Notes under the pieces: generated by a model
What the model was told of the DNA's origin: nothing
Databases searched by the model: none
The model's input: only the letters and a program-made list of their open reading frames with translations
Made by a program: the position numbers and the translations under genes
DNA from: Sphingobium fuliginis
Lineage (GTDB): Bacteria > Pseudomonadota > Alphaproteobacteria > Sphingomonadales > Sphingomonadaceae
DNA: 64,000 nt
Reading direction: 5' to 3'
Assembly: GCF_004152845.1 (NCBI RefSeq)
Contig: NZ_SEON01000009.1
Coordinates: 124,001 to 188,000 of the forward strand
Shown here: positions 1 to 64,000 of the stretch, in pieces
How positions within the stretch are numbered: the first letter of the stretch is position 1
How the letters are laid out: the number at the start of each line of letters is the position of its first letter

Positions 1-567
1 GCCGCGAACGGCTATCTGATCGACCAGTTCCTGCGCGACGGCAGCAACCATCGCGACGATATTTATGGCGGTTCGATCGAAAATCGCGTGCGCCTGCTGC
101 GGGAGGTGACGCAGGCGGTGGCCGACGCCATCGGTGCGGACCGCGTGTCGGTGCGGCTGTCCCCCAATGGCGAGACGCAGGGCGTCGACGACAGCAATCC
201 TTCCGCACTGTTCGCGGCGGCCGCGGACGTGCTGCAGCAGATCGGCATCGCCTTCCTGGAACTTCGGGAGCCGGGGCCGGACGGGTCCTTCGGCCGGACC
301 GACGTGCCGCGCCAGTCGCCGGTCATCCGCCGGCATTTTTCCGGGCCGCTGATCCTGAACAGCGATTACGACCTGGAGCGGGCGCAGCGGGATCTGGACA
401 GCGGTCTGGCAGACGGCGTGAGCTTCGGGCGCGCTTTCCTGGCCAATCCGGACCTGCCCAAGCGCCTGCGGATCAATGCGCCGCTCAATGGCGCGAACAT
501 GGCGACCTTCTACAGCCAGGGCGAGGAAGGCTATGTCGACTATCCGGCGCTGGAGGAAGCGGCCTGA
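1..567 (+). CDS. Old Yellow Enzyme family alkene reductase (3' part)
   Basis: The window begins inside this gene, and the reading frame is open from base 1 to the TGA at 565-567 (188 residues visible). It starts with the OYE C-terminal-half signature NGYLIDQFL, followed by YGGSIENR and later LILNSDYD and DGVSFGRAFLANPDLP. These elements form the FMN phosphate site and barrel strands 7-8. Family knowledge: an FMN-dependent, NAD(P)H-using reductase of activated C=C bonds (NemA/xenobiotic reductase type), cytosolic. The N-terminal half with the FMN ring contacts lies outside the window, so substrate class cannot be judged. It converges with the riboflavin genes on the other strand. Confidence 0.9.
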   Translation, partial: AANGYLIDQFLRDGSNHRDDIYGGSIENRVRLLREVTQAVADAIGADRVSVRLSPNGETQGVDDSNPSALFAAAADVLQQIGIAFLELREPGPDGSFGRTDVPRQSPVIRRHFSGPLILNSDYDLERAQRDLDSGLADGVSFGRAFLANPDLPKRLRINAPLNGANMATFYSQGEEGYVDYPALEEAA

Positions 568-682
568 ATAGAGGTCTGGGGGGTGAAAAGTGGACACCCC
601 CCTTCACGCCTTAGGAAAGCGGGCGGGATCGGCCAACTTCGGCCTCCCATCCTGGCCCGCCGCAACCTCGAACCGCATAAAG

Positions 683-710
683 AAAGGGGCCGCCCGGCAG
701 CAGCCCCTTT
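683..710 (-). terminator. Hairpin terminator at the end of the riboflavin gene run
   Basis: AAAGGGGC (683-690) pairs with GCCCCTTT (703-710) around a 12-nt loop. Read on the minus strand, the stem is followed by CTTT. It lies 21 bases past the ribH stop, so it probably ends the rib transcript. It may also serve the upstream plus-strand gene. Confidence 0.55.
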
Positions 711-730
711 GCAGACCTTCATCCGGCGTC

Positions 731-1153
731 TCAGGCGCTGAATCTCTCCCGCAGCGCCAGCATGGCGATGGCCGCCTTCGCCGCCTCGCCGCCCTTGTCC
801 TTCTCGTCCCGCCTGGCGCGGGTCAGCGCCTGGGCTTCGTTCTCGACCGTCAATATGCCGTTGCCGATCGGGATGCCGTCCATGCTGAGCGCCATCAGGC
901 CGCGCGCGCTTTCGTTCGACACGACTTCGAAATGATAGGTTTCGCCCCGGATCACCACGCCGATGGCGATGAAGCCGTCATAGCGCCCGGTTTCCGCCGC
1001 CAGCGCCACCGCGCCGGGAATCTCCAGCGCGCCGGGAACCGTCACCACCTCATATTTATGCCCCTCATCCTCCAGCGCGGCGACCGCGCCCTCGATCAGC
1101 AGGTCGTTGAGATGGTCGTAGAAGCGCGCTTCGACGATCAGGAATTTTGCCAT
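731..1153 (-). CDS. ribH: 6,7-dimethyl-8-ribityllumazine synthase
   Basis: Lumazine synthase condenses 3,4-dihydroxy-2-butanone 4-phosphate with the ribitylamino-pyrimidine to give the immediate riboflavin precursor, as a cytosolic multimer. The 140-residue product is about the usual length (140-160). It has the VPGALEIP substrate loop and [12 protein letters not shown], which contains the conserved catalytic histidine, then [18 protein letters not shown]. It is the last gene of a same-strand riboflavin run and starts 11 bases after ribBX ends, so co-transcription is very likely. No nusB follows it, unlike in many alphaproteobacteria. Confidence 0.95.
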
Positions 1154-1164
1154 GGATAGGTTCC

Positions 1165-2448
1165 TTAAAGCTCGATCGACCGTTGCCCAACCACGGCCAG
1201 GTCATAGCCGTCAAGCGCGATCAGGCTGTGGTGCGTGTTGCTGAGCAGGATCATGTCATGAACGCCCAGTTCGGCCAGAATCTGCGCCCCCACGCCATAG
1301 TCGCGCAATTCGTCCATGCCGGAGTCGGGCTGGCCCGCATGATGGCGCAGGCTGCGGCTCATGAAATCGCCCGGCGCCTGGGCGGCGAGGACGACGACGA
1401 TGCCGGCTCCCTGCCGGGCGATGATCTCCATCGACTTGGCAAGCAGGCCGTTGCGCGGCCCGGTCGATCCATAGACGTCGTCCAGCAGGGAGAGCTGGTG
1501 CATGCGGACCAGCGTCGGCTCGTCGGGGGAGACATGGCCCTTCTGCAGCACGAGCTGTTCGGTCTGGGTCGCCTTGTTGTAGAAGCTGATCGCCTTCCAG
1601 TCGCCGCCCCACTGGCTGTTGAAGACCGTTTCGGCGCGGCGTTCCACCATATGGTCATGCCGGCGGCGATAGGCGATCAGGTCGCGGATCGTGCCGATCT
1701 TCATCCTGTGCTTCTGGGCGAAGGGGATGAGGTCGTCCAGCCGCGCCATGGTGCCGTCGTCCTTCATCACCTCGCAGATGACGCCCGACGGATTGAGCCC
1801 GGCCAGACGGGCGACATCCACCGCCGCCTCGGTATGGCCGGTGCGGACCAGCACGCCGCCATCCTTCGCCACCAGCGGGAAGACATGACCGGGCGTCACG
1901 ATGTCTTCGGGCCCCTTCGACCCGTCGATCGCGACGGAGATGGTGCGGGCGCGGTCGGCGGCGCTGATGCCGGTGGTCACGCCCTCGCGCGCCTCGATCG
2001 ACACGGTGAAGGCGGTTTCGTGGCGGGTGCCGTTGTTGCGGCTCATCAGTCCCAGGCCCAGATGGTCGACCCGCTCCTTGCTCAACGCCAGGCAGATGAG
2101 GCCGCGGCCATGGGTGGCCATGAAGTTGATCGCGTCGGGCGTCGCCATCTGCGCGGGAATGACCAGGTCGCCCTCATTTTCCCGGTCCTCGTCATCGACC
2201 AGGATGAACATGCGGCCGTTGCGGGCCTCATTGATGATCTCCTCGGGAGAGGCGAGCGCGGTGCCGCCCTCCCGCTTGGCGAGATAGCTTTCCAGCTTGC
2301 CCAGCGTTTCCGCCGTCGGATTCCAGTCCGCCTCGCCCAGCTTGCGCAGGGAATTGGCATGGAGACCCGCCGCGCGGGCAAGGCCGGATCGCGACATGCC
2401 GCCCTCCGTAACCAGCGAACGGACCGTATCGATAAGGGCTGACGACAT
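1165..2448 (-). CDS. ribB: HTH-fused RibBX: 3,4-dihydroxy-2-butanone-4-phosphate synthase with degenerate GTP cyclohydrolase II domain
   Basis: The start at 2448 is preceded by AAGGAG with good spacing; an in-frame upstream start is less likely. The protein is 427 residues in three parts. Residues about 4-57 look like an XRE-type helix-turn-helix ([13 protein letters not shown], then [14 protein letters not shown]). Residues about 68-265 are a DHBP synthase with [29 protein letters not shown] and [13 protein letters not shown], so this reaction (ribulose 5-phosphate to DHBP) should be intact. Residues about 280-427 resemble GTP cyclohydrolase II ([11 protein letters not shown]) but lack the zinc cysteines and the RQEGRGIG segment. 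That is the RibBX architecture, so GTP cyclohydrolase II activity must come from another gene. Confidence 0.9.
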
Positions 2449-2485
2449 GCTGAAGACTCCTTCCCACGGCGGGATGGAGCGGCAT

Positions 2486-2503
2486 ATCACATCAAGATGT
2501 GAT
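2486..2503. promoter_or_regulatory. Perfect 18-bp palindrome upstream of ribBX
   Basis: ATCACATC-AA-GATGTGAT is a perfect dyad located 38-55 bases upstream of the ribBX start codon, in the 70-base gap after ribE. A further half-site-like ATCACATT begins at 2518, exactly 32 bases from the start of the first arm (about three helical turns). The spacing and symmetry suggest a protein operator. The HTH domain encoded by the next gene is the obvious candidate binder, but that is inference. Confidence 0.5.
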
Positions 2504-2518
2504 TATGGCAAGCAATAA

Positions 2519-3133
2519 TCACATTGAGCGAGAGCGAAGGCTCTGCATCCGGTCGAGATAGCGCGCCAGCACATCGATCTCCAGATTGAAGGCGCGGCCC
2601 CGCGTCAGGCTGTCCAGCGTCGTCGCGGCGGCCGTGTGCGGGATGATGTTCAGGCCGAAATGGACGGAGCCGTCCGCCTGATCCTCCACCGTGTTGACGG
2701 TCAGCGAAATGCCGTCGACGGTGATCGAACCCTTGGCCGCCAGAGCGGGGGCCAGCGCGGCGGGCGCGGCGATGACAAGGCGGGTCGAATCGCCCTCATG
2801 CGCGGCGGACACCAAAGTGCCGATGCCGTCGACATGGCCAGTGACGATATGGCCGCCCAACTCATCCCCGACCTTGAGCGCGCGTTCCAGGTTGAGGCGG
2901 CCGCCCTGGTCCCACAGGCCCGGCGCCGTGCGAGCGACGGTTTCGGCCGACAGGTCGACCGCGAACCAGTCGGCGCCCTTCTCCACCACCGTCAGGCAGG
3001 CGCCCGAACAGGCGATGGACGCGCCGATGGCGACCGATTCCATGTCATAGGCGCAGCCGATCGCCAGCCGCAGGTCGCCGCGCTGTTCATGGGTGCGGAT
3101 GGTGCCGATGTCGGTGATGATGCCGGTGAACAT
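2519..3133 (-). CDS. ribE: Riboflavin synthase alpha chain
   Basis: This enzyme performs the last step of riboflavin synthesis: dismutation of two lumazine molecules to riboflavin and the pyrimidine. The 204-residue protein starts MFTGIITDIGTI and has the duplicated lumazine-binding barrels typical of the family (first about 1-95, with IACSGACLTV; second about 96-190, with GHIVTGHVDGIGTL and ITVDGISLTVN). Length matches the family. It sits 62 bases downstream of ribD and 70 bases upstream of ribBX on the same strand. Confidence 0.95.
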   Translation of the reverse strand: MFTGIITDIGTIRTHEQRGDLRLAIGCAYDMESVAIGASIACSGACLTVVEKGADWFAVDLSAETVARTAPGLWDQGGRLNLERALKVGDELGGHIVTGHVDGIGTLVSAAHEGDSTRLVIAAPAALAPALAAKGSITVDGISLTVNTVEDQADGSVHFGLNIIPHTAAATTLDSLTRGRAFNLEIDVLARYLDRMQSLRSRSM

Positions 3134-3195
3134 GAGGAGCGCCTTGCTTGTGTTCCGTTGGCCGCGCCCGGAAGGGGCGGGGCTTTCGGGGTGAT

Positions 3196-4149
3196 CTAGG
3201 CGTTCCGGCTGCGGAGGTAAACCTCCAGCCGATCATCGCCCAGCCGCCGTTCGTCGTCGAGCCGCCAGCGGCCATGCGCGCCGGCCAGATCGGTCAGGCC
3301 GATGTCACCCATCCCGGCAAGCCCGGCGCCGATCAGGATCGGCGCGCGATAGAGCAGCAGGCGGTCGACCAGATCGGCGCGCAGGAAGGCGGCGGCGGTC
3401 TGTGCCCCCCCCTCGACCAGCAGATGGTCGACATGCGGCAGGGCGGCGATGTCTTCCGGCGCGGCAATGCTATCCCACCCCTCAGGCGCGTCGCCATGGC
3501 TGAGCAGCACGCGCCGGGGCGAGCGGTCCTCCAGGCCGGCCAGGCGCACATCCAGCCGGGGCGCGTCGGTGCGCAGCGTGCCGCCGCCAACCAATATGGC
3601 GTCATGCCGTGCCCGTTCCACATGGGCATGGGCACGGGCGTCCGGACCGGTGATCCAGCGGCTGGACCCATCGGCCAGCGCGATCCGGCCGTCGAGCGAC
3701 AGGCCCAGCTTGAGCGTCACGGCCGGGCGGCCCAATGTCTGGCGCAGCACGAAACCGCGCATCGCGGCGGCGGCTTCCTGCGCCATCAGCCCCATTTCGA
3801 CCACGATGCCGCGCTTGCGCAGCCAGGCGGCGCCCTGCCCGTCGGTGCGCGGATCGGGATCGCGCAGGGCGATGACGACGCGGCGGACGCCTGCCCGCGC
3901 CATCAGGTCGGCACAGCGCGGACCGCGCGGGGAAAGGTGGAAACAGGGCTCCAGCGTCACATAGGCGGTGGCGCCGCGGGCGCGGTCCATGGCCTCCTCA
4001 AGCGCCTGCGCCTCGGCATGGGGGCGGCCGCCCTTTTGCGTCCAGCCGCGCCCGACCACATGCCCGTCCTTCACGATCAGGCAGCCGACATTGGGATTGG
4101 GCGTGGAAAGGCCGCGTCCCCGTTCGGAAAGCGCAATGGCGGCGGCCAT
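3196..4149 (-). CDS. ribD: Bifunctional riboflavin deaminase/reductase RibD
   Basis: RibD deaminates and then reduces the pyrimidine intermediate after GTP cyclohydrolase II. The N-terminal deaminase has TPNPNVG, HAE (His44, Glu46) and the zinc cysteines in LEPCFHLSPRGPRC (Cys69, Cys79). From about residue 145 the reductase domain shows TLKLGLSLDGRIA, ILVGGGTLRTDAP and LLVEGGAQTAAAFL. I chose the ATG at 4149 because it is the first usual start codon after the preceding gene's stop and has AGGA upstream. The frame is open further upstream but lacks ATG/GTG/TTG there. The 317-residue product is slightly short at the N-terminus compared with relatives. Confidence 0.93.
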   Translation of the reverse strand: MAAAIALSERGRGLSTPNPNVGCLIVKDGHVVGRGWTQKGGRPHAEAQALEEAMDRARGATAYVTLEPCFHLSPRGPRCADLMARAGVRRVVIALRDPDPRTDGQGAAWLRKRGIVVEMGLMAQEAAAAMRGFVLRQTLGRPAVTLKLGLSLDGRIALADGSSRWITGPDARAHAHVERARHDAILVGGGTLRTDAPRLDVRLAGLEDRSPRRVLLSHGDAPEGWDSIAAPEDIAALPHVDHLLVEGGAQTAAAFLRADLVDRLLLYRAPILIGAGLAGMGDIGLTDLAGAHGRWRLDDERRLGDDRLEVYLRSRNA

Positions 4150-4205
4150 GAAGCGCCGGTCCTGAGCGGGATCGGCGGGGGGCAGGACGCTTTTGGATCG
4201 GGCGC

Positions 4206-4733
4206 TCAGGGCTGGGCCGCCCCGCTCTGGGCTGCTCCGGGGACGGATTTCTCCGCAGCCTCGGCCTTGGCCAGCCGGGCGTCGAGCTGGGCGTTGATCT
4301 GCTTCAATGCTTCCTTGCGGCGGGCGGTGTTGCGGGCCTCGTCCTTCTTCCAGTCGATGCCGAAAATATCGGCCACGCCCTGCATTTCCTTCTGCTTCTT
4401 CTCGATCGCCGCCTCCCGCTTGGCGAGGTCGATCTTCTGCTGGAGGATGATCGCCGCGTCGGACCGGCTGGAGTCCCAGCTCTGGACATAGAATATCTGG
4501 TTGCGCGTCGGCATGGTGTTGGTGTTGGCGTCGACGATGAAGGCCCAGATGATGACCCAGGTGACCGCGACGGACAGGCCGAGCAGCGGCCATTTATGAG
4601 GCCGGTTCTCACGAAAATAGCTCCACAGGTCGCTCATCGCGCTCTTGGGAGACACCGGACGGGGGAAGATCGCCATCGCGCCGATATAGGGTAAGGCGGG
4701 GCCGGATGCAAAAGCGCTGTTGCTGTCCGTCAT
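4206..4733 (-). CDS. Single-pass membrane protein with C-terminal coiled coil, function unknown
   Basis: I do not recognise a named family. The 175-residue product from the ATG at 4733 (GGAAA upstream) has a roughly 55-residue N-terminal segment, one hydrophobic helix (WPLLGLSVAVTWVIIWAFIV) and then a long charged helix rich in Lys, Glu, Ala and Gln. The helix is probably a coiled coil (IILQQKIDLAKREAAIEKKQ region), and the tail is Ala/Gly/Gln. The topology suggests a cytoplasmic N-terminus with the helix outside or near the membrane. It is 26 bases after tonB and 56 bases before ribD. Linkage to riboflavin synthesis may be positional only. Confidence 0.75.
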   Translation of the reverse strand: MTDSNSAFASGPALPYIGAMAIFPRPVSPKSAMSDLWSYFRENRPHKWPLLGLSVAVTWVIIWAFIVDANTNTMPTRNQIFYVQSWDSSRSDAAIILQQKIDLAKREAAIEKKQKEMQGVADIFGIDWKKDEARNTARRKEALKQINAQLDARLAKAEAAEKSVPGAAQSGAAQP

Positions 4734-4759
4734 GATTTCCGGCCCCTTCCTGTTGGATT

Positions 4760-5452
4760 TCAGACGTCTGCCAGGCGGAAATGGACGGTCAGCACCTTGG
4801 TCGAACTGACCGGCACGCCATCCCGAGTCGCCGGGCGGAAGCGCCATTTGCGCAGGGCATGGCGCTGGGTGGCGATCCAGAAGGCCTCGTCCGCCGCCGA
4901 CAGCCGCTCTATGTCGGTGACGCGCCCGTCGGGGCCGATGGTGACGCGGACCACCACCTTGCCCTCCATCCCCTGCCGGATCATCGCACCGGGATAGTCG
5001 GGCTGGAACGCGGCCAGCGCGCGGGGATCGATGGTGGCATCGGCCAGCACCGGTTCGGGCGTCGGCGGGACTATGGGCGGCATGATCGTGCCCGTGCCGG
5101 AATCGCCGGCGGCCATGCCATCGTCCGCCTTCGTCGTGAAGCCCGTCGGCGGCGGCGGGACGACGGGCTTGTCCACCACGGTCGGATGGGATTTGGTTCG
5201 CGGCAGGGGTTTGGAGTCGTTTTCCGGCTGCTGCTGTTCCGGGGGCGGCGGCGTATCGTCCACCGGATAGGTCAGCAGCGGCGGTGGATCGCGGAAGACA
5301 TCGACCACTTCCTTGGGCATCAGCAGATAGGCCCCGACCACCAGCGCATGGACGGCGATCGCCCCGCCTATGCCGAAGGAAGATCGGTTGCCGCCGCTAT
5401 AGCCGGAAACCTGAGCCTGCCCACCTGCTGTCCGCAACGTCATCAGTCGCAT
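4760..5452 (-). CDS. tonB: TonB-family energy transducer
   Basis: TonB proteins pass energy from ExbB/ExbD in the inner membrane to outer-membrane receptors. The start at 5452 has a strong GGAGG ribosome site. The 230-residue product has an N-terminal anchor (GGAIAVHALVVGAYLLM), a Pro-rich periplasmic spacer at about 55-130 (PPPPEQQQ, VVPPPPTG) and a C-terminal TonB domain (YPGAMIRQGMEGKVVVRVTI, then LRKWRFRPA). No exbB/exbD is nearby. A double palindromic operator lies 44-78 bases upstream of the start codon, so expression is probably controlled by a dedicated regulator. Confidence 0.9.
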   Translation of the reverse strand: MRLMTLRTAGGQAQVSGYSGGNRSSFGIGGAIAVHALVVGAYLLMPKEVVDVFRDPPPLLTYPVDDTPPPPEQQQPENDSKPLPRTKSHPTVVDKPVVPPPPTGFTTKADDGMAAGDSGTGTIMPPIVPPTPEPVLADATIDPRALAAFQPDYPGAMIRQGMEGKVVVRVTIGPDGRVTDIERLSAADEAFWIATQRHALRKWRFRPATRDGVPVSSTKVLTVHFRLADV

Positions 5453-5495
5453 ATCGCACCCTCCTGTCATGCGATCCTTCCCGGATCGACATGTC

Positions 5496-5530
5496 ATGTT
5501 ACAACATATTTCCATGATATGTTGCAACAT
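5496..5530 (-). promoter_or_regulatory. Tandem ATGTTRCAACAT dyads in front of tonB
   Basis: ATGTTACAACAT (5496-5507) and ATGTTGCAACAT (5519-5530) are each near-perfect or perfect dyads. Their centres are 23 bases apart, and together they form a larger inverted repeat whose 14-base arms differ at one position. This is a typical two-dimer operator layout. The binding protein is not identifiable from the window. Confidence 0.6.
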
Positions 5531-5867
5531 TAATTTTTGGGCATTTCCAACGGTGACAGCCCCAGGTGCTGCCTCAAATTGCCCGAGAACGCTCCAGCTT
5601 GTAGTCATTGGCGGGAGGAGACGAATTGGGCGCTGACAGACCGCTTTCCCCCGTTTGCCCTGAGCCTGTCGAGCCGAAGGCGGCGAAGCCAAGGACTTCA
5701 TTTCTCCTTGAAACTGTGGCGCCGGTCGTACCCCCCGTGGCTGTGCCGATCGCGGCGTCCCGGCTCGCCTTGCTGTCGGGCGCCTGCTGCTGGGCATCAT
5801 CGCGCACTGATTTGTGGACCTTCCAAGACAGCCCGCTATAAGGGCCTGCTAACGCTTCGGAGGAAAC
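5531..5867. other. Intergenic region between divergent tonB and ssb
   Basis: I find no convincing gene here. It holds a repeat-like element (CCCTGAGCCTGTCGAGCCGAAGG, split in the genome as CCCTGAGCCTGTCGAG plus CCGAAGG) at about 5658-5680, related to elements near 30.25 and 39.24 kb. A -10-like GCTATAAGGGC starts at 5835, with a poor TTGTGG -35 candidate 19 bases upstream of TATAAG. GGAGGAAAC precedes the ssb start. Confidence 0.5.
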
Positions 5868-6437
5868 ATGGCGGGTTCGGTCAACAAGGTTATTCTGGTG
5901 GGCAATCTGGGCGCGGACCCGGAGGTGAAGAGCTTTCAGAATGGCGGCAAGGTGTGCAACCTGCGGATCGCGACCTCCGAAAGCTGGAAGGACCGCATGT
6001 CGGGCGAGCGCAAGGAACGCACCGAATGGCACAGCGTCGCCATCTTCTCCGAGGGGCTGGCGGGCGTGGCGGAACGCTTCCTGCGCAAGGGATCGAAAGT
6101 CTATCTGGAAGGCCAGCTGCGCACCCGCAAATGGCAGGACCAGTCGGGCAATGACCGCTATACCACCGAAGTGGTGCTGCAGGGGCCGGGCGCGGTGCTG
6201 ACCATGCTGGACGGCGCGCCGGGCGGCGGCGGTCAGGGAGGCGGCTTCGGCGGTGGCGGCCGCTCGCAGGGCGGCGGCGACTGGAGCGGCGGGTCGAGCG
6301 GCTTTGGCGGCGGCGATTATGACGATTTCGGCGGCGGCGGCTTTGGCGGCGGTTCCGGCCGCTCTTCCGGCGGCGGACGCGGCGGCGCTGGCGGGCCCAA
6401 TTTCGACAATGACCTGGACGATGAAGTGCCGTTCTGA
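5868..6437 (+). CDS. ssb: Single-stranded DNA-binding protein
   Basis: SSB coats single-stranded DNA in replication, repair and recombination and recruits partners through its C-terminal tip. The 189-residue protein has the OB fold at residues about 1-110 ([27 protein letters not shown]). A very glycine-rich linker follows at about 118-175, with repeated GGG and SGG blocks. The acidic tip DLDDEVPF matches the conserved D-D-x-(I/V)-P-F ending. GGAGG precedes the ATG. It stands alone between tonB and rsmB with its own terminator. Confidence 0.97.
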
Positions 6438-6463
6438 GGGCATTTTCCTGAAAGAAGGATGAG

Positions 6464-6493
6464 CGCCCCCGCCCGGAAGGATGGGGCGTTTTT
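6464..6493 (+). terminator. Intrinsic terminator after ssb
   Basis: CGCCCC (6464-6469) pairs with GGGGCG (6483-6488), followed by a run of T with one C. The hairpin begins 27 bases past the ssb stop. Confidence 0.7.
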
Positions 6494-6660
6494 CTTTTGG
6501 TGGTCGGGCGGGATGGCGAAGGTCGATGGCCGGCCTGGTGAACCGCGTTGCTGCGCCGGCGTCGGGACGAGCCTGGCGCGCGTGATCCCCGCGACCGGCA
6601 AATATGCGCCAGCCGCCAACAAAACTTACTTTCCCCGGCATTTTGCCCTAGGCGCTTCCC

Positions 6661-7950
6661 ATGCCCCGCCCTTTCCGCCCCGAGGACGTCCCCGGCCTCC
6701 CCGCCCGCCGCGCAGCGCTTCGCCTGCTCGACGCCGTGCTTCGGCGCGGCGATCCGCTTGAGCTGGCGCTGCATGGCGCGGCGCAGGGGCTTGCTCCCGC
6801 CGACCGGGCGCTGGTTCACGCCATCGCTGCCGAGACGCTGCGCCACCTGCCCGATCTCGACGCGCTGATCGACAGCGCCACGCGCCAGCCGCTGCCGCAC
6901 GACGCCAAGGCGCGCATGGTCCTGCGCATCGCCCTTATCCAGGTGCTGGCGCTGGGCACCGCGCCGCACGCCGCCATCGCCACCGCCCTGCCGCTGGTGG
7001 ATGGCGGTCCGCGCAAGCTGGTGCATGGCGTCTTCGGCACGCTGACCCGCGCCGATCCGGCGCTTCCCTCACCCCCCACCCTGCCGCCGGAGACCGCCAG
7101 CCGCTGGGCCGCGCAATGGGGGGACGCCATGCCGCAGGCCGCCGCGCACGCCTATGGCCAGCGTCCGCCGGTCGACATCAGCCTTCGCGATCCCGCCCGG
7201 ACCGCGCATTGGGCCGAAGCGCTCAACGGCCGGAGCCTTGCCCCCGGGCATGTCCGCCTGCCCGAAGGTGCAGCGATCCCCGACCTGCCCGGCTTCAGCG
7301 AAGGCGCCTGGTGGGTGCAGGATCTGGCCGCCTCCACCCCCGCGCGCCTGTTGGGCTTGGGCGAGGGACGCCACGTCCTCGACCTCTGTGCCGCGCCCGG
7401 CGGCAAGACGATGCAGCTCGCCGCCGCGGGGTGGCGCGTCACGGCGGTCGACCAGTCGAAGAAGCGCCTTGAACGATTGGACGAAAATCTGGCGCGTACC
7501 GGCCTTTCCGCCGCCATCGTGCAGGGCGACCTGCGCGCATGGGAACCCGATGGGGCGGCCGACGCCATCCTGCTCGACGCGCCCTGCACCGCAACCGGCA
7601 TCTATCGCCGGCATCCCGACGTGCTGCACCGCATCGGCCCGCGCCAGATCGCGGAGCTGGCCGAACTCCAGACCGAACTGCTGGCTCGCGCTGCGGCATG
7701 GCTGAAGCCGGGCGGCACGCTGATCTACGCCACCTGCTCGCTCGAACGGGCCGAGGGCGAGGAGCAGGTCGCCCGCTTCATCGACGCCCGGCCGGATTTC
7801 AGCCCGCTGCCCGCGACGCCCGGCGAGCTGCCCGACGGCATCGTGCCGACGGCGCAAGGATGGGTCCGCACCCTGCCGGACAGCCTTGCCGCGCAGGGCG
7901 GAACCGACGGCTTTTTCGTTGCAAGGCTGATACGATCCACTAAGCCTTAA
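6661..7950 (+). CDS. rsmB: 16S rRNA (cytosine-C5) methyltransferase, RsmB/NOP family
   Basis: This is an S-adenosylmethionine-dependent RNA m5C methyltransferase of 429 residues. The N-terminal third (about 10-140) looks like the NusB-type RNA-binding domain usual in RsmB (RRAALRLLDAVLRRG, ADRALVHAIAAETLRH). The catalytic domain has VLDLCAAPGGKTMQLA (SAM site), DAPCTATGIYRRHPD and YATCSLERAEGE, giving both conserved cysteines. It ends 44 bases before the PAS gene. A CCTAGG lies eight bases before the ATG with no clear ribosome site, so the mRNA may have a very short leader. Confidence 0.9.
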   Translation: MPRPFRPEDVPGLPARRAALRLLDAVLRRGDPLELALHGAAQGLAPADRALVHAIAAETLRHLPDLDALIDSATRQPLPHDAKARMVLRIALIQVLALGTAPHAAIATALPLVDGGPRKLVHGVFGTLTRADPALPSPPTLPPETASRWAAQWGDAMPQAAAHAYGQRPPVDISLRDPARTAHWAEALNGRSLAPGHVRLPEGAAIPDLPGFSEGAWWVQDLAASTPARLLGLGEGRHVLDLCAAPGGKTMQLAAAGWRVTAVDQSKKRLERLDENLARTGLSAAIVQGDLRAWEPDGAADAILLDAPCTATGIYRRHPDVLHRIGPRQIAELAELQTELLARAAAWLKPGGTLIYATCSLERAEGEEQVARFIDARPDFSPLPATPGELPDGIVPTAQGWVRTLPDSLAAQGGTDGFFVARLIRSTKP

Positions 7951-7994
7951 CCAAGCAACCCTATGGTGCGATCCGGCATTCAGAAAGACCTGCC

Positions 7995-8480
7995 TTGCGC
8001 CCGACCGAGCCCCTTCCCCTGAACCATAGCTGGCCGCTCTATGCGTTGCGCGACCATCTTGCGCCGGTGATGCTGGACGACCGGATCGCCCGCGACGATG
8101 GGGCGCTGGCGGAGCGCGGCCTGGGCCTGTGGCATTGCGACCTCAGCGACGACAGCCTGAACTGGACGGACGGGGTCTATGACATTTTCGGGCTGGAACG
8201 CGGGATGACGGTCCCCCGCCCGCTGGCCGTGTCGCTCTACACGCCCGAAAGCCGTGCCGCGATGGAGCAGTTGCGCGCCTATGCGATACGCCACAGGCGC
8301 GGCTTCACGGTGGATGTCGACATCCGCCCGGCGGACGGCGGCGAATGCGCCATGCGCCTGATCGCCGCGCCCATCATCCAGCGAAATCAGGTGGTTGCGC
8401 TGCACGGCGTCAAGCAGTTTCTGCCCAGGGGTTCCAGGTCGTCGACCGGCCTTGATCCCACGCTGTTCATCCTGTCCTGA
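7995..8480 (+). CDS. Small PAS-domain protein without an output domain
   Basis: The 161-residue product from a TTG at 7995 has one PAS-like fold at about 38-140: ALAERGLGLWHCDLSDDSLN, then WTDGVYDIFGLERG, then DVDIRPADGGECAMRLIAAP. No kinase, GGDEF, EAL, HTH or membrane segment follows. Such proteins may sense a small ligand and act by binding a partner. The start is uncertain, because an ATG/GTG near 8068 would remove the leader but keep the PAS core. It sits between rsmB and rpe on the same strand, with no regulatory partner nearby. Confidence 0.7.
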   Translation: MRPTEPLPLNHSWPLYALRDHLAPVMLDDRIARDDGALAERGLGLWHCDLSDDSLNWTDGVYDIFGLERGMTVPRPLAVSLYTPESRAAMEQLRAYAIRHRRGFTVDVDIRPADGGECAMRLIAAPIIQRNQVVALHGVKQFLPRGSRSSTGLDPTLFILS

Positions 8481-8584
8481 CAGGCCGGGCGAGTCCGCAC
8501 GCCGACGCCTGTCGCCAAAAGCCTGTGGATAGCGTTAATCGGGCGTTGCCCTGACTTGCGGCCAAGGCTAAGGCCGATGGTCAA

Positions 8585-9247
8585 ATGACCAGCCCGATCC
8601 TGATCTCACCCTCCATCCTGTCCGCCGATTTCGCCCGTCTGGGCGAGGAGGTCCGCGCCATCGACGAAGCGGGTGCGGACTGGATCCATATCGACGTGAT
8701 GGACGGCCATTTCGTACCCAACATCACCATTGGTCCCGGCGTGGTGAAGGCGCTGCGTCCGCACACGAAGAAGCCGTTCGACGTCCATCTGATGATTTCC
8801 CCGGTGGACCAGTATCTGAACGCCTTTGCGGAGGCGGGCGCCGACATATTGACCGTCCATCCGGAGGCCGGGCCGCATATCCACCGCTCCATCCAGCACA
8901 TCAAGTCGCTGGGCGTGCAGGCGGGCGTGGTGCTGAACCCCGGCACCCCGGCCAAGATGCTGGATTACCTGATCGACGATGTCGACCTGATCCTGGTGAT
9001 GAGCGTCAATCCGGGCTTCGGCGGACAGAGCTTCATCGCCAGCCAGCTCCGCAAGATCGAGGCGATCCGGAAGATGATCGAGAAGTCCGGCCGCGACATT
9101 CGTCTGCAGGTGGACGGCGGCATCGACTTCGCCACCGCGCCACAGGCGATCGGGGCGGGCGCCGACGTTCTGGTGGCCGGCACCGCGACCTTCCGGGACG
9201 GCCCGTCCGCCTATGCCGACAACATCCGGACGCTGCGCGGCGGGTGA
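8585..9247 (+). CDS. rpe: Ribulose-phosphate 3-epimerase
   Basis: Rpe interconverts ribulose 5-phosphate and xylulose 5-phosphate in the pentose phosphate pathway. The 220-residue TIM barrel shows [16 protein letters not shown], the metal ligands in [12 protein letters not shown] and DVHLMI, and [18 protein letters not shown] and the phosphate site [12 protein letters not shown] close the barrel. Length matches the family. TTGCCC (8546-8551) and GGCTAAGG, with CTAAGG at 8568, make a plausible promoter with 16-base spacing and a very short leader. The stop overlaps the start of the next gene (GTGA). Confidence 0.96.
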
Positions 9248-11010
9248 GCGACCGCCGCCGCCCTTCCCCCCATTCCGCCCCCGAGGAGGCCGGACCCGGC
9301 CCGGAGGACGGGATCGAACAGGGCAAGCGGCTCATCCGCATCGCGGATGACAAGGGACTTTCGCTGGCGCAGCGCATCGCCAACCGCTTCTATCTGCTGA
9401 GCTGGAAGACGCCGATCCACGGCCGCCGGCTGAAGGGCAAATATCCGCTCAAGCTGCTTGCCGTGCCCGACGATGAAATCCCGGGCAATGCCCATGCGGG
9501 TCAGGCGATCCGCGCCGGCTATTTCCTGTTCCGGGGCCTGAAACTGCCTCTCGACAGGCTGGATTTCGCCAATCCGGGCGTGACGGCGGGCTTTGCCGAT
9601 TATCTGCACGGCTTCCATTGGCTGCGCGACCTTGCCACCGTGGCCACCCGCGAACAGGCCGCGCCGATTGCCGAAGGCGTGATGCGCAAATGGCTCGCCG
9701 CCCATGCCGACACGCCCAGCGAACCCGCATGGCGCGCCGACAATGCGGGCTGGCGCCTGCTCTTCTGGTCGGCCCATGCGCCGCTGATCCTTTCGTCGAG
9801 CGACCTCGTCTATCGCTCTCTGGTGCTGAACTGCATCGCCCGCACCGCCCGTCATCTGGACCGCAGCGCGGACAAGGCGCCGGTCGGCCTGCCGCGCCTG
9901 GTCGCCTGGGGCGGGATCGTCGCGGCGTCGATGCTGCTGCCGGGCGGCGCGGCGCGCAAGCTGTTCGGAGAAGCCGGCCTCAAGCGCGCGCTCGACAGCG
10001 GCCTCCATGGCGACGGCGGCATCATCTCGCGCTCGCCGCTGGACCAGCTGGAAGCGATCATGCTGCTGACCATGGTCGCCGCCGTCTATGAAGTGCGACG
10101 AGAACAGACGCCTGCCTTGCTGAAGGAGGCACTGGCCAAGGCCGTGCCGGCCCTGCTCGGCCTCACCCATGGCGATGGCGGGCTTGGCAACTGGCAGGGC
10201 GCGGGCGCCATCGATCCCGCCACGATCGACGCCGTCATCCGCGCCAGCCGCGTGCGCGCCCGTCCGCTGCGGCAGGCCAATGGCTGGGGCTATCAGCGGC
10301 TCGCCGCCGGGGGCACCGTGGTGCAGGTCGATGCCGCCCCGCCCCCTGTCGCCCAACTGGCCGATGCGGGCTGCGCCTCCACCGGCGCGGTCGAGATCAG
10401 CGACGGGCAGCAACGGCTGATCGTCAACTGCGGCGGCGCCGCGCTGGAGGGCGCGTGGATGCCGCGCGATCTGGCGCAGGGGCTGCGCACCACCGCGGCG
10501 CACAGCACATTGGTGCTGGACGACAGCAATTCCACCGCCTTGCTGCCCGACGGCACGCTGGGCAAGGGCGTGACCGAGGTGGAGATCAACCGGCAGGAGA
10601 CGGAAAGCGGCAGCCGCCTCGACCTCAGCCATGACGGCTATGTGCGGCGCATGGGCTATGTCCACCGCCGCCTGCTGCTGATGAGCGCGGACGGCAAGGA
10701 AATCCGTGGCGAGGACATGCTGACGCCCGCGGTGCGGCGGCGCAAGCCGGTGAAGCTGCCGGTCCAGCTTCGATTCCACCTCGCCCCCGGCGTCGAGCCC
10801 ACGCCCACCGCCGACGGCATGGGCGCCCTGCTGCGCATCGACACCGGCGCGACATGGCAGTTCCGCGCCAATGCGGGGAAGCTGGCGATCGAGGAAAGCC
10901 TGTGGGTGGATGCCCAAGGCCGTCCCCATGGCACAAAGCAGCTGGCTGTCACCAGCGAGGCCCTTCCGGGCGGCTCGACCGTGGGGTGGTTGCTGAAAAA
11001 GGTGAGCTGA
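9244..11010 (+). CDS. Heparinase II/III family protein
   Basis: The gene starts at GTG 9244, overlapping the rpe stop by four bases, which indicates translational coupling. The 588-residue protein has an alpha-helical N-terminal part ([34 protein letters not shown]) and a beta-rich C-terminal heparinase II/III-like domain from about residue 380 ([36 protein letters not shown]). Family members are polysaccharide lyases of uronic-acid glycans or are involved in exopolysaccharide turnover. No clear signal peptide is visible, so a cytosolic role or an unrecognised export route is possible. Substrate cannot be inferred here. Confidence 0.85.
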
Positions 11011-11062
11011 GCGCCTCGCGGTCCGTGCAATGGGGTGGCCGGCTTGCCCCATGGCGATTGCC

Positions 11063-11110
11063 GCGATTTCCGGGACGGCGAATGTTCCCTTTCACTCGGA
11101 ATCGCTCTAG
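11063..11110 (+). promoter_or_regulatory. 43-nt hairpin element plus TCTAG upstream of purH
   Basis: An imperfect inverted repeat runs from GCGATTTCC (11063) to GGAATCGC (ending 11105), with central GTTCC and trailing TCTAG, and ends 51 bases before the purH ATG. Closely similar 43-44 nt elements precede hisN and the aldose epimerase gene. It may be a promoter/operator or a transcript hairpin. Confidence 0.45.
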
Positions 11111-11161
11111 AGGCCTGCGGCAAGCCTGAGCGGCACCCGAACAGCAGCAGGAAGCACCTCC

Positions 11162-12751
11162 ATGTCAGACGTCATCATCAAGCGCGCCCTTCTTTCCGTT
11201 TCGGACAAGTCCGGCCTCATCGAACTGGGTCAGGCGCTGGGCAGGCATGGGGTCGAGCTGGTGTCGACCGGCGGCACGGCCAAGGCGCTGCGCGAGGCGG
11301 GTCTGGAGGTCAAGGACATCTCTGACCTCACCGGCTTCCCGGAAATGATGGACGGCCGCGTCAAGACGCTGCATCCGAAGGTCCATGGCGGCCTGCTCGC
11401 CGTGCGGAACAATCCCGATCATGTCGCCTCCATGCAGGCGCACGACATCGGCGCGATCGACCTGGTGGTCGTCAACCTCTATCCCTTCGCCGCCACCGTC
11501 GCCAAGGGCGCGGAGCGCGAGGAGATCATCGAGAATATCGACATTGGCGGCCCCTCCATGGTCCGTTCCGCCGCGAAGAATCATGAGAGCGTGGCCATCG
11601 TCACCGACCCCGCCGACTATGCCAGGCTGATCGCGGAAATGGAGGAGAAGGGCGGCGCGACCAGCTACGACTTCCGCCGCATGCTGGCGGCCAAGGCCTA
11701 TGCCGCCACCACCGCTTACGACGCGATGATCGCAAGCTGGTTCGCCTTTGCCGATCAGGGCGTGCAGTTCCCCGAAAGCCTCTCGGTCTCCAGCACGCTG
11801 GGTTCGACCCTGCGCTATGGCGAAAATCCGCATCAGTCGGCTGCCCTCTACCTGCCCGTCGGCCCGTCGGCCAACGGTATCGCCCAGGCGAAGCAGATCC
11901 AGGGCAAGGAACTCAGCTACAATAATTACAACGACGCCGACGCCGCGCTGGAGCTGGTCAGCGAGTTCCGCGACGGCCCGCCGACCGTGGTGATCGTCAA
12001 GCATGCCAATCCCTGCGGCGTCGCCACCGGCGCCACGCTGATCGAAGCCTATGAAGCCGCGCTTGCCTGCGACAGCGTGTCGGCCTTCGGCGGCATCATC
12101 GCCGTCAACCGCCCGCTTGACGGCCCGACCGCCGAGGCGATCAGCGGCATCTTCACCGAAGTCGTCGCCGCCCCCGATGCGGACGAGGACGCGAAGGCGA
12201 TCTTCGCCAGGAAGAAGAACCTCCGCCTGCTGCTGACCGGCGACCTGCCCGATCCGGCCCGTGCCGGCCTCCAGATCAAGAGCATTGCCGGCGGTCTGCT
12301 GGTGCAGGGCCGCGACAATGGCCGCGTCAGCCGCGATCAGCTGAAGGTGGTGACGAAGCGCGCGCCTACCGAGCAGGAGCTGAACGACTGCCTGTTCGCC
12401 TGGACCGTCGCCAAGCATGTGAAGTCGAACGCCATCGTCTATGCCAAGGGCAACAGCACCGCCGGCATCGGCGCGGGACAGATGAACCGGCTGGAATCCG
12501 CGCGCATCGCCGCGTGGAAGGCGAAGGATGCCGCGGAAAAGGCCGGCTGGGCGGAGGCCCGGACCATCGGTTCGGCGGTTGCGTCGGACGCCTTCTTCCC
12601 CTTTGCCGACGGCCTGCTGGCGGCGGTCGAGGCGGGCGCGACGGCGGTGATCCAGCCCGGCGGCTCCATCCGCGACGAGGAAGTGATCGCCGCCGCTGAC
12701 GAAGCGGGTCTGGCGATGGTCTTCACCGGCATGCGCCACTTCCGCCACTAA
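11162..12751 (+). CDS. purH: Bifunctional AICAR formyltransferase / IMP cyclohydrolase
   Basis: PurH carries out the last two steps of IMP synthesis. The 529-residue product is the standard length. The N-terminal cyclohydrolase domain has [27 protein letters not shown] and [16 protein letters not shown]. The transformylase domain has [57 protein letters not shown] and [11 protein letters not shown]. The catalytic Lys-His of KHANPCG is present. It stands as a single gene after the heparinase gene and is followed by a strong hairpin. Confidence 0.97.
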
Positions 12752-12762
12752 GGGCGATTGAT

Positions 12763-12798
12763 GCGGATGCGAAAGGGCGCCGATCCTTTCGCATCCGC
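12763..12798. terminator. Strong hairpin after purH
   Basis: A perfect 14-bp stem (GCGGATGCGAAAGG, 12763-12776, with its complement at 12785-12798) and an 8-nt loop lie 11 bases past purH. No T run follows on either strand, so it may stabilise the 3' end or act with Rho rather than as a classic intrinsic terminator. Confidence 0.45.
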
Positions 12799-12933
12799 AA
12801 AAATAGCGGTTTTCAGCCACTTTCTGCCAAGTGGCCCCTTTTCATATGCCTTCGCGAAGCCTATTTAGAAGAGGACCCTACTCCCACGTCAGGCGTTGGG
12901 CAGATCCGATAAGAGTTCGACAGGAGATACAGG

Positions 12934-13275
12934 ATGACCAGAAAGACGTTGGTGGCGCTGACCGCCGCGATGACCCTTGCCTTGCCCGCAGCAAATGCCT
13001 TTGCCGGCATCAACGATATGGACGTGGTGGTCGACGGCCGCACCGGGACGGAAACCCGCAGCATCGCCGTGTCGATGGCTGACCTGAACCTTGCCAGCAC
13101 CCATGGCGTCCGCGTGGCCGACTCCCGCATCACCAAGGCGGCGAAGAAGGTCTGCGGCTGGATGAACGGATCGATCCTGCCCGCCACGCCGGACTATCGC
13201 GCCTGTTTCGGCGAGGCGCTCGACGGTGCCCGCACGGACCTCAACACGCTGATCCAGGCACAGCGCCAGGGCTGA
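12934..13275 (+). CDS. UrcA family secreted protein
   Basis: The 113-residue product has a signal peptide (KTLVALTAAMTLALPAANAFA, cleavage near residue 24) and a small periplasmic domain. That domain reads VSMADLNLASTHGVRVADSR, then ITKAAKKVCGWMN, with two cysteines (VCG, RACFGEA). This pattern (V.Y/MADLDL...G...L..RI..AA..VC) is that of the UrcA family, common in Caulobacter and sphingomonads. Its molecular function is unknown. AGGAGATACAGG precedes the ATG. It is monocistronic, with a terminator directly downstream. Confidence 0.8.
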   Translation: MTRKTLVALTAAMTLALPAANAFAGINDMDVVVDGRTGTETRSIAVSMADLNLASTHGVRVADSRITKAAKKVCGWMNGSILPATPDYRACFGEALDGARTDLNTLIQAQRQG

Positions 13276-13298
13276 TCCGCCCTTTTGAAAAGAGTGGA

Positions 13299-13326
13299 GG
13301 CCGGCGGCTCACCATGGCCGCCGGCC
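13299..13326 (+). terminator. Hairpin terminator after the UrcA gene
   Basis: GGCCGGCGGC (13299-13308) pairs perfectly with GCCGCCGGCC (13317-13326), followed by TTGCCTTATCTT. It lies 24 bases after the UrcA stop. Confidence 0.65.
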
Positions 13327-13417
13327 TTGCCTTATCTTGCATTGTTACCGGCTATTAACTACTCCTTAGAAGATTTCCTTCACCTAAACCGGCGAAGATT
13401 TCACCGGGGGGCCTTTG

Positions 13418-14944
13418 ATGCCGCAGAACGACCACCATGTGGATGTCGCCATCATTGGCGCGGGGCCGGCTGGGTTGACGGCCGCCTATCTGCTGACCAA
13501 GAAGGGCTATTCGGTCAGCATCATCGAAAAAGACCCGGTCTATGTCGGCGGCATCAGCCGAACGGTGGAACTGAACGGCTTCCGTTTCGACATTGGCGGC
13601 CACCGGTTCTTTTCCAAGTCGAAGGAGGTCGTCGACCTCTGGAACGAGATACTGCCCGACGACTTCATCCAGCGCCCGCGGATGAGCCGCATCTATTATG
13701 AAGGCAAATTCTACAGCTATCCGCTGCGCGCCTTCGAAGCGCTCGGCAATCTGGGGCTGTGGCGATCGGCGCTCTGCATGGCGAGCTTCGCCAAGGCGAA
13801 GCTGTTCCCCAATCGCGATGTCCGTTCCTTCCAGGACTGGACGGTCAACGCCTTCGGCCACAAGCTGTTCTCGATCTTCTTCAAGACCTATACGGAGAAG
13901 GTGTGGGGCATGCCCTGCGACGAGATGTCGGCGGACTGGGCGGCGCAGCGCATCAAGGGCCTGTCGCTCTGGGGCGCAGTGACCGACGGCCTCAGGCGAT
14001 CCCTGGGCCTCAACAAAAAGCCCAATGACGGCATGGCGACCAAGACGCTGCTGGAAAGCTTCCGCTATCCGCGGCTTGGCCCCGGCATGATGTGGGAAGC
14101 GGCCCGCGACTTCGTGGTCGCGCGGGGCAACCGCGTGCTGATGGCGCACAGCCTGGAGCAATTGTCGCAGGATCAGGCGAGCGGCGGCTGGCGCATGGTG
14201 GCGCGCGGCCCGGACGGCGAAGTCGCCATCACCGCCGGCCATGTCATCAGTTCCGCCCCGATGCGCGAGCTGGCCGGCCGCATCCGTCCGCTGCCCGCGA
14301 CGCTGGCCCAGGCGATGGACCTTAAATATCGCGATTTCCTGACCGTGGCGCTGATGGTGAAGGGCGAGGACATCTTCCCCGACAACTGGATCTACATCCA
14401 CGATCCGAAGGTGCAGGTCGGCCGCATCCAGAATTTTCGGAGCTGGTCCCCCGAAATGGTGCCGGACCCCGATCTGGCCTGCGTGGGCCTGGAATATTTC
14501 TGCTTCGAGGGCGATGGCCTCTGGTCGTCGAGCGACGCCGATCTGATCGAACTGGCGAAGAAGGAAATGGCGACCCTGGGCCTGTGCGACCCCGCCGATG
14601 TCGTCGGCGGCGCGGTGGTGCGGCAGGAAAAGGCCTATCCGGTCTATGATGACGGCTATGCCGACAATGTCCTTGCGATGCGCACCGAATTGCAGCGGCT
14701 TTATCCGACGCTGCATCTGGTCGGCCGCAACGGCATGCACCGCTACAATAATCAGGACCATGCGATGATGACGGCGATGCTGACGGTCCGCAATATCGAG
14801 GCGGGCGAGCAGCTTTACGACATCTGGGCGGTCAATGAGGATGCCGAATATCACGAAGCGGGCGAGGAAGGGCAGGACGCAGCCGGCCGGCGCGCCGCGC
14901 TCGCCAGCGAAAGGCTGGTGCCCAATCGTCTGAAGGCGGCCTGA
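13418..14944 (+). CDS. FAD-dependent oxidoreductase, amine-oxidase/UDP-galactopyranose-mutase-like
   Basis: The 508-residue product from ATG 13418 opens with a Rossmann FAD motif (VAIIGAGPAGLTAAYLLTKK). ELNGFRFDIGGHRFFSKSKE follows, and near the C-terminus LHLVGRNGMHRYNNQDHAM, the second FAD contact. This layout matches the COG1232-like group often annotated as NAD(P)/FAD-dependent oxidoreductase. Members resemble protoporphyrinogen oxidase, desaturases and UDP-galactopyranose mutase. It is followed after 5 bases by gtrA and a large membrane protein, so a role in modifying a nucleotide- or lipid-linked sugar is plausible but not proven. Confidence 0.8.
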   Translation: MPQNDHHVDVAIIGAGPAGLTAAYLLTKKGYSVSIIEKDPVYVGGISRTVELNGFRFDIGGHRFFSKSKEVVDLWNEILPDDFIQRPRMSRIYYEGKFYSYPLRAFEALGNLGLWRSALCMASFAKAKLFPNRDVRSFQDWTVNAFGHKLFSIFFKTYTEKVWGMPCDEMSADWAAQRIKGLSLWGAVTDGLRRSLGLNKKPNDGMATKTLLESFRYPRLGPGMMWEAARDFVVARGNRVLMAHSLEQLSQDQASGGWRMVARGPDGEVAITAGHVISSAPMRELAGRIRPLPATLAQAMDLKYRDFLTVALMVKGEDIFPDNWIYIHDPKVQVGRIQNFRSWSPEMVPDPDLACVGLEYFCFEGDGLWSSSDADLIELAKKEMATLGLCDPADVVGGAVVRQEKAYPVYDDGYADNVLAMRTELQRLYPTLHLVGRNGMHRYNNQDHAMMTAMLTVRNIEAGEQLYDIWAVNEDAEYHEAGEEGQDAAGRRAALASERLVPNRLKAA

Positions 14945-14949
14945 ACCCC

Positions 14950-15369
14950 ATGCCCCATTGGGTGCGGAGCATGGCCGGGCCTTTCAACGCCGTCTTCGGC
15001 CGTTTCACCTTCACGCGCTATCTTCTGGCCAGCATCTGCGCGCTGTCGGCCGATTTCGCTCTGTTCATGCTGTTCCACCGGCTGGGCGTGCCGCCTGCCA
15101 TTGCTGCGTTCGCCGGCTATTCGGGCGGACTGGTCCTGCACTGGATGATCAGCACGCAATTCGTGTTCGACATGCAGCAGCCAGCGACGCATGGACAGCG
15201 GATCGCCTTCATCCTCAGCGCCCTGATCGGCATGGCGATCACCATGGGGCTGGTGGGCGGGCTGAGCAGCCTGGGGCTTCCGCCCGCCATGGCCAAGCTG
15301 GCGGCCGTGCCGGTGAGCTTCCTGTCCGTCTATGCGATCCGGAAATATGGCATCTTCGCCCGCGCCTGA
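14950..15369 (+). CDS. GtrA family membrane protein (lipid-linked sugar flippase type)
   Basis: The 139-residue protein has four predicted membrane helices (about 22-42, 45-66, 78-100 and 108-130) and the family pattern TRYLLASICALSADFALFML, YSGGLVLHWMISTQFVF and a C-terminal FLSVYAIRKYGIF. GtrA proteins are thought to flip polyprenyl-phosphate sugars for glycan or O-antigen modification. It begins five bases after the oxidoreductase stop. The next gene starts within its 3' end, so the three probably form one unit. Confidence 0.88.
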   Translation: MPHWVRSMAGPFNAVFGRFTFTRYLLASICALSADFALFMLFHRLGVPPAIAAFAGYSGGLVLHWMISTQFVFDMQQPATHGQRIAFILSALIGMAITMGLVGGLSSLGLPPAMAKLAAVPVSFLSVYAIRKYGIFARA

Positions 15370-17197
15370 CAGCGGCCCCCTTCCCAAGACAGCCTCTATC
15401 GCCGGTTGGCAGATCGGCGTGGCGGTCCTGCTGCTCTGGGCCCTGTGCTGCGCGGTCATGCTCTGGCTGTTCCGCAACGGGCTGACCACACTCGAATTCC
15501 GCGATCCCGATGACGCCATGCGGCTGCAACAGGTCCGCGACTGGCTGCATGGCCAGGATTTCTGGGACGTCAGCCAGCACCGGGTAAACCCGCCGGCGGG
15601 CGGACCGATGCACTGGTCGCGCATCGTCGACATGCCGATCGCCGCGCTGATCCTGATGCTGCAACCGCTGCTTGGGCCTACAAGGGCCGAAATCGCCGCC
15701 TGTGCGCTGGTGCCGCTGCTGCTGCTGGGCGGGCTGACGGGCACGGTCTTCCTGGCGGCGCGGCGCGCTGCCGGCGGCGTCTTCGTCCCGATGCTGGCGG
15801 TTGCGCTGCTGCTGACCACGCCGACCATCCTGGTCCAGTTCACCCCGTTCCGGATCGACCATCACGGCTGGCAGATCTGGATGGCGGCCATGGCCCTGTG
15901 CGGCGCACTGGATGCCCGTCGCCTGAGGGGCGGCATCACGGCCGGCCTCGCGCTGGCGGTGTGGCTTCAGATTTCCAGCGAGGCGCTGCCCTATGCCGCG
16001 CTGTTCGCCGGCGCCTTCGCCCTGCGGACCTGGTTCGACCGGCGGGAGGCGGCGCGGATCGCCGCCTATGCCGCCACGCTGGGCGGCGGCGCGCTCCTCC
16101 TGCTGCTGCTGCTGCGCGGCCCCGGTGCGGCGCTGGCCCGATATTGCGACAGCCTTTCGGCAGCCTATATCTGGCCGCTCGTGGCTTTTGCGCTGGCGAT
16201 GCCGCTTGCCCTGCGCCTGATCGGCACGACCAGCGTCCGGCGACGCTTCATGGCGACGGCGGCGGCAGGAGTCACGGCGGCCGGCGTGTTCCTGCTGAGC
16301 GGCGGAACCTGCCTTTCCGGCGATCCCTTCAAGGCGCTCGGTCCGGTGGCCTATCGCTTATGGTATCTCCAGGTGAAGGAGGGCCGCCCGGTCTGGGAAC
16401 AGGGTCTTCTGATGGCGGGGATCATCCTGCTGCCGGCGGCCATGGGGCTGGTCAGCACGATCGTCGCGGCTTGGCGCGCCACGGAAAGGGAGGCGCGGGA
16501 CCGCTGGATCGTCATTGCCCTGCTGCTGACCGGAGCGCTGGCGGTCGCGATCCTCGTCCTGCGCGCCATGTCGGTGGCGCATGTCCTGGCGCTGCCCGGC
16601 ACGGCCTGGCTGCTGCTGGCGATCTTTCAGCATATCCAGAGCTGGAGTAGGGCCGTGGCGCGCATCCTGGTGACGGCGAGCGTCGCCATATTGCTCACCC
16701 CGGCGGGCCTGTGCGGCGCCTGGATATTGATCACGAGCGGCGCGGCGGAAAAGGAGCAGCCCGAAACCGTCAATTGCCGGACGGCGGCGCTGCTGGCTCC
16801 CTTGCGGGCGCTGCCCCGCTCGACCCTGTTCGCGCCGCTCGATCTGGGGCCCGACATCCTCGTGCGAACCGGGCACAGCGTGATCGGCACGGCCCATCAC
16901 CGCAATGCCGCCGGCATCACCGCGGTCATCGACGGTTTCACGGAAGCGCCCGAAAAGGCCTTTGCGACCATCATGCGCCTGAATGGCGGCAGGGGCGCGG
17001 ATTATCTGCTGATCTGCAACGAGATGAACGAGATCAAACATTATCGCGCCGACTTCCCGAAGGGCCTGGCCGCGGCGTTGAAGCGCAACCGGCCGCTGCG
17101 CTGGCTGCAGCCGGTTCCCACCAAGGGGCCGCTCCGCATCTACAAGGTGATCGCTCAGCCGGCGACGAAGGCCAGCGCAACGCCGTTCATGCAATAG
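15347..17197 (+). CDS. Large polytopic membrane protein, possible GT-C glycosyltransferase
   Basis: The 616-residue product has about 11-13 hydrophobic helices. The first loop carries EFRDPDDAMRLQQVRDWLHG and GGPMHWSRIVDMP. An acidic DPDD in the first extracytoplasmic loop is typical of GT-C glycosyltransferases that use polyprenyl-phosphate sugars (ArnT/PMT type). The C-terminal 130 residues form a soluble periplasmic domain (CRTAALLAPLRALPRSTLFA). The start is chosen at ATG 15347, 23 bases inside gtrA; ATG 15332 is an alternative. Its 3' end overlaps msrB, on the other strand, by 43 bases. Confidence 0.72.
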   Translation: MASSPAPDSGPLPKTASIAGWQIGVAVLLLWALCCAVMLWLFRNGLTTLEFRDPDDAMRLQQVRDWLHGQDFWDVSQHRVNPPAGGPMHWSRIVDMPIAALILMLQPLLGPTRAEIAACALVPLLLLGGLTGTVFLAARRAAGGVFVPMLAVALLLTTPTILVQFTPFRIDHHGWQIWMAAMALCGALDARRLRGGITAGLALAVWLQISSEALPYAALFAGAFALRTWFDRREAARIAAYAATLGGGALLLLLLLRGPGAALARYCDSLSAAYIWPLVAFALAMPLALRLIGTTSVRRRFMATAAAGVTAAGVFLLSGGTCLSGDPFKALGPVAYRLWYLQVKEGRPVWEQGLLMAGIILLPAAMGLVSTIVAAWRATEREARDRWIVIALLLTGALAVAILVLRAMSVAHVLALPGTAWLLLAIFQHIQSWSRAVARILVTASVAILLTPAGLCGAWILITSGAAEKEQPETVNCRTAALLAPLRALPRSTLFAPLDLGPDILVRTGHSVIGTAHHRNAAGITAVIDGFTEAPEKAFATIMRLNGGRGADYLLICNEMNEIKHYRADFPKGLAAALKRNRPLRWLQPVPTKGPLRIYKVIAQPATKASATPFMQ

Positions 17198-17628
17198 CGC
17201 TTGCCGGTGGGCTTCGGCCCGTCATCGAACACATGGCCCAGATGGCCGCCGCAGCGGGCGCAATGCACCTCCGTTCGCGGATAGCCCAGTTCGAAATCGC
17301 GCGAAGTGCCGACGGCGCGGGGCAGCGGCGCCCAGAAGCTGGGCCAGCCCGTGCCGCTGTCGAACTTGGTCTTCGAGCTGAAAAGCCGTTGCCCGCAACC
17401 GGCGCACGCGAAGATACCGGTGCGATGTTCCTTGTTGAGGGGACTGGTGAAGGGATATTCGGTCGATCGCTTGCGCAGCACCTGATAGGCGGGCGGGCTC
17501 AGGCGCTTGCGCCATTCGGCATCGCTGAGCGTGAAGGGATAGGCGGCGGCCCTGCCCAGCCCAGCCTGCCAGAGGACGATCGTCGTTGCGGCACAGCCGC
17601 CCATGCCCAGAAAGCGCCGCCGGTTCAT
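17155..17628 (-). CDS. msrB: Peptide-methionine (R)-S-oxide reductase, Tat-exported
   Basis: MsrB repairs the R-form of methionine sulfoxide. The 157-residue product begins MNRRRFLGMGG followed by a hydrophobic stretch and AAA, a twin-arginine signal, so the enzyme should act in the periplasm. The catalytic domain has zinc-binding CAGC and CARC, the core DSGTGWPSFW, GHLGHVFDDGP and the catalytic cysteine in RYCMNG (Cys146). A start four codons upstream (17640) is also possible. It overlaps the converging membrane-protein gene by 43 bases. Confidence 0.92.
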   Translation of the reverse strand: MNRRRFLGMGGCAATTIVLWQAGLGRAAAYPFTLSDAEWRKRLSPPAYQVLRKRSTEYPFTSPLNKEHRTGIFACAGCGQRLFSSKTKFDSGTGWPSFWAPLPRAVGTSRDFELGYPRTEVHCARCGGHLGHVFDDGPKPTGKRYCMNGVALAFVAG

Positions 17629-17647
17629 GGGCCCCGCCATAGCAGGG

Positions 17648-18838
17648 TCAGCCTGTCGCGCTTCTGAACAGCTGCTTCCACCAGCCGCCGCCCGATTTCA
17701 GCACATGGCGGCGGAACAGCAGCACGCCGATGCGGATGATGAGGCCGACCCAGAGCATCTGCCAGGCTATGGCCAGGAGATGGGGCCAGAGCGTGTCCAC
17801 CTGCGCCGCGCGGGCGATCATGGCGAAGGGGGAGGAGAAGGGCAGGATCACCGCCGCGACCTCCGGCGGCGATCCCATCTTGTCGACGGCATAGGTGGCG
17901 AAGAAGAAGATCAGCATCTGCCCCATGGTCACGGGCATGTTGAGCGTCTGCACCTCCCGCACGGTCGCCGCCTGCGCGCCGATGCCCAGGAAGAGGGAAC
18001 CGAGCAGCGTATAGGCCATGGCGAAATAGATGACGGCCAGCATCAGGAAGAGGGGCCAGCCGATGGCGGGCTCCGGCAGGCTGACGCCAGGGGTCTTCAG
18101 CGCCAGGAACACGCAGAAGGCGGTCCCGCCCCAGAAGAGGATGCCGACGAAGCTCATCGCCAGCATCGCCATCAGCTTGCCCAGGAAGATCGCATCGACC
18201 GGCACGGCGGCGGCGAGGATCTCTATGATCTTGTTGGTCTTTTCCTCGACCAGATTGGACAGGATCATGCCCGCGAGCAGGATGGTGAGGAAGAAGACGA
18301 CGATCTGCGCGATCCGGCCGATCACCAGCCTGCCCTGGGTCTGCGCGCCGACGCTGGTGGCGACCTGTTGCGCCTCCACCTGGACCATGTGCAGCGACTT
18401 TTCGGCCACGGCGGCGCTGGCGAGCAGGCTGATGTCCCCTTCCAGCCGCCGGATGTCCTGCGGCTGGCCGGTCATCACCGGCCGGGCGGGCGATCCCGAC
18501 ACGATCACCATGACGTCCGCATTCGCCCCGGCCAACTGAACGCGGGGCGCGGGAGACAGCGGCACGCGGCGCAGCGCCGGCAGCGCCTGCGGCCCCATGC
18601 GCTCCGCCAGCCGGGCATGGGCGCGCTCCATCCGCGCCGCATCGGCGGGGGACATGGCGACGCCGACGACCGGGCGCAGGTCGGTCGTCGAAATCTTGTC
18701 GCCCAGCCCGCCGAACGCCATGCCGATGACGATCGGGAACAGCGGGCCCAGCAGGAAGAAGATGAAGGTGCGCGACAGCACCACGGCGGTGAAATCCCGC
18801 CGGGCGATGACGAAGGCGGCGCGCATCAATTCGGTCAT
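17648..18838 (-). CDS. ABC-2 type exporter permease (NatB-like)
   Basis: The 396-residue protein has one N-terminal helix (about 22-42, FIFFLLGPLFPIVIGMAFGG) and a long extracytoplasmic segment (about 45-175). A cluster of five helices with IVVFFLTILLAGMILSNLVE and EEKTNKIIEILAAAVP follows, the NatB/ABC-2 signature. The start at 18838 (GGAGG upstream) overlaps the stop of the ATPase gene as ATGA, so the two are translationally coupled. NatAB-type exporters move Na+, drugs or lipids. The substrate is not evident. Confidence 0.88.
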   Translation of the reverse strand: MTELMRAAFVIARRDFTAVVLSRTFIFFLLGPLFPIVIGMAFGGLGDKISTTDLRPVVGVAMSPADAARMERAHARLAERMGPQALPALRRVPLSPAPRVQLAGANADVMVIVSGSPARPVMTGQPQDIRRLEGDISLLASAAVAEKSLHMVQVEAQQVATSVGAQTQGRLVIGRIAQIVVFFLTILLAGMILSNLVEEKTNKIIEILAAAVPVDAIFLGKLMAMLAMSFVGILFWGGTAFCVFLALKTPGVSLPEPAIGWPLFLMLAVIYFAMAYTLLGSLFLGIGAQAATVREVQTLNMPVTMGQMLIFFFATYAVDKMGSPPEVAAVILPFSSPFAMIARAAQVDTLWPHLLAIAWQMLWVGLIIRIGVLLFRRHVLKSGGGWWKQLFRSATG

Positions 18839-19791
18839 GCCGCTTCCTCCCTCTGCTGGTCGTCCTCCATCTGCCGGGCGGCCGCCTCGCCCGCAATGGC
18901 GACGAAGGCGTCGTGCAGGCCGGGGCGTTCGATCGACAGGCTTTCTATCCCGGCGTTGCCGTCGAGCAGGGCGCGCAGCAGCGGTTCTATGCCCTCCTGC
19001 GGCAGGGCGAAATGCCAGGTTCCATCCTGCGCCATGGTTTCGGCGGGCAGGGCGCGGCGCCAGCCGCCATCGCTGGCGCGGGTGCGCAGGCGCACCTGCG
19101 GGCGCAGCCGGTTGCGGGCGTCGTCCACCGTGCCCTCGAAGCGGACGCGGCCGCCCGCGACGATGGCGACCCGCTCGCACAGCCGTTCGGCATGGGCGAT
19201 GACATGGGTGGAGAACAGCACCGTGACGCCGCGCCGGGCCTGATCCCGGATCAGCGCCTCCAGCTTGCCCTGGTTGAAGGCGTCGAGGCCGGAAAAGGGT
19301 TCGTCCAGCACGATCAGGCGCGGTTCGTGAACGATGGTGCCGAAAAGCTGCACGGTCTGGGCCATGCCCTTCGACAATTGGCGGATCGGCTTTTCGGCGG
19401 AGGCGCCCATGCCATAGTCCGCCAGCATGGCGCGGGCGCGTTCCCGCCCGATCCTGAGCGGCAGGCCACGCAGCGCGCCCATGAAGGCGATGGCTTCGAA
19501 CGCCTTCATCGAAGGATAGAGGCCGCGTTCCTCCGGCAGATAGCCGACATTGCGCGCCTGGCGCAGCGGCGCGGGATCGCCCAGCAGGCTGCGATGCCCC
19601 TCATCGGGATCGATGATGCCGAGCAGCGTGCGCAGCATCGTCGTCTTGCCCGCGCCATTGGGGCCCAGAATGCCGTAGATCGACCCGGCGGGCACCGCGA
19701 TGTCGATGCCGTCCACCGCCCGGAAATCACCGAATGTCTTGACAAGACCACGCCCTTCGACGGCATAGGTCGGTTGAGGAGCCCCGATCAT
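18835..19791 (-). CDS. ABC transporter ATP-binding protein (NatA-like)
   Basis: The 318-residue ATPase has Walker A GPNGAGKTT, a Q-loop in GYLPEERGLYPSM, a signature segment IRQLSKGMAQ (LSKG rather than LSGG) and Walker B LIVLDEPFSGLD with H-loop STHV. The YLPEERGLYP motif and the DUF4162-like tail (after about residue 210) are typical of NatA-type exporters. It pairs with the permease immediately downstream. I chose the ATG at 19791 (AGAGG upstream). An upstream in-frame ATG at 19815 would overlap the divergent queG start. Confidence 0.9.
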   Translation of the reverse strand: MIGAPQPTYAVEGRGLVKTFGDFRAVDGIDIAVPAGSIYGILGPNGAGKTTMLRTLLGIIDPDEGHRSLLGDPAPLRQARNVGYLPEERGLYPSMKAFEAIAFMGALRGLPLRIGRERARAMLADYGMGASAEKPIRQLSKGMAQTVQLFGTIVHEPRLIVLDEPFSGLDAFNQGKLEALIRDQARRGVTVLFSTHVIAHAERLCERVAIVAGGRVRFEGTVDDARNRLRPQVRLRTRASDGGWRRALPAETMAQDGTWHFALPQEGIEPLLRALLDGNAGIESLSIERPGLHDAFVAIAGEAAARQMEDDQQREEAA

Positions 19792-19813
19792 CGGCCTCTG
19801 ATAGTCGCATCGC

Positions 19814-20857
19814 ATGCCAACGCAAAACGAAACCTTGGAACAGCGGCTTAAGGCCGAAGCGTTGCGGCTGGGCTTCGCCGCCTGCGCCATAGCGCCCGCC
19901 AATGCGGCGCCGCGTTCGGCCGAAAGGCTGCGACAATGGCTGGACGCCGGCCATCATGGCGAGATGCTGTGGATGGAGGAGCGCGCCGGGCAGCGCGGAT
20001 CGCCGCAAGGGCTCTGGCCGGACGTGCGCAGCGTCGTCATGCTGGGGATGAGCTATGCGCCGGGGCGCGATCCGCTGGCGCTGGCGGATGTGCCGGACCG
20101 GGGGCGGATTTCGGTCTATGCGCAGGGACGCGACTATCATGACGTGGTCAAGAAGGGGTTGAAGGCCCTCGCCCGCTGGCTGGTTGAGCAGCATCCCGGC
20201 GCGCTCAAGGTCTTTGTCGATACCGCCCCGGTGATGGAAAAGCCGCTGGCGGAGGCTGCGGGTCTGGGCTGGCAGGGGAAGCACAGCAATCTCGTCAGCC
20301 TTGCGCATGGAAGCTGGCTGTTCCTGGGGGCGATCTACAGCGAGATCGCGCTGGCGCCCGATGCGCCGGAGAAGGACCATTGCGGCAGTTGCACCGCCTG
20401 TCAGGCGGCCTGCCCCACCGACGCCTTTCCCGCGCCCTATATGGTCGACGCGCGCCGGTGCATTTCCTACCTGACCATCGAGCATAAAGGGCCGATACCG
20501 GAGGAGTTTCGAGCCGGGATCGGCAATCGCATCTATGGCTGCGACGATTGTCTGGCCGTCTGTCCGTGGAACAAGTTCGCGGACGCGGCGGCGGCGAACC
20601 GCGCCTTTATCGGGCGGGCGGAGCTGGCGGCCCCGGAACTGGGCGACCTGCTGGCGCTGGACGATGCGGGCTTTCGCGAGATTTTCTCAGGCTCCCCCAT
20701 CAAGCGGATCGGACGGAACCGGATGGTGCGCAATGCCGCCATCGCGGCGGGGAACAGTGGCGACAGGCGGTTGGCGGGCCGGTTGCGGGCGCTGGTGGCG
20801 GACGACGATCCGGTGGTGGCGGAGGCGGCTCGCTGGGCGCTGGAACGGCTGGCCTAG
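19814..20857 (+). CDS. queG: Epoxyqueuosine reductase
   Basis: QueG performs the last step of tRNA queuosine synthesis using cobalamin and two [4Fe-4S] clusters. The 347-residue product has the reductase N-terminal domain ([38 protein letters not shown]). The two ferredoxin-like cysteine sets are [12 protein letters not shown] (near 190-201) and [10 protein letters not shown] (near 239-248). A C-terminal HEAT-like helix pair follows ([20 protein letters not shown]). The need for cobalamin is notable beside the cobST genes elsewhere in the window. It is divergent from the ABC exporter genes. Confidence 0.95.
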
Positions 20858-20886
20858 CGCTTGTCCTGTTCAAGCGCATGAACGGG

Positions 20887-20907
20887 GCTCCCGCCTTCCG
20901 CGGGAGC
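20887..20907. terminator. Hairpin between converging queG and the lipoprotein gene
   Basis: GCTCCCGC (20887-20894) and GCGGGAGC (20900-20907) form an 8-bp stem with a CTTCC loop, 30 bases after queG and 24 bases beyond the end of the minus-strand gene. No T run follows. It also resembles the stem of dispersed extragenic palindromes in this window. Confidence 0.4.
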
Positions 20908-20930
20908 GCCTCCCTCTCCCATCGAAAAGA

Positions 20931-21305
20931 TCATTTCGCCTGCAAGGCGGCAGAACAACTTGCGGGGTCGACGTCCGTGCCCGTGGGCGTACGCGCATCG
21001 ACATGGGTGACGAGCGGCTCCTTCCCCTGCGGCGGCAGGTAGAGATAGGCGTCCAGCACGCAGCGGCCATTGGCGAATTGCAGCTTGCGCATGGTGCTTT
21101 CGCGAATGTCGAGCCGGGGTTGGCCGAACAGGTGCATGAGCTGCTTCGCGTCCGATCCGATCAGCGGACCGGGGCGGGTGAAGGCGCTGGCCGGGGGACC
21201 GGCGGGCGGACGGGCGATCTGGGTCGCGGGCGGCGGCACGACACCTCCGCAAGCCGCGAGGGTCAAGAGCGAAGCCAGGACGAGCGCCGGATGAGGACGG
21301 GTCAT
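20931..21305 (-). CDS. Small lipoprotein, function unknown
   Basis: The 124-residue product has a lipoprotein signal (ALVLASLLTLAACGG, lipobox LAAC). A Pro/Ala-rich stretch and a domain with IGSDAKQLMHLFGQPRLDIR and CVLDAYLYLPPQG follow. The pattern of a short lipidated linker plus LFGxPxxxR resembles small SmpA/BamE-like or OmpA-linker lipoproteins, but I cannot assign a family. Its ATG overlaps the stop of the EI24-type gene (ATGA), suggesting coupled expression. Confidence 0.78.
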   Translation of the reverse strand: MTRPHPALVLASLLTLAACGGVVPPPATQIARPPAGPPASAFTRPGPLIGSDAKQLMHLFGQPRLDIRESTMRKLQFANGRCVLDAYLYLPPQGKEPLVTHVDARTPTGTDVDPASCSAALQAK

Positions 21306-21982
21306 GGCATGTTCCTTCGGGCACCGTGCAGCATGTGGACCGCCATAGCCGCGCTCCAGATCGGTGCAAGCAGGTTGAGCAGCGGCACGAGGAAGATCAG
21401 CGCCGAAGCGAGGCCCATGAGCCACCGGCTGCCGCGCGGGATCGGCGGCAGGTCGGGATGGCGGGGCTCGACCATGTCGGCCATGTCCCGGCCAAGCAGG
21501 GCGGCGTTCAGGATCAGGAACAGGCCCAGCGTGCCGATGCCGGTCGCCAGCAGCAGCAGATAGGCCGTCAGGGCAAGCAGGTTCCAGCCGACGGTCCGCA
21601 GGATGGAGCGCAGCGCGAAACGAAGGCTGCGGCCCCAGCCGACCGGCCGGGCGCGGGCGGCCGCCGCGGGGTAGCTGTCCCGTTCTACGGCAATGACGAT
21701 GTCGTCGGCAAAGAGGCTCATGATCGCCATGGCGGTGGCGCGGAACAGCAGCCAGCCGGCGGCGATCACGCCGATGGCGGTCGCGGTCGCCTCCGCCACC
21801 CCGCCCCAGCCCGCGCCCGGCATCCAGCCATAATGCAGGCGGGCGGCGTGGATGCCGGTCCACAAGGCGGCGGCGAGGACCGCGAAGGCGAGCAGGGTCA
21901 GGAGCAGCGTCCTGAACAGCAGCCGGAGGGCGGCACCGTGGAAGATGGAAGGGAATGCGCGAAGGACGGCGGCAAGGACCAT
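21302..21982 (-). CDS. EI24 domain-containing membrane protein (CysZ-like)
   Basis: The 226-residue protein has about five hydrophobic helices and the EI24/CysZ-like pattern FADDIVIAVERDSYP and LRFALRSILRTVGWNLLAL, then LGRDMADMVEPRHPDL and WLMGLASALIFLVPLLNLLA. CysZ proteins import sulfate in enterobacteria, but most alphaproteobacterial EI24 proteins are uncharacterised. Position upstream of a small lipoprotein gives no sulfur context, so a transport role is only a possibility. Confidence 0.85.
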   Translation of the reverse strand: MVLAAVLRAFPSIFHGAALRLLFRTLLLTLLAFAVLAAALWTGIHAARLHYGWMPGAGWGGVAEATATAIGVIAAGWLLFRATAMAIMSLFADDIVIAVERDSYPAAAARARPVGWGRSLRFALRSILRTVGWNLLALTAYLLLLATGIGTLGLFLILNAALLGRDMADMVEPRHPDLPPIPRGSRWLMGLASALIFLVPLLNLLAPIWSAAMAVHMLHGARRNMP

Positions 21983-22092
21983 GACACCGCTATTCCCGCC
22001 CTGGCGCGCAGCGTCAATCAGCGCCGTTGCGCAGCGCGCCCCGGATCGGTAGAGACGGCGGGATTTTTCCCCTTATTCACGAAGGATTTTGC

Positions 22093-23094
22093 GTGACCGC
22101 TGCTGCCCCCACGCTTGATGTTGTCGCCATCGGCAATGCCATTGTCGACGTGCTCGCCCGGAGCGACGACGCTTTCCTGGCCGAACATGCGCTGACCAAG
22201 GGCGGCATGCAGCTGATCGACGCGGAAACGGCGGAAAGCCTTTATGCCGACATGGGCGCGGGCAAGGAGATCAGCGGCGGATCGGCGGCGAACACGCTGG
22301 CGGGGCTGGCCGCGCTGGGCAAGAAATGCGGCTTCATCGGGCAGGTCAATGACGACCAGTTGGGCGCCGTCTTCGCCCATGACGTGCGCGCGCTCGGCAT
22401 ACGCTACGATACGCCGGCGATGCAGGGCGACGTTCCGACGGCCCGCTGCCTGATCCTGGTGACGCCCGATGCGCAGCGGACGATGAACACCTTCCTGGGG
22501 GCGTCGCAGTTCCTGCCCGAGACGGCGCTGGACCTGGACCTTATCCGTTCCGCGTCTATCCTCTATCTCGAAGGCTATCTCTGGGATCCGGAGCAGCCGC
22601 GCGCGGCGATGCGCGCCGCCATCGACGCGGCGCGGGGCGCGGGGCGGAAGGTCGCCTTCACCCTGTCGGACAATTTCGTGATCGACCGCCATCGCGCCGA
22701 CTTCATCGACCTGATCGACCAAGGGCTGATCGACATCCTCTTCTCCAATGAAGGCGAAATCCAGTCGCTGGCCGGGGTGCATGATTTCGACGCCGCCGTG
22801 GCCGCCATCGCCGCGAAAGTGCCGGTGCTGGTCTCGACCCGCAGCGAAAAGGGCGCGATCGCCATGGTCGACGGCGTGCGGTACGAAGCGCATGCGGCGC
22901 CGGTGGCCGAAGTGATCGACACGACCGGTGCGGGCGACCTGTTCGCGGCGGGTTTCCTGGCGGGCCATCTGGAAGGGCTGGAGGTCGAGAAGTGCCTGAA
23001 GCTGGGGGCGGCGGCGGCGGCCGAAGTAATCTCCCACTGGGGCGCGCGGCCGGAGGACGACCTGAAGGCGATCCGGGCGAAGACGCTGGGGTAA
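22093..23094 (+). CDS. PfkB-family sugar/nucleoside kinase, adenosine kinase-like
   Basis: GTG 22093 is preceded by AAGGA at good spacing, giving 333 residues. A longer frame from 22027 lacks this. The ribokinase fold is clear: VVAIGNAIVDVLARSDDAFL, GGSAANTLAGLAALG and ILYLEGYLWDPEQP. The anion hole with catalytic Asp is DTTGAGD (about 276-282). Close relatives in alphaproteobacteria are annotated adenosine kinase, which phosphorylates adenosine to AMP. The sequence alone does not exclude another sugar or nucleoside substrate. It is monocistronic with its own terminator. Confidence 0.88.
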   Translation: MTAAAPTLDVVAIGNAIVDVLARSDDAFLAEHALTKGGMQLIDAETAESLYADMGAGKEISGGSAANTLAGLAALGKKCGFIGQVNDDQLGAVFAHDVRALGIRYDTPAMQGDVPTARCLILVTPDAQRTMNTFLGASQFLPETALDLDLIRSASILYLEGYLWDPEQPRAAMRAAIDAARGAGRKVAFTLSDNFVIDRHRADFIDLIDQGLIDILFSNEGEIQSLAGVHDFDAAVAAIAAKVPVLVSTRSEKGAIAMVDGVRYEAHAAPVAEVIDTTGAGDLFAAGFLAGHLEGLEVEKCLKLGAAAAAEVISHWGARPEDDLKAIRAKTLG

Positions 23095-23100
23095 GATGGG

Positions 23101-23129
23101 AGGCCGGGCGAAAGTCCGGCCTTTTCCTT
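23101..23129 (+). terminator. Intrinsic terminator after the PfkB kinase gene
   Basis: AGGCCGG (23101-23107) pairs with CCGGCCT (23116-23122) around GCGAAAGT, followed by TTTCCTTT. The hairpin begins seven bases after the stop. Confidence 0.72.
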
Positions 23130-23133
23130 TGCG

Positions 23134-24654
23134 TCAGGCCGGCTTCTGCTTTCGGAACAGCGCGCGGTCGTCGGGGCCGAACCCCCAGCGCCAGATGACG
23201 AAGCCGTAGACGCCGAGGATGGTGAAGACGCCGAAGACAAGCTCCACCCACTCGAAATGAGGTGGCAATGCGACGAAAGCCGCGCCAACGATGCAGGCGA
23301 CGCCGGAAGCGCTGAGCAACGGCCAGCGCCAGGCGTTGACCCTGGCGCCCAGCAGGTTCGACAGCAGGCGCGCCTTGACCAGCGCACTGACGCCCAGCGC
23401 TATGCTGAGCGCCAGCGCAGGCGCGGCGGCGATGGCCATGTCGTGCAGGCCCAGGCGCCGCGCCACGAAGATCAGAGCGAAGCTGAGCGCCGCTTGAAGC
23501 CCGATCATCAGCAGCGAGATCATCAGATTGCGGTGCCGCGCGATATAGACCAGCGCCGATTCGCTGACCACGGCGGTCGCCGCCACGACTTCGGCCAGCA
23601 GCAGGAAGGCGAGCGCGCCCGTTCCGCCGACGAAATGCGGACCGACCAGCCCCATCACCGCTTCGCCCGGAATGCCGAGCGCAAGCGCGATGCCCGCCTG
23701 CGCCGCGATGATCCAGAAGCCGACCTGGCTCACCTGCCGCGCTATGGCGGTGAGATTGCCCTCCGAAAGATTGCGGGTGATGACCGGGCCCAGGATCGGG
23801 TCGAAGCTGGTCTTCAGTTTCTGGGGCAGGGAGGCGACCTGTTGCGCCACATAATAGATGCCGACGACGGCCGGGCTGACGAACAGGCCGAGGATCGCCA
23901 TGTCCAGCCGGCGCGACCCCCATTCCACGCCGTCCGCCGCCGCCAGCGGCAGATTGCGGCGCGCCAGCCGCCACAGCCGTCCGAAATCCGGGCGCCAGCC
24001 ATAGGGAATGCCGTAATGGCGGGTCATCGGAATGATCGAGGCGACCAGCGCGGCGATCATCGAGACCACATAGGAGAGGATCAGGCCGTCGCGGGTCGAA
24101 TAATAAGCGAAGCCGAAGGCGCCGATGCTGATCGCCCAGGGTTCGATGATGGACCGGGCCCGCACCGTGGCGCCGATGTCGAAGCGATAGGCGCAGGCGG
24201 CCAGCGCCACGTCGGACCCGGCGACCGCGATCACGATCAGGGCGAGCAGGCGGTCGAGGCCGTTGATGCCGCTGTTCGGGAACATGGCCTGGGGGAAGGC
24301 GACCAGGAGCGCGCTGCCGATCAGGGAGGCGATCAGCGTCACCACCATGGCGTCGGTCACGACATGGCTGTGCGGCCGCTCGGTCTGGGCGAGCGCGCCC
24401 GCAAGGCCGCGTTTCAGGCCGAGCGTCGCGAGCTGGGCGACGAACTCCACCACCAGCACCGCATAGGCGAAGCGGCCCAGCGCGTCGGCGCCATACCAGC
24501 GGCCGGCGATGAACAGGAACGGCAGGCGCGCCGCGAGGCGGAGCAGGAAACCGAACACATTGGTCCGTCCACCCTTGGCGAGCGCCGCAATATCGTCCTG
24601 CTGCGCGGGAGAGGCCCCTTCAGCCGCCAAAGAATTATGATCCCCCTGTGACAT
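23134..24654 (-). CDS. Polysaccharide/oligosaccharide flippase, Wzx-type (MOP superfamily)
   Basis: The 506-residue protein has 12-14 hydrophobic helices across most of its length and the usual start GRTNVFGFLLRLAARLPFLF. It continues with GADALGRFAYAVLVVEFVAQ, WGSRRLDMAILGLFVSPAVV and YYVAQQVASLPQKLKTSFDP, a pattern seen in polysaccharide-export flippases. Such proteins translocate undecaprenyl-linked repeat units across the inner membrane. No glycosyltransferase cluster is adjacent; the nearest sugar-module genes are at 13.4-17.2 kb. ATG 24654 is preferred over the TTG one codon upstream. Confidence 0.85.
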   Translation of the reverse strand: MSQGDHNSLAAEGASPAQQDDIAALAKGGRTNVFGFLLRLAARLPFLFIAGRWYGADALGRFAYAVLVVEFVAQLATLGLKRGLAGALAQTERPHSHVVTDAMVVTLIASLIGSALLVAFPQAMFPNSGINGLDRLLALIVIAVAGSDVALAACAYRFDIGATVRARSIIEPWAISIGAFGFAYYSTRDGLILSYVVSMIAALVASIIPMTRHYGIPYGWRPDFGRLWRLARRNLPLAAADGVEWGSRRLDMAILGLFVSPAVVGIYYVAQQVASLPQKLKTSFDPILGPVITRNLSEGNLTAIARQVSQVGFWIIAAQAGIALALGIPGEAVMGLVGPHFVGGTGALAFLLLAEVVAATAVVSESALVYIARHRNLMISLLMIGLQAALSFALIFVARRLGLHDMAIAAAPALALSIALGVSALVKARLLSNLLGARVNAWRWPLLSASGVACIVGAAFVALPPHFEWVELVFGVFTILGVYGFVIWRWGFGPDDRALFRKQKPA

Positions 24655-24717
24655 CAATGCTGTCGCGTCATTTTGTGGAGCCGGACTGTAGCAACAAATG
24701 ATGATAGGGCGATGAAT

Positions 24718-25704
24718 TTATTCGGCGCGCAGCGGACGGGCGAGCAGCGCATCCATCACCTGGGCGAGCGGCGCGGCATCTTCCAGCAGGGCGCAGACCG
24801 CCTCGACCACGGGCATTTCGACATGGGCGGCGCGGGCGGCTTCCCGCAGCACGGGCGCGGTAAAGGCCCCTTCCGCGACGGTCCGGCGGTTGGCCAGCAG
24901 ATCGCTGGCAGCCCGCCCCTCCCCCAGCCCCTTGCCGAGCGAGAAGTTGCGGCTGTTGGTCGAGGAACAGGTAAGGACGAGATCGCCCAGTCCGGAAAGG
25001 CCAGCCAGCGTTTCGGCGCGGGCGCCCCTGGCCAGACCGAAGCGGGTCATTTCGGCAAAGCCCCGGCTGATCAGCGAGGCGCGGGCATTGAGGCCCAGGC
25101 CCGCGCCCTCCGCGACGCCGCAGGCGATCGCGAGGACGTTCTTCACCGCCCCGCCAATCTCCGCGCCGACGACATCGTCGGACAGATAGGGGCGGAAGGC
25201 AGGCCGCGCAATGCGGCCCGCAATCTTCGCGGCAAGAGCGGCGTCGGCGCAGGCGAGGGTGATCGCGGTGGGCAGGCCCCTGGCGACCTCATGCGCGAAG
25301 GTCGGCCCCGAAAGGACGGCGATGGGCGAGGTCGGCTGCGCTTCCATCGCCACCTCGGACATCAGCAGGCTGGTGCCCGCCTCGATCCCCTTGGAACAGA
25401 GGACGAGCGGCGTGCCCGCCGGCGCCTGCGCCACGACGGTGCGCAGATGCTGGGCAGGGCTGACGATCAGCAGCAGATCGCGGTCGGCCATGGCGGCCAT
25501 GTCGCCGGTCGCCTCGATCGAGGCGCTGAGCGGGATATGGGGCAGGTAGAGCGGGTTCTGGCGGTCGCCGTTGACCGCCGCCACGACTTCGGGTTCCAGC
25601 GCCCAGAGGCGGACATGCCGGCCGTCCGCCGCCAGCGTCTGGGCCAGCGCGGTGCCCCAGGCGCCTGCTCCGATGACGCCTGCCTTCAGGGAGGGAGCCT
25701 TCAT
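24718..25704 (-). CDS. gpsA: Glycerol-3-phosphate dehydrogenase [NAD(P)+]
   Basis: GpsA makes sn-glycerol 3-phosphate from dihydroxyacetone phosphate for phospholipid synthesis. The 328-residue product has the NAD(P) motif [46 protein letters not shown] and the catalytic lysine in [34 protein letters not shown] follows. The ATG at 25704 overlaps the tsaD stop as ATGA, so the two are coupled, an arrangement seen in several alphaproteobacteria. Confidence 0.96.
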
Positions 25705-26735
25705 GCTTTCACTCCTGCGCCGCGCGCCTTTTCCGCGCCGGGGTCCAGCGGCCAGCGCGGGCGCGCCGGGACCGTGAGGTCGTCGATAAGGCCCGCCGCA
25801 TAGCGTTCCGCCCCGGCCCACGCGATCATCGCCGCATTGTCCGTGCAGAGCCAGAGCGGCGGCGCGACAAAGGGCAGATCATGCTTTGCGGCGAGCGCTT
25901 CCAACGCGGCGCGGATCGACTGGTTGGCGGCGACGCCCCCCGCGACGACGAGGGCGGTGATGTCCTGAAGGCCCGCCAACTGCCGCTCGGTGCGGTCGAT
26001 CAGGCAGTCGATGACGGCCTGCTGGAAGCTGGCGGCGATGTCCTCGGTCGAATATCGGCCGGACTGGGCCGCGCGCATGACCGCGCTCTTGAGGCCGGCG
26101 AAGGAGAAATGCGGCTCGGCGGTGCCGACCAGCGGGCGTGGCAGGGGAACGGCCCTCGAATTGCCATCGGCGGCGGCCTTCTCCACCGCCGGTCCACCGG
26201 GATAGCCCAGTCCGAGCAGCTTGGCGGTCTTGTCGAAGGCCTCGCCGCTGGCGTCATCGATGGTGGTGGCCAGGCGGGCATAGTCGCCCGGCCCCCGCAC
26301 ATGCAGCAACTGGCAATGGCCGCCCGACACCAGCAGCAGCAGATAGGGGAATTGCAGCGTCGGATCGGCCAGGCGCGGCGAAAGGGCATGGCCTTCCAGG
26401 TGGTTGACCGCGATCAGGGGCTTGTTCGCGGCATGGGCGAGCGCCTTGCCGGTGACGAGGCCGACCATCACGCCGCCGATCAGGCCGGGGCCGGCGGTGG
26501 CGGCGATCACGTCCACATCGGCAAGCGTGAGGTCGGCGTCCTTCAGCGCCGCCTCTATCAAGGGCGAAAGCGCCTCGACATGGGCGCGGGCAGCGATTTC
26601 CGGGACGACGCCGCCATAGGGGCGATGCGCCTCCTCCTGCGTGGCGAGGCGGTGGGCCAGGATCCTGCCCTCCGCCGTCACCAGCGCCGCCGCGGTTTCG
26701 TCGCAGCTTGATTCCAGGCCGAGGATGATCGTCAT
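25701..26735 (-). CDS. tsaD: tRNA N6-threonylcarbamoyladenosine synthase component TsaD
   Basis: TsaD transfers the threonylcarbamoyl group to A37 of ANN-decoding tRNAs with TsaB/C/E. The 344-residue product from ATG 26735 (GGAAG upstream) has [29 protein letters not shown] and the metal-binding [13 protein letters not shown]. It also has [31 protein letters not shown] and [16 protein letters not shown] 26747 is a weaker alternative start. It is divergent from hemC, with about 45 bases between starts, and is followed by gpsA. Confidence 0.96.
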
Positions 26736-26780
26736 TGCCGCTTCCATCTAATGCCCGCGATCATTAGAGCAAGCGGGATC

Positions 26781-27719
26781 ATGCAAAAGCCTTCCCGTCC
26801 GCCCCACACGCCCCTTCGCCTTGGCACGCGTGGCTCCCCGCTCGCGCTGGCGCAGGCCCATATGACGGTGGCGGCGCTGCGGGCGCGCCACGGCTGGGAC
26901 GAGGGCGCGGTCGAGATCGTCGTGGTGCAGACCAGCGGCGACCGCATTCAGGACCGGGCGCTCGCGGAAATCGGCGGCAAAGCGCTTTGGACCAAGGAGC
27001 TGGACCGCGCGCTGGCCAGTGGCGAGATCGATTTCGCCGTGCACTCGATGAAGGATGTGGAGACGATCCGGCCCGCCGAAATCCGCATCGCCGCCATGCT
27101 GCCCCGCGCCGATGTGCGTGACCGCCTTGTGGGTGCGGACAGTTTCGCGGCGCTCCCCGAAAGGCCGCTGGTGGGCACCAGCTCGCCGCGCCGGGCGGCG
27201 CAGGTCAGGCGGCTTCGGCCCGACGCGGAGGTCATCCTGTTCCGCGGCAATGTCGCGACGCGGCTCGCCAAGCTGGAAAGGGGGGAGGCGCATGCGACCC
27301 TGCTGGCGGCGGCCGGGCTCGACCGGCTGGGCCAGGGCGATGTAGGCGTCACCATCCCAGTCGAGGTCATGCTGCCCGCGCCGTCCCAGGGCGCCGTGGG
27401 CATCGAGACGCTGAGCGACAATGAAGCGGTGCTCGATCTGCTGGCGTCGATCAGCGACGCCGACACCTTCGATTGCGTGATGGCGGAGCGCGCGGTGCTG
27501 GCCGGGCTCGGCGGCACCTGCCATTCGCCCATTGCGGCGCTGGCCCGGCTGGAGGATGGGCGGGTCCATCTGCGGGCCGAGATCATCAGCCCCGACGGGC
27601 AGGAGACGGTCAGCGATGCGCTGCGGATCGGGCGGGGCGATGCCGCCGCCGCGGAAAGGATGGGACGCGCTTTGCTGGACAGGGCCAGTCCGACGCTGCG
27701 GGCTTTGTTCGAGGCGTGA
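26781..27719 (+). CDS. hemC: Hydroxymethylbilane synthase (porphobilinogen deaminase)
   Basis: HemC polymerises four porphobilinogen molecules in the haem pathway. The 312-residue product has LRLGTRGSPLALAQA, DFAVHSMKDVE, LVGTSSPRRAAQVRRLRPD and LPAPSQGAVGIE. The dipyrromethane cofactor cysteine lies in GLGGTCHSPIAAL. ATG 26781 gives the family's usual length; ATG 26751 would add ten residues. The stop overlaps the GTG start of hemD. The hemC/tsaD divergent arrangement is common in alphaproteobacteria. Confidence 0.96.
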   Translation: MQKPSRPPHTPLRLGTRGSPLALAQAHMTVAALRARHGWDEGAVEIVVVQTSGDRIQDRALAEIGGKALWTKELDRALASGEIDFAVHSMKDVETIRPAEIRIAAMLPRADVRDRLVGADSFAALPERPLVGTSSPRRAAQVRRLRPDAEVILFRGNVATRLAKLERGEAHATLLAAAGLDRLGQGDVGVTIPVEVMLPAPSQGAVGIETLSDNEAVLDLLASISDADTFDCVMAERAVLAGLGGTCHSPIAALARLEDGRVHLRAEIISPDGQETVSDALRIGRGDAAAAERMGRALLDRASPTLRALFEA

Positions 27720-28384
27720 GGCCTCTCGTCATCCTGCGGCCTGAACCGGGGGCGGGCAAGACCGCGGCGCGGGCGGCGGAACTAGGGCTGAAAACGCGGG
27801 TCTTTCCGCTGTTCGCGCCCCGGGCGCTGCAATGGGAGGCCCCTGCCCCGGAAAGATTCGATGCCCTGTTGCTGACCAGTGCCAATGCGGCCCGACTGGC
27901 AGGGGAAGGGCTGGCCCGCTATCGGAAGTTGCCCGTCTATGCGGTCGGACAGGCGACGGCGAAGGCGCTGGAGGAAGCCGGATTCGCAGATGTCGTCGCC
28001 GGAGATGGCGACGGCACCGCCATTGCGCGGCGGATCGCGGCGGACGGGCATGGCGATGTGCTGCATCTGGCGGGGCGGACGGTGGCGCCGATCGACGCGG
28101 GCGCGCTGCGGATCGAGCGGGTCGTCGTCTATGAAATGCTGCGGACCGGCGATGAGGGATGGGTGGAGCGGCTGGAGGCCGGCAGCGTCCTTCTGGTCCA
28201 TTCCCCGCGTGCCGGCGAATTGCTGGCGCGCCATGTGGGTCCGGGGCTGCGCAGATCACTCCACCTGATCGCCATCAGCCCTGCGGCGCTGGTCGCCTGC
28301 GGCACCGGATGGGCCAGCGCTCAGGCGCCCGATAAGCCCGATGATGAGAGGATGCTGGCCCTTGCCGTCCGATTATGCGAATGA
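27716..28384 (+). CDS. hemD: Uroporphyrinogen-III synthase
   Basis: HemD closes the linear tetrapyrrole with inversion of ring D. Sequence conservation in this family is low. Support here is the 222-residue length, VILRPEPGAGKTAARAAELG at the start, DALLLTSANAARL, VYAVGQATAKALEEAGF and a GDVLHLAG segment. It lies directly after hemC, overlapping it as GTGA. The next gene begins within 30 bases of the stop, forming the usual alphaproteobacterial hemC-hemD-mitofilin-like arrangement. Confidence 0.92.
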   Translation: MRPLVILRPEPGAGKTAARAAELGLKTRVFPLFAPRALQWEAPAPERFDALLLTSANAARLAGEGLARYRKLPVYAVGQATAKALEEAGFADVVAGDGDGTAIARRIAADGHGDVLHLAGRTVAPIDAGALRIERVVVYEMLRTGDEGWVERLEAGSVLLVHSPRAGELLARHVGPGLRRSLHLIAISPAALVACGTGWASAQAPDKPDDERMLALAVRLCE

Positions 28385-28412
28385 TTCGCCTCATATGGAA
28401 GAAAAGCCCTTG

Positions 28413-29279
28413 ATGAGCGACACGGATGGCCCGTCCGGCGGCGTTGCGCCGCCGCCCCCGGCGCGACGCGGATCCTGGCTGCTGGTGCTGCTGGTCTTGC
28501 TCGCCTTTGCGGTCGGGGTCGTGCTGACCGTCCTCGCCCTGCCGCGCATCCAGCGGTGGAATGCACCGCAACGGCCGTCGGTGCTGAGCGATCCGTTGCT
28601 GAATGCCGCCGCGCCGGGCGTGCCGATGCGGCCGCTGTCCGCCGATGCCGGGCAGATGCTGGACGCGCGCGTCGTGCAGCTGGAGGAACGGCTCAACCGC
28701 ATCACGGTGGAGGCGCAGGCGGCGTCGGGCAATGCGGCGCGCGCGGAGGGCCTGCTGGTCGCCTTCGCGGCGCGGCGGGCGCTCGATAGCGGGACGCCGC
28801 TCGGCTATATCGAAGGCCAGTTGCGCCTTCGTTTCGGACAGGCGCAGCCGCGCGCGGTGGCGACCATCATCAACGCCGCGCGGGAACCGGTGACGCTGGC
28901 CGACCTGCGCGCCGGGCTGACGGCCCTGGCCAACCGGGTCACCGTCCCGCCCGCCGACGCGAGCTGGTGGGAAGCGCTGGAACATGAGGCGCGGGAGATC
29001 ATCACCATTCACCGGGCGTCCACCCCCTCCCCCCGGCCGCAGGCAGCGCTGGACCGGGCGCTGCGCTATCTGGACGGATCGCAGGTCGGCGCGGCTCTGG
29101 CCGAGGTGGAGCAGATGCCGGGGCGCGCGGCGGCCGACCGATGGATGCAATATGCGCGGCGCTATATGGAAGCGCGGCGGGCGCTGGACCTGATCGAAAC
29201 GGCCGCGATATTGGAGCCGCGCCAGTTGCGGGCGGCCGACGGCGCGCCGGTGGCGCAGACCTCTCCATTGGCGCCCTGA
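28413..29279 (+). CDS. HemX/mitofilin-like inner-membrane protein
   Basis: The 288-residue product has one N-terminal membrane helix (WLLVLLVLLAFAVGVVLTVLAL). A helical, coiled-coil-prone periplasmic region follows (ARVVQLEERLNRITVEAQAA), then a C-terminal domain with LRFGQAQPRAVATIINAARE, WWEALEHEAREIITIHR and ALDRALRYLDGSQVGAALAE. This is the layout of the COG4223/mitofilin-like protein usually found behind hemD in alphaproteobacteria, where it is linked to membrane or cell-envelope organisation. ATG 28395 is an alternative start. Confidence 0.78.
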   Translation: MSDTDGPSGGVAPPPPARRGSWLLVLLVLLAFAVGVVLTVLALPRIQRWNAPQRPSVLSDPLLNAAAPGVPMRPLSADAGQMLDARVVQLEERLNRITVEAQAASGNAARAEGLLVAFAARRALDSGTPLGYIEGQLRLRFGQAQPRAVATIINAAREPVTLADLRAGLTALANRVTVPPADASWWEALEHEAREIITIHRASTPSPRPQAALDRALRYLDGSQVGAALAEVEQMPGRAAADRWMQYARRYMEARRALDLIETAAILEPRQLRAADGAPVAQTSPLAP

Positions 29280-29401
29280 TCCTTCCATAAGCCGCTGTCA
29301 CAAACGGCGAACCGTTCATGCCCGTGGATAAATCTCCATGGACTCGGGAGCCTGTGTCATGAGAATGTCATTTTTCCTGTTGGAAGAAGGAAGACATTTT
29401 C

Positions 29402-30151
29402 GTGCCGCCCTATGCCGACGCCATTGCCAGTTTCTGGAAGAGCCGCCTGGCCAGCGGACCTCGCGCGGCCGAGCGGCCGTCGCTCCAGCATCTGTTGGGC
29501 AATGCATCGGTGCCTTTCGATCTGGCGCGGACACGGGCGCAGGCCGCCCAACTGGCGCGGGCCATCCATGGCGACGGACGGCAGATCCTGCTGATCCCGG
29601 GCCTGCTCGCAAGCGAGCAGCGGATGGAGCCTTTACGCGCCGTGCTGAACGCGGCGGGCTATGAGGCGCATGGCTGGGGCATGGGCCGCAATTTCGGACC
29701 CAAGCCGGACAGTCTGGAACAGATCGACCGCCGGGTGGATGCCATAAGGCGTGAGACCGGAGCGCCCGTCACTCTGGTGGGCTGGAGCCTGGGCGGGCTG
29801 TTTGCGCGGGAATATGCCAAGTTCGCCATGCATAAGGTCGGCGGCGTCGTGACGATGGGTACGCCCTTTTCCGGCGATCCCCGCGCCAATCATGCGTGGC
29901 GGCTCTATCAGCTCGTTTCCGGATTTCCAGTCGACCGGCCGCCCTTCACCTGCCGGCGCGAGGAAAAACCGCCGGTGCCGACCGTGGCGCTCTGGTCGCG
30001 TCGGGATGGCGTGATATTGCCCCAATGCGCCAAGGGGCGCGTCGGCGAACGGGATCGGGCAATCGAGGTCGACTGCACCCATATGGGCTTCGCAGCCGCG
30101 CCGGAAGGGATTTTGGCCGTGGGCCGGGCGCTGGAGCTTATGCAGCGGTAG
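29402..30151 (+). CDS. Alpha/beta-hydrolase (lipase-like)
   Basis: The 249-residue product starts at GTG 29402 with GAAGGAAG upstream. It shows an alpha/beta-hydrolase core: ILLIPGLLASEQRM (strand and oxyanion loop) and TLVGWSLGGLFAREYAKF with nucleophile Ser in GWSLGG. GVVTMGTPFSGDP and a late acid/histidine pair candidate follow (LWSRRDGVILPQ, DCTHMGFA). The TMGTPFSGDP block resembles triacylglycerol lipases and PGAP1-like enzymes. No signal peptide is obvious, and the substrate is unknown. Confidence 0.82.
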   Translation: MPPYADAIASFWKSRLASGPRAAERPSLQHLLGNASVPFDLARTRAQAAQLARAIHGDGRQILLIPGLLASEQRMEPLRAVLNAAGYEAHGWGMGRNFGPKPDSLEQIDRRVDAIRRETGAPVTLVGWSLGGLFAREYAKFAMHKVGGVVTMGTPFSGDPRANHAWRLYQLVSGFPVDRPPFTCRREEKPPVPTVALWSRRDGVILPQCAKGRVGERDRAIEVDCTHMGFAAAPEGILAVGRALELMQR

Positions 30152-30250
30152 GGCTTTCGGAGCGCCGGGATAGTGGCCCGGGTGGAGAGCGGACAGGCCT
30201 GCTTTCTCCCACCGGTCTTGCTTGGGACTGTGGCGCAAAAACAGGCATAA

Positions 30251-30279
30251 AGGGCTTCGACAAGCTCGGCCCGAACGGT
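30251..30279. repeat. Extragenic repeat, GCTTCGACAAGCTCGGCCC type
   Basis: GGGCTTCGACAAGCTCGGCC followed by CGAACGGT lies between converging hydrolase and gltX genes. It is one of a dispersed family; related sequences occur at about 5658-5680 and 39241-39333. It can fold weakly and may serve as transcript end material. Confidence 0.5.
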
Positions 30280-30310
30280 CTTCTGGTCCGCTCCTCGCCA
30301 AATCTCCCGA

Positions 30311-31639
30311 TCAGACCGACAGACGCGCCAAGGCTTCTTCCCGCCCGATCAGTGGCAGGAGCTGGCCCATGTCCGGTCCATGGTCCAGTCCGGTCAGTGC
30401 CCGGCGTAGCGGCAGGAACAGCGCCTTGCCCTTGCGGCCGGTTTCCGTCTTCAGCGCTTCGGTCAGGGTTCGCCAGATGGCGGCATCGAAGCTCGCCTCC
30501 GCCAGCCGGGCATGCGCCAGGGCGAGGAAGTCGCGATCTTCGTCCACCGGGAATGGCGCGTCGATCGGGCCGGTGACGATCCGCCACCAGTCAGCCGCCC
30601 CCGCCACGGTTTCCAGATTGGGGCGGATGGCGTCCCAGGCCGCTTCGTCCATGCCCTGGGGCAAATGATCCACAACAGCCGCATAGGGCAGCAGGTGGAC
30701 GATCTTCTGGTTGAGGCTCGCCAGTTCCCCTTCATCGAAGCGTGCTGGCGCACGGCCGAAATGGGCGAAGTCGAAGCTGTCGATCAGCGGTTGCAGGTCC
30801 GTAAAGGGTTCCACTGGCATGGAACTGCCCAGCCGCGCCAGCAGGGAGGCGATGGCCATCGGTTCAAGACCGCTCTCGCGAAAATGCGCGACGCCAAGCG
30901 ACCCCAGCCGCTTGGAAAGCTTGCCCTCGCTCCCGGTCAGCAGCGCTTCATGGGCAAAGGCGGGCAGTGTCGCGCCCAGCGCCGCGAACATCTGGATCTG
31001 CGTCGCGGTGTTGGACACATGGTCTTCCCCGCGCAGAACATGGGTGACGCCCATGGCGATGTCGTCGATCACCGACGGCAGCATATAGAGCCAGCTTCCA
31101 TCAGCGCGGCGGATCACCGGATCGGACAATAGTTTCGGGTCGAAGCGCTGGTCGCCGCGGATCAGGTCGGTCCAGCCGATGGGCAGGTCATGATCCAGTC
31201 TGAAGCGCCAGTGCGGCCGACGCCCTTCGGCTTCATAGGCCGCAATCTGGTCCGCGCTCAGGGCCAGCGCCGCCCGGTCATAGACCGGCGGCAGGCCACG
31301 ACCCAGCAGCACCTTGCGGCGCAGGTCCAGTTCCTGCGCGGTTTCATAGGCCGGATAGACATGACCCGACGCCTTGAGCGCTTCGAACTTTTCCTCATAG
31401 AGGGCGAAGCGGTCGGACTGCTTCTCCTCCCCGTCCCAATGCAGGCCGAGCCAGTTCAGGTCCGCCTTAATGCCGTCGACATATTCGGGGCGCGAGCGTT
31501 CGAGATCGGTGTCGTCGAGGCGCAGCAGGAACTGGCCGCCATATTTGCGCGCGAACAGCCAGTTGTGCAGCGCGGCGCGGATATTGCCGACATGGAGGTT
31601 GCCGGTGGGCGACGGAGCGAAGCGGGTGATGACTGTCAT
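30311..31639 (-). CDS. gltX: Glutamyl-tRNA synthetase
   Basis: This is a class I aminoacyl-tRNA synthetase of 442 residues. It has the HIGH-type motif in APSPTGNLHVGNIRAALHN (residues 8-26), LRLDDTDLERSRPEY, the KMSKS equivalent in GKLSKRLGS (about 240) and an alpha-helical anticodon-binding C-terminus. Alphaproteobacteria often carry two gltX copies, one of which may charge tRNA-Gln for later transamidation; I cannot tell which type this is. nadE lies five bases upstream on the same strand, so both are likely co-transcribed. Confidence 0.95.
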   Translation of the reverse strand: MTVITRFAPSPTGNLHVGNIRAALHNWLFARKYGGQFLLRLDDTDLERSRPEYVDGIKADLNWLGLHWDGEEKQSDRFALYEEKFEALKASGHVYPAYETAQELDLRRKVLLGRGLPPVYDRAALALSADQIAAYEAEGRRPHWRFRLDHDLPIGWTDLIRGDQRFDPKLLSDPVIRRADGSWLYMLPSVIDDIAMGVTHVLRGEDHVSNTATQIQMFAALGATLPAFAHEALLTGSEGKLSKRLGSLGVAHFRESGLEPMAIASLLARLGSSMPVEPFTDLQPLIDSFDFAHFGRAPARFDEGELASLNQKIVHLLPYAAVVDHLPQGMDEAAWDAIRPNLETVAGAADWWRIVTGPIDAPFPVDEDRDFLALAHARLAEASFDAAIWRTLTEALKTETGRKGKALFLPLRRALTGLDHGPDMGQLLPLIGREEALARLSV

Positions 31640-31644
31640 GCGGT

Positions 31645-33306
31645 TTACAGCGTGCGGAAGGCGTTGGTTATCGGGTAGCGGCGGTCGCGGCCGAAATTGC
31701 GGATGCCAAGCTTCACGCCCGGGGGCGACTGCCGGCGCTTATATTCCGCGACATAGAGCAGCCGTTCGATACGGGCGACCGTGTCGCGTTCGAATCCGCG
31801 GGCGACCAGTTGCTCGACCGACAGTTCCTCCTCCACCAAACCGTAGAGGATGGGGTCCAGCACCTCATAGGGGGGCAGGCTGTCCTCGTCCTTCTGGTTG
31901 TCGCGCAATTCGGCGCTGGGCGGCTTGGTGATGACGCGCTCGGGCATGACGGGGCCATGGGGGCCGAACCCCTCGCCCAGCGACGGGACATTCTCGTTGC
32001 GCCAGCGGCAAAGGTCGAACACCGTCGTCTTATAGGCGTCCTTCAGCACCGAATAGCCGCCCGCCATGTCGCCATAGATGGTGGCATAGCCGACCGACAT
32101 CTCGCTCTTGTTGCCGGTGGTGAGCAGCATATGACCGAATTTGTTGGACAGGCCCATCAGCGTCACGCCCCGGATGCGGGACTGGATATTCTCCTCCGTC
32201 AGGTCGCGCTGGCGGCCGGCGAAGACGTCGGCCAGCATCGCATCGAAAGCCTCCACCGCGGGTTCGATGGGGATGCTGTCGTAGCGGACGCCCAGCAGGC
32301 GGGCGCATTCGATGGCATCGTCCAGGCTTTCCCGGCTGGTGAAGCGCGATGGCATCATCACGCACCACACCCGGTCGGCGCCCAGCGCGTCCACCGCGAC
32401 GGCAGCGGAAAGGGCCGAGTCGATGCCGCCCGACAGGCCAAGCACGACTCCGGGAAAGCGGTTCCCATTCACATAGTCGCGCAGGCCCAGGACCATGGCG
32501 TTGTAGATGTCGGCGGGGCGATCATCGAGCGCGTGGCGCTCGCCGGGAAGGCAGACCCACTGGCCTTCCCATTTTTCCCAGTGCGTCAGGACCAGCGCCT
32601 CTTCCCAGTCGGGAAGCTGGTGCGCCAGGCTGAGGTCGCCGTTCATGACGAAGGAGGCGCCGTCGAACACCAGCTCGTCCTGCCCGCCAACGCGGTTCAG
32701 ATAGACGAGCGGCAGGCCGGTTTCACGAACCCGGGTCCCGGCGACGGCGTTGATGCGGCGGTCGTCCTTGTCGACCTCGAACGGGGAGCCGTTGGGGCTG
32801 ATCAGGATTTCCGCGCCTTCCGCCCGCAAATGGGCGGTGACGAAGGGAAACCAGATGTCCTCGCAGATCGGGACGCCGATGCGAACGCCCCGGAACTCGA
32901 TGGGCGCGGGCAGCGGACCGGGGGCGAACAGGCGCTTTTCGTCGAAGGTGCCGTAATTGGGCAGTTCCCGCTTCTGCCGGATGGCGGTGACCGCGCCATT
33001 CTCCAGCAGGGCGACGACGTTGAACAGGACGCCTTGCGACGCCACGACCGTGCCCACCAGCATGGCGGGGCCGCCGTCGGCGGTCGCCTGCGCCAGCCGG
33101 TCCAGCTCATGATTGGCCCGGTCCACCAGCGCGGGCTTCAACACCAGATCCTCGGGCGGATAGCCGATCAGTTGCAGTTCGGGATAGACGATGAGGTCCG
33201 CTTCCATCGCCCGCGCACGCCATTCCAGCATCGCGTCGGCATTGGCGGACAAGTCGCCCACCGACTGCGTCATCTGGGCCAGGGCTATCACGAGTTTGTC
33301 GGTCAT
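31645..33306 (-). CDS. nadE: Glutamine-dependent NAD+ synthetase
   Basis: NadE amidates deamido-NAD+ with ammonia from glutamine. The 553-residue, two-domain form is present. The N-terminal nitrilase domain has the catalytic triad Glu43 ([10 protein letters not shown]), Lys112 ([12 protein letters not shown]) and Cys148 (GVPICEDIW). The C-terminal synthetase domain starts near 280 with the PP-loop [15 protein letters not shown] and has [19 protein letters not shown] conserved GCAAAATGCTCTAGG lies 11-25 bases upstream of the start. It is divergent from prs. Confidence 0.96.
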
Positions 33307-33317
33307 GGTCCGCGCCC

Positions 33318-33350
33318 CTAGAGCATTTTGCAGCAGCGCGCAAAAGCGCC
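33318..33350 (-). promoter_or_regulatory. Short hairpin plus GCTCTAG upstream of nadE
   Basis: On the minus strand a GCGCTTTTGC arm and a GCAAAATGC arm form a hairpin that runs directly into TCTAGGGGC, 11 bases before the nadE ATG. It resembles the longer 43-nt elements before hisN and purH but lacks their central GTTCC. Confidence 0.4.
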
Positions 33351-33437
33351 TTTTCAGGAGGGGCCTCCGCCGCTAAAGGGGCCGCGTTCCGACAGCGTCA
33401 CCAATTTGTCACGCCATTTAGTTCTAGGGGTTTGGCC

Positions 33438-34373
33438 ATGAAGCTCATGACCGGCAATTCCAACAAGCCGCTCGCGGCCGCCATCGCCGACTATATCGAG
33501 ATTCCCCTGACCGACGCGAGCGTCCGCCGCTTCGCCGACGAAGAGGTTTTCGTGGAAATTCACGAGAATGTCCGCGGCGAGGACGTGTTCGTGATCCAGT
33601 CGACCAGCTATCCGACGAACGACAATCTGATGGAGCTGCTGATCATGATCGACGCGCTGAAGCGCGCGTCGGCCAAGCGAATCACGGCGGTGGTCCCCTA
33701 TTTCGGCTATGCCCGGCAGGATCGGAAGCCCGGCCCCCGCACGCCGATCTCGGCCAAGCTGGTCGCCAATCTCATCACCACCGCAGGCGCCAACCGCGTG
33801 CTGTCGGTGGACCTGCACGCCGGGCAGATCCAGGGCTTCTTCGACATTCCGACCGACAATCTGTTCGGCGCGCCGGTCATGTCGGCCGACATCCAGGCGC
33901 GCTTCGGCGACCGCAACCTGATGGTCGTGTCGCCGGACGTGGGCGGCGTGGTGCGCGCCCGCGCCCTTGCCAAGCGGCTGGACAACGCCCCCCTCGCCAT
34001 CGTCGACAAGCGGCGTGAGCGCGCGGGCGAATCGGAGGTCATGAACATCATCGGCGACGTGAAGGGTCGCTTCTGCGTGCTGATCGACGACATCGTCGAT
34101 TCGGCGGGCACGCTCTGCAACGCCGCAGCCGCGCTCAAGGTGGCGGGGGCTGAAGAGGTGGCCGCCTATGTCAGCCATGGCGTGCTGTCGGGCGGCGCGG
34201 TGGCGCGGGTCGAGGCGTCGGAACTCAAGGAACTGGTCATCACCGACTCGATCCAGGGTACGGATGCGGTCTGCGGCGCGAAGAGCATCCGCCATCTGCC
34301 GATCGCTCCCCTGTTGGGCGAGGCGATCAAGCGCATCGCGGACGAAAGCTCCGTTTCCAGCCTGTTCGACTGA
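33438..34373 (+). CDS. prs: Ribose-phosphate pyrophosphokinase
   Basis: Prs makes PRPP from ribose 5-phosphate and ATP for nucleotides, histidine and NAD. The 311-residue product from ATG 33438 has [17 protein letters not shown] (ATP loop region), the flag histidine in [31 protein letters not shown] and the PRPP loop [13 protein letters not shown] (about 213-225). Typical family length is about 310-315. It is monocistronic, with a strong bidirectional terminator 20-57 bases downstream. Confidence 0.96.
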
Positions 34374-34392
34374 GATCGCCGCGAGGAAGTCG

Positions 34393-34430
34393 AAAAAAAG
34401 GCTGCCGATGGTCCCATCGGCGGCCTTTTT
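34393..34430. terminator. Bidirectional intrinsic terminator between prs and a small membrane gene
   Basis: A run of seven A, a near-perfect stem (GGCTGCCGATGG with CCATCGGCGGCC, one G-T pair) with a 2-nt loop, then five T. The A and T runs on either side make it usable by both converging genes. Confidence 0.85.
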
Positions 34431-34467
34431 CATGTCCGTTCGGCAAAGTCGCGCGGCGCGACTTTGC

Positions 34468-34704
34468 TCAGTTGCGCGGAAACAACAGCAGCGGCAGGCT
34501 GCAAACCAGCGCCATCGCCAGGAAGATGCGCTGGCTGAGTGAAATGCCGAGCGGCTTGTCGCGCCACAACCAGGGGCAGGTCAGCAGGGCCAGCATGAAC
34601 AGGATGTTCGCCAATGCGGGCGAACCGTCGGCCGGGAGATCCTGCCACAGCGCCAGCCCTCCGAACAGGGCCATGAAACTTACAATCCAGCCGACCAGCG
34701 CCAC
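34468..34704 (-). CDS. Small membrane protein, function unknown
   Basis: The 78-residue product has two or three hydrophobic helices (ALVGWIVSFMALFGGLALW; ALANILFMLALLTCPWLW; IFLAMALVCSLPLLLF) and a basic end. I recognise no family. GTG 34704 is chosen because AAGGAG lies six bases upstream. The TTG two codons earlier would touch the ribosome site. It is followed by the bidirectional terminator and preceded by a VOC-family gene ending 54 bases away. Confidence 0.6.
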   Translation of the reverse strand: MALVGWIVSFMALFGGLALWQDLPADGSPALANILFMLALLTCPWLWRDKPLGISLSQRIFLAMALVCSLPLLLFPRN

Positions 34705-34758
34705 CAGCAACTCCTTCGAGACATGTCGAAGGATAGGACGGCGCGAACCGGCGGAAGT

Positions 34759-35187
34759 TTAGGCGGAATGCGCCCAGGGGTCGTAAGTGCCGAAGCTCCA
34801 GACATTGCCTTCCGGATCGAGCGCTTCATAGCCGCGACCGGGATAGCCGTCATTGTCGTGCGGCTCGCTGACCACCACCGCGCCTTCATTCCGTGCGTGA
34901 AGGCAGTGGGCGTCGGCGTCGGGCACGACCACATAGATGCAGGTGGTGACGCCGCCCAGTTCCCTGGGCGTGCTCCAGCTATAGAGCGATTCCATCGCTC
35001 CGTCGCGGACGCTGCCCAGCATGACCATGCCCTCCCCCAGCACCAGCTGGGCATGATGGACGATGTGCGGGTCGTCCGCATCTTCGTAGCTGGCCTGCAC
35101 TTCGAAACCAAAAGCCCGGCAGAGAAACCGGATGGCGGCGGGCGCATCGGCATAGCGCAGGCCGGGGATGACGGGAGAACCGGGCAT
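34759..35187 (-). CDS. VOC superfamily protein (glyoxalase/PhnB-like)
   Basis: The 142-residue product has GGAGG upstream of the ATG. It shows the paired beta-alpha-beta-beta-beta layout of small VOC proteins: LRYADAPAAIRFLCRAFGFE, HAQLVLGEGMVMLGS, then GVTTCIYVVVPDADAHCLHA and GRGYEALDPEGNVWSFGTYD. The ending with DPEGNxWxFGTY is typical of the PhnB/YP group. Members include metal-dependent isomerases, dioxygenases and antibiotic-binding proteins. No catalytic role can be assigned here. Confidence 0.85.
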   Translation of the reverse strand: MPGSPVIPGLRYADAPAAIRFLCRAFGFEVQASYEDADDPHIVHHAQLVLGEGMVMLGSVRDGAMESLYSWSTPRELGGVTTCIYVVVPDADAHCLHARNEGAVVVSEPHDNDGYPGRGYEALDPEGNVWSFGTYDPWAHSA

Positions 35188-35257
35188 CACATCCCTCCTT
35201 CAGGGAATCGGAGAGACCCAGCCTATCCTTTAACTCCGCCCGTCGCGACAGCCCTTT

Positions 35258-35305
35258 GCATTTTCCCGGCGGTCGACCGTTCCGCCGGGCGGGAAAATGC
35301 TCTAG
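35258..35305 (+). promoter_or_regulatory. 43-nt hairpin element plus TCTAG upstream of hisN
   Basis: GCATTTTCCCGGCGG (from 35258) pairs with CCGCCGGGCGGGAAAATGC (ending 35300), with one extra G-rich bulge. Central GTTCC is present and TCTAG follows directly. It ends nine bases before the hisN ATG, so transcription starting just after it would give an almost leaderless mRNA. Confidence 0.5.
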
Positions 35306-35314
35306 GCCCATGGC

Positions 35315-36100
35315 ATGACGACCCGCGACGATCTGGCCCTTGCCAACCGCCTTGCCGACGCCGCCCGCGCGGCGATCCGCCCCTTTTTCCGCGCGCGCTA
35401 CGACATGGAATTCAAATCCGACAAGTCCCCCGTGACGGAGGCGGACAGGGCCGCGGAAGCAGCGATCCGCGCGATCCTGGAGAAGGAACGGCCGCAGGAC
35501 GGCATCATCGGGGAGGAATATGGCGCGAGCCGCGAGGATGCGGAACGGGTATGGATCCTCGATCCCATCGACGGTACGCGCAGCTTCATCGCCGGGCGGC
35601 CGATCTTCGGCACGCTGATCGCGCTGACCCAGGCGGGTTGGCCGACCGTCGGGATCATCGACCAGCCCATTGCGGAGGAACGCTGGGCGGGAATGATGGG
35701 GCAGCCGACGACCTTCAACGGCAAGCCGGTGACCACCCGCGCCTGCCGCGCCCTGGACGAGGCGATCCTGGCATCCACCGCGCCGCAGCTTTTTCCGGGC
35801 TGCAGCGGCGAGCATTTCTCACGCCTTGCGGGGCAGTGCCGCGACACGGTCTGGGGCGGGGACTGCTATAATTATGGGCTGGTCGCGTCGGGTCATGTCG
35901 ACATCGTGGTCGAGGCGGGTCTCAAGCTGCACGATCTGGCGGCGCTGGTGCCGGTGGTGGAGGGCGCGGGCGGGCGGATGTGCGACTGGACCGGCGAGCC
36001 GCTCACGCATGACAGCGACGGTCAGGTGATAGCGCTGGGCGACGCCGCGCGGCTGGATGACGTGCTGGAGGCGTTGGCCGAGGGGCATGAGGGTCATTAG
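35315..36100 (+). CDS. hisN: Histidinol-phosphatase, inositol-monophosphatase family
   Basis: The 261-residue enzyme belongs to the Mg2+-dependent IMPase fold: SDKSPVTEADRAAEAAI, IIGEEYGASREDAERVW and DPIDGTRSFIAGRPIFGTLI. The late motif is WGGDCYNYGLVASGHVDIVVE with LKLHDLAALVPVVEGAGG. The GGDCYNYGLVA segment is characteristic of HisN-type histidinol-phosphatases in alphaproteobacteria and actinobacteria. It would complete the histidine pathway step before histidinol; hisC, the preceding step, is also in the window at 50.8 kb. Confidence 0.9.
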   Translation: MTTRDDLALANRLADAARAAIRPFFRARYDMEFKSDKSPVTEADRAAEAAIRAILEKERPQDGIIGEEYGASREDAERVWILDPIDGTRSFIAGRPIFGTLIALTQAGWPTVGIIDQPIAEERWAGMMGQPTTFNGKPVTTRACRALDEAILASTAPQLFPGCSGEHFSRLAGQCRDTVWGGDCYNYGLVASGHVDIVVEAGLKLHDLAALVPVVEGAGGRMCDWTGEPLTHDSDGQVIALGDAARLDDVLEALAEGHEGH

Positions 36101-36216
36101 GGCGCTAATTATTTCAGGAGGGTGTATCACTCGTCCAGCTCGGACGGCGATCTGTTAGCTGGGAAATGAGCCTGTCGCCGCTCAGCACCCCGCGATTGGT
36201 GCAGGGCGCCAGTGCA

Positions 36217-38412
36217 TCAGAAGATGCCCAGGAATTTCTTCTTCTGGCTCTTATTTTCGCGGGCATTGCCCTTACCGGCTTCATCCTTGGCCGTGGTGCC
36301 GCGGCCGACATCGTCGCGGGGCTTGCCGCCCTTGGTGCGCTGGGCGGCGGCCGTCGCGCCGGCAAGGACCGGACCGCAGGCGGCGCTCTTCGCATCCCCG
36401 ACATCGACGAAGGCAAGTACCGAGGCAAGCGGCGTGGCCGCTATGCCGAGCGCCGCCGCCGCGCCGCCGCGCGCGACCAGTTCGGGGCTGATCACGTCGA
36501 TGCCCGGCCTGGCGAAATATCCGGTGATGCCGACGGGCGACTGACCCGAGAACAGGCTGAACTTCTTGCCGTCAGCGCGGAAGGCGAGGTCCAGGCTTTC
36601 GTTGCGGAAGGAGAAGCCGCCCCGGCCCAGCATCACATTCTTGCGCGTATCGATGATGATCGGATCGGCGGCGGCCACGCCGTTGCGCACGGTGAAGGCG
36701 ATCAGGCCGCAATTGATCTCCACCGGGTCCTTCAGCTTCTTCTGGAACATCTTGGTGATGAAGGTGCCGATGTCGAGTTCCGCCAGTTGGACGTTGCGCG
36801 CCCACATGGAGCCCGCCGGCAGGATCACGGCGATGCGACCGTTGGACGTGCTGAGCGAATCGTGCAGCGTGTTGCCGAGGCCGGTCATCTGGACGCGCGC
36901 CTTGATCGTGCCGGTGGTGCCGGATTCCTCCACGCCCCAGCGGGAAAGCAGCTTGCCCATGGGCGTAGGAGACAGTCGGATGTCGTAGCTGGTGCGAACG
37001 GGTTCTGTCCGGGCATTGATGCTGATGTCGGAACTGACATGACCGCCCGACATGTCGAATGTCAGCGGCGACAGCCTGAGCAGGCTGCGGTCGAGCGAGA
37101 GCGTCAGGCCGATATTGGACACCGGCAGATTGTCGGCGCGGACCCGGCGGACGTCATAGCGGACGCGCGCATCGAAATTGCGCAGCGCCTCCACTCGCAG
37201 CGGCGCGTCGGGCAGGACGCGCGGCGTGCCGCCCACCGTCTGGATCGCGCCCGCCTTGCCCTGCCTCTCCAGCCGCTGGGGGTCATAGCCGATGAACGGG
37301 CCGACATCGACGATGTCGAGGCTTTGGGTGGCGAGGTCGGCCTTCAGCAGCAGGCGATCGTCGGGCAGGGACACGGTCATGCGCCCCGCCAGGTCGCTGT
37401 CGCCGAAACGGCCCTTGAGATGGGTGAACCGCCACTCCTCGCCAGCCTTGGTCAGCGCGGAGGTAAAGCGATAGGCGCGCGTTTCGGGAATGGCGACGCC
37501 CAGGAAATCGAACAGCCGCGCAAGATTGGGGCCATGGGTGAGCAGGCGCAGGTCCGCCCCCTCGATCTCGGTCGCGCCGGGAAGCGTGCCGCTGACCTCC
37601 AGCACGGTCGCGCCAGCCTCGGCCCGGAGGGCAAGCCTGTTCCGGCCGCCCGTCACCGTCTGGTTGGGCGAGAGCAGGCCGCCGCGCAGCCTGAAGGGGC
37701 GGCCCCGCATCGTGCCGGTGCCGGAAAAGCGCACGTCGCTGGCAAAGCGGGTGTCCTGCGCCTTCACCGTCTCGAATCCGATGTCGGCGTCAAGCTGCAT
37801 GCGGGGGTCGCGATAGCGCAGCGTCGTACCGGCCAGGAGGGCGCGGCGGATCAACGGCAGGTTGAGCGGTTCGCCCTTCCTGCCGGGATCGCCGAAGGTC
37901 CATGTGTTGCTCCTGCCGTCGCGCGACCATTCCAGATCGGCGGCGGCATTGCGCAGTTCGAGCCAGCGGACCTTGTACTTGTCCCCGAAGAGAAGGCTGA
38001 GGGGCGCGATCCGGCTATCGATCAGATCGGCCCGGAAAAAGGCGGGCCGGCTGGCCCAGGGCGTATTGGCGACGGCCATATGCTCGGCGCGGAACTTGAT
38101 CGTGATGGGGTCGAAATAGAGCTGGAAGTCGCCGCCGACGCGCACGGGGCGTTCAAGGCGGTTGCCGAGCATCCGTTCGAAGGGATGCTTGAGGAAGCGG
38201 CCCTTGGTGATGAAGAGCATGAGCCAGAGCGCGAAGAGAATGCCGACGATCCAGAGCAGGATGCGCACCGGCAGGGGGAGCCTTCGCCAGCCCTCTCTGG
38301 CGCGCTGGACATAATGGCCCGTGCCGCGGGGGCGCGGCATTTCGCTTGTCGGCCTATCCGGCCGATCGGGGCTTGCCGGCATGTCCGGCCGGAGGGGATC
38401 GGCGTCGGCCAT
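36217..38412 (-). CDS. AsmA family protein
   Basis: The 731-residue protein has a Pro/Arg/Asp-rich cytoplasmic N-terminus (about 1-50). One membrane helix follows (VRILLWIVGILFALWLMLFI), then a long beta-rich periplasmic part beginning FLKHPFERMLGNRLERPVRV, the usual AsmA opening. C-terminal pieces include GNTLHDSLSTSNGRIAVILP and IALIAFTVRNGVA-like AsmA_2 features. AsmA proteins form bridge-like structures implicated in phospholipid transport to the outer membrane. The last 30 residues are Lys/Gly-rich. It is divergent from rpmI. Confidence 0.88.
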   Translation of the reverse strand: MADADPLRPDMPASPDRPDRPTSEMPRPRGTGHYVQRAREGWRRLPLPVRILLWIVGILFALWLMLFITKGRFLKHPFERMLGNRLERPVRVGGDFQLYFDPITIKFRAEHMAVANTPWASRPAFFRADLIDSRIAPLSLLFGDKYKVRWLELRNAAADLEWSRDGRSNTWTFGDPGRKGEPLNLPLIRRALLAGTTLRYRDPRMQLDADIGFETVKAQDTRFASDVRFSGTGTMRGRPFRLRGGLLSPNQTVTGGRNRLALRAEAGATVLEVSGTLPGATEIEGADLRLLTHGPNLARLFDFLGVAIPETRAYRFTSALTKAGEEWRFTHLKGRFGDSDLAGRMTVSLPDDRLLLKADLATQSLDIVDVGPFIGYDPQRLERQGKAGAIQTVGGTPRVLPDAPLRVEALRNFDARVRYDVRRVRADNLPVSNIGLTLSLDRSLLRLSPLTFDMSGGHVSSDISINARTEPVRTSYDIRLSPTPMGKLLSRWGVEESGTTGTIKARVQMTGLGNTLHDSLSTSNGRIAVILPAGSMWARNVQLAELDIGTFITKMFQKKLKDPVEINCGLIAFTVRNGVAAADPIIIDTRKNVMLGRGGFSFRNESLDLAFRADGKKFSLFSGQSPVGITGYFARPGIDVISPELVARGGAAAALGIAATPLASVLAFVDVGDAKSAACGPVLAGATAAAQRTKGGKPRDDVGRGTTAKDEAGKGNARENKSQKKKFLGIF

Positions 38413-38570
38413 GGCGGTTCAACGCCGATCCGCCTTTTTGGGTCCGAATCGCTTGCGTTCGGGGATGCTTCCGACTATGGGCCGCCCTTCGCGATATTTG
38501 GAAGGACCGCCCGGCTAACTAGGGCTGCCGTGGCTGTCCGTAATCGTCGCGCTTTGAAAAGGAGACGAAA

Positions 38571-38774
38571 ATGCCCAAGCTCAAGACCAAGAGCGGTGTG
38601 AAGAAGCGCTTCAAGTTCACCGCTTCCGGCAAGGTCAAGCACGGCGTCGCTGGCAAGCGTCACCGCCTGATCAGCCACAATGCGAAATATATCCGCCAGA
38701 ATCGCGGCACCTCGGTCATGTCCGACGCCGACGTGGCCCATGTGCGCCTCTGGGCGCCCTATGGCCTGAAGTAA
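38571..38774 (+). CDS. rpmI: 50S ribosomal protein L35
   Basis: The 67-residue basic protein reads [19 protein letters not shown] and contains [17 protein letters not shown], the standard L35 pattern. GGAGACGAAA precedes the ATG. rplT follows after 14 bases. infC, normally the first gene of this operon, is not upstream; a divergent AsmA gene is there instead. Confidence 0.97.
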
Positions 38775-38788
38775 GGGAGGGCTGACCA

Positions 38789-39151
38789 ATGGCACGTGTC
38801 AAGCGTGGTACGACCACCAAGGCGAAGCATAAGAGGATATTGGATCAGGCGAAGGGCTATTATGGCCGTCGCAAGAACACGATCCGCATCGCCCGTCAGG
38901 CCGTCGAAAAGGCCGGCCAGTACGCCTATCGCGACCGCAAGGTCAAGAAGCGGACCTTCCGCGGCCTGTGGATCCAGCGCATCAACGCCGGTGTCCGCGC
39001 CGAGGGCCTGACCTATTCGCAGTTCATGCACGGCCTGAAGCTGGCCGGCGTGGATCTGGACCGCAAGGTCCTGGCCGACATTGCGATGCACGAAGGCGAG
39101 GCGTTTAGCGCCATCATCGCCCAGGCGAAGGCTGCGCTGCCCGCGGCCTGA
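38789..39151 (+). CDS. rplT: 50S ribosomal protein L20
   Basis: The 120-residue product starts [17 protein letters not shown] and has [40 protein letters not shown] and [20 protein letters not shown]. This is a full-length L20, needed early in 50S assembly and in other bacteria a repressor of its own operon. A terminator lies about 30 bases downstream, so pheS-pheT, usually linked, are transcribed separately here. Confidence 0.98.
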
Positions 39152-39177
39152 GCTTAGAACGGTCGCAAGATCGTCCA

Positions 39178-39214
39178 AAGGGGCGCCGGGGCAGATGCCT
39201 TCGGCGCCCTTTTT
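39178..39214 (+). terminator. Intrinsic terminator after rplT
   Basis: GGGCGCCG (39181-39188) pairs with CGGCGCCC (39202-39209), followed by TTTTTGATT. It is located 27 bases after the rplT stop. Confidence 0.75.
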
Positions 39215-39240
39215 GATTGGCGTGAACCCCCATCTCCGCT

Positions 39241-39333
39241 CACCCTGGGCGAAGTCGAAGGTTCTGCTGAGCCGCAGGCGAACGGTTTCGCCAGGCTCAA
39301 GCGCTGGCTTCGGCTTCGCTCAGCCCGAACGGT
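39241..39333. repeat. Inverted pair of extragenic repeats before lysE
   Basis: CCCTGGGCGAAGTCGAAGG (from 39243) and, in the opposite sense, CTTCGGCTTCGCTCAGCCCG (from 39309) form an inverted pair separated by about 45 bases. The family resembles the common sphingomonad extragenic element CTGAGCGAAGTCGAAG. Single relatives are at 5.66 and 30.25 kb. The pair ends 19 bases before the lysE ATG. Confidence 0.55.
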
Positions 39334-39351
39334 ATTGAAGGAATATCCCTC

Positions 39352-39972
39352 ATGTCGCTGCATGTCTGGTGGCTCTATGTCACGGCGGTCTTCCTGATCT
39401 CGGCCACGCCGGGACCGAACATGCTGCATGTGATGACGCAGAGCATTCATCATGGCCCGCGTCGGGCGCTTGCCACCATGGCCGGGCTGATGAGCGCGAT
39501 CCTGCTGTGCCTGATCGCCTCCGCGCTGGGGCTGGGGGCGTTGCTGAAAGCCTCTCCGCGCCTGTTCGACGGGTTGCGCTATGCAGGTGTCGCCTATCTG
39601 ATCTGGCTGGGCGTCAAGGCCTGGCGCGCGCCGGTGGGTGAAGCAGGCGAGGTGGGCGCCACGCGGGCGCGGTCGCTGCGGGCGCTCTATGGCACCGGGT
39701 TGCTCACCGGCCTCAGCAATCCCAAGCTCATCATCTTCGCGGCCGCGCTGTTTCCGCAGTTCATCGATACCGATCGGCCCTTTGCGGTGCAGCTGGGCAT
39801 ATTGGTGGCGAGCTTCGTCGCCATCGAGTTCGGCTGGCAGTGCGTCTATGCGCTGGGGGGCATGAAGCTCGCCCGCTGGTTGGCGCCCGCGAACCGGCAG
39901 CGGTTGTTCAACCGGGGAACGGGGCTGATGTTCATCGGCTTCGGCGGGGCGTTGCTGGGGGCGCGGGCGTAA
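39352..39972 (+). CDS. LysE family translocator
   Basis: The 206-residue membrane protein has six hydrophobic helices and the family start VFLISATPGPNMLHVMTQSI, then ALATMAGLMSAILLCLIASA, YAGVAYLIWLGVKAWR and GLSNPKLIIFAAALFPQF. LysE/RhtB-type proteins export amino acids or related small molecules. The substrate is unknown. It lies between rplT and pheS together with the GIY-YIG unit, in a position where rplT and pheST are often adjacent, so it was probably inserted there. Confidence 0.92.
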   Translation: MSLHVWWLYVTAVFLISATPGPNMLHVMTQSIHHGPRRALATMAGLMSAILLCLIASALGLGALLKASPRLFDGLRYAGVAYLIWLGVKAWRAPVGEAGEVGATRARSLRALYGTGLLTGLSNPKLIIFAAALFPQFIDTDRPFAVQLGILVASFVAIEFGWQCVYALGGMKLARWLAPANRQRLFNRGTGLMFIGFGGALLGARA

Positions 39973-39990
39973 GTCCCCGCTTTTCCACCT

Positions 39991-40382
39991 CGTCATTCCC
40001 GCGAAAGCGGGAACCCATCTCCCGAGGAATGCATGAAACGCGAAATCAGCCCAACGGTCTACATATTGGCGAGCCGCCGAAATGGGACGCTGTACACCGG
40101 CGTTACCTCCGACCTTGTAAAGCGTCTATACGAACATCGAAACGGCTTGATTGAAGGCTTCACGAGCGACTACGGCGTCAAGCGCCTTGTCTGGTTCGAA
40201 ATGCATGACGCGATCGATGGCGCGATATTGCGGGAAAAGCGGATCAAGAAATGGAACAGGCAATGGAAGATCGAGCTGATCGAGGCTGGAAATCCCGAAT
40301 GGGATGATCTGGCCCTGGCTTTCGGCTTTGAACCCCTCCGCGAGAGGGCAGGAGATGGGTTCCCGCTTTCGCGGGAATGACG
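39991..40382 (+). mobile_element. Putative GIY-YIG/REP mobile unit bounded by perfect 32-bp inverted repeats
   Basis: The left arm 39991-40022 and right arm 40351-40382 are perfect inverse complements over 32 bases; the right arm begins GGAGATGGGTTCCCGCTTTC. The match stops exactly at these limits. Each arm contains its own hairpin (TCCCGC-GAAA-GCGGGA) plus a tail CCCATCTCC pointing inward. The arms enclose a single GIY-YIG nuclease gene starting 10 bases inside. Its last nine codons and stop lie within the right arm. A gene-less pair of the same design lies at 56691-56781. The mobile interpretation is inference. Confidence 0.5.
40033..40380 (+). CDS. GIY-YIG superfamily endonuclease, small stand-alone type
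   Basis: The 115-residue protein is a one-domain nuclease of the UPF0213/YhbQ-like group. It has [20 protein letters not shown] (the GIY...YIG equivalents are VYI and YTG), the arginine helix [10 protein letters not shown] and the metal-binding glutamate in [16 protein letters not shown] conserved tail follows ([11 protein letters not shown]). Residues 107-115 (DGFPLSRE and stop) are encoded by the right 32-bp repeat arm, so gene end and repeat are physically fused. The reading frame is intact. Possible roles are DNA nicking or structure-specific cleavage. Confidence 0.9.
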
Positions 40383-40402
40383 GGAAAGTGGAACGACGTT
40401 CG

Positions 40403-41506
40403 ATGACTGAGATTGCCAATCTGAAAGCCGGCCTGATCGCGGATATTGCCGCCGCCGACACGCTCGACGCGCTGGAGGCGCTGCGGGTCGGCGCCTTGGG
40501 CAAGAATGGCGTGGTGACGGGGTTGCTCAAGACGCTGGGCCCGATGAGCCCGGAGGAGCGGCTGGAGAAAGGCCCCCCGATCCAGGATTTGCGGGAGAGC
40601 GTGACGGCGGCGCTGGCGGAAAGGAAGGCGGCGCTGGAGCAGGCGGCGCTCGATGCGAAGCTTGCGGCCGAGAAGATCGACATGACCCTGCCCGCCGACA
40701 CCGGTCCACAGGGGTCCGTGCATCCGGTCAGCCAGGTGATGGACGAACTGGCGGAGATTTTCGCCGATCTGGGCTTCTCCGTGGCGACGGGGCCGGAGAT
40801 CGAGGACGACTGGCATAATTTCACCGCGCTCAACATTCCGGAGACGCATCCGGCGCGGGCGATGCACGACACTTTCTACTTCCCCGACACCACCGATGGG
40901 AATGGGGACGGGAAGAAGATGCTGCTGCGCACCCACACCTCCCCCGTGCAGATCCGGACCATGATGAACGGCGAACCGCCGATCCGCATCATCGCGCCGG
41001 GCCGCGTCTATCGGTCGGACAGCGACGCGACGCATACGCCGATGTTCCATCAGATCGAGGGGCTGGTGATCGACAAGGGCATCACGCTCGGTCATCTCAA
41101 ATGGACGCTGGAGACTTTCCTGAAGGCCTTTTTCGAGCGCGACGACATCGTCCTGCGCCTGCGGCCCAGCTATTTCCCCTTCACCGAACCTTCGGTGGAG
41201 GTCGACGTCGGCTATACGCTGGTGAACGGCCAGCGGGTGATCGGGGGCGACGGCGACGCGCCGGGTGGCGGCTGGCTGGAGGTGCTGGGCAGCGGCATGG
41301 TGAACCGGCGGGTGATCGAGGCCTGCGGGCTCGATCCGGATGAATGGCAGGGCTTTGCCTTCGGGACGGGCGTCGACCGGCTCGCCATGCTGAAATATGG
41401 GATGAACGACTTGCGCGCTTTCTTCGACGGCGATCTGCGCTGGCTGAAACATTATGGCTTTTCGGCGCTGGATGTGCCCACTTTGAGCGGGGGAGTGGGC
41501 GCATGA
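40403..41506 (+). CDS. pheS: Phenylalanyl-tRNA synthetase alpha subunit
   Basis: PheS is the catalytic subunit of the alpha2-beta2 synthetase. The 367-residue product from ATG 40403 has an N-terminal coiled coil (about 5-85) that binds tRNA. The class II catalytic domain has [71 protein letters not shown] and [14 protein letters not shown]. Its start lies 20 bases beyond the right arm of the GIY-YIG unit. The stop overlaps pheT as ATGA. Confidence 0.97.
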
Positions 41507-43917
41507 AGTTCACGCTGAGCTGGCTCAAGACGCATCTTAATAGCGATGCCGACCTGCCGACGATCCTCAAGGGGCTGACGAACATCGGTCTTGAGGTCGA
41601 GGGCGCGGAGAATCCGGCGGAGAAGCTGGGCGCCTTCCGCATTGCGAAGGTGCTGACGGCGGAGCGTCATCCGCAGGCGGACAAGCTGCAGGTGCTGACC
41701 GTGGATGCGGGCGACGGCCCGTTGCAGGTGGTCTGCGGCGCTCCCAATGCGCGGGCCGGGCTGGTCGGCGTGTTCGGGACCGAGGGCGCGGTGGTGCCGG
41801 TCAACGGCATGGTGCTGAAAAAGACCGCCATTCGCGGCGTCGAATCCAACGGCATGATGTGCTCGTTCCGGGAGCTGGAACTGGGCGAGGATCATGACGG
41901 GATCATCGAACTCAGCGCCGATGCGCCGGTGGGACGGGTCTATGCGGAATGGGCGGGGCTGGACGATCCGGTCATCGACGTGTCGATCACGCCCAACCGG
42001 CAGGACTGCATGGGCGTGCGCGGCATCGCGCGCGACCTGGCGGCGGCGGGGCTGGGCACGCTGAACGCGCTGATCGTGCCAACGATCGAGGCCGCCGGGC
42101 CCGGACCGGACGTGCGGATCGAGGATGCGGAGGGCTGCCCCGCCTTCTTCGCCCGGACAGTGCGCGGCGTGAAGAACGGCAGCTCGCCCGAATGGATGGC
42201 GAAGCAGTTGAAGGCCATCGGGCAGAAGCCGATCAGCACGCTGGTCGACATCACCAATTACATCATGATCGATCTGGGCCGGCCGCTGCACGTCTATGAC
42301 ATGGCGACGCTCAAGGGCGGGCTGGTGGCGCGGCGCGGCAGACCGGGCGAGCAGGTGCTGGCGCTGAACGGCAAGACCTACACGGTCGATGAGAGCATGA
42401 CCGTGATCGCCGACGACGAAGCGGTGCACGACATTGGCGGCATCATGGGCGGCGAGCATTCGGGCGCCACGGAAGCCACGACCGACGTGCTGATCGAATG
42501 CGCCTATTTCACGCCGGAACGGATCGCGGTGACGGGGCAGAAGCTGGGGCTGACCAGCGACGCGCGCGGACGGTTCGAGCGTGGGGTGGACCCGGCCTTC
42601 CTGGACGACGGCCTGTCGATAGCGACCTATCTGGTGACGCATCTGTGCGGCGGCAGCGCCAGCGAGGCGACGCGCGCCGGCAGTCCGCCGCTGGCCGTGA
42701 AGACCGTGACCTACGATCCGGCGCAATGCCTGGCGCTTGCCGGCGTCGACGTCGCGGATTCGGAGCAGAAACGCATTCTTGAAAGCCTGGGATTCGAGGT
42801 GGAAGGCAATGACGCCACCTTCGAATATCAGGACGGCGTGCCGGTCACGACCCCTGCCACATGGACCGTGACGGTGCCGAGCTGGCGGCGTGATGTCGAC
42901 GGCTGGCCCGACATCGTCGAGGAGGTGGTGCGCATCGTCGGGCTGGATCAGGTGCCCTCCACCCCCCTGCCCCGCGCCCCCGGCGTCGCCAAGCCGACCG
43001 CCACGCCGGAACAGGCCATCGAACGGCGCGTGCGCCGGACGGCGGCGGCGCGTGGGCTGGCCGAAGCGGTCAACTGGTCCTTCATTTCGGAGAGGGAGGC
43101 CGCCGCGGTCGGCGGCGGGGCATGGACCCTCGCCAACCCGATTTCGGAGGATCTGAAGGTCATGCGTCCTTCCCTGCTGCCCGGTCTGCTTTCGGCCACG
43201 CGGCGGAATGTGGACCGCGGCGCGGCTTCGGTGCGGTTGTTCGAGCTGGGCCGCCGCTATCTGGCGGACAAGGAGCGGCCGACCGTCGGCTTCGTGCTGG
43301 CGGGCGAGAAGGTGGCGCGGGGCTGGCAGACCGGGAAGGCGCAGCCCTTCTCCGCCTTCGACGCCAAGGGCGAGGCGATCGCGCTGCTCACCGCCGCGGG
43401 CGCGCCCGTCGCCAATCTCCAGAGCTTCGGCGAGGCCTCGGGCGCCTATCATCCGGGCCAGTCGGGCACGTTGCGGCTGGGGCCGAAAACGGTTCTGGCG
43501 GAGTTCGGCGTGCTGCATCCCAGCCTCGCCAGGCAGTTCGGGCTGACCGGCGCGGTGGTCGCGGGCGAGATCTTCCTCGACGCGATCCCCGCCCGACGGG
43601 CCAGCGGCTTCATGCGCCCGCCCTATGCGCCGCCAGCCTTGCAGGCGGTGAAACGCGATTTCGCGTTCCTCGTCGATCAGACTGTCGAAGCCGACGCACT
43701 GGTCCGTGCGGTCAGGAACGCGGACAAGAAAGCGATCGTTGACGCGCGGCTGTTCGACGTCTTCGTCGGCCCCGGCGTGGATGAGGGCAAGAAGAGCCTT
43801 GCCGTCGAGATCACGCTGCAACCCGGCGACAAGAGCTTTTCCCAGGAAGAGCTGGACGCGATCAGCGCGGCCGTGGTGAAGGCGGCGGAAAAGCTGGGCG
43901 GCACTCTGCGGGGATGA
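41503..43917 (+). CDS. pheT: Phenylalanyl-tRNA synthetase beta subunit
   Basis: The 804-residue product starts [12 protein letters not shown]. The N-terminal tRNA-binding OB domain is at about 40-155 ([27 protein letters not shown]). The B3/B4 editing domain is in the middle ([24 protein letters not shown]). B5 is at about 395-475 ([20 protein letters not shown]), followed by the catalytic-like core and a C-terminal ferredoxin-fold anticodon-binding domain ([20 protein letters not shown]). It overlaps both pheS and the next gene by ATGA. Confidence 0.97.
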
Positions 43918-44624
43918 GGCTGTTCGCCGGGATCGAGGGGAAAGCGCGGCTTGCCGGTCTCTTCCTTCTCGGCGGCATGGCGGCGCGCGGCGTGGGTGAG
44001 GCCATGATCCGCGCCGCTCTGGTCGTGCCCGGTTCCGGGCGGGAAACGGCGCGGAACATAAAGGACTTTCCCTGGGCCTATCGCGCGGCGGAGGCGACCG
44101 ATCTGGCGATGGCTTGCGCCATGCTGGGGGCGACCGTCCTGCTTTATGCGCTGTTCGCGCCGGGCGGGAGGCATGTTGCGCGGATGGCGGCTTCGCTTTC
44201 CGTCATCGGCATTGCGACGCTGGGGGCAGGCAGCCTGCTCTCCATCGCGCCGCTCATCCTGCTGGACGGGGCGCCGCATCCGGGCATCGGCATGGCGCAG
44301 ACCTATTCGCTCGTGGAACTGACGCTGCTGCTGCGGGATCAGGTTCAACACGTCGCACGCATCTTCCTGGGGCTGTATCTGCTGCTGATCGGTCTGCTGG
44401 CTTTCCGCTCGCGGCGGTTTCCCCGCGCATTGGGCGCGGCGCTGATGTTCGGCGGCTCGGTACAGGCGGTGGCGCGCCTGATGGCGCTGATCGCGCCGGA
44501 CCTGGCCGACGCGACGGTGATTCAGGCGGACATCGTGGCGGTGCTGGCGGAGGCGGTCTTCGCGCTATGGCTTATTTTTTCGGCTCGTCGGCCTTTTCCT
44601 GCGCCGTCGGCGGCGGACTCATGA
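43914..44624 (+). CDS. DUF4386-like membrane protein
   Basis: The 236-residue protein has six predicted helices and a pattern close to DUF4386: RLAGLFLLGGMAARGVGEAM, YRAAEATDLAMACAMLGATV, LLRDQVQHVARIFLGLYLLL and a late FGGSVQAVARLMALIAP. Function is unknown. It overlaps the pheT stop as ATGA, so it may be co-translated with pheT. Its last 53 bases overlap a gene on the opposite strand. Confidence 0.72.
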   Translation: MRLFAGIEGKARLAGLFLLGGMAARGVGEAMIRAALVVPGSGRETARNIKDFPWAYRAAEATDLAMACAMLGATVLLYALFAPGGRHVARMAASLSVIGIATLGAGSLLSIAPLILLDGAPHPGIGMAQTYSLVELTLLLRDQVQHVARIFLGLYLLLIGLLAFRSRRFPRALGAALMFGGSVQAVARLMALIAPDLADATVIQADIVAVLAEAVFALWLIFSARRPFPAPSAADS

Positions 44625-45096
44625 TCTTGCAACCCTTGGCGTCGGCCAGGCCGCGCAAATAGCCGCGCCGGGCTATGCCGGCGGTGACGGCGGCTTCCAG
44701 ACGACGCTCGGCAGGGGCCGCGCCGCTGATCTCCCGCACGAGGCCGCGAAAGGGAATGATCGAATTGACGATCGTCTTGCCGACGGCTTCGGCTATCTTG
44801 CCGGTGCGGTTCTCATTCGCCTTCTGCCCCACGGTGAAGTCGGGGCCAAGCACCGCGTTGAGTTCTTCGAGCGAGGTCTTGAGCGCCTTGCAGCTCCGCA
44901 AGGGCGGGCGCTTATAGGGGTCTTCGACCGCCTGCTGGAGCACATCGGGAATCTTGTCCTTGTCGATGCCGACATCCCGCGCGGGCTGGGTCGCGATGGT
45001 GCCCGCCTTCTTCAACGTGTCGTCCTTCTTCTCCTGTTCCTGCGCCAGAGCGCCCGTCGAACAGAGCAGCAGCGCAGCCACGCCGATCCATTTCAT
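44572..45096 (-). CDS. Secreted protein of unknown function
   Basis: The 174-residue product has a signal peptide (MKWIGVAALLLCSTGALAQ) and a Lys/Asp/Glu-rich stretch (EQEKKDDTLKKAGTIATQP). A conserved-looking middle follows (LRSCKALKTSLEELNAVLGP and IVNSIIPFRGLVREISGAAP), then RGYLRGLADAKGCKIM. Two cysteines (SCKAL, GCKIM) may form a disulfide in the periplasm. I recognise no family. GGGAGAAATC precedes the start. It overlaps the DUF4386 gene tail to tail by 53 bases. Confidence 0.75.
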   Translation of the reverse strand: MKWIGVAALLLCSTGALAQEQEKKDDTLKKAGTIATQPARDVGIDKDKIPDVLQQAVEDPYKRPPLRSCKALKTSLEELNAVLGPDFTVGQKANENRTGKIAEAVGKTIVNSIIPFRGLVREISGAAPAERRLEAAVTAGIARRGYLRGLADAKGCKIMSPPPTAQEKADEPKK

Positions 45097-45181
45097 CCGA
45101 TTTCTCCCTGCTGCTTCTTCAACCCCTTGAGACTGGGCGTGGTTCCGCGCAGGCCTGGCCGCTCCGGACTCTTTCTTTTCC

Positions 45182-45230
45182 GCGATTTCCTGACCGGCGG
45201 TCGGTTCCGGTCGCCGGGAAATCGCTCTAT
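45182..45230 (+). promoter_or_regulatory. 44-nt hairpin element plus TCTAT upstream of the aldose epimerase
   Basis: GCGATTTCC (from 45182) and GGGAAATCGC (ending 45225) form the outer stem, with inner GACCGGCGG/GTCGCCGG complementarity, a central GTTCC and a trailing TCTAT. It matches the purH and hisN elements in size and core. It ends 26 bases before the ATG. Confidence 0.5.
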
Positions 45231-45256
45231 GCCGGACGGCAAGGAGATTGCAGCAT

Positions 45257-46141
45257 ATGGCGGACGAATTCATCACCATCGGTTCAGGCGATCTGAGCGC
45301 CGTCGTCAACCCGCTGGGGGCGGAGCTCTGGTCGCTGAAGGACCGGCAGGGGCGCGAGTTGATGACCGATGCGGACCCGCGCTGGTGGACGGGACACGCG
45401 CCGTTGCTCTTCCCCTTCGTCGGGCGCTCTCGCGGGGATGCCTATCGCTTCGAGGGGCGGGATTACGCGATGCCGCAGCATGGCTTTGCGCGGCGCAGGG
45501 CTTTCGCGCTGGTGGAGCGGAGCGGCGAGGCCGTGACCTTCCGGCTGGAGGCGGATGCGGAGACGCGGGCGGTCTATCCCTTCGACTTCCGGCTGGACAT
45601 GCGCTTCGCGGTCGAGGGAGCGGCGCTGCGGATGAAGGCGACGGTGGCCAATATCGGCGAGGGCAACCTGCCCTTCTCCTTCGGCTATCATCCTGCCTTT
45701 GCATGGCCGCTGCCCTATGGCGGGGCGGCGGAGGATCACCGGGTGCTGTTCGAGAAGGCGGAACCCGCGCCGATCCGCAAGGTGGGGGACGAGCCGGGCC
45801 TGATCGCGCGGGAAAGCATTGCTTCACCCGTGGATGGCCAGGTGCTGGTGCCCACCCATGCGATGTTTGAGGGCGACGCGCTGGTCTGGGACCGGCTGGA
45901 GAGCCGCAGCCTGTTCTGGGGCGTGCCGGGCGGCAAGGGGCTGAGGATCGATTTTCCCGATACGCCCTGGCTGGGGCTGTGGCAAAAGCCGGGGGCGCAT
46001 TATCTTTGCGTGGAACCCTGGGCGGGGATGGCCGATCCGGTGGGTTTTACCGGAGATGTTTGGGAGAAGCAGGGGATCATGCGGCTGGCGCCGGGGAAGG
46101 AACGGGCCTTCCGGATGGACGTGACGGTGGTGGGCGGCTGA
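45257..46141 (+). CDS. Aldose 1-epimerase family protein
   Basis: The 294-residue beta-sandwich protein belongs to the GalM/YeaD-like superfamily: LSAVVNPLGAELWSLKDRQG, WWTGHAPLLFPFVGRSRGDA, MPQHGFARRRAF (catalytic-histidine region), SFGYHPAFAWPLP (second histidine) and YLCVEPWAGMADP. Members interconvert sugar anomers or act on hexose 6-phosphate anomers. AAGGAG lies ten bases before the ATG at 45257. It stands upstream of prfC with 66 bases between. Confidence 0.9.
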   Translation: MADEFITIGSGDLSAVVNPLGAELWSLKDRQGRELMTDADPRWWTGHAPLLFPFVGRSRGDAYRFEGRDYAMPQHGFARRRAFALVERSGEAVTFRLEADAETRAVYPFDFRLDMRFAVEGAALRMKATVANIGEGNLPFSFGYHPAFAWPLPYGGAAEDHRVLFEKAEPAPIRKVGDEPGLIARESIASPVDGQVLVPTHAMFEGDALVWDRLESRSLFWGVPGGKGLRIDFPDTPWLGLWQKPGAHYLCVEPWAGMADPVGFTGDVWEKQGIMRLAPGKERAFRMDVTVVGG

Positions 46142-46207
46142 ATTCGAGTTGCCTTCCAAAAACGGCCTTACTGGCGCGGCGGCAAAGAATCGCTATATGG
46201 GCCGCCC

Positions 46208-47773
46208 ATGAGCATTCCTTCCCGCCGTACCTTCGCCATCATCTCGCACCCTGACGCGGGCAAGACCACGCTGACCGAGAAGCTGCTGCTGGAAGGCGGC
46301 GCGATCCATCTGGCGGGGGAGGTCAAGGCGCGCGGGGCGAACCGGCGCGCGCGGTCCGACTGGATGAAGATCGAGCAGCAGCGCGGCATTTCCGTGACCA
46401 GCTCCGTCATGACCTTCGAACGCGACGGGGTGACGTTCAACCTGCTCGACACGCCGGGGCACGAGGATTTTTCCGAGGACACCTATCGCACGCTGACGGC
46501 GGTGGACTCGGCCGTGATGGTGATCGACGCCGCCAAGGGCATCGAGCCGCAGACGCGCAAGCTGTTCGAGGTGTGCCGCCTGCGCAACGTCCCCATCATC
46601 ACCTTCGTCAACAAGGTGGATCGTGAAGGGCGCGACGCCTTCGCCCTGCTGGATGAAGTGGCGGACGCGCTGGCGCTGGACGTGTGTCCGATGAGCTGGC
46701 CGGTCGGCATGGGCGGCGAGTTCGAGGGGATTTACGACTTCGCCCGGAACCGCCTGCGCCAGCCTTCGGGCGCGAGCAAGGAATTTGAGGGGAAGGAAGC
46801 CTCCTTCTCCGGCATCGACGATGATGCTCTGGCCGGGCATCTGTCCGGACAGGGGCTGGCGCGGCTGCGGGAGGAGGCGGAACTGGCTGTGGGCGGCTAT
46901 GCCGATTTCGACCTTGCCGCCTATCGCCATGGCGACCTGACGCCGGTCTATTTCGGGTCGGCGCTCAAGCTGTTCGGCGTGACCGAACTGATCGACGCGC
47001 TGGCCGCCCATGCGCCGCCGCCGCGTGCCCAGCCCGCCGAGCCCGCGCCCGTCGAGCCGGAGAATAGCGAAGTCACCGGCTTCATCTTCAAGGTCCAGGC
47101 CAATATGGACCCGCAGCATCGCGACCGGATCGCCTTCATGCGGCTCTGTTCGGGCAAGTTCCGGCGGGGCATGAAGCTGACGCCAAGCGGCAGCGGCAAG
47201 CCGATCGCCGTGCATTCCCCGATCCTCTTCTTCGCGCAGGACCGCGAGATTGCGGACGAGGCCTTTCCGGGCGACATCATCGGCATTCCCAACCATGGAA
47301 CGCTGCGCGTCGGCGATACGCTGAGCGAGAAGGCCGGGGTCCGCTTCACCGGCCTGCCGAACTTCGCGCCTGAAATCCTGCGGCGCGTGGCGCTGAAGGA
47401 CCCGACCAAGACGAAGCAGCTCCGCAAGGCGCTGGATGACCTGTCCGAAGAGGGCGTGATCCAGGTCTTCTATCCGGAAATCGGATCGAACTGGATCGTC
47501 GGCGTGGTCGGGCAGTTGCAGCTCGACGTGCTGATCTCCCGGCTGGAGGCGGAATATAAGGTCGCGGCCGGGCTGGAGGCTTCGCCCTTCGACACGGCGC
47601 GATGGATTTCGGGGGACGACGCCGCGATCAGGGACCTGGTGTCGTTCAACGGCGCCAATATGGCCAAGGATCGCGACGGCAACCTCGTCTTCATGGCGAA
47701 GAGCGCCTGGGACATCGGCTATCAGCAGGAGCGGCACCCCAAGGTCAAGTTCAGCGCGACCAAGGAGCGTTGA
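46208..47773 (+). CDS. prfC: Peptide chain release factor 3
   Basis: RF3 is a translational GTPase that recycles RF1/RF2 after termination. The 521-residue protein has G1 HPDAGKTTLTEKLL (14-27), switch region KIEQQRGISVTSSVMTF, G3 DTPGHEDFSEDTYR and G4 NKVDRE. RF3-specific blocks follow: DEVADALALDVCPMSWPVG, VIQVFYPEIGSNWIVGVVGQ and ARWISGDDAAI. Length matches the family (about 525). It ends before an inverted pair of extragenic palindromes. Confidence 0.96.
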   Translation: MSIPSRRTFAIISHPDAGKTTLTEKLLLEGGAIHLAGEVKARGANRRARSDWMKIEQQRGISVTSSVMTFERDGVTFNLLDTPGHEDFSEDTYRTLTAVDSAVMVIDAAKGIEPQTRKLFEVCRLRNVPIITFVNKVDREGRDAFALLDEVADALALDVCPMSWPVGMGGEFEGIYDFARNRLRQPSGASKEFEGKEASFSGIDDDALAGHLSGQGLARLREEAELAVGGYADFDLAAYRHGDLTPVYFGSALKLFGVTELIDALAAHAPPPRAQPAEPAPVEPENSEVTGFIFKVQANMDPQHRDRIAFMRLCSGKFRRGMKLTPSGSGKPIAVHSPILFFAQDREIADEAFPGDIIGIPNHGTLRVGDTLSEKAGVRFTGLPNFAPEILRRVALKDPTKTKQLRKALDDLSEEGVIQVFYPEIGSNWIVGVVGQLQLDVLISRLEAEYKVAAGLEASPFDTARWISGDDAAIRDLVSFNGANMAKDRDGNLVFMAKSAWDIGYQQERHPKVKFSATKER

Positions 47774-47809
47774 ACGGGGTACGGCCGAATTTGGCCAATT
47801 CAAGACATT

Positions 47810-47946
47810 CCCCTCCCGTAAACGGGAGGGGTTAGGGGTGGGCGCGAGCGTAGCGAGCTTCTGACTTAGCCGTTGCAAAACAGCGCAGGTGCCGCGCCAG
47901 CTCACCCCCTAACCCCCTCCCGCCTGCGGGAGGGGGCATGTCCTGA
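47810..47946. repeat. Inverted pair of CCCTCCCG-type extragenic palindromes
   Basis: Hairpin one is CCCCTCCCG (47810-47818) with CGGGAGGGG (47823-47831), followed by TTAGGGGTGGGC. Hairpin two, in opposite orientation, is CCCCCTCCCG (47923-47932) with CGGGAGGGGG (47937-47946), preceded by its own inverted TAGGGGGTGAGC tail. The two tails face each other across about 67 bases that include GCGAGCGTAGCGAGC. The pair fills the gap between converging prfC and metW and may end both transcripts. Confidence 0.6.
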
Positions 47947-47961
47947 TTCCACCCCTCCCGC

Positions 47962-48549
47962 TTACCGCCGCAGCAGGAACACCGCATGTTCCGCGAACAG
48001 ATTGGCGTTCGCATGGGTGGTTTCCCGGTCGCCCTTCAGGAACCATTGGCCGTCTATGGTCCAGCCGCGATCCTTCACCAGGGCGCGGAAATCGTCGACC
48101 GTGACATGGTGGATGTTGAGCGTGTCGTACCATGTGTCGGGCAGCAGGCGCGTCACCGGCATGCGCCCGCCCCAGAACAGCGACAGCCGCCCGCGCCAAT
48201 GGGCGAAATTGGGGAAGGATACGAAGGCCTGACGGCCAATGCGCAGCAGTTCCTCCACCACGCGGTCCGGGCGTCGGGTGGTCTGGAGCGTCTGGCTCAA
48301 GATCGCATAGTCGAAGCTGGCTTCGGGATAAGTGACAAGGTCGGTGTCGGCGTCCCCCTGCACCACCGAAAGTCCCCGGCCAACGGCGGCGGCGACATTG
48401 TGCGGGTCGATTTCAAGGCCGCGCGCGTCGACCCGTTTGGTGTCGCGCAGCGCCGCCATCAGCGCGCCGTCGCCGCAGCCCACGTCCAGCACCCGCGCGC
48501 CGGGGGTCACGGTACGGGCGATCAGGGCGAGGTCGGGACGCAGGCTCAT
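47962..48549 (-). CDS. metW: Methionine biosynthesis protein MetW (SAM-dependent methyltransferase fold)
   Basis: The 195-residue product has a class I methyltransferase fold with [47 protein letters not shown] and [20 protein letters not shown]. MetW pairs with MetX in many proteobacteria and is required for full homoserine acylation. ATG 48549 overlaps the metX stop as ATGA, as expected for the conserved metX-metW operon. Confidence 0.93.
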
Positions 48550-49697
48550 GCGCGGCCGCCCTTCAGGAAGCCGTCCACCACCCGGTTCAGTTCCGGGCAT
48601 TCCAGCAGGAAGGCGTCATGGCCGAAGGGGCTGGAGAGTTCGACGAAGCTCGCCTGCGCGCCGCCGGCATTGAGCGCGTGGACGATCAGGCGGGATTCCG
48701 CCGTGGGATAGAGCCAGTCCGTGTCGAAGCTGACGAGGCAGAAACGCGCCCTGGATGCCGTAAAGGCCTTGGCAAGGCTGCCGCCATGATCCTCCGCAAT
48801 GTCATAATAGTCCATGGCGCGGGTGATGTAGAGATAGCTGTTGGCGTCGAACCGCTCGACGAAGCTCAGCCCCTGGTGGCGCAGATAGGATTCCACCTGG
48901 AAATCGGCGTCGAAGCCGAAGGTCTTGGACCCATTCGGGTTTTCCGGGCGCCCCTGAAGACGACGCCCGAATTTCTCTGTGAGGCCCGCTTCGGAAAGAT
49001 AGGTGATGTGCGCGGCCATGCGCGCCACCGCCAGGCCCGCGCTGGGGATCGCGCCGTCCGCATAATAGTCGCCGCCGCGCCAGTTGGGGTCGGCCATGAT
49101 CGCCTGCCGCCCGACTTCGTGGAAGGCGATGTTCTGGGCGCTGTGTCGCGCCGTGGAGGCGATGACGACGCAGCTTTTGACGCGTTCCGGATAAAGGGTG
49201 GGCCAGATCAGCGCCTGCATGCCGCCCATGGAACCGCCGATCACGGCATGAAGCCGGTCCACGCCCAGATGATCGAGCAGCATCGCCTGGGCGCGGACCA
49301 TGTCGGCGATGGTGATCACCGGAAAGCGCATCGCATGGGGGTCGCCGGTCGCGGGGTCCAGGCTGGCAGGCCCGCTGGAGCCCATGCAACTGCCGATGAC
49401 ATTGGCGCAGACGATGAAATGACGGGCGGGGTCGACCGGCTTCCCCTCCCCCACCAGCCGCCACCACCAACCGGGCTTGCCGGTGACGGGATGGTCCGAC
49501 GCGACATATTGATCGCCGGTCAGCGCGTGGCAGATGAGGATGACGTTGGAACGGTCCGCATTCATCCGCCCGTAGGTTTCATAGGCGATGTCCACCGGCC
49601 CCAGCGCGGCTCCGCTGTCCAGCCGCAGCGGGCCGGGCAGCCGCGCCTGCCGGCGCAGGCCGAAACGGGTGTCATCGGGAAAGGACGCGCTGGCCAT
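48546..49697 (-). CDS. metX: Homoserine O-acyltransferase
   Basis: MetX acylates homoserine at the entry to methionine synthesis. The 383-residue alpha/beta-hydrolase-fold protein has [40 protein letters not shown] and the nucleophile elbow [10 protein letters not shown] (Ser156). [17 protein letters not shown] (acid) and [11 protein letters not shown] (histidine) complete the triad. Whether acetyl- or succinyl-CoA is used cannot be decided safely by eye. It is divergent from the 2-hydroxyacid dehydrogenase gene. Confidence 0.94.
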
Positions 49698-49754
49698 ATC
49701 GGTTCGGGCTAGGACCGGGGCCGGGCTCTGTCAATCGGCCCTTCCTTCGCCTAG

Positions 49755-50714
49755 ATGACGGGCATGACCGACCATTCTTCCATCCCTATCCTCACCTATG
49801 GCCCGCTCTATCCCTATCTGGACGATGGGCTGGCACGGCGCTTTGCGGTTCACGCCCTTGCGGCGGATGCCGATCCGGATGCGCTGCCGCCCGAAGCGCG
49901 GGAGGCGCGGGCGCTGGTATCCTTCGGATCGGTCGGCGCCTCCGCGGCGATCATGGACGCCTTGCCGAAGCTGGAGATGATCGGGCTGTTTTCGGTTGGC
50001 TATGACAAGGTCGATGTCGATCATGCACGGGCGAAGGGCATTCGCGTCACCAATACGCCGGACGTGCTGACCGATGACGTGGCCGACCTGGCGGTGGGGC
50101 TGCTCTATGCGACGGTGCGCAATATCGCGGCCAATGACCGGATGGTGCGGGCCGGGGATTGGGCGCGGGGCGTGAAGCCGCCGCTGTGCGGGCGCGTGAC
50201 GGGCAAGCGGATCGGGATTTTGGGACTGGGCCGGATCGGGCGCGCCATCGCCCGGCGGCTGGAGCCGGTGGCGGGGGAGATTATCTACCACAGCCGGCGG
50301 GCGGTGGCGGATACGACCTGTCGCTATGTGGCCGATCCGCTGGATTTCGCGCGGCAGAGCGATGTCGTCATTGTCGCGACCTCCGGCGGGCCGGAGGCGC
50401 GCGGGCTGGTCGATGCGGCGATGCTGGATGCGCTGGGCCCCGAGGGCGTGATCATCAACATCAGCCGGGGCAGCGTGATCGATGAGGACGCGCTGGTGGC
50501 GGCGCTGGGGGAAAGACGGATTGCGGGCGCGGGTCTCGACGTGTTCGCGAACGAGCCGCATGTGCCGGAAGCGCTGTTGGAAATGGATCATGTGGTGCTG
50601 CAACCGCATCAGGGCAGCGCGACCGTCGAGACGCGCAAGGCGATGGCCGATCTGGTGCTTGCCAATCTGGATGCCTGGGCGGCGGGCGAACCCCTGCTGA
50701 CCCCCGTGGTGTGA
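49755..50714 (+). CDS. 2-hydroxyacid dehydrogenase, D-isomer family
   Basis: The 319-residue protein has the NAD-binding motif [40 protein letters not shown] and the catalytic Arg region [18 protein letters not shown]. The Glu in [15 protein letters not shown] and the His in [13 protein letters not shown] complete the catalytic set. Members include glyoxylate/hydroxypyruvate reductases. The substrate is not resolved here. A start at ATG 49764 is equally possible because neither has a clear ribosome site. It lies upstream of hisC by 61 bases. Confidence 0.9.
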
Positions 50715-50775
50715 GAAGCGGACGCCCGCATCCAAGCGCTTTGCGTTTCGCTTCGATGACGCTAAAGCGCGGCGC

Positions 50776-51873
50776 ATGACAAAGCTTGCCCCCAAAGACT
50801 GGATCCTCGGCATTTCACCCTATGTTCCCGGCAAGTCGGCCGCCGATGACGGGCGACCGCTGGTGAAGCTGTCCGCCAATGAAAATCCGCTGGGCACCGG
50901 GGAAGCGGCGCGGGCCGCACTGGTCGCGGCAACGGCGGATCTGGCGACCTATCCCGATCCCGGCGCGGCCAGGCTGCGCGAGGCGATCGCGGCGGCGCAT
51001 GGGCTGGACCCGGCGCGGGTGATCTACGGCACCGGGTCGGACGAATTGCTGCATATCGCGGCGAGCGCCTATGCCGGGCCGGGGGATGAGGTGCTCTACG
51101 TCCGCTACGGCTTTTCGGTGTACGACATCGCGGCGCGGCGCGTGGGGGCGACGCCGGTCATCGCGCCGGACGCCGATTATGCGACCGATGTGGATGCGCT
51201 GCTCGCGGCGGTGACGGAGAAGACCAAGGTCGTCTTCCTCGCCAACCCCAACAACCCGACCGGCACCATGACGTCGCGGGAAGAGATTGCGCGGCTGCAT
51301 GCCGGTCTGCGGCCCGACATATTGTTCGTGCTGGATCAGGCCTATGCCGAATATCTGGACGCGGACGAGGATGATGGCGGGCTGGAACTGGCGAAGAATG
51401 CCGCCAATATGTTCGTGACCCGGACATTTTCGAAGATTTACGGGCTTGCCGCCGAGCGGATCGGCTGGGGCTATGCCAGCGCCGAGGTGATCGACGTGCT
51501 GCACCGCATCCGCGCGCCGTTCAACGTGACGACGGCCGGGCAGGCCGCTGCGGTGGCGGCGATCGAGGACGTCGCCTGGGTCGAGGCGAGCCGGACACAT
51601 AACCGGAAATGGCGCGAATGGCTGGCGGGCGAGATCGCCGCGCTGTCCAACCATGGGCTGCGCGCCGTGCCGAGCAAGGCGAATTTCCTGCTTATCCTGT
51701 TCGACGGCCGGCTGACGGCCGAGGCGGCGATGAAGGGCCTGTGGGACGAAGGCTTCGCCACCCGCTGGCTGCCGGGGCAGGGTCTGCCCAACGGACTGCG
51801 CATCACCATCGGCACCGAGGATCAGATGCGCAAGGTCGCGGCCAAGCTGCGCGCCATGGCGGAAGCGGCCTGA
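50776..51873 (+). CDS. hisC: Histidinol-phosphate aminotransferase
   Basis: This is a class II-fold PLP aminotransferase of 365 residues. It has [51 protein letters not shown] and [11 protein letters not shown], then the PLP lysine in [19 protein letters not shown] (about Lys220). The final Arg is in [15 protein letters not shown]. Besides histidine synthesis, alphaproteobacterial HisC copies next to tyrA often transaminate aromatic precursors. It overlaps tyrA by one base, so this copy may serve tyrosine/phenylalanine as well. Confidence 0.93.
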
Positions 51874-52778
51874 TGCTGCCATTCTCGCGCGTCACGATCA
51901 TTGGGCTGGGCCTGATCGGCTCCTCGCTGGCGCGGGCGATCCGCGAAGCCATGCCAACCGTTCGGGTGACGGGCCATGATGCCGATGCCGGCGTGCGGGA
52001 GATCGCGCGGGCCATCGATCTGTGCGACGACGTGACCGATACGGCGGGCGCTTCGGTGACGGATGCCGATCTGGTCGTGCTGTGCGTGCCGGTGCGGGCC
52101 ATGGGCGCGGCGGCGGCGGAGATTGCCGACGATCTGCCTGCGGAGGCGATCATCAGCGATGTCGGCTCCTGCAAGGCCGATGTGCTGGCGCAGTTGAACA
52201 TTGCCTTGCCCGGGCGCACGGTCATTCCCGCCCATCCCGTCGCGGGCACGGAGAATAGCGGGCCGGAAGCGGGCTTCGCCTCCCTGTTCCGGGGCCGCTG
52301 GTGCATCGTGACGCCGCCCGCCGACGCCGATCCGGCGGCGGTCGAGCGCGTGTCGGAGCTGTGGCGGCGCGTCGGCGCGGATGTCGAGACGATGGACCCG
52401 GCGCATCATGACCTGGTGCTGGCGGTGACCAGCCATCTGCCGCACCTTATCGCCTATACCATCGTCGGCACCGCCAGCGATCTGGAGGATGTGACCCAGT
52501 CGGAAGTCATCAAATATTCCGCCGGCGGCTTCCGCGACTTCACCCGCATCGCCGCGTCCGATCCGACCATGTGGCGCGACGTGTTCCTGGCGAACAAGGA
52601 TGCGGTGCTGGAGATGCTCCAGCGCTTTTCGGAGGATCTGTCGGCCTTGCAGCGGGCGATCCGCTGGAATGACGGGGATGCGCTGTTCAACCTGTTCACC
52701 CGCACGCGGGCGATCCGGCGGTCGATCATCGAACAGGGACAGGACGATCCCAAGCCCGACTTCGGGCGTTCACATTGA
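51873..52778 (+). CDS. tyrA: Prephenate/arogenate dehydrogenase
   Basis: TyrA oxidatively decarboxylates prephenate or arogenate on the way to tyrosine. The 301-residue product has VTIIGLGLIGSSLARAIRE (NAD(P) motif), ISDVGSCKADVL, HPVAGTENSGPEAGFASLF and ETMDPAHHDLVLAVTSHLPH with the catalytic histidine. GGFRDFTRIAASDPTMWRDV follows. It starts on the last base of the hisC stop (TGATG). A small CCTGC-CTTC-GCAGG hairpin follows at 52792-52805, between it and converging plsC. Confidence 0.94.
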   Translation: MLPFSRVTIIGLGLIGSSLARAIREAMPTVRVTGHDADAGVREIARAIDLCDDVTDTAGASVTDADLVVLCVPVRAMGAAAAEIADDLPAEAIISDVGSCKADVLAQLNIALPGRTVIPAHPVAGTENSGPEAGFASLFRGRWCIVTPPADADPAAVERVSELWRRVGADVETMDPAHHDLVLAVTSHLPHLIAYTIVGTASDLEDVTQSEVIKYSAGGFRDFTRIAASDPTMWRDVFLANKDAVLEMLQRFSEDLSALQRAIRWNDGDALFNLFTRTRAIRRSIIEQGQDDPKPDFGRSH

Positions 52779-52816
52779 ATAGCGGCGAGCGCCTGCCTTC
52801 GCAGGAGCATATCAGC

Positions 52817-53512
52817 CTATAAAGGCTCGTTCAGCGCATTGATGGCCGCATGGACGCGAACTTCCGCTTCCCGTCGATCCAGGCCGGGCGGAACGATCTC
52901 GCCCACCTTGTAAGTGATCGTGCCGCTGCGCTTCATGAACTTGCCGCGGGGCGAGACGCGGCCGCTGTCGACCGCGATGGGCACGACCGGCAGGCCCAGC
53001 AACACGTAGAGCCCGGCGAAACCGGCGCGCAAGGGCGGGCTTTCGCCATGGGGAACGCGGGTGCCTTCGGGAAAGAGGCAGATGGCGCGGCCCTCCGCCG
53101 TGGCGGCCTTGGCGGCGGTGCGAAGAGCGCGCAGCGCGCTCGCCCCGGCGCTGCGTTCGATGGGGATCAGGCCATAGCGGCGGGCGATGCCGCCCCAGAG
53201 CGGAATGTCGAACAGCTCGCGCTTGGCGGCGATGGCGGGACGATCCAGCAGGCAGAGCAGGTCGATCGTCTCGAACATCGATTCATGCTTGAGGATGTAG
53301 AGATAGGGACCGTCCTCCAGCCTTCCCTCGACCCGGACCTTCTGCCCCAGCAGCCAGCGCGCGCAGCCGCGATGGAAGCGGCTCCACGCGGTGGCGACGC
53401 GGGGAATGGAGCGGGGCGCGACCAGATTGACCGCCATGGCCGCAAGGACGAACAGCAGCGATCCCGGATAGAAGATCGACATGAAGGCGAGGGATCGCAG
53501 CGCGGTCAGCAT
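52817..53512 (-). CDS. plsC: 1-acyl-sn-glycerol-3-phosphate acyltransferase
   Basis: PlsC makes phosphatidic acid from lysophosphatidic acid at the inner membrane. The 231-residue protein has an N-terminal hydrophobic segment (about 8-33). Motif I is ILKHESMFETIDL (HX4E instead of the canonical HX4D, a known variant), then IPIERSAGASALR and motif III CLFPEGTRVPHGE, and VVPIAVDSG. It lies 14 bases past the ydcF gene, at the end of an ftsE-ftsX-ydcF-plsC run that is conserved in alphaproteobacteria. Confidence 0.9.
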   Translation of the reverse strand: MLTALRSLAFMSIFYPGSLLFVLAAMAVNLVAPRSIPRVATAWSRFHRGCARWLLGQKVRVEGRLEDGPYLYILKHESMFETIDLLCLLDRPAIAAKRELFDIPLWGGIARRYGLIPIERSAGASALRALRTAAKAATAEGRAICLFPEGTRVPHGESPPLRAGFAGLYVLLGLPVVPIAVDSGRVSPRGKFMKRSGTITYKVGEIVPPGLDRREAEVRVHAAINALNEPL

Positions 53513-53526
53513 TCCGGGTGAACCGT

Positions 53527-54057
53527 TCAGATACCAATAAGCGCCGCCGCCCGGCGCAGCAGATATTTATTATATTCACGCGCCAGCATGGTGAGGCTGG
53601 GGCGGCTGGGCACGGCGTCGTAGACCAGCGTGACCCGTTCGGGCAAGGCCTGCCGCAGTTCGAGCGCGGAACGCCGCATGTGCCAGTCGGTGGTGATGAG
53701 GCGCACCGTCTTGAAATCCCGCCGTTCCAGCCAGTGCGCTGTCTCTATGGCGTTGGACCGGGTGTCGATGGCTTCGCGGCCAAGCGTGATGCAACAGGAG
53801 AAGAGGCGTTCAGGCGCCTTATATTGCGCGGCCAGCTCCGCCGGGCGGACCGAGCGGTCGACGCCGGAGATCAGCATCCGCTTGGCCGCGCCGTCCTGAA
53901 GCAGGGAAAGGCCGCGGTCGATACGCCCGGCCCCGCCGGTCAGCACGACGATCGCGTCGGTCTGGCGACCGTCCAGCGGCTGGGGCAGGAAGATCGCGAA
54001 CCAGGCGAAGCCCAGCATCCATCCCAACAGGGTGACGGCGATGAAGCGGACGATCAC
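53527..54057 (-). CDS. YdcF family (DUF218) protein
   Basis: The 176-residue product starts at GTG 54057, overlapping the ftsX stop as GTGA. It has an N-terminal membrane helix (IAVTLLGWMLGFAWFAIFL) and a DUF218 domain: AIVVLTGGAGRIDRGLSLLQ, RMLISGVD, EAIDTRSNAIETAHWLE and LITTDWHMRRSALELRQAL. Members are linked to envelope glycan metabolism (SanA/ElyC type). The operon position suggests a role near cell division or envelope assembly. Confidence 0.88.
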   Translation of the reverse strand: MIVRFIAVTLLGWMLGFAWFAIFLPQPLDGRQTDAIVVLTGGAGRIDRGLSLLQDGAAKRMLISGVDRSVRPAELAAQYKAPERLFSCCITLGREAIDTRSNAIETAHWLERRDFKTVRLITTDWHMRRSALELRQALPERVTLVYDAVPSRPSLTMLAREYNKYLLRRAAALIGI

Positions 54058-54968
54058 AGCAGCCGCCCCAGCGACCGCAGCACCGTCCAGCGCGCCGCGA
54101 TCCGCGCCAGCAGCACGCAGCCCATGGGTATCGCGGCCAGCGCGGCCCAGCTTGTCCACGGCAGCTGGACGCCGCTCAGCAGTTCCGATCCCGTCGCCAG
54201 CAGCCGCGCGCCCAGCAGCAGGATCACCAGCAATGCGCAGGCAAAGCCGAGCGCGCCCCCGAACAGCGCGTCGAGGCCGATGCGCCGCTGGAACAGCCGG
54301 GCGATCTGCACGTCGGTCGCGCCCATCAGGTGCAGCACGTCGATGGTGCCGCGATGGCTGTCATGCGCGGCGCGGGCGGCGAGGACGACCACCGCGCCGG
54401 TCGCCAGCGTCATCAGCACGACGATGCCCGCCGCCAGCCAGCCAAGCGCGGAAAGCAGATCCGCGAGCGGCGCGAGGAAGGCGGCATGGGGTTCGATGCG
54501 GGCCTTTGGCGAGAGGGCATGGAGCTGTCGGCGGAGCCGCTCGACCTTCGCGTCCGTCTGGCCCGGCGTGAGTTCGATGTCGATCAGCGCTGGTATCGGC
54601 AGGTCGCCGCTGGCCGCGTCCTGCCCAAGCCAGGGACGGATCTGCTCCGCCAGCGCGGCGGACGGGACCGGACGAACGGCGCGGACGGTCGCGTCCTTGC
54701 GCAGTGCGGCGGCCATGGCGGCGCTGAGGCGCTCGCGCTGTTCGGCATTGGCTTCCACGATCTGCACCGTCGCGCGCCCGGCAAGGTCGGCGCCCATCGC
54801 CTTCACCGCCGCGCCCAGGCCCAGACCGGCAGCGGCCGACAGGACCGTCAGGAACATCATGATGGCAATGATCCAGGGCATGGGGCCGGCCACCCGCCCC
54901 TCCGGCAGCAGCCGGTGGCGCGCGGCGGCGGCGGCGCGGCGATTGCCCATGGCGCCGGGGGACGCCAT
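54054..54968 (-). CDS. ftsX: Cell division ABC transporter permease FtsX
   Basis: FtsX with FtsE relays divisome signals to periplasmic peptidoglycan hydrolases. The 304-residue protein has a short cytoplasmic N-terminus and a first membrane helix (MPWIIAIMMFLTVLSAAAGL). An extracytoplasmic domain (about 65-170) and three C-terminal helices follow (LSALGWLAAGIVVLMTLATG, LFGGALGFACALLVILLLG, WAALAAIPMGCVLLARIAA). The segment RGTIDVLHLMGATDVQIARL is the FtsX coupling region. Its ATG shares one base with the ftsE stop. Confidence 0.93.
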   Translation of the reverse strand: MASPGAMGNRRAAAAARHRLLPEGRVAGPMPWIIAIMMFLTVLSAAAGLGLGAAVKAMGADLAGRATVQIVEANAEQRERLSAAMAAALRKDATVRAVRPVPSAALAEQIRPWLGQDAASGDLPIPALIDIELTPGQTDAKVERLRRQLHALSPKARIEPHAAFLAPLADLLSALGWLAAGIVVLMTLATGAVVVLAARAAHDSHRGTIDVLHLMGATDVQIARLFQRRIGLDALFGGALGFACALLVILLLGARLLATGSELLSGVQLPWTSWAALAAIPMGCVLLARIAARWTVLRSLGRLL

Positions 54969-55678
54969 CAACCGGCCGCCTGCGGTCGGGGCGGGTAGCG
55001 CAGCGATCCGGTCGGATCGGACAGACGGCCCTTGTCCAGCTTCATCATCTGCGCGCTGCCCACCTGCGCGATCAGCGGCAGGTCGTGGGTGGCGACGACG
55101 ATGGTGGTGCCCAGCCGGTTGAGCGCTTCGAACAGGGTCATGAGGCGGCGGGCCATGTCGGCGTCGACATTGCCGGTCGGCTCGTCCGCCACCAGTATTT
55201 CCGGGCGGCCGATGACGGCGCGGGCGATGGCGACGCGCTGCTGTTCCCCGCCCGACAGGGTGGCGGGGCGGGCCTGGCCGCGATCGCCCAGCCCCACCCA
55301 GTTCAGCATCTCGCTGACGGGCAGGTCGATCTCGCTCTCCTCCATGCCCGCGACCCGCAGCGGCAGGGCGATATTGTCATAGACCGACAGATGCGGGACC
55401 AGCCGGAAATCCTGGAACACCACCCCGATGCGCCGGCGGAACCCCGGCAGGCGCTTGCGGGGCAGTGTCACGACATCCTCCCCGAACAGGCGGATGACGC
55501 CGCGGCTGGGCCGCTGGGCGAGGTAGAGGAGCTTCAGCAGCGATGTCTTGCCCGCGCCCGACGCGCCGGTCAGGAAATAGAAGCCGCCGCTCGCCAGGGA
55601 GAAGCTGACGTCGGACAGCGTCTCGCTATCCAGACCATAGCGCAGGCCGACATTTTCGAACTGTACGATGGCCGACAT
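54968..55678 (-). CDS. ftsE: Cell division ATP-binding protein FtsE
   Basis: The 236-residue ABC ATPase has Walker A GASGAGKTSLLKLLY (38-52), Q-loop VVFQDFRLVPHLSVYDNI, signature LSGGEQQRVAIARAV, Walker B LVADEPTGNVD and H-loop VATHD. The sequence RPSRGVIRLFGEDV and the genetic coupling to ftsX identify FtsE rather than LolD. It is divergent from the MJ0042 zinc-ribbon gene, with 169 bases between. Confidence 0.95.
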   Translation of the reverse strand: MSAIVQFENVGLRYGLDSETLSDVSFSLASGGFYFLTGASGAGKTSLLKLLYLAQRPSRGVIRLFGEDVVTLPRKRLPGFRRRIGVVFQDFRLVPHLSVYDNIALPLRVAGMEESEIDLPVSEMLNWVGLGDRGQARPATLSGGEQQRVAIARAVIGRPEILVADEPTGNVDADMARRLMTLFEALNRLGTTIVVATHDLPLIAQVGSAQMMKLDKGRLSDPTGSLRYPPRPQAAG

Positions 55679-55847
55679 GCGTCTATTTCAGCGCCCGCGC
55701 GCTCCCTGCTTCCCCGATGGCCTAGCCATGGCACAGCGGACGGGCGGCCGTAAAGCCCATCCGGCCTGAGTCCGCGAGTCGCGCCCGGGTGAACGGGCAT
55801 GTTTGAAGCCGCTTGCCCTCGAATCCAACTCATGCCTATGAAGCGTC

Positions 55848-56684
55848 ATGATCCTGGTGTGTCCCAATTGCGCCACGCGCTATATCGTGCCGGACAGCGC
55901 CGTCGGCCCGAACGGCCGCCAGGTTCGCTGCGCCGCCTGCAAACATAGCTGGTTCCAGGAAGGCGCCGCGCTCGCCCCGCGAGAGGAAGCATTGGCGACG
56001 GCAGGCGTGCCCGAAGTCGCGGCGCCATCGCCTCCGCCTCCGCCGCCCCCCCCGGCGCCGCCCCCACCGCCGCCTCCGGTTGAGGAGTCCGCCCCGCCAG
56101 CGGTGGAGCCCGTCGCAGCGCCCGTGGAGCCCGAACCCGTCGCGCAAGCCGCACCCCCGGAAACCGCAAGGCCGGACTATCGGTTCGACGATATTTACGG
56201 GCGCGCCGAAGCGGATGCGCGCGACGATTGGGCCGAACCCGCGCCGGTAGCGGCGAAGCCCCGGCGCAACCGGCTGAAGATATGGACCTATGCGGCGCTC
56301 GCCTTCTGCCTGGCGATCGGCGCGGCCGGCGGGGCGCTCTGGTATTTCGGAACGCCTGGCTGGGCGGTCAATCTGGGCCTGGTGCCCGAGGAAGGCGACC
56401 CGGACCTGCTCTTCTATCTTTCCAAGCCTGCCGAGCGGCGCAAGCTGCCGACCGGGGAGGAATATTTCGCCTTTGGAGCGCGGATCGTGAACAGCGGCAA
56501 GCAGGTGCTGCCGGTGCCCCCCGTGCTGGTGCAACTGCGCGACAGGCAGAACCGGCTGGTGTTCAGCTGGACCACCAAGGCGGACCGGACCAGCCTGAAA
56601 CCGGGTGAGGAAGCGTCGATCAACGAAAGCCGGATCGACATTCCGAAAAATGCCGAGAATCTGTCGCTGACCTTCGTCCAGTGA
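55848..56684 (+). CDS. MJ0042 zinc-ribbon protein with proline-rich linker and membrane helix
   Basis: The 278-residue product begins with an MJ0042 zinc ribbon (Cys5, Cys8, Cys28, Cys31: CPNCATRY and CAACKHSW). A long Pro/Ala/Glu-rich linker (about 58-115, including runs of eight and seven Pro) leads to a membrane helix at about 143-165 ([20 protein letters not shown]). A C-terminal DUF3426-like beta domain follows ([40 protein letters not shown]). Such genes sit next to ftsEX in alphaproteobacteria, but their function is unknown. Topology suggests a cytoplasmic zinc ribbon and a periplasmic C-terminus. Confidence 0.85.
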
Positions 56685-56690
56685 TCCGTT

Positions 56691-56781
56691 CGTCGTTCCT
56701 GCGCAGGCGGGAACCCATCTCCTGAACGTGCCGCCTGGGACGACTTATGGGAGATGGATCCCCGCCTTCGCGGGGATGACG
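56691..56781. repeat. Gene-less pair of 32-bp inverted repeats, same family as the GIY-YIG unit
   Basis: The left arm 56691-56722 and right arm 56750-56781 have the same length and layout as the arms around the GIY-YIG gene: hairpin stems of (G/A)TTCCYGC/GCGGGAA type with inward CCCATCTCC-type tails (GGAGATGG on the right). They enclose only 27 bases. The arms differ from each other at several positions, so this pair is older or more diverged. It fills the gap between the zinc-ribbon gene and pirin. Confidence 0.6.
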
Positions 56782-56792
56782 ATCTCAAAAAA

Positions 56793-57716
56793 TCACGGAT
56801 AGCTCACCGTCTTCGGCCGTCCCTGGGGGATCGGGATGAATTCCCGGTCGTCGCCAGGGATCAGGGGAAAGCGCATGGCTTCCCAATCCTCGCGGGCCTG
56901 CATCAGGCGGTCGGTGGAGGATGACACGAAATTCCACCAGACATGGCGAGGCGTCCGGAACGCCTCTCCCCCGCAAAGTATGACGCGGCCGCCGTCCACG
57001 CTCATCAACGTCGCCCTGATGCCGGGCCGCAGGACGTAGAGCATCTGCGGCTGGAGCATCACCCCGTCCAGCGCTGCGTCGCCGCCGGAGACATAGATCG
57101 CCCGCTCCTCCGCATCCGCGTCGATGGGGACCGAACCGCCGGGCGAGAGCTGGATGTCGGCATAGATGGTGTTCGCATAGGTGGTGACCGGTGAGGTTGC
57201 GCCCCACAGGCTGCCCATGATCACGCGTGCCCGCGCCCCAGCGCCATCGATGACGGGCAGACCGCCTTCACCGACATGCTCGAAGGCCGGGTCCATCTCC
57301 TCATAACGGTCGGGAAGCGCGAGCCAGGTCTGGATGGCGGACAGTTTCGACAGCTTTGCCCGGTCCTCGTCCGGCGACCGCTCGCTGTGGACGATGCCCT
57401 TGCCAGCGGTCATCAGGTTGACCGCGCCCGGCTCGATCAACTGCTCCGTGCCCAGGGAATCGCGGTGGAGGAAGCTGCCTTCATACATATAGGTGACGGT
57501 GGCGAGGTTGATGTGCGGGTGGGGGCGCACGTCCACGCCCTGCCCCGGTTCGATCCGGGCGGGACCGGCCTGGTCGAAGAAGATGAAGGGGCCGACCATG
57601 GTGCGATCCTTCACCGGCAGGGAACGATGGACGCGGAAATCGCCCAGGTCATGGGTGGTGGGCGTGATCGTCTGGATGATCGGATCGTTCTGGATGATCG
57701 GTTCGGGCGGGGTCAT
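56793..57716 (-). CDS. Pirin family protein
   Basis: The 307-residue bicupin has FIFFDQAGPARIEPGQGVDV and RPHPHINLATVTYMYEGSFL (metal-binding histidines), HRDSLGTEQLIEPGAVNLMT and the late pirin C-terminal domain (IYVSGGDAALDGVMLQPQML). Pirins bind iron; some act as quercetin dioxygenases or as regulators. It overlaps the GST gene (ATGA), so both are probably expressed together. Confidence 0.93.
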   Translation of the reverse strand: MTPPEPIIQNDPIIQTITPTTHDLGDFRVHRSLPVKDRTMVGPFIFFDQAGPARIEPGQGVDVRPHPHINLATVTYMYEGSFLHRDSLGTEQLIEPGAVNLMTAGKGIVHSERSPDEDRAKLSKLSAIQTWLALPDRYEEMDPAFEHVGEGGLPVIDGAGARARVIMGSLWGATSPVTTYANTIYADIQLSPGGSVPIDADAEERAIYVSGGDAALDGVMLQPQMLYVLRPGIRATLMSVDGGRVILCGGEAFRTPRHVWWNFVSSSTDRLMQAREDWEAMRFPLIPGDDREFIPIPQGRPKTVSYP

Positions 57717-58420
57717 GCTGCGTCCAGTTCGGGATAGTGGCGGAAGACATCTTCGTCGGTGAACGGCAGGCGCCGTTCGCTTGCCAGATAGTCCTGCAAT
57801 TCGGGCAGCGCCGCAACCCGGTCATGCAGATCGGCAAGGCGCGGGAAGGATGGCGTCAGCGTCGCCATGCGCAGCGGAAAGGCATAGCGCAATCCCGCGA
57901 TCAGGTGAAAGAGCGAGAGATCGGCATAGCTCCAGCTTCGGCCTGCCAGCCAGTCGCCCGTCTCCGCGCTCAGGGCATGTTCGAAATAGGTCAGGAATTT
58001 GGGGATGCGGCCGGCGCGAAACCCCTGGGCGGCGCGCAGGGCCTCGGCCTTCTGATTCTCATAATAGAGATGGGCGCCGACCGGATGGTGGACGTCATGC
58101 GCCTCCGCCACCATATCCATGATGGTGAGCTGCACCTGGGCGAGCCAATAGCGCGGCTTAAGGCCGGTGGGGCCGCATTCATGGCGTTCGGCCAGATAGA
58201 ACAGGATGTTGGCGGTCTGCGCCACGGTGCGGCCGTCCGTCACCAGATAGGGCGGGGCGAAGGCGGGACCGGCGTCGTGACGCTCCATGTCCGCCATCAG
58301 CGCTTCGTCGCCGTCGGTGCGGGCGCGGTCGCGATAGGCGATGCCGCACGCCTCCATCGTCAGCCGCACGAACTCGCCGCGCCCGGCTATGGTGGACCAG
58401 TACCAGAAATCATAGGCCAT
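57713..58420 (-). CDS. Glutathione S-transferase family protein
   Basis: The 235-residue product has an N-terminal thioredoxin-like domain (FWYWSTIAGRGEFVRLTMEA, PPYLVTDGRTVAQTANILFY) and an all-alpha C-terminal domain (WSYADLSLFHLIAGLRYAF). The catalytic N-terminal Tyr/Ser lies in the YWSTIAGRG segment, as in sigma/mu-like bacterial GSTs. Coupled to pirin by an ATGA overlap. Its substrate and role (detoxification or redox) are not evident. Confidence 0.9.
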   Translation of the reverse strand: MAYDFWYWSTIAGRGEFVRLTMEACGIAYRDRARTDGDEALMADMERHDAGPAFAPPYLVTDGRTVAQTANILFYLAERHECGPTGLKPRYWLAQVQLTIMDMVAEAHDVHHPVGAHLYYENQKAEALRAAQGFRAGRIPKFLTYFEHALSAETGDWLAGRSWSYADLSLFHLIAGLRYAFPLRMATLTPSFPRLADLHDRVAALPELQDYLASERRLPFTDEDVFRHYPELDAA

Positions 58421-58471
58421 GATGCGCGCCTCCTTCGACGGCGGCACAACGTTCGAACAGGCGCTATGGTG

Positions 58472-58756
58472 TCATTCGCCCGGCGCGCGAGCCTTTATCG
58501 CCAGGGCGTGGACCTTTTCGCGCAGCAGGTCGGCCAGCGCGGCATTGACCATCCGCTGGCGGGCGACGCGGTTCTGGCCCGTGAAGCGGCCGGAGACGAT
58601 CTCCACGGTGAAGTGGCTCTCCCCCGATCCGTCATGCCCGGCATGGCCGCGATGCTTCTCGCTGTCATCGATCACGGCGAGCCGTTCGGGGCTGAGGGCG
58701 GCCTGCAGCCGGGCTTCGATTTCGGTGGCGACAGGGCCTTTTAGAATCTCGGTCAT
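58472..58756 (-). CDS. bolA: BolA family protein
   Basis: The 94-residue product has the BolA-like fold: EIEARLQAALSPERLAVIDD, SHFTVEIVSGRFTGQNRVAR (loop and FxG-type core) and QRMVNAALADLLREKVHALA. BolA proteins bind [2Fe-2S] glutaredoxins and affect iron-sulfur maturation or regulation. In alphaproteobacteria it commonly sits next to a J-domain gene and cobST, as here. A -10-like CCTATATAGG lies only 5-14 bases upstream of the ATG, pointing to a leaderless transcript. Confidence 0.92.
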   Translation of the reverse strand: MTEILKGPVATEIEARLQAALSPERLAVIDDSEKHRGHAGHDGSGESHFTVEIVSGRFTGQNRVARQRMVNAALADLLREKVHALAIKARAPGE

Positions 58757-58760
58757 GGCC

Positions 58761-58770
58761 CCTATATAGG
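58761..58770. promoter_or_regulatory. Shared palindromic -10-like element between bolA and the J-domain gene
   Basis: CCTATATAGG is a perfect 10-bp palindrome in the 44-base gap between the divergent bolA and J-domain genes. It can act as a -10 in both directions. For bolA it would place the start of transcription at or next to the ATG. Confidence 0.4.
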
Positions 58771-58800
58771 CCCTTTATTCCCCGTTGCATCAGGACAATC

Positions 58801-59418
58801 TTGGCTAGCGATCCCTTCTCGACCCGGCGTTTCAACCGTTTCCACGGCCGCGTGGAAGGCGACCGCCCCTGCGCGGTGCCCGGCTGCGAGGAACCGGGGG
58901 AATTTCGCGCGCCGCCCCTGGAAGGAGGCCGGCCGAACCAGGAAGGCCCACGCTGGCGCTGGCTGTGCCTCGACCATGTGCGGGAATTCAACCAGGGCTA
59001 TAATTTCTTCACCGGCATGAGCCCGGAGGAGATCGCCGCCGCCCAGCGCCCCTATGCTGGGTGGGAGCGGGAAACGCGGGCCTTTTCGTCCAACGCCGCC
59101 AGTCCGCCGCCCAGATGGTCGGACTTTCAGGACCCGCTGGACGCAATCGGCGCCAAGTTCAGGGAGCGGGTGGCGAAGGCGCGGGCCGACAACCAGACGC
59201 GGCAGGACGGAAAATTCCTGTCGCGGGACGACCGGCGGGCGCTGGAGGTGATGGGGTTGCCGATCGACGCCGACCGAAGGGCGCTGCGGCAGCGCTACAC
59301 CGAATTGCTGCGGCGCTTTCATCCCGATCATAATGGCGGCGACCGGAGCCATGAGGCTTTGTTGCAGGGAGTGATCGAGGCCTATCAATTGTTGAGGAAG
59401 GCTGAGGCTTTCGCTTGA
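58801..59418 (+). CDS. J-domain (DnaJ-class) protein with N-terminal Cys/His motif
   Basis: The 205-residue product starts at TTG 58801 (AGGA upstream). The N-terminal half has a possible metal site (Cys24, Cys29 in CAVPGC; Cys56, His59 in CLDH) and YNFFTGMSPEEIAAAQRPYA. The C-terminal J domain (about 143-203) has the HPD motif in RRFHPDHNGGD (His174). J-proteins stimulate Hsp70 ATPase activity. An Hsp70-like gene follows on the same strand after 85 bases. The bolA-J-protein-cobS-cobT neighbourhood is typical of alphaproteobacteria. Confidence 0.88.
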   Translation: MASDPFSTRRFNRFHGRVEGDRPCAVPGCEEPGEFRAPPLEGGRPNQEGPRWRWLCLDHVREFNQGYNFFTGMSPEEIAAAQRPYAGWERETRAFSSNAASPPPRWSDFQDPLDAIGAKFRERVAKARADNQTRQDGKFLSRDDRRALEVMGLPIDADRRALRQRYTELLRRFHPDHNGGDRSHEALLQGVIEAYQLLRKAEAFA

Positions 59419-59422
59419 ACAT

Positions 59423-59449
59423 CGTCGTTCCCGCACAGGCGGGAATGAC
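59423..59449. repeat. Single hairpin of the TTCCCGC/GCGGGAA repeat family
   Basis: CGTCGTTCCCGC-ACA-GGCGGGAATGAC is a solo hairpin, written here as stem halves CGTCGTTCCCGC and GGCGGGAATGAC, just after the J-domain stop. It matches the stem, but not the inward tail, of the repeat arms at 39991 and 56691. It may also act as a transcript end. Confidence 0.5.
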
Positions 59450-59503
59450 TTGTGATCGGTTCATCGCGCTGTCATAGGCGCCGACCCTTCCCCGGAGATT
59501 CCT

Positions 59504-60790
59504 ATGACAACCCGCGCCCTGGGCCTCGATTTCGGCACGACCAACAGCGTGGCCGCGCTCGCTGGCGGGGGCGGGTCGGAACTGGTGGAATTTGCCGGCA
59601 AGGAAGCAACCGGCGCGGTGTTCCGCTCCGCGCTCTGCTTCTGGCATGACAGCGGCGTGAAGGGCGGCATGGCGCATGAGGCGGGACCATGGGCGATAGC
59701 GGAATATCTGGAATTTCCGGAGGACAGCCGCTTCCTGCAAAGCTTCAAGTCGGTGGCGGCCAGCCCGGTCTTCGAAAGCGCGAATGTGTTCGAGAAGCGC
59801 TTCCGCTTCGAGGAACTGGGGCAGATGTTCCTCTCCCGCATGGTCGGCCATGCGGGCGGCGCGCTGGACCGGCGGCCGGAGCGGATCGTGGTCGGGCGGC
59901 CGGTGGAATATGCCGGATCACGGCCCGACGAGGCGCTCGCCCGGCGGCGCTATGACGCCATGTTCGCAGGGTTCGGGGACGAGATTCACTATGTCTACGA
60001 ACCGCTGGGCGCCGCGTTCAGCTATGCCAGCCGCCTGACCGAAGCGGCGACGATATTGGTGGCGGACTTTGGCGGGGGCACCAGCGACTTTTCCATCGTC
60101 CGGGTCGAGGCGCCGGGCGCGGCGCGGCGTTGCGTGCCGCTCGGCTCGGCGGGCATCGGCCTTGCCGGGGACCGCTTCGACTATCGGATCGTCGATCATC
60201 TGGTGCTGCCGATGCTGGGCAAGGGCGGCAGCTATCACAGCTTCGGCAAGGAACTGGAGATTCCGCGCAGCTATTTTGCCGATTTTGCCGACTGGTCGCG
60301 GCTGGCGCTGATGCGCAACCGGCGGACCATGGACGAGCTGGCGCGGTTGCAGAAGGCCGCCCATGATCCCGACGCAATCGGACGGATGATCACGGTGATC
60401 GAGAAGGAACTGGGCTATCCGCTCTACGATGCGGTGGGGTCATTGAAACGGCGGCTGTCGGAGGCGGAGAGCGCGACTTTCCGCTTCGAAGGCGGCGGGC
60501 TCACCATCGAAAAGCAGGTAACGCGCGCCGATTTCGAGGGGTGGATCGCGCCCGACATCGCCCGGATCGAAGCCACGGTGGACAAGGCGCTCGACAGGGC
60601 GGGCGTGGCGCCCGATGCCATCGACCGGGTGTTCCTGACCGGCGGCACGTCCCTGATCCCGGCGATCCGGCGCATTTTCGACCGGCGCTTCGGGAAAGAC
60701 CATATTGCAACCGGCGGAGAATTGACGTCCATCGCCCATGGGCTGGCGCTGGTCGGGCAGGAGGCCAATTTGGCCGAATGGGCCGCTTGA
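59504..60790 (+). CDS. Hsp70 family protein (YegD-like, no substrate-binding domain)
   Basis: The 428-residue product is an actin/Hsp70-fold ATPase: phosphate 1 GLDFGTTNSVAALA (7-20), phosphate 2 VADFGGGTSDFSIV (about 186-199) and the adenosine motif VFLTGGTSLIPAIRRIFD. It lacks the roughly 230-residue substrate-binding part of DnaK. YegD-like insert features are present (FCLW-type HDSGVKGGMAHEAGP). Function is unknown; its J-domain neighbour could be a partner. It separates that gene from cobS. Confidence 0.88.
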   Translation: MTTRALGLDFGTTNSVAALAGGGGSELVEFAGKEATGAVFRSALCFWHDSGVKGGMAHEAGPWAIAEYLEFPEDSRFLQSFKSVAASPVFESANVFEKRFRFEELGQMFLSRMVGHAGGALDRRPERIVVGRPVEYAGSRPDEALARRRYDAMFAGFGDEIHYVYEPLGAAFSYASRLTEAATILVADFGGGTSDFSIVRVEAPGAARRCVPLGSAGIGLAGDRFDYRIVDHLVLPMLGKGGSYHSFGKELEIPRSYFADFADWSRLALMRNRRTMDELARLQKAAHDPDAIGRMITVIEKELGYPLYDAVGSLKRRLSEAESATFRFEGGGLTIEKQVTRADFEGWIAPDIARIEATVDKALDRAGVAPDAIDRVFLTGGTSLIPAIRRIFDRRFGKDHIATGGELTSIAHGLALVGQEANLAEWAA

Positions 60791-60878
60791 TCCCGGCGTG
60801 TTAAGGCCCCACTCTATCGACATGCCTGTCCCTGATGGTTAGGGCAGTGCCGACCAGATCGTTCAAAGAGATTAGAAG

Positions 60879-61886
60879 ATGACCGACATCCCGAACGTCC
60901 AGCCCGATACCCGCGCCGAAACGCTGTTGGCCTCGCCCGACCGCGAAGTCGACGCGCGCGAAGTGTTCGGCATCGATGTCGACATGAAGATCCCGGCCTT
61001 TTCGGAAGCCGACGAGCGGGTGCCCGATCTCGACCCCGCCTATGTGTTCGATCCGGACACCACGCTCGCGATCCTGGCTGGTTTCGCCTATAACCGCCGC
61101 GTGATGGTGCAGGGCTATCACGGCACCGGCAAGTCGAGCCATATCGAACAGGTCGCCGCGCGCCTGCGCTGGCCGTGCATCCGCATCAACCTGGACGCGC
61201 ATATCAGCCGCATCGACCTGGTCGGGCGCGACGCCATCGTCCTGAAGGACGGGCAGCAGGTGACGGAATTCCGCGAAGGCCTGCTCCCCTGGGCGTTGCA
61301 GCGGCCTGTGGCTTTGGTGTTCGACGAATATGATGCGGGCCGCCCGGACGTGATGTTCGTGATCCAGCGCGTGCTGGAAACCGACGGCAAGATGACGCTG
61401 CTCGACCAGAACCGGGTGATTCGGCCCAATCCCTGGTTCCGCCTGTTCGCGACCGCCAACACCGTGGGTCTGGGCGACACCACCGGCCTTTATCACGGCA
61501 CGCAGCAGATCAACCAGGGCCAGATGGACCGCTGGAACCTGGTGGTGGCGCTCAACTATCTGCCCGCCGCGACCGAGGCGCAGGTGGTGCTGGCCAAGTC
61601 CGGCGAGTACGACCATGAGGGCGGCCGCAAGGAAGTCGAGAATATGATCAAGGTGGCGGAACTGACGCGTCAGGGCTTCGTCAACGGCGACATATCGACC
61701 GTCATGAGCCCGCGCACCGTGATAAGCTGGGCGCAGAATGCGCTGATCTTCAAGAATATCGGCTTCGCCTTCCGCCTGAGCTTCCTCAACAAATGCGATG
61801 AGGCGGAGCGGCCGCTGGTGGCCGAATATTATCAGCGCGTCTTCGGCAAGGACCTGCCCGAAAGCGTCGCGCACCGGGCGGCGTGA
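60879..61886 (+). CDS. cobS: Cobaltochelatase CobS subunit (MoxR-type AAA+ ATPase)
   Basis: CobS and CobT form the chaperone-like part of aerobic cobaltochelatase with CobN. The 335-residue product has the CobS N-terminal signature [15 protein letters not shown], Walker [16 protein letters not shown], Walker [10 protein letters not shown], a pore/sensor segment [20 protein letters not shown] and ARG finger-like [11 protein letters not shown]+ ring assembly is expected. It is followed after one base by an OsmC gene, with cobT two genes later. Confidence 0.95.
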
Positions 61887-61887
61887 C

Positions 61888-62310
61888 GTGATCGTCGTCG
61901 AACGGATCGATCCGGAGGGCGGGACCGCCCATCGGATCAGCATTCGCGGGCATGAACTGATCGCGGACATGTCGGCGCCGGACGGCCATGATGCCGGGCC
62001 GGACCCGCATGACCTTTACGATTCGGCCTTGGGCGCGTGCAAGGCGATGACGATGCTCTGGTATGCGCAGCGCAACGGCATTCCGGTGGAGGGCATCCAT
62101 GTCGGCGTGGTGCGCGACGCGAGCCAGGAACGGCAGGGCATCTACAGGCTGACCACGCGCATCGCGCTGTCCGGTCCGCTCACCGAGGAGCAGCATGACA
62201 GACTGATCGCCGTCGCCGCGAAATGCCCGGTGCACAAGCTGATGAGCGAGGTCGAAACGCAGATCGAAACCATCGCCGTGCCCATGGTCGGGGAGGGCGA
62301 GCGGCCGTGA
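61888..62310 (+). CDS. OsmC family protein
   Basis: The 140-residue product starts at GTG 61888, one base after cobS. It has ISIRGHELIADMSAPDGHDA, LYDSALGACKAMTMLWYAQR (the reactive first cysteine in GAC) and DRLIAVAAKCPVHKLMSE (second cysteine in KCPVH). This is the two-cysteine pattern of OsmC/Ohr peroxidases that reduce organic hydroperoxides. It overlaps the next gene as GTGA. Its place inside the cobS-cobT pair is unusual. Confidence 0.9.
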   Translation: MIVVERIDPEGGTAHRISIRGHELIADMSAPDGHDAGPDPHDLYDSALGACKAMTMLWYAQRNGIPVEGIHVGVVRDASQERQGIYRLTTRIALSGPLTEEQHDRLIAVAAKCPVHKLMSEVETQIETIAVPMVGEGERP

Positions 62311-63092
62311 GCGAGCCTGTCGCCCTGACGCCGGAAAAAGCCCGCCTGCCGCTGGAGAGCGCGTTCAACCTGCGCGACTTCGGTGGTTATGCGACCGCCG
62401 ATGGGCGCTGCGTGAAGCGCGGCATGCTCTACCGGTCGGGGACGATGGCGCTGCTGACGGACGCGGATGCGGACCATCTCCGCTCGCTCGGCATCAAGGC
62501 GATCTGCGATTTCCGCCGCGGCAACGAACGGACCGCCGAACCCACGCTCTGGCATGGGAGCGAGGTCGATTATTTCTGCCGCGACTATGCGGAAAGCAGC
62601 GGGCTCCTCGGAGAGATGCTGAAGCGCGACGGCGCGACCGCGGACGATATGCGGCAGACGATGATCGCCCTCTATCGCGTCATTCCGGTCGACCATGCCG
62701 AATCCTACCGCGCCATGTTCGCGCGGATCGCGGATGGGCGCGTGCCGTTGCTGATCAACTGTTCGGCGGGCAAGGACCGGACCGGCGTGGGCGCGGCGCT
62801 GGTTCTGGCGGCGCTGGGCGTCCCGCGTCCGACCATCGTTCAGGATTATCTGGCGACCAACGCCCATGCCGATTGGGACTGGCTGCTGGCGCAGCGCAAC
62901 ACGCTGGTGGCGCGGATGCGGCTGACCAGAACCGACATGCTCGAACCGCTGCTGAAGGCGGAATCCGTCTATCTGGATACATTGTTCGCGACGCTGGATG
63001 AAAGCCATGGCGGCGTGGACGGCTATCTGAACGATGTGCTGGGCGTCGACGCCGCGGCACGGGATTCGATGCGCGGAATGTTGCTCGACTGA
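62307..63092 (+). CDS. Tyrosine-protein phosphatase (Y_phosphatase3/DSP type)
   Basis: The 261-residue enzyme starts at GTG 62307. It has FNLRDFGGYATADGRCVKRG and LYRSGTMALLTDADADHLRS, then the P-loop CX5R motif NCSAGKDRTG (Cys152, Arg158), which gives a cysteinyl-phosphate intermediate. The FNLRDxGGY start and CSAGKDRTG match the secreted/cytosolic bacterial Y_phosphatase3 group (LptA/PtpB-like). The stop overlaps the cobT ATG, so OsmC, phosphatase and cobT form a coupled chain. Confidence 0.9.
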   Translation: MSEPVALTPEKARLPLESAFNLRDFGGYATADGRCVKRGMLYRSGTMALLTDADADHLRSLGIKAICDFRRGNERTAEPTLWHGSEVDYFCRDYAESSGLLGEMLKRDGATADDMRQTMIALYRVIPVDHAESYRAMFARIADGRVPLLINCSAGKDRTGVGAALVLAALGVPRPTIVQDYLATNAHADWDWLLAQRNTLVARMRLTRTDMLEPLLKAESVYLDTLFATLDESHGGVDGYLNDVLGVDAAARDSMRGMLLD

Positions 63093-64000
63093 TGGCCGAC
63101 CGTTCGCCCCTCGACGCCTTCAAGGACGTGCTGTCCGGCGCGGCGCGGTCGATCGCGCGCGACGCGGAGGTGGAGGTGAGCTTCACCGCCGACACGCCGC
63201 ATATGGCGGGCAAGGCGATCAAGGTGCCGACGCCCGGACGCAATCTGCCCGCCGATCAGGTGGCGCTGGCGCGGGGTTTCGCGGACGCCAATGCGCTGCG
63301 GCTGCGGCACCATAATGCCCGGATTCACAATGCCGCCGCGCCTGCCGACGCGACGGCGCGGGCCGTCTATGACGCGGTCGAGCAGGCGCGGGTAGAAGCG
63401 ATCGGTTCGCGGGCGATGGAGGGGGTAAGGGCGAACCTCAACCATGCGCTCGACCTGAAATTGAAGTCCGATCCGATCCGCCGGGCGCGTTCCGCCGATG
63501 AGGTGCCCTTGTCGACCGCGCTGGCGCTCAAGGTGCGCGAGCGGCTGACCGGGCAGGCCGCGCCCAAGGATGTGCGGGCGGGCCTCGCCATGGTCGACCA
63601 GTGGATCGAGGACAAGGCGGGCGCGGATCTCGACGCGCTGGCCATGGCCATCGACGACCAGCGCGCTTTCCAGAAGCTGACCTCGGCCATGCTGGAGCAT
63701 CTCCAGTTGATCGACGCCGACGTGCCGCCCGAAACCGACGATTCCGAACCGCAGGAAGAGGGGGAGGACGAAGAGCAGCAACAGGAAGAGGGTGACAGCG
63801 GCGAGGATCAGGCGGGCGACAGCGACGCCTTTGCCGAGGCGCGCGCCGAGGACCAGGGCGGCGACACCGAGGACGGCGAAACCGAATATAGCGACGAGTT
63901 CGACGCCGACAGCGAAGAAGGCGCGGAGGATATGGGCGAGGAGGGCATGATGCCCGTCCGCCCCAACCGGCCGATGGGCGACCTGCCGCCGGGCTTCGAC
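63092..64000 (+). CDS. cobT: Cobaltochelatase CobT subunit (5' part)
   Basis: The window ends inside this gene; 303 codons are visible from ATG 63092. It has the CobT N-terminal region (LDAFKDVLSGAARSIARDAE, HMAGKAIKVPTPGRNLPADQ) and a helical middle (NLNHALDLKLKSDPIRRA, DVRAGLAMVDQWIEDKAG). A long Asp/Glu/Gln-rich linker follows (about 210-285) before the VWA domain, which lies outside the window. CobT is the VWA partner of the CobS AAA+ ring. No cobN is visible here. Confidence 0.95.
   Translation, partial: MADRSPLDAFKDVLSGAARSIARDAEVEVSFTADTPHMAGKAIKVPTPGRNLPADQVALARGFADANALRLRHHNARIHNAAAPADATARAVYDAVEQARVEAIGSRAMEGVRANLNHALDLKLKSDPIRRARSADEVPLSTALALKVRERLTGQAAPKDVRAGLAMVDQWIEDKAGADLDALAMAIDDQRAFQKLTSAMLEHLQLIDADVPPETDDSEPQEEGEDEEQQQEEGDSGEDQAGDSDAFAEARAEDQGGDTEDGETEYSDEFDADSEEGAEDMGEEGMMPVRPNRPMGDLPPGFD

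Follow-up and report, generated by a model that had tools for sequence, protein, structure and literature searches.

The window, by which we mean the whole 64,000-nucleotide stretch of Sphingobium fuliginis DNA analysed here, contains a small GIY-YIG nuclease gene between two inverted copies of a REP, a kind of repeat that is common in bacteria. The gene (40033..40380, forward strand) encodes 115 aa followed by TGA, as supported by its open reading frame, a Pfam match and an alignment. The left arm (39991..40022, forward strand) is a CGTC-tagged REP with its tag outward, reading CGTC-A-TTCCCGC-GAAA-GCGGGAA-CCCATCTCC, and the right arm (40351..40382, reverse strand) is the identical REP reversed, coding for the last nine residues of the GIY-YIG protein and its stop. 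In an inverted-repeat scan, the two 32-nt arms were 100% complementary and were the sole inverted repeat reported across 39500-40900. These results confirm the initial annotation, which had placed the gene inside an exact 32-bp inverted repeat, with its start 10 bases inward of the left arm and its final nine codons and TGA inside the right arm. The internal hairpin that had been read in each arm was also borne out by folding: a single arm folds by itself into a 7-bp stem with a GAAA loop (-8.5 kcal/mol, z -4.4). The supply of the stop codon by the arm, however, holds for the window cassette and is not a conserved trait, as in some copies of the same clade at this site the protein has 105-108 aa and stops short of the arm; others, of 119-126 aa, also have their C-terminus inside it. 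The cassette is bordered by a LysE-family gene on one side and by pheS on the other.

With a CGTC tag, a 7-bp stem in which the first A faces C, a GAAA loop and a CCCA tail, the arms fit the CGTC REPs, one of two REP superfamilies in the excerpts available from Di Nocera et al. 2013 (PMC3733652), and are not of the gammaproteobacterial GTAG type to which they had initially been likened. When up to 3 mismatches are allowed, the window has five occurrences of an 18-base core of the arm, as compared with 0.10 expected from shuffles. The window further contains a REPIN-like, gene-less unit of 91 bp (56691..56781), made up of two REPs in inverted orientation whose inward tail matches that of the cassette arms, and a lone short palindrome of the cassette-arm family with GTC at both ends (59423..59449), CGTCGTTCCCGC-ACAG-GCGGGAATGAC.

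Across the host genome, of 4.6 Mb in 21 contigs, the arm pattern gave 44 matches, among which two symmetric palindromes are counted on both strands each, and the reversed control gave 0. All 12 close REP pairs (20-130 bases apart) are arranged tags-out, and the unit often takes the form of an inverted pair of about 90 bp. The inward tail CATCTCC, which lies beyond the search pattern, was present with at most one mismatch in 30 of 30 copies fetched from the 44 matches, two of these copies being the cassette arms. Despite this number of REP matches, no match to a Y1/RAYT transposase was found in the genome.

The window protein matches Pfam GIY-YIG (1.7e-14) and no other Pfam family. Its AlphaFold2 model showed a mean pLDDT of 85.5, with values above 88 over most of the domain and low values at the C-terminal end. 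Foldseek gave no match at E <0.001; the nearest fold was that of the UPF0213 protein BH0048 (1zg2, E 1.1e-3), followed by Slx1 and the UvrC nuclease domain. In a sequence search, 1zg2 was the highest-ranked chain in which a stretch passed (3.1e-4); the WD-40 protein 2ymu ranked above it (3.3e-5), though with no stretch that passes by itself. Residues Y10, Y21, R31, H35, E68 and N87 are invariant in our alignment (A2), and Y21, R31, H35 and E68 are invariant across 17 diverse family members. Domain, alignment and fold thus describe a stand-alone small GIY-YIG domain with catalytic residues, as in UPF0213/COG2827. NCBIfam left the window protein unmatched and gave only sub-cutoff matches, for two of seven proteins, and PADLOC gave no match for the two proteins scanned. 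The role of the small COG2827 genes of Caulobacter was stated as unknown in the available part of a 2007 report (PMC1839093).

Flanking repeats and their variation with the enzyme

The host genome gave six protein matches, each lying between an inverted pair (6/6), and these pairs are of differing repeat families; a later profile search of the same genome (G000) gave seven matches, with flanks read for six. The flank pairs of three paralogues (L001, L003, L004) carry the CGTC tag, and that of L002 carries a CGTG-like version of it. The distant paralogues L005 and L006 have another repeat, CCGTTCG...CTGAG...GTCGAAGG, without the CGTC tag. Across the genus, the protein was matched in 57 of 61 Sphingobium genomes (the host's included), with 1-11 matches per carrying genome. 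Inverted flank similarity lay above the shuffle threshold in 91 of 98 genus copies (95 loci), a subset of the genus matches that includes the host's six.

A flank score of 28 was reached by 113 of 152 further copies and missed by 39, in a set drawn from a phylum survey (69 loci) and a named-genome scan (80 loci) after L320, with a short flank, had been dropped. The rows of the genus and wider sets are not independent, as L231/L263 and L235/L258 are each one place fetched twice, L066-L069 are two places counted as four, and further Sphingobium loci are included. At the same score, only 9 of 414 same-locus offsets and 2 of 456 shuffles passed, controls that rule out a chance association of the gene with the repeats. 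Swapped pairs passed in 153 of 600 cases; the pass rate of flanks exchanged between copies was 20% in the genus set and 20-26% over both sets, because repeat families recur. The lack of flanking repeats in homologues, which had been predicted to speak against a mobile unit, was therefore not observed, repeats being present in most of them. Records above the threshold included ones titled Gammaproteobacteria, Betaproteobacteria, Anaerolineae and one cyanobacterium, and those below it included Elusimicrobia, Planctomycetota and one of two Betaproteobacteria records.

From the plasmid/phage set, 11 of 36 matches were fetched. Inverted flank repeats were present in records of Azospirillum, Neisseria gonorrhoeae, Sinorhizobium, Planktothrix, Spirosoma and two Sphingobium plasmids, and no inverted pair was scored in Rhizobium K1/93, Photobacterium and a Rhizobium phage. 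An Aeromonas record has REPs on both sides, with a score of 20 and no scored inverted pair. In the Azospirillum lipoferum plasmid AZO_p3 (L384), a cassette with REP pairs on either side separates sufB from sufC within the suf genes. The Neisseria gonorrhoeae record (L378), chromosome-sized and filed as a plasmid, has its GIY-YIG gene amid several dRS3-type CGTC repeats, and in a Planktothrix agardhii plasmid (L380), a repeat-flanked GIY-YIG gene has an MmeI-type restriction gene on one side and DISARM drmA on the other.

The similarity of arms was correlated with that of the proteins (Mantel r 0.45, with 0 of 2000 permutations as high, for 76 non-redundant copies). Median arm similarity was 0.23 for genus paralogues of <65% identity within one genome (68 pairs) and 0.85 for genus copies of 65-90% identity in different genomes (457 pairs). 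When the pheS site was excluded and only unrelated outer flanks were admitted, same-clade copies across genomes showed an arm similarity of 0.92 (177 pairs), as compared with 0.23 for paralogues within one genome (41 pairs). The arm therefore tracks the enzyme and not the host or the place. An arm likeness due merely to a common site or host is ruled out by this unrelated-flank comparison outside pheS.

Arms scoring at least 32 were found in 183 of 250 copies, of which 143 have only outward tags, 11 only inward tags, and 29 neither or both. For 93 distinct arm 27-mers, pairing between the halves of an arm averages 6.70 of 8 positions, as compared with 5.23 when halves are swapped between arms (200 rounds, largest 5.48). 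The two arms of a cassette differ in the stem in 29 of 112 cases, where self-pairing averages 7.19 and cross-pairing 6.41, which points to hairpins that form arm by arm. Under a stricter scan, for GTC ahead of a fully paired stem, the tag pointed outward in 118 left arms and 92 right arms, and inward in 34 of each. It was outward in both arms in 74 of the 250 copies; of these 148 arms, 132 have CGTC as the tag, and the arm end is CCA in 89 and CTC in 33.

One possible reading of the protein is that it is a resident hairpin-processing or repair nuclease, and that the REPs around its gene are regulatory, with no movement of DNA. E. coli yhbQ, which we take to encode a small GIY-YIG protein, is annotated as a DNA damage response nuclease and stands among host genes; its flanks lack the repeat (score 16), and this, together with UPF0213, Slx1 and the UvrC nuclease domain as the nearest solved folds, is in favour of a resident role. 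We consider such a role improbable for the window's family, in view of the 1-11 matches per carrying genus genome, the tandem copies and patchy site occupancy described below, and the clade-specific arms at unrelated places.

Occupied and empty sites

Across 60 genus genomes, the pheS site was occupied in 23 and empty in 37, a site being scored as occupied when the protein was matched in the roughly 900-1500 bases upstream. The locus is thus not fixed among relatives, the second outcome that had been expected to count against mobility. Well-supported branches force at least 7 changes of occupancy, and the best tree has 14. Sixteen of the empty sites were read base by base, and none of them contained a whole REP. 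A promoter-like stretch precedes pheS in empty sites and is absent from the occupied sites read, and the native leader is replaced in the filled site rather than the cassette being simply added; with the leader replaced, no target-site duplication or clean insertion boundary is visible there. In the window (39973-40402), pheS is perhaps transcribed from upstream or from the cassette. Near the right boundary, 4 of the 16 empty sites (L136, L137, L140, L155) have a half-arm-like GGAATGAC, an end that resembles the outer half of the right arm and could be a remnant, a target or chance.

In the draft genome G035, an identical 438-bp stretch with a cassette is present at four contig ends and leads into two left and two right flanks, suggesting that the same cassette is held at two places after a recent duplication; the assembler perhaps equalised the contig ends. 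G059 contains three cassettes in tandem with a 467-bp step. The Sphingobium plasmids B90A and MI1205 (L389, L393) differ in that one has a REP pair and the other a single REP, with the short repeat ACCCCGG at the break, a difference that reads best as the deletion of one REP of a REPIN. Insertion boundaries were sought between G000 (205 kb) and G049 (240 kb), and none was obtained, only about 11.5 kb being aligned at >90%. Between G015 and G021 (about 130 kb aligned), six of eight uneven junctions were read and showed no REP or REPIN of families A-F. At junction 103248, G021 has a 39-bp palindrome with CGTCAT at both ends that is absent from G015. No transposition event was seen in these comparisons.

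These sites bear on the hypothesis of homing by gene conversion, in which the nuclease would cut REPs or REP-like sites at other places and recombination with the arms of the cassette would copy the gene into a resident REP pair, so that the cassette would spread among existing REPs and create no new REP sites. GIY-YIG enzymes are known homing nucleases; the G035 copies share their identical 438-bp stretch while the adjoining outer sequences are similar but diverged (with the assembly caveat given above), and the half-arm-like ends in 4 of 16 empty pheS sites are also consistent with homing. The absence of a whole REP from all 16 empty sites, however, suggests that the unit also arrives where relatives show no pair, and gene conversion alone leaves the dispersed REPINs unexplained. 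We therefore regard this hypothesis as rather unlikely.

REP abundance in relation to GIY-YIG and Y1 genes

Among 299 phylum genomes, CGTC REPs were abundant in 37 of 83 genomes with a strong family match, 7 of 84 with a weak match and 14 of 132 with none, where a strong match is <=1e-18 and a rich genome has at least 10 copies by a generic CGTC pattern, both thresholds having been set after the tables were seen. A strong GIY-YIG match, as compared with all other genomes, gave an odds ratio of 7.5 for CGTC-REP richness (p 1e-10). For Y1, 39 of 174 genomes with the gene and 19 of 125 without it were rich (odds ratio 1.6, p 0.14). Rich genomes made up 13 of 43 with a strong GIY-YIG match and 6 of 82 others when Y1 was absent, and 24 of 40 and 15 of 134, respectively, when it was present.

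A RAYT or another transposase could in principle move the CGTC REPs, with the GIY-YIG gene as a passenger caught between them, and Y1 genes do occur in 39 of the 58 REP-rich genomes. Richness is nevertheless unlinked to Y1 (p 0.14) and linked to a strong GIY-YIG match in Y1-negative as well as Y1-positive genomes, and the window's genome has its REPs without a Y1 match. A passenger is also not expected to match its arm type to its clade, and no RAYT flanked by CGTC units had been found according to the excerpts of Di Nocera et al. 2013 (PMC3733652). Taken together, these data make the passenger hypothesis very improbable.

Thirteen of the 14 rich genomes without a family match yielded no small GIY-YIG gene in a Pfam search, giving long frames, mostly of UvrC size, or nothing; in the remaining genome, G347, a small GIY-YIG gene is present but its flanks lack the repeats. 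G163, G097 and G216 have 39, 165 and 124 CGTC-pattern matches, respectively, with no small GIY-YIG gene found. The 13 REP-rich genomes without such a gene weigh most heavily against an account by one enzyme alone, and lost genes, draft gaps or another mover could explain them. The 7 rich genomes with weak matches also speak against the partnership.

Within the genus, clade-D enzyme genes (called at E <=1e-45) are present in 15 of 61 genomes. REP-D copies, counted after subtraction of two per cassette, had a median of 7 in the 15 carriers, as compared with 1 in the 46 others (p 6.7e-5, no lineage correction). A lineage-corrected test of copy number comprised 6 independent pairs, of which about 4 agree and 0.1 disagree, and the result was not significant (p 0.125). 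Two non-carriers depart from the trend, G010 with 21 REP-D copies and G052 with 17. The pheS tree places G049 as sister to the window's genome; G049 has 111 REP-D matches and two clade-D enzyme copies, one of them with a stop, and the window's genome has neither clade-D enzyme copies nor REP-D matches. Many REP-D pairs of G049 (L188-L207) are embedded in longer stretches of similar sequence (CCCCTATT...AATAGGGG and GGCCAATTGCGGTCATTAG), as though they belonged to a larger repeat.

Proposed mechanism and comparison with known systems

We prefer the hypothesis, to which we assign a probability of roughly two in three, that the locus is an autonomous mobile cassette whose small nuclease acts on its own CGTC REPs, with paired and single REPs as its dependants. 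This hypothesis builds on features read from sequence, namely the anatomy of the cassette, the general pairing of gene and repeats, the co-variation of enzyme and arm, the conserved hairpins, the dispersed units with the same ends, and the filled and empty sites. The small single-domain nuclease would recognise its own REP family by the hairpin and the outward CGTC tag, and would nick or cut at the recognised REP, and host replication and repair would then copy the cassette; gene-less REP pairs (REPINs) and single REPs with the same ends may be copied likewise. The match of arm to clade and the lack of Y1 uphold the initial proposal of a self-spreading unit in which a GIY-YIG enzyme is paired with REP-like ends. 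As for the cleavage and movement that it also supposed, we infer hairpin cutting, spread driven by the cut and joining by host repair, the last because GIY-YIG enzymes, in contrast to Y1 transposases, work by hydrolysis and do not become covalently linked to DNA.

The association data give good support to the GIY-YIG family as the missing partner of CGTC REPs. With regard to wider generality, the balance tips slightly towards small GIY-YIG nucleases being dedicated to the mobilisation of the CGTC REP superfamily in bacteria at large, in Sphingobium, for Neisseria dRS3 and possibly for Rickettsia RPE-4/6. If this is true, a group of very small bacterial mobile elements would be driven by GIY-YIG chemistry, and these would be a second class of REP mover, in which the life style of RAYTs has been reached with an unrelated nuclease chemistry, and Neisseria dRS3 and similar repeats would gain a candidate mobiliser. 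Among the matches listed in open-licence PMC literature, there was no report of a GIY-YIG/REP partnership.

The cassette can be compared with several known systems. GIY-YIG homing endonucleases (I-TevI type) likewise tie the GIY-YIG catalytic domain to mobile DNA, whereas the window protein is free-standing, with 115 aa and one domain found, and its cassette has dispersed REPs as ends and no intron, intein or second DNA-binding domain. UPF0213/COG2827/YhbQ small proteins share the Pfam domain and provide the best fold match, but E. coli yhbQ is set among host genes without flank repeats. With respect to DDE insertion sequences and MITEs, no target-site duplication is visible at the pheS site, where the leader is replaced. 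The repeats themselves resemble the CGTC REP superfamily, as far as the excerpts of the 2013 paper describe it (PMC3733652), in the CGTC tag, short stem, 4-5 nt loop, CCA tail and dispersed tags-out pairs. In the same excerpts, the superfamily includes Neisseria dRS3 and Rickettsia RPE-4/6 and is without a dedicated transposase, CGTC REPtrons being suggested to have vanished, whereas here GIY-YIG genes lie between CGTC REPs. The transposase question of 2013, as posed there, becomes testable at the bench now that a small enzyme family located between CGTC REPs of its own can be named.

The closest likeness in working is to the RAYT REPtron. GTAG REPs were linked to RAYTs by kinds of evidence like those used here, as described in the available part of Nunvar et al. 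2010 (PMC2817692). As far as these partial sources go, both systems have a small nuclease gene between two inverted REPs with REPIN-like dependants, and arms that evolve with the gene. REP numbers track the gene in the RAYT system; here they did so before lineage correction and were not significantly linked to it afterwards (6 pairs, p 0.125). The enzyme of the cassette is, however, a GIY-YIG protein, of a fold and chemistry unrelated to Y1/HUH (PF01797 is absent), and the window REPs are CGTC-tagged and not GTAG-tagged. A GTAG REP/RAYT unit is ruled out by these two differences: the cassette lacks the Y1 domain and the GTAG tag that define the REPtron. As enzyme chemistry is the basis on which mobile elements are classed, and no named class combining GIY-YIG and REPs was found, we count the cassette as a new class; classed by life style, it would be a variant of the REPtron.
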